Shown here one piece after another: positions 1-35,361 of a DNA stretch of 35,361 nt; positions within the stretch are counted from its first letter, which is position 1; each line of letters starts with the position of its first letter. Made by a program: the position numbers and the translations under genes. Source of the stretch: a bacterium (GTDB taxonomy: Bacteria; Patescibacteriota; Patescibacteriia; UBA9934); assembly GCA_020053275.1 (NCBI GenBank), contig JAGVNL010000033.1, forward strand, positions 1 to 35,361, read 5' to 3'. Under the pieces are notes generated by a model. The model was given only the letters and a program-made list of their open reading frames with translations, ran no database searches and was not told where the DNA came from.

Positions 1-1
1 C

Positions 2-27
2 GCCACGTCGGTCGCGACCGACGTGGC
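2..27. repeat. 26-bp perfect palindrome, copy A
   Basis: GCCACGTCGGTCGCGACCGACGTGGC is self-complementary; related to 22015-22040 with compensatory changes. Confidence 0.85.
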
Positions 28-92
28 TCGCTCCTACAGGGCTCAGGCTCAATAAAAGCAGGCCCAACTACTAACTACCAACTTTCAAGACT

Positions 93-656
93 ATGTCAAT
101 CATGATCGTGGGGCTAGGTAATCCAGGTACTGAATATAAGAAGACCCGCCACAATGCGGGTTTTTTGGCGCTCGATAAGTTAGCGGAGGATTGGGGTGCT
201 AGTTTTAAGAATAATCAAACAGCGAAAGCTGAGGTTTCCGAGGTCGTGGTTGGCGAGCAGAAAATCATTCTAGCAAAGCCACAGACTTTCATGAATAATT
301 CCGGCGTCGCTGTGGCGTCGCTCATGCACCGCTACAAAATAACGATTGAACGAGTGTGGGTGGTTTATGATGACGCAGCAATCGAGAATGATCAGGTACG
401 AGTTCGCCGTGGCGGAAGCGCTGGCGGTCACAATGGATTAAAATCAATCATTGCTCAGAACGGCGAGCCATTCGCACGGTTCCGCATTGGTTTGGGCAAT
501 CCGCCAGAGCGCGTGCCGTTGGAAGATTTTGTATTGCAACATTTTACCGCCGAAGAGTTGCCGCTGCTTGAGAAAAAGATGGCGGCGGTGATTGACCTTA
601 TTAACGAAGCGCGAGTAACTGGCGTGCTGGAGAAGACCGTAACTGTCGCTACATGA
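93..656 (+). CDS. pth: peptidyl-tRNA hydrolase
   Basis: MIVGLGNPGTEYKKTRHNAGF motif, GGSAGGHNGLKSI motif, 187 aa. Confidence 0.97.
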   Translation: MSIMIVGLGNPGTEYKKTRHNAGFLALDKLAEDWGASFKNNQTAKAEVSEVVVGEQKIILAKPQTFMNNSGVAVASLMHRYKITIERVWVVYDDAAIENDQVRVRRGGSAGGHNGLKSIIAQNGEPFARFRIGLGNPPERVPLEDFVLQHFTAEELPLLEKKMAAVIDLINEARVTGVLEKTVTVAT

Positions 657-1741
657 TTTCCCCGTACCGCCTAGCACTGACGCATTTTAACGACTTGGCG
701 ATTGGTCCTGTGCACCACGCCAGCTTGCTTGAATTTTTAGGTAGCGATGAAAAGATTTGGCACGCTAACACAAACGAATTGCAGCAAGGAGGATTGAGTT
801 ACGGCATGGCAAAGAAGTTTATTGCATGGCGTGCGACACAAGATCCACAAGCCTTGCTCGACGATACACTTAAACGCGGTATCAGCTTGGTGACGCAGGA
901 TGATGCTGAGTACCCTCAGCTGTTACGAGCCATTCACGACGCGCCGTATGTGCTGTACTACCGTGGTAGTTTGCCGCCAGCAGATGCGTTACTCGTCGGC
1001 ATAGTTGGCTCACGCCGAGCAACTGATTATGGTTTGAAAGTTGCGGCTGATTTGGCGGAGAAGCTGGCTCGTCATCATCTGGTGATCGTCAGTGGCTTGG
1101 CTTGGGGTATCGACGAGGCGGCGCATCGGGCCACAGTGAAAGTGAATGGCAAGACAATTGCGGTGCTTGGTTGCGGACTTGACGCTAACGATGCAGAACG
1201 CAAGCATAAGCTAGCTGAGGAAATTATCGCCAAAGGTGGGGCGGTGATTAGTGAGTATCCGCCACTAGTGCCGTCGCTCGACCACCACTTTCCTATTCGC
1301 AACCGAATAATTTCTGGTTTGAGTAAGGGTACACTGGTAGTTGAGGCGGCAGTAAAGTCTGGTTCGTTGATTACGGCACGGGCCGCGCTGGCCGAAAACC
1401 GCGAGGTATTTGCGGTGCCTGGTTCAATCTACTCCCCCACTTCTCAGGGTACTAATCGCTTGGGTCGTGATGGGGCGCACATGGTGACTTGTGCCGAGGA
1501 TATTCTGGAGGCGTTGGGAGTGACGCCACGAGTGGTAGATGCCGAGGTGCCAGAGACAATGGTTCCACCAGCTACGGCAGAAGCCCGAGCGATTCTGGCG
1601 TTGCTAAACCATGAAGCGAAACATATCGACGACTTGGCTCTAGCAGTTGGGCTACCAAGCCACACGGTTGGCGCGACATTGACGATGATGGAGATTGAAG
1701 GCTACGCTCGCCATGCTGGAGGCCAGAGGTATACGAGATGA
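653..1741 (+). CDS. dprA: DNA processing protein DprA
   Basis: VGIVGSRRATDYG, SGLAWGIDEAAHRATV, PIRNRIISGLS Rossmann motifs. Confidence 0.95.
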   Translation: MISPYRLALTHFNDLAIGPVHHASLLEFLGSDEKIWHANTNELQQGGLSYGMAKKFIAWRATQDPQALLDDTLKRGISLVTQDDAEYPQLLRAIHDAPYVLYYRGSLPPADALLVGIVGSRRATDYGLKVAADLAEKLARHHLVIVSGLAWGIDEAAHRATVKVNGKTIAVLGCGLDANDAERKHKLAEEIIAKGGAVISEYPPLVPSLDHHFPIRNRIISGLSKGTLVVEAAVKSGSLITARAALAENREVFAVPGSIYSPTSQGTNRLGRDGAHMVTCAEDILEALGVTPRVVDAEVPETMVPPATAEARAILALLNHEAKHIDDLALAVGLPSHTVGATLTMMEIEGYARHAGGQRYTR

Positions 1742-3003
1742 TTATGAAAAATTATAAAGAAGCGGTGCAGAGGTTAATTGGCTTAAGTAACTTGGAAGCT
1801 TCGTGGTGTGAGAGTCAGGAGAGCTTGCAAAATTCACTTAAGCGAACTAAACAATTACTCGCCAAGCTAGAGTATCCTGAACGCAAAATGAAGTTTGTGC
1901 ATGTTACTGGGACAAGCGGCAAAGGCAGCGTCACCAACTTGGTGCATGAGATGCTGCTGGCGGACGGTAGGAGTGTGGCGAGCTATTCGTCGCCGCATAC
2001 TTCTACTTTTTTGGAGCGATTTAGGGTGAATGAAAAGTTGATTGAGCCAAGGTTATTAACGCAAGCTATAGAACTCGTAATCGCTGGTTACGAGGCGCAT
2101 CTTAATGAAGGTAAGCAAACGCTGAGCTACTTTGAACTAGCAACTGTGGTGGCGCTTGTGGCCTTTGTACTGGCGGATGTTGAGTGGTGCGTGCTGGAGG
2201 TTGGTTTGGGTGGAAGGTGGGATTCCACAAATGTGATTCCAAAAAAAGAGGTGGCGGTTATTACCAATATTGATCTTGACCACACGGATCTGCTTGGTAA
2301 TAGCGTGGAAGAAATTGCGCAGGAAAAAGTAGGAATTATTACTGGGCGTTGCGCAGTTATTTCTGGCGTCGTACAGCCAAACTTGCGAGAGTTGATAGCT
2401 GATGTAGCGACTGACAAGAAAGCGAACGAGAGGTTTATTGATGCGCCGAACAACGACCACCGGCTACATAATGCACTGATTGCTACGGCGGCTGCACAAG
2501 CGGTTGGTGTAAAAATAGAGGTTATCGAGGAGGCCTTGGCGAAGGTTAAAGGGCTACCGTGCAGGTTTGAGGTGATAGGCCGCAAGCCACTCATAATCAT
2601 TGACGGGGCACATAACGAGGCAAAGATGAGGGGGACGGTTCAACTGCTGGCGGCAAATAAACTAGGAAAGGTGCATGTGATATTCGGTTGTAAGCGCGGC
2701 AAGGACGCTGGGGCGATGCTCAAGGCTTTGGCGCCGCTAGCGGAAGTTATCCACACCACGCGCTACCAGCATGGCTACGGCGCACCAGAGAATCCGGCCG
2801 CGCTTGCCAAGCTGATAGCCAAGAGTAAGCGAGGAAAAATGTGGCTCTTTGCCGACGAGGCGCTGCAGTTTGTACTGGCCGAGCTGAAGCCCAGCGATAC
2901 ACTTTTAATTACTGGCTCGCTGTATTTGGCTGGCGAACTGCGGACGCACTGGGTGAGTGAAGAGTCGATCATTAACAAGCAATCGAGTCAAGTAAAAAAT
3001 TGA
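1738..3003 (+). CDS. folC: folylpolyglutamate synthase/dihydrofolate synthase-like Mur ligase
   Basis: VTGTSGKGSVTNLVHEML, YSSPHTSTFLERFRVN, IDGAHNEAKM motifs. Confidence 0.92.
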   Translation: MIMKNYKEAVQRLIGLSNLEASWCESQESLQNSLKRTKQLLAKLEYPERKMKFVHVTGTSGKGSVTNLVHEMLLADGRSVASYSSPHTSTFLERFRVNEKLIEPRLLTQAIELVIAGYEAHLNEGKQTLSYFELATVVALVAFVLADVEWCVLEVGLGGRWDSTNVIPKKEVAVITNIDLDHTDLLGNSVEEIAQEKVGIITGRCAVISGVVQPNLRELIADVATDKKANERFIDAPNNDHRLHNALIATAAAQAVGVKIEVIEEALAKVKGLPCRFEVIGRKPLIIIDGAHNEAKMRGTVQLLAANKLGKVHVIFGCKRGKDAGAMLKALAPLAEVIHTTRYQHGYGAPENPAALAKLIAKSKRGKMWLFADEALQFVLAELKPSDTLLITGSLYLAGELRTHWVSEESIINKQSSQVKN

Positions 3004-3039
3004 CATAACAGGCTCTGGAGGCTATCGTTCGCCTCAACT

Positions 3040-5322
3040 ATGTCTAAACTTGTAATCGTCGAGTCCCCTACAAAAGCCAAAACTATAACAAAATTTCTAG
3101 GTAAAGAATTCACAATTCTTTCGTCATTTGGCCATATTCGTGACTTGCCGAAGAAGTCCACAGCGGTGGATGTCGAGCACGGATTCATCCCAACCTACGA
3201 GGTGCCAGCGGATAAGAAGGCTAAGGTGACGGCACTCAAGCAGGCAGCCAAAGGGGTTGATGAGGTTTACCTCGCAACCGACGAAGACCGCGAAGGAGAA
3301 GCTATCGCTTGGCACATTGCCGAGGTACTTAAGTTAGATGTCGCTAAGGCAAAGCGCATTACTTTTCATGAAATTACAAAAACGGCAATTGAGCATGCAG
3401 TGGCCAACCCCCGCACGATAGACATGGACATGGTGAATGCGCAGCAGACCCGCCGTATTCTAGACCGCTTGGTTGGTTATGAATTGTCGCCGCTGTTGTG
3501 GAAGAAGGTGCAACGAGGGCTTTCGGCCGGCCGTGTGCAGAGTGTGGCGGTACGACTGGTGGTGGAACGCGAACTGGAGCGCAACGCTTTTAAGAGTGAG
3601 GAGTATTGGACAATTGAGGCGACATTTGAAAAAGGTGGCGCTGTGCTCGAAGCAAAGCTGACAACAATTGATGGCAAAAAGTTGGAGAAGCTCGACATCA
3701 AGACCGAGGCTGACGCCAAGAAAATTGTTACTGATGTAACTGGTGCGCAGTTTATTGTGGATAAGATTGAATTGAAAGATGCGTCGCGCAAACCACCAAT
3801 CCCGCTCACGACATCGACCCTGCAGCAGGACGCCTACAACCGTTTAGGTATGAGTGCCAAACAGACGATGACTTTGGCGCAGAAGCTGTACGAGACTGGT
3901 CGCATTACCTATATGCGTACTGACTCGCAGAATTTGGCGGAGCAATTTACTAGCGTCACGCAAGAATATTTGAAGACAACTTTTGGGGCAGAGTTTGCGA
4001 CTGGCGTCGTTAAGTACGCAACAAAAAGCAAAGGCGCCCAGGAAGCGCACGAAGCGATTAGGCCGACTGATGTAACAGTCACGCCAGAAAGCTGTCAGGC
4101 CACGCTCGAAGCTGGCGAATGGAAACTGTATGATTTGATTTGGCGTCGTACGGTAGCCAGCCAGATGCCGAGCGCCAAGATTCGCAGGACGGCTGTGGAT
4201 TTGCTTGGCAACAAACATATTTTCCGCGTCAACGGCAGCACGGTGGTGTTCCCTGGCTTCATGAAAGTATGGCAAGCAAGCGAGGACAAGTTGTTGCCGG
4301 CCATGGTGCAAGGTGAAGTGATTGGTGAAGCGAAGGAAATTAAACCTGAACAACATTTTACCGAACCGGCTGCACGATACAGCGACGCCACTTTGATTAA
4401 GGCGCTCGAAGAGCATGGTATTGGTAGGCCTTCTACTTATGCGCCGACACTGACAACAATTATTGATCGCGGATATGTGTTGCGTGATGATAACAAAAAA
4501 CTTTTCCCGTCTGACATTGCGATCATTGTTACTGATTTGCTGAAGACGCATTTCCCAAATATCGTCGACTACAACTTTACGGCAGAGATGGAACAGAAGC
4601 TCGACGAGATTGCGGAGGGCACGCATAACTGGCAAATGGTGCTGGCGTCGTTTTACGGCCCGTTCCATGAACAGATTATGGAGAAGACTGGTGACTTGAG
4701 CCGCGCTGATGTGATGAAGGAACGCAGTCTGGGCGTCGACCCCAAAGACGGGTTAGAAATTATTGTGCGGACTGGTCGTTTTGGGCCGTATGTGCAGCGC
4801 GGAATTGTGAGTGACGAGAACCCAAAACCACCACGAGCGTCGCTGACTAAGGATCAGATGATGGATACCATTTCGTTCGAGCAAGCGTTGAAGTTATTAC
4901 TACTCCCCCGCTTAGTTGGTAAGCATACAAATGGTGAAGACATCATTGCCAACCTTGGCCGCTTTGGACCGTACCTCAAGTGCGGTGCGGTGAACATTTC
5001 GTTGCCACCAGAAGATCACCCAGCCGAGGTGAGCCTTGAACGCGCAATTCAGATTTGCACAGAAGGCGTCGCTAAAAAAGCTGCAGCGATGAAGCCATTG
5101 GCAGAGCTTGGAACAGACCCGACGAGTCAAGGTGAGATTGTTATTCGCAGTGGAAGGTTCGGTGATTATATTACTGATGGTAAAACCAATGTGACGGTGC
5201 CGAAGAAGATTGGGTGGAAAGAAGTGACGCTGGAAACGGCGATTGAGATGCTGGTGAAAAAAAGGGCTGCGCCAAAGAAGGCTTGGGGAAAGCGACAGAA
5301 GAAGGGTGATGAGAGTGAATAA
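3040..5322 (+). CDS. topA: DNA topoisomerase I
   Basis: TOPRIM KLVIVESPTKAKTI, DEDREGEAIAWH, active-site region GRITYMRTDS. Confidence 0.97.
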   Translation: MSKLVIVESPTKAKTITKFLGKEFTILSSFGHIRDLPKKSTAVDVEHGFIPTYEVPADKKAKVTALKQAAKGVDEVYLATDEDREGEAIAWHIAEVLKLDVAKAKRITFHEITKTAIEHAVANPRTIDMDMVNAQQTRRILDRLVGYELSPLLWKKVQRGLSAGRVQSVAVRLVVERELERNAFKSEEYWTIEATFEKGGAVLEAKLTTIDGKKLEKLDIKTEADAKKIVTDVTGAQFIVDKIELKDASRKPPIPLTTSTLQQDAYNRLGMSAKQTMTLAQKLYETGRITYMRTDSQNLAEQFTSVTQEYLKTTFGAEFATGVVKYATKSKGAQEAHEAIRPTDVTVTPESCQATLEAGEWKLYDLIWRRTVASQMPSAKIRRTAVDLLGNKHIFRVNGSTVVFPGFMKVWQASEDKLLPAMVQGEVIGEAKEIKPEQHFTEPAARYSDATLIKALEEHGIGRPSTYAPTLTTIIDRGYVLRDDNKKLFPSDIAIIVTDLLKTHFPNIVDYNFTAEMEQKLDEIAEGTHNWQMVLASFYGPFHEQIMEKTGDLSRADVMKERSLGVDPKDGLEIIVRTGRFGPYVQRGIVSDENPKPPRASLTKDQMMDTISFEQALKLLLLPRLVGKHTNGEDIIANLGRFGPYLKCGAVNISLPPEDHPAEVSLERAIQICTEGVAKKAAAMKPLAELGTDPTSQGEIVIRSGRFGDYITDGKTNVTVPKKIGWKEVTLETAIEMLVKKRAAPKKAWGKRQKKGDESE

Positions 5323-5326
5323 TATA

Positions 5327-5354
5327 TTGACAAAGATGAATAGTGTGCTATATT
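5327..5354 (+). promoter_or_regulatory. sigma70-type promoter
   Basis: TTGACA - 16 nt - TATATT. Confidence 0.6.
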
Positions 5355-5360
5355 AATTAT

Positions 5361-5434
5361 GTCTTTTGGTCAGTATAGACTGAAAGGGTACTACATCCAA
5401 GGGCCACCCTCCGAGAGGCGGGTGGTTTCGTTTT
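5361..5434 (+). ncRNA. candidate small RNA
   Basis: Promoter at 5327-5354 and terminator-like hairpin GCCACCC...GGGTGG-TTTCGTTTT with no ORF between. Confidence 0.45.
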
Positions 5435-6014
5435 AGCTGTCAGCCCTGTGATGAAGTTGACCTCCCCAAATATCCTGCTCTAATCGCAACAAATCGAAGT
5501 AGCCATCGCCTCCTGTGCGTAGTTCTTGAGAAATGCTATTTGCCGAAGAAAAGATGTAGACCTTCTTGTTGTCATTTTTCAGATAGGTTACTAAAGATAA
5601 GAAATCCGAGTCACCAGTCATCAAAACGGCAGTATCGTACTGATTCTTGAAGTGGACGGCGTCGATAGTCATCTCGACATCCATATTTCTTTTTTCTTGG
5701 ATTATCTGGTCATGGCCAACAAGACAGAAAATTCGCTTTAAAACTTTCTTCCTGACCACAAAATCTAAACCTTTACTAAGGAAAGTGAAAAATTTATGTT
5801 TTCCGTCGAGACTATATGTGCGGGTACCTTCAGCTGGATACGCCGTATAATAATAAACTTTTATATCTGTTGAATGAAAAATACTGATGAGAGCAGCTTT
5901 TAATTTAGCGTAATCAAAAGGTTTCTTTTTTGATTTTTGAATGGACCACAAATTAGAAGCGTCAATGAAGATGTAAACTCTACCACCATGAATGTCGTCC
6001 TTTAGTTTCTGCAT
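5433..6014 (-). CDS. NYN/LabA-like PIN-fold nuclease
   Basis: FIDASNLW, MDVEMTIDAV, VLMTGDSDFLSLV acidic motifs. Confidence 0.88.
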   Translation of the reverse strand: MQKLKDDIHGGRVYIFIDASNLWSIQKSKKKPFDYAKLKAALISIFHSTDIKVYYYTAYPAEGTRTYSLDGKHKFFTFLSKGLDFVVRKKVLKRIFCLVGHDQIIQEKRNMDVEMTIDAVHFKNQYDTAVLMTGDSDFLSLVTYLKNDNKKVYIFSSANSISQELRTGGDGYFDLLRLEQDIWGGQLHHRADS

Positions 6015-6083
6015 AGGTTATAGTTATACTACACCAAGTGGCGTCTTGCCACAAAGTGAATTTACGCCTACTCTAGGAAGAGT

Positions 6084-7553
6084 ATGCAGATGCCCACATT
6101 TGAGGATTTGAAAGCGGCGCTCGATGATAGATACAGTGAGTTTGATTTAATTTTGCTCGAGACGGCGTACAACTATGCTAAGGTGGCGCACGAGGGCCAG
6201 GTGAGAAGTACCGGGGAACCATATTTTAATCATGTCTTTCAGACGGCCGTGAAATTGGCGAAGTTACGCTTGCCAAGCGAAGTAATTGCGGCAGGTTTGC
6301 TGCATGATGTACCAGAGGATACGGAAAGAACGCTGGAAGATGTTGAGCGAGAATTCGGTGCCGACATTGCTGGCATGGTTGCTAGTTGCACCAAACTCGG
6401 CAAGGTTAAGTACCGTGGTGAGGAACGGTACATAGAAAATTTGCGTAAGATGTTCGTGGCGATGGCCGAAGATGTGCGCGTGATATTCATTAAGTTTGCG
6501 GATAGAATGCATAACATGGAAACGCTGTATGCACGGCCCGAGCATAAGCGGTTACGGATTGCCAAAGAAGTGATGGAGATTTACGCGCCGATTGCTAACC
6601 GGCTTGGCATGGCGGAATACCGCGGTCAATTTGAAGACCATGCTTTTAAGTATTTGTTTCCGCGTGATTACACTTGGACGCAGCATTTGTTGGAAGAACG
6701 AGTGCGAAAGTTTGGGCCAGCAATGAACCGGGCGATTCCGAATGTAGAACAAGAGCTGCAGGCACATAATGTGCCGTACATTGACATTCACGGCCGAATG
6801 AAACACTGTTACAGCTTGTACAAGAAACTTAAGAAGTACGAAAACGATATAGACAAAGTGTACGACATTGTGGCACTGCGGATTATTGTACCGAGTGTGG
6901 CCGACTGTTACGCCGCGCTCGGCATTCTACATAGCCTTTATACGCCGTTGCCTGGCCGTATTAAGGATTATATCGCGCAACCAAAACCAAACGGCTATAG
7001 CTCGCTCCACACAACGGTGTTTGATGATGAGGGCGCGATTGTAGAATTTCAGATCCGTACACAACAAATGCACGATGAAGATGAGTTTGGTATTGCGGCA
7101 CACTGGCGCTATAAAGAGGGCGAGGCAAAGAGCAAGCATGTTACTTGGATGGAAGAGTTCGCTAAGATCCAAAAAGAAATTAGTGGCGATACTTTCATGG
7201 ATCACTTGGATAGCATGAAGCTGGATATGTTCCGCGATCGGATTTTTGTCTTTACACCGCGCGGTGATGTGATTGACTTGCCCGAGGAATCGACGCCGGT
7301 TGATTTTGCTTATGCCGTGCATACCGACATCGGCAACAAGGCGACGATGGCGCAAGTGAACCGTATAGTTGCCCCGCTTGATACGATGCTTAAGAGTGGC
7401 GATGTGGTGGAGATTGTGACTGATAAAAATCGAAAACTGCCAAACGAAGACTGGCTACGGTTTGTAAAAACTCACCAAGCTCGTGAAAAAATAAAAGACG
7501 CGCTCAGAGCCACTAAGCGGTCGTTTATTGCAAAAATGTTGGGGAGGAGTTAA
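6084..7553 (+). CDS. bifunctional (p)ppGpp synthetase/hydrolase, RelA/SpoT family
   Basis: HD domain (GLLHDVPED), synthetase motifs (PNGYSSLHTTV, VEFQIRTQQMHDEDEFGIAAHWRYK), TGS-like C terminus. Confidence 0.93.
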   Translation: MQMPTFEDLKAALDDRYSEFDLILLETAYNYAKVAHEGQVRSTGEPYFNHVFQTAVKLAKLRLPSEVIAAGLLHDVPEDTERTLEDVEREFGADIAGMVASCTKLGKVKYRGEERYIENLRKMFVAMAEDVRVIFIKFADRMHNMETLYARPEHKRLRIAKEVMEIYAPIANRLGMAEYRGQFEDHAFKYLFPRDYTWTQHLLEERVRKFGPAMNRAIPNVEQELQAHNVPYIDIHGRMKHCYSLYKKLKKYENDIDKVYDIVALRIIVPSVADCYAALGILHSLYTPLPGRIKDYIAQPKPNGYSSLHTTVFDDEGAIVEFQIRTQQMHDEDEFGIAAHWRYKEGEAKSKHVTWMEEFAKIQKEISGDTFMDHLDSMKLDMFRDRIFVFTPRGDVIDLPEESTPVDFAYAVHTDIGNKATMAQVNRIVAPLDTMLKSGDVVEIVTDKNRKLPNEDWLRFVKTHQAREKIKDALRATKRSFIAKMLGRS

Positions 7554-8434
7554 CTCAAATGCTCGACGAGGGCCTTGAGGTCGTCTTTGGAGTAGAAGTG
7601 GATAATTACTTGACCAGTAGCGGCGGCGGTCATTTTAATTTCTACTTTGGTGCCGATTTTTTCGCGAAGCTCGCGTTCAATAGCTTCTAGGTTGGGGTCG
7701 CGGAAGAGGTTTGTTTGGCGAACATGAGCGCGGACTACTCGCTCTGCTTCACGAATGCTGACGCCGCCTTTTAGCATGCGCTCAAAGAGATCGCGTTGGC
7801 GGGCAACATTACCTTCTGCTAAAAGCGTACGGCCAGCGGATTTGCTAATGCGGCCGTCTTTGATGGCGTCTATGATGTCGTCTGGGAGATCGAGCAAACG
7901 GAGAGCATTGGTGATGAAAGGCCGGCTTTTGCCAACACGAGCAGCCATGTCGTCCTGCGTTAAACCGAAATCCTCCATTAACGCTTTGTAGGCCAGGGCT
8001 TCTTCGACTGGGTTCAAGTCCGAGCGTTGAACATTCTCAATTATGGCGAGCTCGAGCTTTTCCCTATCGGTGGCTTCGCGGATGACAACCGGAACCTTTT
8101 CGAGACCGGCCATGGTGGAGGCGCGGAGTCGGCGTTCACCGGCGATTAGTTCGTACTGACCGTTACCTTTATCCGTAACCGTGAGAGGTTGAAGAACGCC
8201 GTGCTCGCGGATACTGTCCGCCAAGTCATTCAGTTCTTCCGGCGCAAAGTCGCGACGAGGCTGACGCGGATTGGGGACAATTTGCGAGGGCGAGACATGA
8301 ATGAGGCGCAAGCCTTCTTCCACGACGCCTTCGATTAGCGGTGGCTGTTCCTTGGGGACAGCGTCGCGCACTGGCGTCATTTGTGGGATCAACGAGCCGA
8401 GACCGCGTCCAAGTCCACCGAATTGCTTTGCCAT
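7550..8434 (-). CDS. parB: chromosome partitioning protein ParB/Spo0J
   Basis: PNPRQPRRDF, YELIAGERRLRAS, LTQDDMAARVGKSRPFITNALRLL. Confidence 0.96.
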   Translation of the reverse strand: MAKQFGGLGRGLGSLIPQMTPVRDAVPKEQPPLIEGVVEEGLRLIHVSPSQIVPNPRQPRRDFAPEELNDLADSIREHGVLQPLTVTDKGNGQYELIAGERRLRASTMAGLEKVPVVIREATDREKLELAIIENVQRSDLNPVEEALAYKALMEDFGLTQDDMAARVGKSRPFITNALRLLDLPDDIIDAIKDGRISKSAGRTLLAEGNVARQRDLFERMLKGGVSIREAERVVRAHVRQTNLFRDPNLEAIERELREKIGTKVEIKMTAAATGQVIIHFYSKDDLKALVEHLS

Positions 8435-8443
8435 ATACTTCGA

Positions 8444-9226
8444 TTACTGTTGAATAGGTACTACTACATCCTCACGGGCGACGAACTCGCGAGCTAGGCG
8501 TTCATAAGCTTTGGCGGCTTTGCTTTCTGGGTCGTAATGCAAAATTGATTTGCCAAAGCTAGGAGCCTCGGCCAAGCGAATGCTGCGAGGAATTACCGAA
8601 CGGAAGATTTTGCCTGGGAAATGTTTGTAAAGTTCTTGCAAAACTTGATTGCTTAAGTTAGTGCGGGTATCGAACATGGTGATGACTGCGCCCATGACTT
8701 CCAGTTCTGGCTTGAGGTTGGTACGAATTAGGTTCACGGTGTGCATAAGCTGACCGATTCCTTCGAGCGCGTAGTACTCGGCTTGCACTGGAATGAGGAC
8801 GCTGTCGCTGGCGACTAGGCCGTTGATGGTGAGGAGGCCGAGCGATGGCGGGTTGTCGATGATGATGTAGTCGTAGTCGTTACGAACTTCAAGCAAGGCG
8901 GTGGCGAGTTTGCGCTCGCGGTTGAATTCGTTGACCAACTCCACAGCGCTGCCAGCCAAGTTGGCGCTGCCAGGCATGATGGAGAGGCCGTCGTGGGCGG
9001 TGGCGATAATGACATCTTTGGCTTTGTGCGAGCCTGAAATAACTTCATAGGTACCCAGAATGCTGCTGACATCATGACCAAAGCCACTGGTGGCGTTACC
9101 CTGCGGGTCCAAGTCCACTAACAAAACACTTTTGCCAAAACTAGCTAAATAAGCGGACAAGTTAATAGAAGTGGTGGTCTTCCCCACCCCACCCTTTTGA
9201 TTGACGACAGATACGATGTAGGCCAT
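8444..9226 (-). CDS. parA: chromosome partitioning ATPase ParA/Soj
   Basis: VVNQKGGVGKTTTSINL deviant Walker A; start placed at the internal Met of the 9247 ORF. Confidence 0.95.
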   Translation of the reverse strand: MAYIVSVVNQKGGVGKTTTSINLSAYLASFGKSVLLVDLDPQGNATSGFGHDVSSILGTYEVISGSHKAKDVIIATAHDGLSIMPGSANLAGSAVELVNEFNRERKLATALLEVRNDYDYIIIDNPPSLGLLTINGLVASDSVLIPVQAEYYALEGIGQLMHTVNLIRTNLKPELEVMGAVITMFDTRTNLSNQVLQELYKHFPGKIFRSVIPRSIRLAEAPSFGKSILHYDPESKAAKAYERLAREFVAREDVVVPIQQ

Positions 9227-9388
9227 AAGATAGGAGGAGTATAGCACGGTAGTTGGTGCTGGCTCAAACTTGGCTGATGACCCAGCCAGTCACCCTAAAC
9301 TCTGCCTCGCGCGAGACGACAAACTCCCTTGGGGACGCTGTTGTTCTCAGTGCGGGGTTTGTTGTTTTATTGAGAATTGACAATAATA

Positions 9389-9721
9389 TCATTTCAATAA
9401 AACGGCAATTCGCTTAGCCAATTTTGGCACATCGTGCTTGGCAACGGTCCAAACGGTTTCAGGGTCGACGAAAGCGTAGTCGTGAATGAGAATATCGCGT
9501 AAACCTGCCATTTGTTTCCAGGGAATAGATTTGTCGCGTTCTTTTATTTCTTCAGTGATACGCTTTGTAGCTTCGCCAATAATTTCTAAACGACGGATAA
9601 CGGCGTCGCGCAGTTTGGGGTCGTGCATGAACTCTGCTTTTTTGACGCCAGAAATATACTCAGCTATAGCCGTAGCTGAATCGAGAATGTGCCCAAGATA
9701 AATTAATGGGTCACGAATCAT
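9389..9721 (-). CDS. HepT-like (DUF86) HEPN ribonuclease toxin
   Basis: RDILIHDY (Rx4HxY) motif; overlaps an upstream nucleotidyltransferase. Confidence 0.88.
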   Translation of the reverse strand: MIRDPLIYLGHILDSATAIAEYISGVKKAEFMHDPKLRDAVIRRLEIIGEATKRITEEIKERDKSIPWKQMAGLRDILIHDYAFVDPETVWTVAKHDVPKLAKRIAVLLK

Positions 9722-10008
9722 AGGATCTTTCGGGCGTCGGCCATGATTGTTTTCTTAAGACGGGGAGAGATGGCTTTATAGCTGACGAGGTCGACCTTGC
9801 GACCGAGAGCTTTTTGGAGCTTAAAACGCAAAGTGATAACTTCAAAGAGGCCAGTTTTTGGGCCATATTCTACTAATAGGTCGACATCGCTCTTGGCCTT
9901 GGCTTCACCCCTGGCAAACGAACCAAATAAGGCAGAACGACGCACACCAGAGCGCTTCAGCACAGGAACGGAAAGGCGTTTGATTTGTTGGAAGGTTAGG
10001 GCAGGCAT
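9718..10008 (-). CDS. MntA-like minimal nucleotidyltransferase antitoxin
   Basis: SALFGSFARGEAKAKSDVDLLVEY motif. Confidence 0.9.
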   Translation of the reverse strand: MPALTFQQIKRLSVPVLKRSGVRRSALFGSFARGEAKAKSDVDLLVEYGPKTGLFEVITLRFKLQKALGRKVDLVSYKAISPRLKKTIMADARKIL

Positions 10009-10029
10009 AGATTAATTATAGTATAACAT

Positions 10030-10057
10030 AAAAAAACAGCCCGGAGGCTGTTTTTTT
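10030..10057. terminator. intrinsic terminator-like hairpin (bidirectional)
   Basis: AAAAAAACAGCC-CGGA-GGCTGTTTTTTT. Confidence 0.75.
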
Positions 10058-10077
10058 GGTAGCTGGGGCGGGAATCG
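10052..10077. repeat. 26-bp direct repeat of tRNA 3' end
   Basis: ttttttggtagctggggcgggaatcg identical to 10233-10258. Confidence 0.85.
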
Positions 10078-10208
10078 GCCTCGCCTCAAGCATCGCCGTC
10101 GCTCAGCTTGGGCTGGCCACCAGCTCGCGATGCTCGTCGGTACTCGCATATCGCTCCGCTGTTCGCTTCCCGACACAAGCCAAGCAGTTGGCTTGTTCCC
10201 CAGCATAT

Positions 10209-10238
10209 AAAAAATAGCCACCGAAGTGGCTATTTTTT
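10209..10238. terminator. intrinsic terminator-like hairpin downstream of tRNA (minus strand)
   Basis: AAAAAATAGCCACcgaaGTGGCTATTTTTT. Confidence 0.8.
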
Positions 10239-10314
10239 GGTAGCTGGGGCGGGAATCGAACCCGCGACCTAAGGCTTATGAGTCCTTCGCTCTAACCGAC
10301 TGAGCTACCCAGCT
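10238..10314 (-). tRNA. tRNA with CAT anticodon (elongator Met or Ile2), CCA encoded
   Basis: AGCTGGGTAGCTCAGTCGGTTAGAGCGAAGGACTCATAAGCCTT...GGGTTCGATTCCCGCCCCAGCTACCA cloverleaf. Confidence 0.93.
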
Positions 10315-10321
10315 ATGCTAC

Positions 10322-10441
10322 GACTTCCTGAATTGGCCTATTTTGGGCTTGTAGTTGCGCCGACTCTCTCAACTCACGGCTCTAGTGAGTCTCGCGAGCT
10401 CGGCTTACTCCGCACCCAAACTAGTCTCAATTCAGAAAGTC
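10322..10441. ncRNA. candidate structured RNA/DNA element, copy 1
   Basis: Same architecture as 27841-27959; conserved GGCCTATTTTGGGCTTGTAGT and GCACCCAAACTAGTCTCAA around covarying stems. Confidence 0.6.
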
Positions 10442-10560
10442 CTAGCTAGTTATTGTTAATGATTGCGGCGGTACTATAGCAAGTGTTGGGCTTTCTGACA
10501 AGCCGAGGGGTTGCGGAAACGGCCACTATTTGTTACTATTTTTTGGCGTTAATGTTCCTG

Positions 10561-10646
10561 GCCGCGGTGGCGGAATGGTATACGCGACGGACTCAAAATC
10601 CGTTTCTCGAAAGGGATTGAGGGTTCGAGTCCCTCCCGCGGCACCA
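10561..10646 (+). tRNA. tRNA-Leu(CAA), CCA encoded
   Basis: GCCGCGG...CCGCGGCACCA acceptor, long variable arm, loop CTCAAAA. Confidence 0.95.
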
Positions 10647-10650
10647 AAAA
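10622..10650. repeat. attachment site (tRNA-Leu end) of integrative element
   Basis: GGTTCGAGTCCCTCCCGCGGCACCAAAAA identical to 19841-19869. Confidence 0.9.
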
Positions 10651-10683
10651 CATCCTTCCCCAAGAGGGTTGTTTTTGTTTTTA

Positions 10684-11808
10684 TCATAGCCACGTTTCAA
10701 TTAACTGCAATGGCCTGGTATTAGCCTCCTGCGCCCATGTGTTGACCACCTGTTGCCCACGATTCGCCATTTGACCTCCCAAAAGGTCAACGGCACGTCT
10801 TAATGACGTTGAAGCAACGTGGGCATATTTCTCAGTCATGGTAATGGTCGTGTGTCCTAGCAGCTCCTGGATCTCACGCATGGCCGCTCCACGGTCTACA
10901 AGCTGAGTAGCGAAGGTATGACGAAGTGTGTGCCATCCAACCTCTCGAACGCCTGTACGCTGGCATATACGAGTTAGGGCACGATCGGCAGCGTCATAAC
11001 TACGCATACGTTCACCGTCATGACCGAACAATAAGCCCTGCTTTTTCTTGACTAACCAGAATGCCTGCATCAGGTCATTAGTGATTGGGATACTACGTGT
11101 TCTGTTACTCTTAGGGGAAGTCATTACTCCCCGGCTGGCAGAACGACGAATAATGATAGTACTCTGGTTTATGTTGACATCGCTCCAATCTAAGGCCAAA
11201 AGCTCGCTTACTCGCATTCCAGTAAGCAGTGCCATTCTAACCATCAGATTCCATTGCGGTTCCTGTTCATCAGAAATGAGTTGCAAACATTCTTTGTCAC
11301 TAAGATAATCAATTCTACCCGGTGGGCGCTTTAACCACTGAATACGTGGCACAGAGCCAATCTGACCCCAGTCAAAGGCAGACTGCAAGCATCGACGCAG
11401 AACTGTGAGATGATTATTTATTGTTTTAGGCGAGAGTCTAGAACGCAATAGCCCTGCCTTATAACGCTCAATGGACAGAACGTCGATCTCATCAATTAGT
11501 GACTTGCCAAATGCTGGCACAAGATGACGTGACAGAATATAGCGCTTTGCACGCTGCTCGGACGCTTTATTGTTAGTGACTACGAATAGCTCGAACCATT
11601 GCTTGGTGAATTCCTCAAAGGTCTTATTAGTCTTCACTGCAGCCCCTACGTCCTCGCCTCTGGCCAGCTTCATGCGTAAAGTGGCCTCATAGGCGGCTGC
11701 TCCGGCTCTGGTGTTCTCAGGGCTTCGTATACGATAGCGCCTGTACTTGAATCGGAAGTCAGTCCACCAACTACCGTGGATTAGTCGTGCGCTCATACTC
11801 ATTCTCAT
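10684..11808 (-). CDS. int: tyrosine recombinase/phage-type integrase
   Basis: ALLTGMRVSELLALDW, WHTLRHTFATQLVDRG, LLGHTTITMTEKYAH catalytic motifs. Confidence 0.96.
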   Translation of the reverse strand: MRMSMSARLIHGSWWTDFRFKYRRYRIRSPENTRAGAAAYEATLRMKLARGEDVGAAVKTNKTFEEFTKQWFELFVVTNNKASEQRAKRYILSRHLVPAFGKSLIDEIDVLSIERYKAGLLRSRLSPKTINNHLTVLRRCLQSAFDWGQIGSVPRIQWLKRPPGRIDYLSDKECLQLISDEQEPQWNLMVRMALLTGMRVSELLALDWSDVNINQSTIIIRRSASRGVMTSPKSNRTRSIPITNDLMQAFWLVKKKQGLLFGHDGERMRSYDAADRALTRICQRTGVREVGWHTLRHTFATQLVDRGAAMREIQELLGHTTITMTEKYAHVASTSLRRAVDLLGGQMANRGQQVVNTWAQEANTRPLQLIETWL

Positions 11809-12013
11809 TAACAGCTTTCACGAGGCAATTAGCCAAATACGCCTCGACATCCGAAATACGGAAGCGAATGTATCTAGCTAATCGGTAAAAACGAATGCTG
11901 CGGCGTTCAATCATCCGGTAGACACTAGCTTGGGAAATTCCAAGATATGTCGCCAGTTCTTTAATGCCGATCAGCTCTCCGTTCTTAATTGTGGCCTCGT
12001 TTTGGCCGTTCAT
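11771..12013 (-). CDS. excisionase-like/MerR-type HTH protein
   Basis: IGIKELATYLGISQASVYRMIERRSIRFYRLARYIRFRISDVEAYL (HTH_17-like). Confidence 0.85.
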   Translation of the reverse strand: MNGQNEATIKNGELIGIKELATYLGISQASVYRMIERRSIRFYRLARYIRFRISDVEAYLANCLVKAVNENEYERTTNPR

Positions 12014-12111
12014 ATTAAATTGTGAATGAGCAACGATTCCAGGAGCGCTTGCACGCCCATGAGCAACGTTGCCATTTTACATGATTTTGTTAAATCTGCC
12101 CTAAGCTGTTT

Positions 12112-12672
12112 TTATAAGGGCATATCTTCCAAGTTGATAGTTAGAGCATCTGACTGAGCACGCTTCCGGTTAAACATCGTTTTCTCGCCTCCTCCCTGCA
12201 TGCCACTCATCATTTTTTCACGAGCGGAAGTCGGCTTCACTTTATTTATATTATCCTCATTTAGTTTCTCTTCAATTACCTTGTCTTCAGCTGACACATG
12301 TCCGTCATCTATCTGACATTTGTCTGACAAAAAGTCTGGAAATTCGCTGATATTAGCCCTGTCCCTACGAAGCTTTTGATATTTATACCAATTCGGGTGT
12401 GCGATATATATACCATTTTCGTCGCTGTATAATTCGATAAGGCCTACTTCAACTATGCGATCTATCATTTTTTGTGTCTTCTCTGGGCTTACAGACCAGT
12501 ACGGGAAAATCTGACTCCTTAAATATCGTGGATTACCTTTTAGTTTACCCTCGTCATCCCCTAGGCTTATCATGCCAATGTATAGCATCACCTCGATTGG
12601 CTTGAGTTCTGTCACTTGATTGCTTGACCATATTTTTGAGTAAAGCATTCTGCAACGAGGAATCATATTCAT
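12112..12672 (-). CDS. phage/plasmid replication-initiator-like winged-HTH protein
   Basis: LKPIEVMLYIGMISLGDDEGKLKGNPRYLRSQIFPY...IAHPNWYKYQKLRRDR resembles phage replisome-organizer N-termini. Confidence 0.5.
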   Translation of the reverse strand: MNMIPRCRMLYSKIWSSNQVTELKPIEVMLYIGMISLGDDEGKLKGNPRYLRSQIFPYWSVSPEKTQKMIDRIVEVGLIELYSDENGIYIAHPNWYKYQKLRRDRANISEFPDFLSDKCQIDDGHVSAEDKVIEEKLNEDNINKVKPTSAREKMMSGMQGGGEKTMFNRKRAQSDALTINLEDMPL

Positions 12673-12686
12673 TATGCATTTATGCT

Positions 12687-12947
12687 TTACTCGGCTGAGT
12701 AAAGGCGTGCTTTAATCTCTTTTGTGGCGTAGTGAAATGATTGTGGCTCTACGAGCAGTTCTTTTTTGTGGTATTGCTCTATAATTTGCATTAAATTCTT
12801 CGTTTTTTCAAAAACGAAATTAGTTCGTCGAGGATCGCTTTTATCGATCGCTACTATCGGAGAGTAAAGACTTAAAGTCACAATTAGAGGAAAGTCTGAG
12901 ACATTTAGATAATCACTCGATTGCAGAATTTCATTTTTCATACACAT
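12687..12947 (-). CDS. DUF5659-like small protein
   Basis: FPLIVTLSLYSPIVAIDKSDPRRTNFVFEKTKNL pattern. Confidence 0.4.
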   Translation of the reverse strand: MCMKNEILQSSDYLNVSDFPLIVTLSLYSPIVAIDKSDPRRTNFVFEKTKNLMQIIEQYHKKELLVEPQSFHYATKEIKARLYSAE

Positions 12948-13033
12948 AAAATGACGGCTTATGCCGCCATTATATTAAAGGGAGTATAGATTTTAATTGG
13001 GGGTGAGAAGAGCCTTATTTTACTCAACAAGAT

Positions 13034-13819
13034 CTATTCTTTGGTCTCGTGATGGGGTTTAAAAAGTGCTACTTCACCTTTAGCTGTGGATAAAAGTGCA
13101 AAGTTAAATGATTTAATCGTTCTTTTATTTAGTTCGACTACAGCATTACGAATCGTGTCGATATGAGATTCATCCAAGTCTTTTCCAATCAATCCAGTTT
13201 TAGAACGAGCTATATCTTCAATGCTGGCATATTCGCCGAAGTCGTGATTTTTAAACATATAATTTACTAAAAAATCCTCATTCCTGCCCCTGGCTAATTT
13301 ACAAACCGAATCGAAGTACCTAATGATGCTCATAGTCGCTATGTACTCTACGGGCGACCAAGCCCTGCTTTCAATGTCACGGTACATCCCAGCCAATATT
13401 TTAAGCTTTGTTACGAGGCGTTCCTGATATTCAAAATCACTAATGTTCCTATCAATAGAAGATGAATCATTAATAAACCTTATTACTGGTTCTTTGTCTT
13501 CAAAAATTTCAGGTATCTTGCTTTCAATTGATAATTGCCAATTCAGTACTTTACTAGCAAAATCGCTGAGTATATCACTGGACCATTCAGGCAAATCAAA
13601 TGATGAAGACGGTGCAAATCTTGCTATAAATCGTTTTTCTTGGCGTTTTTCCAACTCTTTGTAATTCGTTGAAACAGCATCAAATGAATTACGGATTAAA
13701 TCTCCCTCCGTAATCCACTCGTTTATAATAAATAGCGCTTTATTGAGGGAAATTTTACATTTCATATTCATTTTAGTTTTTATTTTATCCTTTATAGCCC
13801 GTATCGGAAATGGAAGCAA
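13034..13819 (-). CDS. hypothetical protein of the integrative element
   Basis: Long ORF; no family recognised; true start may be an internal Met. Confidence 0.6.
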   Translation of the reverse strand: MLPFPIRAIKDKIKTKMNMKCKISLNKALFIINEWITEGDLIRNSFDAVSTNYKELEKRQEKRFIARFAPSSSFDLPEWSSDILSDFASKVLNWQLSIESKIPEIFEDKEPVIRFINDSSSIDRNISDFEYQERLVTKLKILAGMYRDIESRAWSPVEYIATMSIIRYFDSVCKLARGRNEDFLVNYMFKNHDFGEYASIEDIARSKTGLIGKDLDESHIDTIRNAVVELNKRTIKSFNFALLSTAKGEVALFKPHHETKE

Positions 13820-13840
13820 TCATCAATAATCGCTAGATAA

Positions 13841-13869
13841 TTGGCATTTTGTCTAGAAAACGTTATACT
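13841..13869 (+). promoter_or_regulatory. sigma70-type promoter
   Basis: TTGGCA - 17 nt - TATACT. Confidence 0.65.
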
Positions 13870-13875
13870 GCCCTT

Positions 13876-14017
13876 GTCGAAGTTCAAGCCACACATGAGG
13901 CCTTTTTGGCTGTTTCGGATCGCACGCAATAGGCGGCATCCAGTTAAAACAGCACTCGTACGATCCGTCGTGCGTGGGTTGGGCTTCGACACCACTGGGT
14001 GTCGCTTTTTGTTTTTT
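13876..14017 (+). ncRNA. structured leader/attenuator-like RNA or stand-alone ncRNA
   Basis: Stem TTGTCGAAG/CTTCGACA overlaps terminator stem CGACACC-act-GGGTGTCG-CTTTTTGTTTTTT; preceded by promoter. Confidence 0.55.
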
Positions 14018-14035
14018 AGTTATCGATCATTGAAT

Positions 14036-14656
14036 ATGACTTTTCAAAAAATATTGAGAATATTGGGCATCATTGTTGCGGTGGCTTTAGGCATTGTTGC
14101 GCTGGCTTTAGGTAATTTAGTAGTCGAATACTTACATGAAAAAAACTTTTCACTAGTTGTAAGTGAGGTACCGCCATCTCTCAGTGCCGATATAGGCACA
14201 GATGGCAACTTCTCGAGCATAGAAGACGGCTTTGCTATTAAATTCCCCAGTAAGCCAACTACCACATCACAGGACGAGTATATTTCCGAGGGAATAAGTA
14301 TGCAATTTAGTGACTACTTTACACGTAAAAACGGAGCATTGTATTTGGTGCAAGTTTCTGATATATCAGATTTTAGTTTTCCTCCTGATGCATTAAATAA
14401 ATTAAACTTGCAAGGAGTAGTTGATAATATGATCAGCGGAGGTGACGGAGAACATGTAATATCTCAGTCGGAAGTCAATATTAGTGGCTATAAGGGCATT
14501 AAATATTTTATTAGTATTACTGGAGGCTATATCGATGGATTTACCTTTCATGATAGCTCCAAGTTGTATACTGTGGGAATTCACTATTCAGTTGGTACAG
14601 AGCCCAGTCAGAATGAGATCGATGACTTTATTTCCTCTTTCAGATTAATTCAATGA
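14036..14656 (+). CDS. membrane-anchored hypothetical protein (single N-terminal TM)
   Basis: MTFQKILRILGIIVAVALGIVALALG TM segment; upstream part of the listed ORF overlaps the structured RNA. Confidence 0.7.
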   Translation: MTFQKILRILGIIVAVALGIVALALGNLVVEYLHEKNFSLVVSEVPPSLSADIGTDGNFSSIEDGFAIKFPSKPTTTSQDEYISEGISMQFSDYFTRKNGALYLVQVSDISDFSFPPDALNKLNLQGVVDNMISGGDGEHVISQSEVNISGYKGIKYFISITGGYIDGFTFHDSSKLYTVGIHYSVGTEPSQNEIDDFISSFRLIQ

Positions 14657-14679
14657 CAGTGGCGTATTCTTAGCCCGAT

Positions 14680-15120
14680 ATGAAAAATAAAAAGGAGTGG
14701 GCTATATTAGTTTTCGTGCTACTTCAATTATTTTTGCTTTATGCTGGAATACACGCAATAGCTGAGGGTATAGGTATTGCTAAATCATATGATGAAGAAG
14801 CGGAATATGATGAGGGGGGCGGAATCGTTACCCTCATCACTCTAGTGGATGGAGGGTTGATTCTTTGGCTTCTTCGTCATTTTGAAGGTGCCATCCGCAA
14901 AAGTGAAGCAGAGAAAGAGACACTGAAGTGGGAGAGGTTGGTAAGGCTCGAAAAACACAAAATTCAGACTAAATATGATGAAATAGTATCAGGATTGAAT
15001 AAAGCTATATACAAACAGATGCATCAAGTACTGGACGAAAAGTCGCTGAGACGAATACACGAGATAACAGAGCGAAAGGTGGGTGAAGAGCTTGATCGAA
15101 GAGAGTTAACGGCTGATTAA
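14680..15120 (+). CDS. small two-TM hypothetical protein
   Basis: Two hydrophobic segments followed by a charged helical tail. Confidence 0.6.
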   Translation: MKNKKEWAILVFVLLQLFLLYAGIHAIAEGIGIAKSYDEEAEYDEGGGIVTLITLVDGGLILWLLRHFEGAIRKSEAEKETLKWERLVRLEKHKIQTKYDEIVSGLNKAIYKQMHQVLDEKSLRRIHEITERKVGEELDRRELTAD

Positions 15121-15455
15121 AAGGAGAGGGAGGTTTTAGGTAAGGGTATGCAGCTGGAGTTCCAGCTTGAATTACTGCCTATATGTTAAAAATAACCGTC
15201 ATTATTGAACACGAAAAAGGCCATGTATTGCCTAAGCTAATCTAAGAACCAATTTTCAGGTTTTTAGTACTTTTGGAGTTTTGAGGGCTTGTAGATTAAC
15301 GTTTGCTGGATTGCTAAAATTGCACCTATAGTTAGCTATTTAATCATCATCTCCTGAGAATCAAATACAAGGTTTTACGGAGAATTAACCATGTGCTACC
15401 TTGAAATAAAAGTTACTGGTAACATGCCATTATATTTCACTATTTTTACTAAAGT

Positions 15456-16451
15456 ATGTCCGAAGCTCAACAGGCTGATAAATTTCAAACTATCTATGCC
15501 TCACTTATCCCACTTGCTGAGACAGCCTTAAAATCAATGGAGGATCGTCTAAGGGCATCATTGCGGGATTATTTTTGGCCGAATGAAAGTTTCCCAATCA
15601 TAACTAGTCGTGTCAAGGATAGGCTCGGATTTCTCGGTAAACTCATTGAGAATGGAATTGATACTGAGAGCCCCTCCGAAATTTTAAAAGTCAAAACAGA
15701 TCTACTCGGTATTAGGATAGTTGTGGCTTCTCGTGAACAAATTGAAAGAGTTCTAGAGATGCTTAGGGATTCCAGTAATCCATGGGAGATACAGCATACC
15801 GCTGCTTACACTGGTGATGCCGAAGAAAGGGAGTTTTACGAAGTTATTGGTTTGGACGATGCAGCAACTAAGCCCACCGGGTACTGCGGGGTACATTTTG
15901 ACGTTTTATTAAATGATACAGATGGTAAGCCACGCTGGGTTGAAATTCAAATTAGAACAAAGATTCAAGACGCATGGCAGGGCGTCGATCACCTGATTTA
16001 CAAGGCTGAAAAATGGCTTCCAGATGAATTTCTAATGCTTAGGAAAAGTTTAGCTGGTCAGTTTGAGGCTGCAGAAAAGGCACAGCGTTTTATTTTTAAT
16101 TATGTAGAGAGTCAAGTTCTCGCCAAAAACGAAAACCTAAAATTTACAGAGTTATATAAGTTGTTTGATTGGTCAAAAATAATTGGCCTGCCGAAGAATT
16201 TTCGTAACCAGATCGTTGGCTGCGCAGGGCTTCCTTGGTACTGGTGGATTGCGCCTGATACTGGTATGAGATATTCGTTTGTCATTGAAAATCCAAAAAC
16301 TCACCCAATGAACCAACCGCTGACACTGGTAACAACTGAGCATATGCTGGAGCAACGGCCCGATCTCATGAAAAAAGTTATCACCCTACCGTGTGAATTT
16401 TTGGCCAATATCGAATTGGCTGGCAATGTTGAGCTAAAGAGTTTTACATAG
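15456..16451 (+). CDS. RelA/SpoT-domain nucleotide pyrophosphokinase (small alarmone synthetase-like)
   Basis: SRVKDRLGFLGKL, DLLGIRIVV, TGYCGVHFDV, VEIQIRTKIQDAWQGVDHLIYK motifs; no HD domain. Confidence 0.85.
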   Translation: MSEAQQADKFQTIYASLIPLAETALKSMEDRLRASLRDYFWPNESFPIITSRVKDRLGFLGKLIENGIDTESPSEILKVKTDLLGIRIVVASREQIERVLEMLRDSSNPWEIQHTAAYTGDAEEREFYEVIGLDDAATKPTGYCGVHFDVLLNDTDGKPRWVEIQIRTKIQDAWQGVDHLIYKAEKWLPDEFLMLRKSLAGQFEAAEKAQRFIFNYVESQVLAKNENLKFTELYKLFDWSKIIGLPKNFRNQIVGCAGLPWYWWIAPDTGMRYSFVIENPKTHPMNQPLTLVTTEHMLEQRPDLMKKVITLPCEFLANIELAGNVELKSFT

Positions 16452-16563
16452 ATAATCTTACCGTTTGACGTCGCCCTACCATAGGCGTATATTATATTTA
16501 TTCTTGGTGAAGTATTGGTATCAACTAGATATCGATCACAGAAGCCAAATACATCGATATAGA

Positions 16564-16620
16564 TTGTATTTGATCTGCAAAAACACCTTGCCAAGGGTGT
16601 TTATTTAATTTTTAGTGTCA
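16564..16620 (+). terminator. intrinsic terminator-like hairpin
   Basis: AAACACCttgccaaGGGTGTTTATTTAATTTTT. Confidence 0.6.
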
Positions 16621-16627
16621 TTAGACA

Positions 16628-18154
16628 TTGAAAATAACTTCTCGATATATGTCAGTAAAGAACCAGCCAAATGCCGGAAAACTAATTTCTTCCTTGAGAA
16701 ACACGGGATACGATAGTTATACCGCAATTCAAGATATTGTAGATAACTCTATCGATGCTGGAGCTAGGAGGATCGAAGTGAGCGTAAAAACAGTTGATGG
16801 TGAGCCTCGCATCATGATTGCAGACAATGGTTCCGGAATGTCGATGGAGATCCTAGACGAAGCCCTAAAATTGGGATCGGCTACTCAGAAAGATGAGATG
16901 TCGGATCTGGGAAAGTACGGCATGGGACTGTGCACAGCATCTATCTCGCTATCGAGAAAACTTCAAGTTATCTCACGCAAGTCCGGCGGCCCTTATCTCT
17001 ATAGTTCACAGGATCTAGATGAAATTATTCTGGAAAATGAGTTCATTAAGGATAGACGAGAAGCCACTAATGATGAAATTAACTTGTTCAAAAAGGAAGT
17101 TAATGATGAGAGTGGAACGCTGGTTATCCTGAGTAAGATTGATAGGTTGTCTAACACTAACTTAAGTATTTTTGCGGGCACACTAGCTGGTTCGATGGGG
17201 AGAATTTATAGGAAATTCATTGACTCAAATATTAATATATCAGTTAATGGAAAGAAGGTTGAAGCAGTTGATCCTTTAATGCTTTCTTTAAAAGGTAGCA
17301 CCGTTTACTCTGATGAGGAATATACTGTTCCGACTAAGTCCGGAAAGGATAAGATCCAGGTTAAAGTAGTCATACTGCCTGATGTAAATGAGCAACTTGA
17401 AAAGGAGATGAAGATGAATACCCACTCTCAGGGATTTTATATCTTGCGCAATAATCGTGAAATTGCTAATGGCCTGACACTTGATATCTTCCGAAGGCAT
17501 AATGACTTTAACCGTCTACGTCTTGAACTTTCATTCACCTCCAACCTTGATAACGAGATGGGCGTAAGATTTACAAAAGATGGTGTGTCACCCAACCAGG
17601 CCATCAGCGACTTCCTAAAACAGGAAATTGGTGGGCAGATTGCTTCGATAAGAAAAATCTTCCTAAAATCTAGGATCGCAGACTCTTCAAAAGAAATTGA
17701 TCACGAAGAATCGGCATCAGTCATCGCTAAGAAGTCGAAGCTGCTGATTACACCGGATGCTATAATTGAGCGTAGAGCTGCTCGTACAAACGTAGAACCT
17801 AGGGATAAACCCGAAAAAGAAGGCACGGAACGTGACCGAGTTCCAAAAGAAACCAGAGTCTCCTCTAGTGGGCTAGGAGCACGTTTTGAGACTTTAGCGA
17901 TGGGAAAGAACGGCCCACTCTATGACTGCTACCAGGAAGGTAAGGTTGTAGTTATTCAGTGGAACGTCGATCACCCATTTTACGAGAAAATAATCTTCAT
18001 GAATAAGGATAGAAAGGACATTACCGCAGGCATAGATTACCTGATCTACGCACTCGCTGCCGCTGAACTAAAAACAACAAACGATGACAACTCTGAGCTT
18101 ATTGGCACTATTAAGTCTATTATGTCGGCGAATCTCTGTTCGCTTCTATCATAA
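16628..18154 (+). CDS. GHKL (Hsp90/MORC-like) ATPase
   Basis: AIQDIVDNSIDAGARRIEV (N box), IADNGSGMSMEILDEALKLG (G1), LGKYGMGLCTASISL (G2). Confidence 0.88.
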   Translation: MKITSRYMSVKNQPNAGKLISSLRNTGYDSYTAIQDIVDNSIDAGARRIEVSVKTVDGEPRIMIADNGSGMSMEILDEALKLGSATQKDEMSDLGKYGMGLCTASISLSRKLQVISRKSGGPYLYSSQDLDEIILENEFIKDRREATNDEINLFKKEVNDESGTLVILSKIDRLSNTNLSIFAGTLAGSMGRIYRKFIDSNINISVNGKKVEAVDPLMLSLKGSTVYSDEEYTVPTKSGKDKIQVKVVILPDVNEQLEKEMKMNTHSQGFYILRNNREIANGLTLDIFRRHNDFNRLRLELSFTSNLDNEMGVRFTKDGVSPNQAISDFLKQEIGGQIASIRKIFLKSRIADSSKEIDHEESASVIAKKSKLLITPDAIIERRAARTNVEPRDKPEKEGTERDRVPKETRVSSSGLGARFETLAMGKNGPLYDCYQEGKVVVIQWNVDHPFYEKIIFMNKDRKDITAGIDYLIYALAAAELKTTNDDNSELIGTIKSIMSANLCSLLS

Positions 18155-18190
18155 GTAACTATTAAAACTGATATCCTAAGGTATTAGAAC

Positions 18191-18226
18191 AAAACTCGAT
18201 TATTTAATCGAGTTTTTGTTTTAGTC
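18191..18226 (+). terminator. intrinsic terminator
   Basis: AAAACTCGATTatttAATCGAGTTTTTGTTTT. Confidence 0.8.
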
Positions 18227-18392
18227 TAACTCAACCTAATATTCTATTCTCAGGATTGAAGAGCTTAAAATTCTACAACTTATCAATAGCGCAACAGTCC
18301 AAGCCATAGCCAATATTAGTCATGGATAGTAGTATAATATAAAATTAAATATAATTTTCAGCCTACAGAATTACACATATCTGATCACTTCT

Positions 18393-19043
18393 ATGGACCT
18401 TTCATTAAAATCGGTACTTTGGTCGCACGCTACCTTGCGACATGATTATGATACACTCTCGAGGATCGTTGATTATTTTGTAGCAGGTGACAGGGTGCAC
18501 AAAGAACACTGTACTTTGAAAATATTACAAAACATCCAGTCTACTAATTGGCAGGAAAAATACCCGTCACGTCTTTTCGTATTCCTTGTGTACAGCTCGA
18601 TTACCTATACTTTGGATGGAAGAAAATATATAGAAATGGAAACGATGTTGCTCTGCCAAGTCGTAGAGCTATTACATTACACTTACTTCGGTACTGGTCG
18701 CACAAACTTTGATGATAAGGTGAAGATGTTATACGAAACCTATTACGACTATCACTTCAACACAAAAACGGGAAATATTATTCGGATTATTAGGAATAAT
18801 ATTGCTCACACCGGAGCGATTGGCGGCGTGAGAGAGAAGATGAAGTCGACAGATATGATCGTAATTGATCAACTAGCAACAAAGTCAAGCACAACTCTTA
18901 TGGAGATAGCATTCTCATTTAACCTTCTCGTTATGGATATGGTCGTGAGGACGTTAGGACTGGAGTTCAATGACCTTGCGAGGAATGGTCTTCAGCCTTA
19001 CGCCAATGATCATTTCCGGGGAAATAAAAAAGCTGGTAACTGA
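18393..19043 (+). CDS. hypothetical protein with HEPN-like Rx4H motif
   Basis: IIRIIRNNIAHTGAI contains R-N-N-I-A-H in a helical protein. Confidence 0.45.
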   Translation: MDLSLKSVLWSHATLRHDYDTLSRIVDYFVAGDRVHKEHCTLKILQNIQSTNWQEKYPSRLFVFLVYSSITYTLDGRKYIEMETMLLCQVVELLHYTYFGTGRTNFDDKVKMLYETYYDYHFNTKTGNIIRIIRNNIAHTGAIGGVREKMKSTDMIVIDQLATKSSTTLMEIAFSFNLLVMDMVVRTLGLEFNDLARNGLQPYANDHFRGNKKAGN

Positions 19044-19079
19044 CCTTAAAACCTAACTAACCCTATAATTACTGAACTT

Positions 19080-19532
19080 TTATTCACCTATTCTGCTAAT
19101 TCCAAGGATAATCTTACGGTTGATAGTTGCTCTTTGCGTCATTTGTTTGTCTGATAAGTTCCTCTTACGCCATGTATCAATATAGAAATCCCTCTGCCAG
19201 CCAGTGAGGATATTTTGTTTGTATGCCAGCTCGATTACGTCGGGATTACAAGCAGATTTATCGTCCCCCTTTATTCTCTTTAATGCATTGAATAGTTTAT
19301 TTGAGTTCAAGCCTATAAACGTCTGTACACAATGGTTTCCGACTGTAATTACATTTTCGTTTTTTGAGTTTTTAATCTCGCATAATTCTGTAATTGGAAA
19401 ATGGCCGCATGCGCATTCTTGGGGTTCAGTAACCTGATATATGTTCTCGATGTGCCATTCGAGACGTGCCTCATCCCAAGTTGGAGCAACGCTATTTTGC
19501 AGTACTTCGCTTATCAGTTTGTTATTAGCCAT
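19080..19532 (-). CDS. Cys-rich putative zinc-binding small protein
   Basis: CACGHFPITELCEIKNSKNENVITVGNHCVQTFIG. Confidence 0.5.
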   Translation of the reverse strand: MANNKLISEVLQNSVAPTWDEARLEWHIENIYQVTEPQECACGHFPITELCEIKNSKNENVITVGNHCVQTFIGLNSNKLFNALKRIKGDDKSACNPDVIELAYKQNILTGWQRDFYIDTWRKRNLSDKQMTQRATINRKIILGISRIGE

Positions 19533-19840
19533 AGTATTATTTTACCGATGCTACCATATCTCACTGAACTCCGGAATAGGCACTATTATGTAATATTTTT
19601 CCACATCAGTGATATTTCTGATTTATTCAGATGGGATTTATGCGGTAAATCAACATACACCTATAGTATGAAACTCCATCACTCCCCGGAGGTGTTGCCC
19701 ACCCGTTGCCCATGAAGTGATGAAATCTACATCTCTCTGTGAACCAGTGAGGACTAGTGAGAATGGTAAAATGGCCTAGCTAAAGCCATTTTACGCATCT
19801 TTACTAGTAACCATGCAATAAGCCTATTTTAGGCTGATAA

Positions 19841-19869
19841 GGTTCGAGTCCCTCCCGCGGCACCAAAAA
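19841..19869. repeat. distal attachment site of integrative element
   Basis: 29-bp identical copy of the tRNA-Leu 3' end. Confidence 0.9.
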
Positions 19870-19929
19870 ACTCTAGCTAAGCTGGGGTTTTTTGTTTGAC
19901 CTTTTTATGAAAATAGGCTATTATTCCGG

Positions 19930-20006
19930 CGCAGGGTAGAGCAGCCTGGCAGCTCGTCGGGCTCATAACCCGAAGGTCGTCGGTTCAAATCCGACCCCTG
20001 CAACCA
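19930..20006 (+). tRNA. initiator tRNA-fMet(CAT)
   Basis: CGCAGGGTAGAGCAGCCTGGCAGCTCGTCGGGCTCATAACCCGAAGGTCGTCGGTTCAAATCCGACCCCTGCAACCA; C1xA72 mismatch and GGG/CCC anticodon stem. Confidence 0.97.
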
Positions 20007-20095
20007 AAAGTCCGCCGTTTTATACGGGGGATTTTTGTTATGCTATAATGTAGACAAATGGCTACGGCCTTCCTCGAAAGAGGTAAAAAAATTAT

Positions 20096-20266
20096 ATGGT
20101 AAAGAAAATTCGAAATTCAAAGAGTGACGCCTTGATAAGATCCATAGAGAAGGATTTGGGCTATCGACCTCACTATAAAACTGACGCCGAATTGCATGCT
20201 AGTCTTGTGAGAGATGGACTGCCGTCACTGTCAAAATTACTTAAAATGATAAGATTGGAAGCGTAG
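20096..20266 (+). CDS. 56-aa hypothetical protein
   Basis: MVKKIRNSKSDALIRSIEKDLGYRPHYKTDAELHASLVRDGLPSLSKLLKMIRLEA; closely followed by the next ORF. Confidence 0.45.
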   Translation: MVKKIRNSKSDALIRSIEKDLGYRPHYKTDAELHASLVRDGLPSLSKLLKMIRLEA

Positions 20267-20270
20267 CACC

Positions 20271-20617
20271 ATGGGAATACTTGATTTTGTAACTGACGAT
20301 AAACTTCGCAAGACTTTAGAAATCTCTCTGAAGTATATTTTCAGATTACATGAAAAGTCAGAGGATCCAAAGGAAAGTAGTTTTTATCAACTGTATATCA
20401 TTTCTTTCATTGAAGCAATTTTACTTTTCCTATTGAGAGCAAGAATCTTCTTCTCAGTAAGACCGCTATAAGTATTTTAGCGTTGAATGATGTTCGTAAT
20501 ACCTTTCACTTCAGCAAAGTGCGCAATCAAGTTTGCAGTATTGAACGAGTAGAGGAAGCCTTGTCGCTACTTGTTTATATCATCGATAATGCACCGGGAG
20601 CTATTCGGAAAAATTAA
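20271..20617 (+). pseudogene. possible frameshifted hypothetical gene
   Basis: ORF 20271-20471 continues in another frame as KNLLLSKTAISILALNDVRNTFHFSKVRNQVCSIERVEEALSLLVYIIDNAPGAIRKN*. Confidence 0.35.
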
Positions 20618-21132
20618 AACCAAGCATTGGCGCCGGCGGTGATGAGGGTGACGAGGCCGCCAGCAACGAGTGTGCCTAGAAAAATGGCGATGAAGGATTG
20701 TTTGAAAGGGATCTTGAGGGCGACGGCAACGAGGGCAGAAGACCAGAGGCCAGCTAATGGGAGAGGAATGCTGGCGAGTAGAAAGAGGGCGATGGCGCCG
20801 TAACGGTCGTACTGTTTTTTGAGTTTGTGCTCACCGTGGGCGAGGAGTTTGTCTATTGGGGCGACGAGTTTTGGGAGGTGCTCTTCACAGAGTCGACGAA
20901 GCCACAGGAGGCCGAAGAAAATTGGAAAGAATGGAATGATGGTACCCAAGACGGCCAAACCGTAGGCGTCCATGGGGTTAATGTTCCAGGAATGGATGGC
21001 CAGCGGAATAGTTAAGCGAAGCTCCGTTAGTGGGAGGCCGGAAAGCAACATGGTGGCTAGCCAATGCGGCCAGGAGTCAAAAATGTTGATGATGAAATTG
21101 ACCATATTTTCCTTTAAAATTGTAAAATTCAC
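20614..21132 (-). CDS. small multidrug export (COG2426-like) membrane protein
   Basis: LPLTELRLTIPLAIHSWNINPMDAYGLAVLGTIIPFFPIFF, polytopic. Confidence 0.75.
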   Translation of the reverse strand: MNFTILKENMVNFIINIFDSWPHWLATMLLSGLPLTELRLTIPLAIHSWNINPMDAYGLAVLGTIIPFFPIFFGLLWLRRLCEEHLPKLVAPIDKLLAHGEHKLKKQYDRYGAIALFLLASIPLPLAGLWSSALVAVALKIPFKQSFIAIFLGTLVAGGLVTLITAGANAWF

Positions 21133-21149
21133 GATTCCAGACCTGACCC

Positions 21150-22127
21150 CTATTTCCAGCTATAGGTTTTGAAGGCCCAGGCGGTGAGACCTTTGGCGTC
21201 GTTGAAGCGACTTGTTTTTGAGGTTGAGCCGAGGACGACGACACGGAGCGCATGACCGTCGTGCTTGATGAGGGTGGCGAAGCAGTAGCCGGCCTCTGGA
21301 ATATAACCAGTCTTCCCTGCTACAACTTGGTAGTCACCTTGGTTCAGATAACTGGTGAGGAGTTCGTCTGTGGCTATGATGTCGACCGAGTAACCGCTGG
21401 CTTGAGTTACGGTAACTTGGCTGTTCTTCATAATGCCGGCCATAATTGGATTACTGGCGGCGGTTGATAGTATTTTTGTGAGGTCGCGAGCTGTGGAAAC
21501 ATTGCCGGAGTCTACGCCACTAACATCAACATAGTGAGTAGAGGCCATGCCGAGATCTGCGGCTTTTTTGTTCATGGCGAGTAGGAAATCCTCTGGCGAT
21601 AAGTTTGAGAAACGAGACAGAGCGCTGGTGGCGGTGTTGTCGCTGCCAACTAAGCTAGCGCGCAGAACATCACGCATAGTTACGGCGTCGTCAAAACGGA
21701 GGTAGACACGCCCGCCACCTACGAAGTCGTTGCCAACTATGGTGACGCGTTGATTGAGGTTTGGGTTAGAGTCGAGGAAAACGAGGACTGTCATTAGTTT
21801 GGTAATACTGCCGATGGCACGAACGGCGTCTGGCTCCTCGGAGTAGAGAATGGCACCGCTCGCGTCGTCGATGACAATGGCACTGGCGGCGGTGGTGACG
21901 ATGCCGTAGGAGTCGAGGTCGATTTTTATGGGAGGCGCAAGGCGGTCGGCAGCCAACGGCAAAGTGGCGAACCAGGAGCTAGCAAAATTGATTGGCGCCG
22001 GACCAGCGTAGCTTGCCGCGTCAGTCGCGACTGACGCGGCTTGCCAAGCAAGAGCTGCGCCATCAACCGGGAATAGATTGATGAGGCTGGTGGCGAGTAG
22101 TAATTGTGAGAGTAGATTTGGGAGCAT
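21150..22127 (-). CDS. D-alanyl-D-alanine carboxypeptidase-like serine peptidase
   Basis: IGSITKLMTVLVFL (SxxK), KTGYIPEAGYCFATL; start likely at the internal ATG. Confidence 0.9.
   Translation of the reverse strand: MLPNLLSQLLLATSLINLFPVDGAALAWQAASVATDAASYAGPAPINFASSWFATLPLAADRLAPPIKIDLDSYGIVTTAASAIVIDDASGAILYSEEPDAVRAIGSITKLMTVLVFLDSNPNLNQRVTIVGNDFVGGGRVYLRFDDAVTMRDVLRASLVGSDNTATSALSRFSNLSPEDFLLAMNKKAADLGMASTHYVDVSGVDSGNVSTARDLTKILSTAASNPIMAGIMKNSQVTVTQASGYSVDIIATDELLTSYLNQGDYQVVAGKTGYIPEAGYCFATLIKHDGHALRVVVLGSTSKTSRFNDAKGLTAWAFKTYSWK
22015..22040. repeat. 26-bp perfect palindrome, copy B (inside dacA-like CDS)
   Basis: GCCGCGTCAGTCGCGACTGACGCGGC; related to 2-27. Confidence 0.85.
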
Positions 22128-22134
22128 AAAACTA

Positions 22135-22692
22135 CTAACTACCAACTGTTAAGTTACTAAGCAGTGCGTCGATTTTAGCGTTGATATGGAGTGTGCTGTA
22201 GTCAGGTAATTCGCTAACGGCATGCACGCCGAAGAAGCGGAGGGCGTCGGTGGATAAGCGATAGGTTGGTTGCATTTTGACGACATCGTCGCGCTCGTCG
22301 ACGAGGCCACGGAGCTGCAAATTGCGGAGGATGAGGGAGCAGTTAACGCCACGAATTGCTTCGATTTCTGGTTTGGTAAGCGGGCCACGGTAAGCAATGA
22401 TGGTGAGAGTTTCGAGCGAAGGGCGCGAGAGTTCAGTGTCGAGGTCAACATTCGTAGCCTTGGCGACTAGTTCGGCGTGATCTGGATTGGTGACGAGCTG
22501 CACGAGGTCGTCACTGACGAGGAGGTGAATGCCAGACAGTGAAGTATTGAGAGAGTCGGCGAGAGTAGTTATGGCGGCAGTAACTTCGGCCTCTGATGTG
22601 TCGAGAAGTTTGGCGAGTTGCTTGCGTGAAACTGGCTTCGTGAGGACGAAGAGGAGGCTGGCGATTTGGCTGCTCTGGATTTGGTTTTCCAT
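22135..22692 (-). CDS. scpB: segregation and condensation protein B
   Basis: SLETLTIIAYRGPLTKPEIEAIRGVNCSLILRNLQLRGLVDE. Confidence 0.95.
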   Translation of the reverse strand: MENQIQSSQIASLLFVLTKPVSRKQLAKLLDTSEAEVTAAITTLADSLNTSLSGIHLLVSDDLVQLVTNPDHAELVAKATNVDLDTELSRPSLETLTIIAYRGPLTKPEIEAIRGVNCSLILRNLQLRGLVDERDDVVKMQPTYRLSTDALRFFGVHAVSELPDYSTLHINAKIDALLSNLTVGS

Positions 22693-22693
22693 A

Positions 22694-23410
22694 TTAGTCG
22701 ATGCGGTGGATCATGATGTCGCCCCAAGTGTTGTGTTGTGTGGTACGAATAATGTTGCGGCGGAGAAGTTCCAGGAGAGCGAGGAAGCTCATGACGACAT
22801 CTATTTTTTTAGCAGCGCCGGCGGTTACTTGCTTGAAACTCAGGCTAGCGTTTAACGCAATGGCTTCGCGCAGTTCATCGATGCGTTCCTCCACCGACTT
22901 GACGCGTTCGAGTGACGCGGCAGTTAAGGCGAAGAATGGTTCAAGGCGTTGTTGTACTTCGCGATAAGCTTCTGCGAGTTCGCTAGCTGTCGGTGGCCTC
23001 CCGCCGAAATTAAAGCCTCCCCTAGCCCCTCCATAACTAGAGGGGGACTTGACAGATGGTCGCTCGAAAAGGAGGTGCTGACCGTAGCGAGCCTCCAGGC
23101 GTTCGGCGGCGCTGACAAATTCGCGGTAAATACGGAGTTGCTCAGCTAAGACATCTGAGGCGATATCCTCGTCGACCAGGCGTAAGAACGGCAGCAACTC
23201 ACGGCTTTTGAGGTAAATGAGCCGTGAGGCAACCAGCAGGAAGTCGGCGAGACCGTCTGCTCTGACATGCTTTTCCTGTATGTACAGCAAAAAATCGTCA
23301 GCGACTTTGGCTAACGAGACTTTGGCTATCTCGAGGTCTTTCTGCTCGATAAGCTCGAGGAGTAATTCAAGAGGACCAGAAAACTCCGCGTTTTTGACGG
23401 CGAAAGGCAT
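22694..23410 (-). CDS. scpA: segregation and condensation protein A
   Basis: FSGPLELLLELIEQKDLEIAKVSLAKVADDFL, LADFLLVASRLIYLKSRELLP. Confidence 0.95.
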   Translation of the reverse strand: MPFAVKNAEFSGPLELLLELIEQKDLEIAKVSLAKVADDFLLYIQEKHVRADGLADFLLVASRLIYLKSRELLPFLRLVDEDIASDVLAEQLRIYREFVSAAERLEARYGQHLLFERPSVKSPSSYGGARGGFNFGGRPPTASELAEAYREVQQRLEPFFALTAASLERVKSVEERIDELREAIALNASLSFKQVTAGAAKKIDVVMSFLALLELLRRNIIRTTQHNTWGDIMIHRID

Positions 23411-23439
23411 GCGGGTAGTGTAACATGAATGGCGGTAAC

Positions 23440-23487
23440 TGTGGATAAGTTAGTCTACCTCAAAGGTATATCTTTGAGGTAGACTAA
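23440..23487. repeat. DnaA-box-like TGTGGATAA plus 16-bp inverted repeat
   Basis: TTAGTCTACCTCAAAG-gtatat-CTTTGAGGTAGACTAA; sister at 34899-34943. Confidence 0.75.
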
Positions 23488-23495
23488 CATCCATT

Positions 23496-24806
23496 TTAAG
23501 GCCTCAGGCGCTGAACATCACGAGGGAAAATCGTCGCTTCCTTGACATTCGCAAGGCCGAGGATGTTTTGGGTGAGGCGCTGGAGACCGATAGCGAAACC
23601 GCCCTCTGGTGGAATGCCGTATTTGTGCATGGTCAAGTAGTCCTCAAAAGCAGCTGGGTCCAAACCTTTTTCCACGATACGCGCCAACTGCTCGTCGTAA
23701 CGGTTGATGCGCATACCTCCGGAAGTGATTTCGCTCCCCCAACCAATGACATCAAAAGTGAGAGTGTTGTTTGGGTCAGCTGGGTCCACCTTGGCGTAGA
23801 ACGGGCGTTTAGCTGGCGTCCAGTCGGTAACGAAGACGAATCCGCAGTTGTGATGCTTTGAAGCCCATTCTTTGGAAAGCCAGCGTTCGGCGGCTGGAGA
23901 GAGGTCTGGCTCCCCTGTTTCGTCGACGCCAGCTTCGTCGCGGTAGGCAATGAGAGCTTCCGCGAGTTTGATGCGAGGGAATTTTTCGCCGAGTGGTGGT
24001 AGTACGGTTTCTAGCAATTTTAATTCAACTGCGCAGTCTTGCTTGACTGTAGCGATCATCGCCCGAATGGCTGCTTCTTCAATGTCCATTAGCTCGTCGA
24101 TATTATCCACAAAGCAAACCTCGAACTCAAGTTGATTGAATTCGGTGAGGTGCCGTGAGGTGGCGAATTTTTCGGCGCGGAAGGAGTAGCTTAAGCCGTA
24201 GACACCTTCGTAAACGCCCATGGTAATTTGCTTGTAAAGCTGGGCGGATTGAGTGAGCGTGGCTTCGCGGCCGTAGTAGTCAACTTTGAAGAACTCGGCG
24301 CCGCCTTCTGAGGCAGCACCTGCCAGTACTGGGAAGAAAATCTCGGTATAGCCCGCCGCTTCCATGAAAGCACGATAGCCGTGAACCAAGGCGGCCTGCA
24401 CGCGGAAGATGGCACGCTGCTTGGGGTGGCGGAGTGTGATCACGCGGTTGTCGAGTAAGGTGTCCAAGTTGACATCAATGTCTGGCTTGCCGATTTCCAC
24501 TGGTACGACATCCACAACTGGCGAAAGTATTTCTAGAGTCTCGACCTGCATTTCAACTTCTTTGACTAATGGATCCTTAGATTTCTTTTCTACGATGAGA
24601 CCAGTAGCAGCGACGACGGTTTCGACCTGGAGGCCGTGAAGTTGCGTCAACTGTTCAGCGTTAAGCACAGTTTGCGCCAGGCCTGAGCGGTCGCGGATGA
24701 TAGCGAAACCAAACTTGCTCATGTCGCGGAGGGTATTCAGCCAGCCTTTGATGGTAACGACTTGGCCGAGTTTTGATGGGAGGTCTTTGATGAGAGCGCG
24801 AGGCAT
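23496..24806 (-). CDS. aspS: aspartyl-tRNA synthetase (short, archaeal-type/possibly non-discriminating)
   Basis: Class II motifs; FKVDYYGREATLTQSAQLYKQ, FRAEKFATSRHLTEFNQLEFE; 436 aa without a long GAD insertion. Confidence 0.88.
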   Translation of the reverse strand: MPRALIKDLPSKLGQVVTIKGWLNTLRDMSKFGFAIIRDRSGLAQTVLNAEQLTQLHGLQVETVVAATGLIVEKKSKDPLVKEVEMQVETLEILSPVVDVVPVEIGKPDIDVNLDTLLDNRVITLRHPKQRAIFRVQAALVHGYRAFMEAAGYTEIFFPVLAGAASEGGAEFFKVDYYGREATLTQSAQLYKQITMGVYEGVYGLSYSFRAEKFATSRHLTEFNQLEFEVCFVDNIDELMDIEEAAIRAMIATVKQDCAVELKLLETVLPPLGEKFPRIKLAEALIAYRDEAGVDETGEPDLSPAAERWLSKEWASKHHNCGFVFVTDWTPAKRPFYAKVDPADPNNTLTFDVIGWGSEITSGGMRINRYDEQLARIVEKGLDPAAFEDYLTMHKYGIPPEGGFAIGLQRLTQNILGLANVKEATIFPRDVQRLRP

Positions 24807-24861
24807 AGATTATAAGTTAGAGTATGTAGTTGGTAGTTGGCTGCAGTGAAGAGAATTAGAT

Positions 24862-26166
24862 TTATGGGGTGGAGCGGTTGAGCATGCGGGGAAAGGCGAT
24901 GGTTTCCCTGATGTGGTGGTTGCCGGTAAGCCAGCGGACGGTGCGTTCCAGGCCTATGCCGAAACCACTGTGAGGAACGGCGCCGTATTTGCGAGTATTC
25001 AAGTACCAGTCGTATTCTGCAAGTGGGTAGCCGCGATCAACGATTTCTTTTTTGAGCGCGTCATAGCTTTCCTCACGCTGACTGCCGCCGATGATTTCTC
25101 TGCCTTCTTCTGGAGCGATGAGGTCGGCGTTACAGGCGCGGAGGACGCCAGCGTCGTCGACATAGCGCTTCATATAGAAAGCTTTGACGGCGGCTGGGTA
25201 ATCTTCGATAAAGATTGGTAATTGATATTTGTTGCCGAGGTAGATTTCTTCTTCTGTTCCCATGTCGTCTAGTGGATCAACATCCGCTAGGCCGTCGGCG
25301 ATGAGGATTGCTTTGGCCTCGGCGTGTTTGAGGTGCACGAATGGTTCGTCGACAAGTTTTTGCAAGAGTGTGGTGTCGCGCTCCAACAGTTTAAGTTCGG
25401 TTTGGCAGTTAATAAGGACATCCTTGACGATGCGCTTGACCATCCGTTCCTGAATGGCCATGTTGTCTACTTGATCGTGAAAGGCCATTTCTGCGTCCAT
25501 CATCCACAGCTCGGATAAGTGATGGCGAGTTTTGCTTTTCTCCGCCCGGAAGACTGGACCGAAGTCGTAAACTTTGCCGAAGCTCATGATGCCAGCCTCG
25601 CTGTAAAGCTGGCCCGATTGGGAAAGATACATGGGACTGCCGTAATAGTCGACGGTGAAGAGTTGGGTGGTGTCTTCGCAACTGGTGGGCTGCAAGATTG
25701 GGGTGTCAAAGCGAATAAAGCCAGCTTCGTGGAAGAACTGCTCGATGCTGTAGAAGACTTGGTCGCGAATACGAAGCGTTGCCCAGGGCGTGGCGCTGCG
25801 CAAATATAAATCGCGGTTGTCAAAGAGAAAGTCCGGACCGTGTTCTTTGTTGGCGATTGGGTAATCTTCTGGCGCTAAGGCGATGACGGCAAAGGCGGTG
25901 CCTTGGATTTCGTAACCGCTGGGGGCACGCGGTTCAGCTTTGACGAGACCGGTAACGGTGACGGAAGACTCGAGGGTGAGCGACTTGAGCGCCTCCCATT
26001 GTTCGGCTGGCAAATCCCCCGCCGAATAGACGACTTGCACGCGGCCGCTACCGTCACGGAATTGGAGGAAAAAGATTTTGCCGCTACTGCGAAAATTGTA
26101 GGCCCAGCCGCTGAGAGTGATTGTTTGGCCGACGAGGGAGGAGAGTTGGGAGATTTGGGGAGACAT
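24862..26166 (-). CDS. asnS: asparaginyl-tRNA synthetase
   Basis: LFTVDYYGSPMYLSQSGQLYSEA, FRAEKSKTRHHLSELWMMDAEMAF, GFGIGLERTVRWLTG; start probably at the internal Met (MSPQIS). Confidence 0.88.
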   Translation of the reverse strand: MSPQISQLSSLVGQTITLSGWAYNFRSSGKIFFLQFRDGSGRVQVVYSAGDLPAEQWEALKSLTLESSVTVTGLVKAEPRAPSGYEIQGTAFAVIALAPEDYPIANKEHGPDFLFDNRDLYLRSATPWATLRIRDQVFYSIEQFFHEAGFIRFDTPILQPTSCEDTTQLFTVDYYGSPMYLSQSGQLYSEAGIMSFGKVYDFGPVFRAEKSKTRHHLSELWMMDAEMAFHDQVDNMAIQERMVKRIVKDVLINCQTELKLLERDTTLLQKLVDEPFVHLKHAEAKAILIADGLADVDPLDDMGTEEEIYLGNKYQLPIFIEDYPAAVKAFYMKRYVDDAGVLRACNADLIAPEEGREIIGGSQREESYDALKKEIVDRGYPLAEYDWYLNTRKYGAVPHSGFGIGLERTVRWLTGNHHIRETIAFPRMLNRSTP

Positions 26167-26264
26167 AAAGGATATTGACGAAATACGGATAATAAAGTAT
26201 TCTGTAGTTATCACGACGGAGAGAGTTCTCGAAGGGTTTCGTCCCGCTGAGAGCTCTTTTCATT

Positions 26265-26780
26265 TTATATCGATTCTGCAGGATTTTTTTTGGATAGTTT
26301 TCCTCGAAGAGTATTCATGAAGTGAAATATATTATTCTCTGGTGTGGCGAGCGATTTCAGAAGCCCAGAATACTTAAATTGGTTAGGTATGAGCATTTTT
26401 GCTAACTTCTTTTGCTCAAGCAGATACTCAACTAAACAACGGAAATCTCCATCACCCGAAACTATAATCGCTCGGTCGTAGTGTTGAAATTCAATCATCG
26501 CATGAAGTACAAGCTCAGCGTCAACATTTCCCTTAATTCGACCATCTGCTAACTCTAGAGTTGGCTTAAAAATACAGATATAACCAGAACGCTGCAGGAA
26601 CCCATAGAACTTCTCGTTGCCTGCCTTATAGCCGATGAACAAAAATGCTTGCGTGACTGAGTATTTATCTTTTAGATAATGACGGAAACGAGGCATGTCC
26701 AACAGCCACCCCTGACCTTTAATGGCTAGGTGTACATTTTGTGCATCGATGAAGGCGAAGTTATTTGGTTTTGGAGTCAT
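26265..26780 (-). CDS. NYN-domain nuclease
   Basis: FAFIDAQNVHLAI, GNVDAELVLHAM, IIVSGDGDFRCLV. Confidence 0.88.
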   Translation of the reverse strand: MTPKPNNFAFIDAQNVHLAIKGQGWLLDMPRFRHYLKDKYSVTQAFLFIGYKAGNEKFYGFLQRSGYICIFKPTLELADGRIKGNVDAELVLHAMIEFQHYDRAIIVSGDGDFRCLVEYLLEQKKLAKMLIPNQFKYSGLLKSLATPENNIFHFMNTLRGKLSKKNPAESI

Positions 26781-26797
26781 ATGAGATTATTCATGAC

Positions 26798-26886
26798 AAC
26801 TGTCCGATTAAATCGGACAGTTCATTTAAACTGGTGACAATTTGTCACCACTTGACCTTCAGTCTGTCACAGTTTGTGACAGACTG
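26798..26886. repeat. three tandem perfect palindromes
   Basis: AACTGTCCGATT-a-AATCGGACAGTT; GGTGACAA-t-TTGTCACC; CAGTCTGTCACA-gtt-TGTGACAGACTG. Confidence 0.85.
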
Positions 26887-27036
26887 AAAATAAAATTCGC
26901 CCGTACAGAACGACGAGCCAGGCTCATCATTTTGTAAGGGCGAATCTTGCAATAAGACCGCGGTGCCACCTCACTTTAGGCTTTTAGGCAATTGTACGCG
27001 CTGGTCGTTAAGCAGCGGGAGGGTTGTCAGGCCTAG
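26887..27036 (-). promoter_or_regulatory. T-box-like leader with minimal stem I, antiterminator and terminator
   Basis: Minus strand AAGTGAGGTGGCACCGCGG...CGCCCTT T-box; 25-bp terminator arm pair followed by TTTTATTTT; upstream loop CTTAACGAC. Confidence 0.75.
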
Positions 27037-27834
27037 TTAGACTATAGCTGAAACCGTTTGCAACGGCAAGATGCCGGTCCAGAAAGGTTGGGTGGGGTGG
27101 CCGGGGACATGGTAAAGGACGGTATCGTGAACACAGGCGGCGAGGGCGGCGACATCGGCGCCTTTGAGAGGATAACGGAAGAGGCCGTCATATGAACTGT
27201 CGCGGGCGAGGCGGAGGAGTTGGACGACTTCTTGGCGGAGGGGCGTGGCCAGGAACCACTCACCGGGATTTTTGGCGATGCAACTAGAGCAGACGAGCCC
27301 CCCACGGCCACCATGCCAACGGAAGGATAGTGGGACGATTTCGCCTTCACAACCAACGCAATGGTCGAGGGCTACATTGTAACCGAGCTGGCGCATTAAG
27401 CGGAGGAGAAAGCCGCTCAACAAAAAAGTGCTGCGGGTGGGGTGCAGAGTTTCTTGAGCCTCGAGAAAATGGAGCCAGGTGGTTAGCTCGGCGTAGAGTA
27501 TGGCGTCTGCTGCTTCCTCGCGGATGATTTTGTCGAGCAAGCCAGTTGATGTGAGAACGAGCAAGCGGTGATCAACCGAGGTGGCAAGATGAGGAAAAGC
27601 ATGACGGCGCTCAACGCCGATGACGGTGATAGAACGGGCACCGCAGATTATTTCGAGATCGAGGATGGCGCACGGTTCTAAATGCGAGGCGAGTTTGGCC
27701 AGAGGCTTGGCGGCACCGCGGCCAAGGAACTCGAGCTTGCCGTAGCCTGGCGTCAACGCAGAATAACGGCGATCAGCTTCGCGCCAAGGAGCAACAGATA
27801 AAATTATGGCTTCGGTTTTGATGCTCGCCCACAT
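27037..27834 (-). CDS. recO: DNA repair protein RecO
   Basis: KTEAIILSVAPWREADRRYSALTPGYGKLEFLGRGAAK, CVGCEGE...CSSC. Confidence 0.9.
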   Translation of the reverse strand: MWASIKTEAIILSVAPWREADRRYSALTPGYGKLEFLGRGAAKPLAKLASHLEPCAILDLEIICGARSITVIGVERRHAFPHLATSVDHRLLVLTSTGLLDKIIREEAADAILYAELTTWLHFLEAQETLHPTRSTFLLSGFLLRLMRQLGYNVALDHCVGCEGEIVPLSFRWHGGRGGLVCSSCIAKNPGEWFLATPLRQEVVQLLRLARDSSYDGLFRYPLKGADVAALAACVHDTVLYHVPGHPTQPFWTGILPLQTVSAIV

Positions 27835-27840
27835 ATATAT

Positions 27841-27959
27841 AACTTCCCCATTTGGCCTATTTTGGGCTTGTAGTGTCGAAAACTTTTTCGACTTAGCACT
27901 AACTAAGTCTCAAAAGCTTTTCTAACTATGCACCCAAACTAGTCTCAAATGTGAAAGTT
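27841..27959. ncRNA. candidate structured RNA/DNA element, copy 2
   Basis: See 10322-10441. Confidence 0.6.
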
Positions 27960-28367
27960 CTATGTTAAAGTCTGGATTCGTAATTCGTCTAAGTGAGCCT
28001 GGAGGACGAGTTGGGCGGCGATGGCGTCTTCCTGGGCTTTGACGCCGAATTCTTGCTGCATACGGCGGGCTTCTGAGGACGAGAACTTTTCGTCCGCGGT
28101 GATGATTTGGAGTTTGGTACCTGCGGTCAGGGTGGCGATGAATTTGAGAGTGAGGTCAACCTGTGCAGAAGAATGCTCGGGGTTGCTTTGGTATGGGACG
28201 CCAACCACAAGAGCGTCGATAGCTTCGGTTTTGGCGAGTTTAAGAATGTATGGAATGGCCTCGCTGCCGCCTGGGATAACTTCGAGAGGAAAGGCTAAGC
28301 CAGAGCTGTCGTCGCCGATAGCTAAGCCAATTTTTTTGAGGCCGAAGTCGATGCCAAGGAAGCGCAT
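27960..28367 (-). CDS. ruvX: Holliday junction resolvase-like YqgF/RuvX
   Basis: FLGIDFGLKKIGLAIGD, VVGVPY, DEKFSSSEARR. Confidence 0.92.
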   Translation of the reverse strand: MRFLGIDFGLKKIGLAIGDDSSGLAFPLEVIPGGSEAIPYILKLAKTEAIDALVVGVPYQSNPEHSSAQVDLTLKFIATLTAGTKLQIITADEKFSSSEARRMQQEFGVKAQEDAIAAQLVLQAHLDELRIQTLT

Positions 28368-28416
28368 AAGAAATTAAAGTTGGTAGATTATAGAGGGTAG
28401 GAAGTAGAGTACAGGA

Positions 28417-28878
28417 TTAGGGTGTTGCAGGAGTGGTGACATCAGATTGGAAGTCAACGCGGAGAACTTGGCCGTCGACGCTGACTGGGAGGTCGTCGGC
28501 TACCACGAAAACTTGGTCGCCGTTGTCCACATGAAGGAGGGCAATATAATTCTGGCCGGGCGTGAGAGGTGTGGTTAGACGGACACCGGTGCCGTCGTGG
28601 AAGCCATGGTCAAGAATGCCGGAGGCGGCGATGACTGGGCCGGGAGCGCTGCCGATTGCTTCGTGAATGGTGATGAAACCGTCCTGAACCAAGTTGACGG
28701 TGAAGAGTTGCATGGTGGCCCAACTGGCACCCGAGTAGATGGCGAGGGTGGAACCCGGAACATCGACTGCCGTATAAGCAGATGGTTTGGCAGGAGCGAT
28801 AAAGAAAAGAGCGCCAAGGCCGACGATGACGACAAGAGTGACAATGAAAACTGCAATGTTACTTTTTGTGAAGATCAT
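28417..28878 (-). CDS. membrane-anchored hypothetical protein
   Basis: N-terminal TM segment IAVFIVTLVVIVGLGALFFI. Confidence 0.7.
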   Translation of the reverse strand: MIFTKSNIAVFIVTLVVIVGLGALFFIAPAKPSAYTAVDVPGSTLAIYSGASWATMQLFTVNLVQDGFITIHEAIGSAPGPVIAASGILDHGFHDGTGVRLTTPLTPGQNYIALLHVDNGDQVFVVADDLPVSVDGQVLRVDFQSDVTTPATP

Positions 28879-29105
28879 ATTTTGGTGAGGTTAAGATCGA
28901 TAAGTGAGGTGTCGCTGGCGTCTATGCTATCGTAATCGACGAAAAAGTCGAGGCTGCCGACGCGGACTTCGTAGCCGCCGTCGTAATGATTGGGAGTGAT
29001 GTAAATGGCCTCTGTCGTATTTTGGCCGGTGGTTTTGGTGATGTGCTGGCGGATGAATTGCTCGTCGATTGGTTGGTTGCGCATACGGGAGTTAGTGTAC
29101 CTCAA
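28875..29105 (-). CDS. small hypothetical protein
   Basis: 76-aa ORF overlapping the next gene start. Confidence 0.55.
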   Translation of the reverse strand: MRYTNSRMRNQPIDEQFIRQHITKTTGQNTTEAIYITPNHYDGGYEVRVGSLDFFVDYDSIDASDTSLIDLNLTKI

Positions 29106-29135
29106 CCCTTAGGGTCGGCCAACCCTTAGGGTTGA

Positions 29136-30017
29136 CTAACCCCGCAAGCCGACGAAATTGCCACTTTCGTAGCGGCGAACGGAGCCGTAGAAGACAGCAA
29201 TGCTGATTAGTAGCCAGATGGCGGCAATGAGCCAGACAAGGCCGAGAGTGAGGAAGCTGTGACTCATAACGGCTTCTACTGGTAAGCCGCCAACGGTGAG
29301 AGATGGAATGATGAAGATGAAAACAAAGCGAGCAACTTTTGGGAATAAGGCTGATGGATAGACCGCTGGATTCATGAAGGTTTTGAACATGGCCATCATG
29401 GTGTGATTAGAGTCTGGCAAATAAAAAGCGGCCGTACTGCAAATAACACTGACGCTCAAAAAAAGTATGGTAGTGGCTGGCAACAAGGCGGCGAACCAAA
29501 CAAGCGACAAAGCGGAGCCGGTCATCACGGCGTAGACGATGATTAGAATAACGCCAAGTATTGCGTCGCCCAAACCAGCGAGATCAAAGTGGCTGGCAAT
29601 GGTGCGGATGTAGAGGTTGCGCGGTGACAATAGAAAACTGTCGAAGGTACCCTGCTCAACATAACGAGGCATCCATAAACTGCCGCCAGCAAACCCGAAA
29701 GCGAAACCGTAGCACATGAGGTTCATGCCGAGCAGGGCAAAAATCTGCTGGCCACCCCAGCCGTTAACATTACCCATAATTTGGAAAAATAAAATCCATA
29801 GCGCCAGGAAGGCACAGTCGTTGATCATCATGCCGACGATTTGCATCACGAAGGCAACGCGGAACTCCATGGCGGCACGAAGATTAGTCAGCCAGATGAT
29901 ATGGGCGACATTGAACTCCGCGATCATTCCTGAAATTAATGACCTTTTATTTTTGCTGCGCTTAGCCACCATAAATTGATAATATCTTTTTTGCTCGCTG
30001 CCAACTAAAGATGGCAA
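29136..30017 (-). CDS. ABC-2 type transporter permease
   Basis: Polytopic, paired with a second permease and an ATPase. Confidence 0.82.
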   Translation of the reverse strand: MPSLVGSEQKRYYQFMVAKRSKNKRSLISGMIAEFNVAHIIWLTNLRAAMEFRVAFVMQIVGMMINDCAFLALWILFFQIMGNVNGWGGQQIFALLGMNLMCYGFAFGFAGGSLWMPRYVEQGTFDSFLLSPRNLYIRTIASHFDLAGLGDAILGVILIIVYAVMTGSALSLVWFAALLPATTILFLSVSVICSTAAFYLPDSNHTMMAMFKTFMNPAVYPSALFPKVARFVFIFIIPSLTVGGLPVEAVMSHSFLTLGLVWLIAAIWLLISIAVFYGSVRRYESGNFVGLRG

Positions 30018-30813
30018 GTGATAACATGACGACGCACCAGATTAATTGCGAAAGTAAGAGAGTCGGAAATTGCGTAGCGAAGTCGTTAGTGAAAGCGCGA
30101 GCGAATGAAATCATGGCGCCCATTGGCAGCCAAGTCGCCAGAAGTTTTAACCAGTCTGGGAAGAAGACGACTGGAACAATAGAACCGCCGAGGATCATGA
30201 CGCTTTTGTCAAAAATCCACATGACTGGTTCGGGGTCGTCAAGCCAAAACGAAGTGATGCCAATGAGTGAGAATGAGATTAAAGAGAGGAGAAAGCCAAA
30301 AAATCCGAGGCTGAGGAACTCTATGAGCCAGATGAAGGAAAAGCCGACTGGCGGCGCACCGGCCATGAGGAACAAGATGGTTGCGGAGATGGTGAGCGTC
30401 GAAATACAGACCCAAGTTTGGCGGCCGAGTCGTTTGCAAACTGAGAGCACGATGTAGTCAACTGGCTTATTTAAGATGCCCTCAACGCTGCCGTTCTTAA
30501 CATCTAAGGCGATATCGCGATAGATGTTGCGAACACCGGTTGACCAGTAAACTGTGTACATACCAATCGACCAGAGAGCCATTGATAGTGTGACGCCTTG
30601 AATTGATGGGCGAGCAGCGAAAGCAAAATGATAAACTGAAAATAAAGTTATGAGGGTAACGGCAATACCGCAGCAATTAGAAAAAATTGTAGCGTGATTA
30701 CTGGAGCTATCGCGCGCCGAGATTTTGCCAGCGACCCAGTATTTGCGAAGTTTGAGGAGACTACTTTTTAGCCCCATAAATATCTTGAATAATTTCTTCG
30801 AGACTCGGTTCAA
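29962..30813 (-). CDS. ABC-2 type transporter permease
   Basis: Polytopic; overlaps ATPase gene end; true start may be internal (MGLKSS). Confidence 0.82.
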   Translation of the reverse strand: MNRVSKKLFKIFMGLKSSLLKLRKYWVAGKISARDSSSNHATIFSNCCGIAVTLITLFSVYHFAFAARPSIQGVTLSMALWSIGMYTVYWSTGVRNIYRDIALDVKNGSVEGILNKPVDYIVLSVCKRLGRQTWVCISTLTISATILFLMAGAPPVGFSFIWLIEFLSLGFFGFLLSLISFSLIGITSFWLDDPEPVMWIFDKSVMILGGSIVPVVFFPDWLKLLATWLPMGAMISFARAFTNDFATQFPTLLLSQLIWCVVMLSLAIFSWQRAKKILSIYGG

Positions 30814-31585
30814 CGGCGACCATTTTTACGGGGCGATGGGCAAAGTAGTCCTTTTTGAGGGCGTCGGTAGATTCGTCGACCACAATGCGGCCGTGATTGA
30901 CGACCATGGTACGAGTACAGAGTGCTTCAATGTCGCCAACATCGTGACTGGTGAGGAAAAGCGTTACACCCTCCTCACGATTGATGCGGCCGAGGACTTC
31001 GCGTAAGGATTTTTTGGCGACGATGTCGAGGCCGATGGTGGGCTCGTCGAGGAAGATTATTTCTGGCTTGTGAATGAGAGCGACGGCGATTTCTGCGCGC
31101 ATGCGTTGGCCGAGGGAGAGTTTGCGGACGGGCCTGTCAACAAATTCAGCGAGGTCAAAGAGGCCTATCAGTTCTTTTTGACGACGCCTGACGGTAGCTG
31201 GCGAGAGTTCGTAGATAGCGCCGAAGAGTTCGAAGCTATCGCGGACGGGAAGATTCGGCACGAGTTGGGAGCGTTGACCGAAGAGCGTGCCAATGCGGAA
31301 GGCGAGCTCACGGCGATTCTTGTATGGGTGGAGGCCGGCCACTGTCATCTCCCCAGAGGTTGGATAGAGGATGCCGGTGAGCATTTTGATAGTAGTAGAT
31401 TTGCCCGCGCCATTCGGGCCGATGAAGGCCACGGCTTGACCTTCGGGCACGGTGAAGCTGATGTTATCTACAGCCGTAATGACCTCTTTTTCGGGGCGAA
31501 GAAAGTTGCGGAGGCGGCCTTGAGTTGGCTGACGAATGGCCAAACTGAAGGTTTTGACGAGATTTTCGACGATGATGGCGGTCAT
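30761..31585 (-). CDS. ABC transporter ATP-binding protein
   Basis: FIGPNGAGKSTTIKML, LSLGQRMRAEIAVALIHKPEIIFLDEPTIGLD. Confidence 0.96.
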   Translation of the reverse strand: MTAIIVENLVKTFSLAIRQPTQGRLRNFLRPEKEVITAVDNISFTVPEGQAVAFIGPNGAGKSTTIKMLTGILYPTSGEMTVAGLHPYKNRRELAFRIGTLFGQRSQLVPNLPVRDSFELFGAIYELSPATVRRRQKELIGLFDLAEFVDRPVRKLSLGQRMRAEIAVALIHKPEIIFLDEPTIGLDIVAKKSLREVLGRINREEGVTLFLTSHDVGDIEALCTRTMVVNHGRIVVDESTDALKKDYFAHRPVKMVAVEPSLEEIIQDIYGAKK

Positions 31586-31693
31586 AATGAGGAGATTATA
31601 GCATGACTGGCGCTGCTAAGCACTGACAGTGCCTAGTATATGCTAGGCATGCCTAAAGAGGCTAATTTTAGCCAAGTTTGGAGTTATCAACAT

Positions 31694-31722
31694 TGACAAA
31701 ATTGTGTTTTTGTGGTATATTT
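31694..31722 (+). promoter_or_regulatory. sigma70-type promoter driving the lipoprotein cassette
   Basis: TTGACA - 17 nt - TATATT. Confidence 0.65.
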
Positions 31723-31796
31723 GTTGGTCATGAGCATCCCGCTCCTCTGACGGTTTTGCCACTCGAACCGGCCCTTAAATGGGTTTGGAGTCAATC

Positions 31797-32237
31797 ATGA
31801 ATATCACCACCCCCGCAGCTTTCAAGGCGGAGCTGCTCGATCGTCCGTTCGCCAAGTTCGATGTCGGACTCGTCCTCATCGACGCCGCTCGCTACACGAT
31901 GGAGGTCGTCTTCGGTAGCAAGTACATCGGCGCGTTGACCGAGTACTGCGACTTGGATCGTGGGGAGGTCACGCAGGGCTACGACTCTGTCACCATCACC
32001 GGCTTGCCCGAGCTGTCGAATGCGGAGATGATGAAGATCGCGCGCCGAGGTCTGGCCCAAGGCTCACCTGGTGTGGACTGCCTGCGGCTGCTGCTGCAGC
32101 TTCCAGAACTTCCGCGAAGGCTGGCCCGACGCCGTGCCCAAGCGACAGGAGTAGACATTGGTGATCCGACGCGTTCACCACTCCCCTGCGGATTTATTCG
32201 CGGGGGCCATTCATTGCTCATGAGCTACGACTCGTGA
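31797..32237 (+). CDS. hypothetical protein, first ORF of cassette (possible frameshift near 32080)
   Basis: MNITTPAAFKAELLDRPFAKFDVGLVLIDAARYTMEVVFGSKYIGALTEYC; C-terminal part looks out of frame. Confidence 0.5.
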   Translation: MNITTPAAFKAELLDRPFAKFDVGLVLIDAARYTMEVVFGSKYIGALTEYCDLDRGEVTQGYDSVTITGLPELSNAEMMKIARRGLAQGSPGVDCLRLLLQLPELPRRLARRRAQATGVDIGDPTRSPLPCGFIRGGHSLLMSYDS

Positions 32238-32293
32238 ACAGCGAATGGCAAATCCTTGCCATGATACGAACCACCACGAAAAAAGAGGTCAAC
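32206..32293 (+). promoter_or_regulatory. repeated structured leader, copy 1
   Basis: GCCATTC..CATGAG-ctacga-CTCGTG..GAATGGC, then TGGCAA-atcc-TTGCCA, then GAGGTCAAC-ATG. Confidence 0.65.
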
Positions 32294-32995
32294 ATGCGTT
32301 TCATTTCATTCCTGTCCGTTCTCGCGCTCACCAGCGGCTGCTCCACCCTGGAGTGGTATGACGAGTCGCCCTTCCCGGACGACGAGGTCGGCTGCGACAC
32401 TGACAGCGAGGCCGATGACACGGCGGACACCGACACCGCGATCGAGGATTCTGGTGACACGGCCGGGGACACCGCCGTAGTCCCGAGCTGCGAGTTCGTC
32501 GTCAACACCATGGACGGCGAGCAGACCATGGGTAACACGCTCACCATCGAGCTCCCCCAGCAGTTCCAGACCGGGCCCTACGCCGACCTGCTCGACGAGG
32601 TGCCAGTGCTCGGCCTCGGCTTCACGGCCGATGACGCTGGCTGCGAGAGCCTGACCGTGCAGAGCATGATCCTGTTCGCCATCTTCACCGACATGGCGGA
32701 CACGGACTGGGAGCCGTCTGCCTTGTGGGCGACGAATGCCAGCGGCGAGTACATCGGTTCTGCGTTCCTCGATGTAACTGGTGTGATGTACGCCGCGTTC
32801 AGCTCCGACTTCACGCTCGAGCCCGGCGTCACCCAGGGGATCTACTTCTACGCAGATCTCGAGGGTGCGAGCCGTGAGCTGGACGACCAGGTCAAGTTCG
32901 ACCTGTACCCCACCTCTGTACGGGTTGAGGACGAGCGGGGCAACTCACATATCCTCGTCCACGACGGCTACACCAACGGTACCGTGAGCTTCTAG
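32294..32995 (+). CDS. lipoprotein with Asp/Thr-rich linker
   Basis: MRFISFLSVLALTSGCS lipobox; DTADTDTAIEDSGDTAGDTA linker. Confidence 0.8.
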   Translation: MRFISFLSVLALTSGCSTLEWYDESPFPDDEVGCDTDSEADDTADTDTAIEDSGDTAGDTAVVPSCEFVVNTMDGEQTMGNTLTIELPQQFQTGPYADLLDEVPVLGLGFTADDAGCESLTVQSMILFAIFTDMADTDWEPSALWATNASGEYIGSAFLDVTGVMYAAFSSDFTLEPGVTQGIYFYADLEGASRELDDQVKFDLYPTSVRVEDERGNSHILVHDGYTNGTVSF

Positions 32996-33054
32996 TCGCC
33001 CCCGGTGAGCCTCCCCCACTCACCACCTCCGGCAGTGCACCTCGTGTGCTGCCG

Positions 33055-33154
33055 GACCCTTCATTGAACATGAGCCTGGCTCGTGCGCAGCGAAGGGGTC
33101 AATTCCGCCCCGATGGTTACGATAACCAACCACCCCACCAAAACGAGGTCAACC
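33055..33154 (+). promoter_or_regulatory. repeated structured leader, copy 2
   Basis: GACCCTTC-attgaa-CATGAGCC-t-GGCTCGTG-cgcagc-GAAGGGGTC, then GGGG-tcaattcc-gCCCC. Confidence 0.65.
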
Positions 33155-33937
33155 ATGTTCTCATTTTCCATCCTGTCCGTTCTCATGCTCGCAGCCTGCT
33201 CCGACTACCAGCTCAACTCCGAGCGTGAGGTGCGCCGGCCCGCGGGCGTCGACGAGGACACTGGCAGCTACATCGTGGACACGAACGAGGACGACTCGGA
33301 TGTGCCGAGCGAGGAGACTGGTGACACCGCTGAAGTGCTAGCCGAAGACACTGGCCTTGAGCCTGACGGCGAGTGCGGCTTCCACATCCAGAACGGCCCC
33401 ATGGACGAGGCCTTCGTCCAGTCCTACCCGACCTACTCGCTACAGACGGAGGAGGTGGACACCCTCGTCCCCAGTGAGCAACTCCAGCTCTGGTTCGGCG
33501 TCACAGCCGACCCGTGCGGAGACATCGAGGTCATCGTCCTCCAGTACGCCATCTCGGACTGGGAGAATGGTGCCTTGTGGCTCATGCCGGTCTACAATGA
33601 GGAGGCGAACATGTACGACCCAAGTGATGAGTTCGTCTTCGATGCCACGCCCCCGAACGGCGTCGTCCCTGACAAAGAGCTTCACTTCACCTGGTCGGAT
33701 GGCTTCTGGCCACTCGGTTACGACTTCACGGGCGAGATGGACACCGTCCTTATCGCAGCTGGAGAGACCAAGTGGCTCGTCTACGAGTTCCCACACACGG
33801 AGCTCGCGCCCGTTGGCACCATCGCCGACCTCATGCTCTCGACCATCATCTGGCGGGACATTGGTACCGAGCAGGAAGTGCAGGGCTGGAACGATGGCCA
33901 CACGGATATGTGGACGACGGTACAGTTCGTCGAGTAG
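33155..33937 (+). CDS. lipoprotein with Asp/Thr-rich linker, paralogous to 32294-32995
   Basis: MFSFSILSVLMLAACSD lipobox; SEETGDTAEVLAEDTG linker; CGFHIQN.PMD similar to CEFVVNTMD. Confidence 0.8.
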   Translation: MFSFSILSVLMLAACSDYQLNSEREVRRPAGVDEDTGSYIVDTNEDDSDVPSEETGDTAEVLAEDTGLEPDGECGFHIQNGPMDEAFVQSYPTYSLQTEEVDTLVPSEQLQLWFGVTADPCGDIEVIVLQYAISDWENGALWLMPVYNEEANMYDPSDEFVFDATPPNGVVPDKELHFTWSDGFWPLGYDFTGEMDTVLIAAGETKWLVYEFPHTELAPVGTIADLMLSTIIWRDIGTEQEVQGWNDGHTDMWTTVQFVE

Positions 33938-34018
33938 CGTCCCCCGGCTGGCACTCCCCTCACGGGTTTGAGTGCCAGCCACTCCCCCGTAGTAGACGCA
34001 AAGCGTCACTACGGGGTT

Positions 34019-34120
34019 CCCTTCATTGAACATGAGCTATGGCTCGTGCGCAGCGCAGGGTAAATCCTTGCCCAATAGTCAATGTCGACCAACAACTGGC
34101 CACAAGGCTAGGAGTCAATC
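34019..34120 (+). promoter_or_regulatory. repeated structured leader, copy 3
   Basis: CCCTTC-attgaa-CATGAGC-tatg-GCTCGTG-cgcagc-GCAGGG, then GGGTAA-atcc-TTGCCC, then GGAGTCAATC-GTG. Confidence 0.65.
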
Positions 34121-34792
34121 GTGTTCAAACACATCTTCAGCTGCCTGCTAGGCTGCTTCATTTTCTTCTTTGTTGCCTGCGCTAAGGAAGATTTCATTGA
34201 TGAGGTGACTGAGGCGGCACCCTTCGTCCCATGGCGGCCGGCAGAGGAAATTATCCTCGACTGCCCATGGCTCTCGCAGCAATTCGCCGAGGTGACGGAG
34301 GAGAATCCATCGACCCTCAACTGCGGACCGACATCGGTCGTGATGGCAGCGGCCTGCATCGACGGCTTCACGCCAGAGACGCAGGACATTGTGGATGTCA
34401 TCACCTGGATGGAAGAGAACATCGACGACTACAACTATGGATCGGTCACCAATGCGCTCCAGCTCAGCGACACGATGAGTTGGTACTACGACATCACGGC
34501 ACGGCCATTCAAGGATTCCTACGAGCCGCTCAGCCTCCAAGACATCTATGGTGCCCTGGAAGATAGCGACCCAACGCTCGTCTTCACCTCCTGGCAGGGT
34601 GACAATGAAACCGATGTGATGACCAGCGGCAGCGCGCATGCAATGCTGATTGTGGGAATGAACCAGAAGTATGTCGTGGTGAACGACCCTGGTCCTTGGG
34701 ATGCGGATTTCGGCGCGTACCACGAGTACACCATCGAGTCATTCCAACAGAGGTGGCTGAGCGATGCTGGTGTGCGCTTTCTAGTAGAGTAG
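34121..34792 (+). CDS. lipoprotein with peptidase C39-like (papain-like) domain
   Basis: FFVACAKED lipobox; CPWLSQQF...LNCGPTSVVMAAACIDG; HAMLIVGMNQKYVVVNDPGP. Confidence 0.75.
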   Translation: MFKHIFSCLLGCFIFFFVACAKEDFIDEVTEAAPFVPWRPAEEIILDCPWLSQQFAEVTEENPSTLNCGPTSVVMAAACIDGFTPETQDIVDVITWMEENIDDYNYGSVTNALQLSDTMSWYYDITARPFKDSYEPLSLQDIYGALEDSDPTLVFTSWQGDNETDVMTSGSAHAMLIVGMNQKYVVVNDPGPWDADFGAYHEYTIESFQQRWLSDAGVRFLVE

Positions 34793-34839
34793 TCCCCTCG
34801 GTCGGGCGAGAATTAATACCTCTCGTTCGGCCACCCTGC

Positions 34840-34897
34840 GCACTCAAGCAGACAAGACGCCACCCGGGCGACCTGTCTCCTGGGTGCGCGTTTTGTT
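34840..34897 (+). terminator. terminator-like hairpin at end of cassette
   Basis: GCGCAC...GTGCGC followed by GTTTTGTTT. Confidence 0.5.
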
Positions 34898-34898
34898 T

Positions 34899-34943
34899 GG
34901 TCTACCTCTGGGGTATACGCTCGAGGTAGACCACTTATCCACA
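34899..34943. repeat. inverted repeat plus DnaA-box-like TTATCCACA
   Basis: GGTCTACCTC...GAGGTAGACC-cac-TTATCCACA; sister of 23440-23487. Confidence 0.75.
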
Positions 34944-35027
34944 GTCAGAGTGTTTGACACTGGTTGGGTGGCGTGGTGGAATATAGATAACTCTGGTGTG
35001 GCTTCGACGAGCCATCCTCCGGGTACC

Positions 35028-35080
35028 GTAAAGAGACTCCCCATTACCTTATTTGTAATGGCGGAGTCTCTTTATTTTCT
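35028..35080 (+). terminator. strong intrinsic terminator-like hairpin
   Basis: AAGAGACTCC-CCATTAC-cttattt-GTAATGG-c-GGAGTCTCTT-TATTTTC. Confidence 0.75.
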
Positions 35081-35098
35081 ATCATCCCGGGCCGATAG

Positions 35099-35162
35099 GG
35101 GCTTGTAGTGGTAATGGTAGCCATCCCAGAGTTGGTACCTGGGGGTACGGGTTCAATTCCCC
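35099..35162 (+). pseudogene. tRNA-like sequence lacking a matching 3' acceptor strand
   Basis: GGGCTTG TA GTGG..CCAT, CCAGA-GTTGGTA-CCTGG, ACGGGTTCAATTCCCC, but no CAAGCCC. Confidence 0.35.
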
Positions 35163-35361
35163 TTGAATATAGACTTTCCAAACGCCAAGGCATTTTTACG
35201 GATAAAACTGGTGGGTTGCCAAACCTTTTTAGGCTAAAAGTCCCTTTGTTTTAAGCTAATTCTGGTAGGTTCAAGGATTTATAGCACCACTTTGTGACCT
35301 TTTAAGGAGGAGGCGGTTTAGAGCCTGGTTCGGGGTTGAGTAGTTTAGCTTCTTTCTAGGC

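Follow-up and report, generated by a model that had tools for sequence, protein, structure and literature searches.

A dispersed rod-hairpin element of Candidatus Uhrbacteria, probably mobile as a folded single strand and polar in its placement at tRNA ends

Two segments of about 120 nt, alike in their loops and different in their still-paired stems, raise the question of whether they belong to a structured RNA or to DNA that moves. They lie in a stretch of 35,361 nucleotides (the window) from a Candidatus Uhrbacteria genome (G000), where both were found at the coordinates given by a first-pass annotation, complete with the blocks that they share on the 5' and 3' sides and the differing yet paired stems that it had described. 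The full elements are slightly longer than it had them (Table 1), and the structural features it listed are present, but it had read the pairing on the plus strand and the minus strand is the one that folds better: RNA folding gave z = -8.3 for copy 1 and -7.2 for copy 2 on the minus strand, against -5.8 and -5.3 on the plus strand, and none of 200 dinucleotide shuffles was as stable as either copy on either strand. A gap of 2 nt separates the 3' end of copy 1 from the 5' end of tRNA-Met, an arrangement shared by three species, since orthologous copies occur in G004 and in G001, a genome of the same genus that served as sister species for site comparison. Copy 2 occupies the whole ruvX-recO intergenic space; the stop codon of ruvX, which is upstream in transcription, overlaps its 5' edge, and recO starts directly after its 3' end on the same strand. 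A covariance-model scan of the window found only these two copies, but the genome has about 21 full ones.

Table 1. Features of the window, and copies from other loci that carry additional hairpins
Feature	Position	Strand	Basis or remark
Element copy 1, rod hairpin, 130 nt	10317..10446	-	covariance-model match, 119.8 bits, E = 3.6e-25
Copy 1, apical hairpin, sense GACTCAC TAGAGCC GTGAGTT	10371..10391	-	alignment and fold
Copy 1, tandem G.A loop below apical hairpin, 5' half, sense GA	10392..10393	-	53/54 and 54/54 conserved (columns 61-62, 54-member alignment A6)
Copy 1, same tandem G.A loop, 3' half	10369..10370	-	54/54 and 53/54 conserved (columns 85-86, 54-member alignment A6)
tRNA-Met(CAT), adjoined by copy 1	10238..10314	-	ARAGORN
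Element copy 2, rod hairpin, 129 nt	27836..27964	-	covariance-model match, 121.3 bits
ruvX	27960..28367	-	Pfam RuvX PF03652
recO	27037..27834	-	Pfam RecO_C/RecO_N
tRNA-Leu	10561-10646		
Island, 9.2 kb	10646-19841		
Island tyrosine recombinase	10684-11808		PF00589
Island excisionase-like gene	11771-12013		HTH_17
Island RelA/SpoT-domain protein	15456-16451		
Island HSP90/gyrase-type ATPase	16628-18154		HATPase_c_3
Copies with additional hairpins	L164 8300-8455, 17325-17507; L168 5024-5206; L174 5242-5385, 8452-8618; L074 1501-1659		

The suggestion that conserved loops and compensatory stems reflect selection for structure was borne out when more copies were compared. In a MAFFT alignment to which no structure had been fitted, 26 of 41 pairs show double compensatory changes. 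In an alignment of 54 members, whose fitting to the model favours the structure, such changes affect 44 of 45 pairs. Of its pair cells 95.3% pair, while shuffles reach 67.5% and slid structures no more than 46%. Cells that have changed on both sides number 621; shuffles give 163.5 +/- 13.7 and slid structures about 100. Despite the fitting, the slid controls are far lower. Covariation in the element is far above chance, and a transposon-like decay of primary sequence that breaks the pairs was not seen, as copies keep their pairing. The outer stem of the rod is variable yet always paired; the rod further has purine mismatches, recurrent tandem G.A loops, a bulge of one base and an apical hairpin, under which the GA/GA loop is essentially invariant. 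Mismatches on the sense strand are purine-purine in 84 cases and pyrimidine-pyrimidine in 5, and 62 cells are G.T as opposed to 23 A.C; these excesses mark the sense strand as the one that folds. The G.A richness of the conserved loops is confined to one strand, so a particular single strand is the form that folds and is under selection.

Additional perfect hairpins are present in some copies of a genome of genus g7 (G020) and in one copy of G000 (Table 1), all of them at internal loops of the rod, where they form junctions. They take the forms CCCCGC..GCGGGG, GGTATGAAG..CTTCATACC and one of the CCGGCGGAGCCGG kind, and in some of them TGA or AA is repeated at the junctions. The two types that were searched for in the fetched G020 DNA occur inside elements only. 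Some G020 copies (for example L160 18245, L166 18162 and L173 8797) end at the 3' side in GGAC and not GTCC, which is a reverse complement of the four bases that turns two Watson-Crick pairs into tandem G.A, and this end can therefore still pair with the GGAC of the 5' side.

The element is not confined to one genome. A DNA search of G000 found about 16 related places, and a minus-strand covariance model built from 15 copies found 21 full copies in its 786 kb (0.79 Mb). Extending such a search to related genomes, as the first-pass annotation had proposed, added members in the order, the class and the phylum. The first model matched in 21 of the 23 genomes of the taxonomic family, and at the order level the element is present in 41 of 73 genomes; a second model, built from 54 diverse members, matched in 38 of 286 genomes sampled from the class and 29 of 380 from the phylum (E <= 1e-6 with strict filters in both cases, covariance-model E-values being rough and the genomes metagenome-assembled). 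Some genomes carry tens of copies, up to about 100 in Uhrbacteria, and genus g7 is very rich, with about 55 sense matches in 373 kb of G020 and 33 matches in 396 kb of G018. Distant members retain the architecture and have almost no stem letter in common. A pattern scan of named genomes placed nearly all matches in MAGs of Candidatus Uhrbacteria, the few single matches elsewhere being due to chance; non-Patescibacteria and viral contigs with chance short-pattern matches gave no model match, except for one contig labelled Saccharibacteria, and 66 kb around unrelated genes gave none. Viral carriage was rejected because both IMG/VR pattern matches fail the covariance model. The Saccharibacteria-labelled contig has a lone degenerate copy (L245 7678-7805, 56.6 bits, E = 1.5e-10), so that either the host range is wider or the MAG carries the wrong label. 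Against Rfam release 15, the window has only tRNAs above the gathering threshold, and at a permissive threshold the best weak match of the element reached 15.2 bits where the cut-off is 80, so the family that had gone unrecognised in the sequence has no Rfam counterpart at either threshold. The open-access literature on repeats in Uhrbacteria and the candidate phyla radiation yielded nothing on such elements, and the family is apparently undescribed so far.

Comparison of sites between species indicates gain or loss of copies. For ten G000 sites both flanks were found in fetched G001 DNA; eight of these, the copy 2 site among them, are empty there, one is truncated and one is occupied, the last being the tRNA-Met site of copy 1. 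Further pairs of filled and empty sites were found between G018 and G020, and an element in a 23S-5S rRNA spacer of G020 (both rRNAs confirmed by Rfam rRNA models) has an empty counterpart in G018, with flanks that are 99% and 95% identical. Several G020 copies differ by few bases yet have unrelated flanks, and internal-deletion derivatives are also present. One orthologous occupied site has kept the ends of its element around an interior of the type common in its own genome, which points to gene conversion between copies. An autonomous parent with its ends split around a gene was also considered and rejected, as the sole orphan-arm pair matched no listed outlier gene; we take this pair as a chance pairing of motif variants from two complete elements.

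The placement of copies next to tRNAs follows a strict polarity. In 769 kb of G018 and G020 there are 16 element-tRNA junctions within 6 nt, where intergenic insertion at random would give 0.34 (no more than 4 in any of 2000 simulations). The element has its 3' end toward the tRNA in 15 of them, of which 12 lie on the 5' side of the tRNA and 3 on its 3' side. The one exception involves an element that already has a tRNA against its 3' end, the junction being with its second neighbour. In other genomes, distant families among them, the same polarity holds in 28 of 28 junctions, 19 on the 5' side of the tRNA and 9 on the 3' side; these loci include a few orthologues and, in one case, a single locus entered twice (L078 and L220). 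Among all junctions examined, therefore, the 3' end of the element faces the tRNA in 43 of 44, at either tRNA end. Elements at tRNA 3' ends (12 junctions) are antisense to the tRNA, so a function in the pre-tRNA leader fails to explain the polarity, whereas a rule of insertion geometry does. For copies away from tRNAs, the 3' flank is on average no more structured than the 5' flank (p = 0.52). In G018 the spacer between tRNA-Leu and tRNA-Val consists entirely of one element (L121 13671-13964), and between the same two tRNAs G020 has the outer stem of an element only (contig C3 31460-31600, in L166).

These observations bear on the new structured RNA class that the first-pass annotation had offered as a possibility. 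As a rival explanation, the element would be an ncRNA or a cis-regulatory RNA that acts in the transcripts of its neighbours, and the copies would be functional regulators. The strong fold with its covariation and the preference for G.U and G.A on one strand would suit such a class, as would the position of copy 2 before recO and the fact that most tRNA-linked copies stand directly 5' of a tRNA on the same strand. Pairing is also preserved in place at orthologous occupied sites, where 33 pairs are double-compensated, 8 changed on one side and 6 broken in comparisons that are not independent; this could reflect a host function instead of selection for mobility. However, the elements, which lie mainly between genes in genomes of about 87% coding DNA, are oriented at random to the flanking protein genes (24 sense and 30 antisense by crude ORF calls, p = 0.5), have no consistent downstream gene and unrelated neighbours, are missing from most sites in the sister species and, at tRNA 3' ends, are antisense. 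Empty sites, unrelated flanks and random gene orientation mean that the element is not a fixed RNA gene, and a cis-regulatory RNA or riboswitch was rejected for want of orientation bias, mostly empty orthologous sites and unrelated neighbours. Dispersal, polymorphism, lack of orientation bias and tRNA polarity are better accommodated by mobile DNA than by a transcribed regulator, and we regard a primarily RNA identity as unlikely, though the best placed of the alternatives. Another option that the annotation had named, a recombination substrate formed by ssDNA hairpins, is supported.

The element thus occurs in many copies, is gained and lost at sites, compensates its pairing, has strand-specific loops and is sited with polarity at tRNAs, and our favoured explanation, which we hold to be rather probable, is that the segment is one copy of a mobile element that is about 125-130 nt long, non-autonomous and dispersed, and that is active as one folded single strand. 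The active form would be the minus strand of the window, single-stranded and folded into the long rod, and an enzyme would recognise this folded strand, most likely as ssDNA, in the way TnpA-REP does for REPs. Insertion would have a fixed polarity, the 3' end of the element being joined to another structure of the same strand at its 5' foot; a tRNA cloverleaf or its complement would be a favoured foot. Interiors would be exchanged among copies by ectopic recombination, the fold would be maintained by selection for mobilisation, and the element may have an RNA stage. Binding of TnpA-REP to folded single-stranded REPs is strand-specific, and the enzyme cleaves next to them (PMC8266576); a TnpA-REP-like enzyme could therefore act as proposed. 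We suggest more tentatively, and at somewhat short of even chances, that the elements form a phylum-wide mobile class of Patescibacteria in which a folded single strand is recognised mainly by its shape, a rod with recurrent tandem G.A loops, and inserted with fixed polarity by an enzyme at the foot of folded DNA such as tRNA genes; if so, the lineage would have a mobilisation chemistry of its own, separate from the relatives of REPINs, MITEs and integrons.

A REPIN-type repeat moved by the REP-associated tyrosine transposase (TnpA-REP, a Y1 HUH enzyme) is a slightly weaker candidate than the RNA class. REPs and REPINs are intergenic, high-copy and hairpin-forming, act as strand-specific ssDNA and have conserved mismatches or bulges with compensatory changes (PMC3116915, PMC8266576), the compensatory changes being reported for REPINs (PMC3116915). 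The element resembles the REPINs or BIMEs that go with TnpA-REP (RAYT) as a mobile, intergenic, high-copy and strand-specific ssDNA hairpin, and it too has a strand-specific fold with conserved irregularities, namely the 84 versus 5 mismatches and the invariant GA/GA. REPINs, however, have two REP hairpins and a constant tetranucleotide tag, while the element is one 130-nt rod with no GTAG-like tag, and it is phylum-wide with a fixed polarity at tRNA ends. Y1_Tnp proteins are encoded in many of these genomes, but there was no match in G020, which has the most copies, or in G011, G036 and other many-copy genomes; their presence does not follow copy number, and the Y1, reverse transcriptase and Xer-like genes examined have no element within 1.5 kb. 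A retroelement-dependent (SINE-like) reading was rejected because RVT_1 had no match in G020 or G004, both with many copies. Y1 transposase, reverse transcriptase and integron integrase were all set aside as partners, none being associated with the elements, and since these enzymes are missing or far from the elements, the mobiliser may act from outside the genome or belong to a family beyond those tested. The genomes G000, G001, G016, G022 and others have several reverse transcriptases each, of about 340-370 aa, a size typical of diversity-generating retroelements; these are absent from G020 and G004.

The frequency of elements beside tRNAs could also mean that they are host-beneficial spacers that flank tRNAs, aid processing or insulation of the tRNA precursor, are kept there for that reason and have spread secondarily elsewhere. 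In the sampled G018 and G020 DNA about 29% of tRNAs (12 of 42) have an element at the 5' end, and the tRNA-Met copy is common to three species, but 71 of 87 copies are not near tRNAs, tRNAs that lack the element are common and the 3'-side copies have the opposite sense, which makes this role improbable. Poorer still is the case for an ordinary MITE with long inverted repeats, moved by a DDE transposase. The element is like bacterial MITEs in being small, non-autonomous, high-copy, intergenic, insertion-polymorphic and built as an inverted repeat, but its terminal inverted repeats are not constant in sequence, the outer stems covarying between copies, and a one-strand fold under selection and polar tRNA siting are not features of MITEs. 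No clear target-site duplication was recognised in the alignments of filled and empty sites, where flank identity is 70-99%, and no fixed terminal sequence could be recognised, as the outer stem differs among copies. Instead of a direct or TA target duplication, the terminal dinucleotides covary as inverted pairs. Two or three loci hinted that each outer stem derives from its target, an idea that the full set of 15 did not support. An integron attC-like cassette recombination site is scarcely credible, for attC sites do fold from one DNA strand with structure more conserved than sequence, as the element does, but no integron integrase (TIGR02249) was over the family cut-off in 12 genomes and the elements are single, dispersed and in both orientations, with no cassette arrays.

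Set beside other hairpin repeats, the mobile element that we favour resembles the ERIC or IRU sequences of enterobacteria, which are intergenic imperfect palindromes of about 127 bp and have no known mobiliser either. No tRNA polarity is known for ERIC, and ERIC as described is conserved in sequence, whereas the element, with stems that differ in sequence, keeps only its fold and loops. Mitochondrial repetitive hairpin elements are mobile, lie in intergenic DNA and in rRNA and tRNA neighbourhoods and show complementary substitutions (PMC2800124), but they are short single or double hairpins of organelle DNA and share neither the rod architecture nor the tandem G.A loops. The element thus works like REPINs, ERIC and the mitochondrial hairpins yet stands outside any known family, and there is a substantial chance that it is a distinct class.

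In Patescibacteria the genomes are tiny and little mobile DNA has been described, and a high-copy mobile element that is conserved in shape and present across the phylum would show how small genomes gain intergenic structure. The near-absolute polarity at tRNA ends would point to a single-strand recombination enzyme that can be searched for. For RNA discovery, the family illustrates that strong covariation among repeats is not by itself proof of an RNA gene, and the covariance model, the empty sites and the tRNA polarity together give a computational handle on how hairpin repeats move, including ERIC- and REP-like ones.

The window also has an island beside tRNA-Leu, with a tyrosine recombinase and an excisionase-like gene (Table 1). 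It is absent in G001, where the flanks meet with an overlap of about 29 bp, and it is therefore an integrated element with a short att core. The genes for a RelA/SpoT-domain protein and an HSP90/gyrase-type ATPase inside it are possibly cargo such as a defence module.
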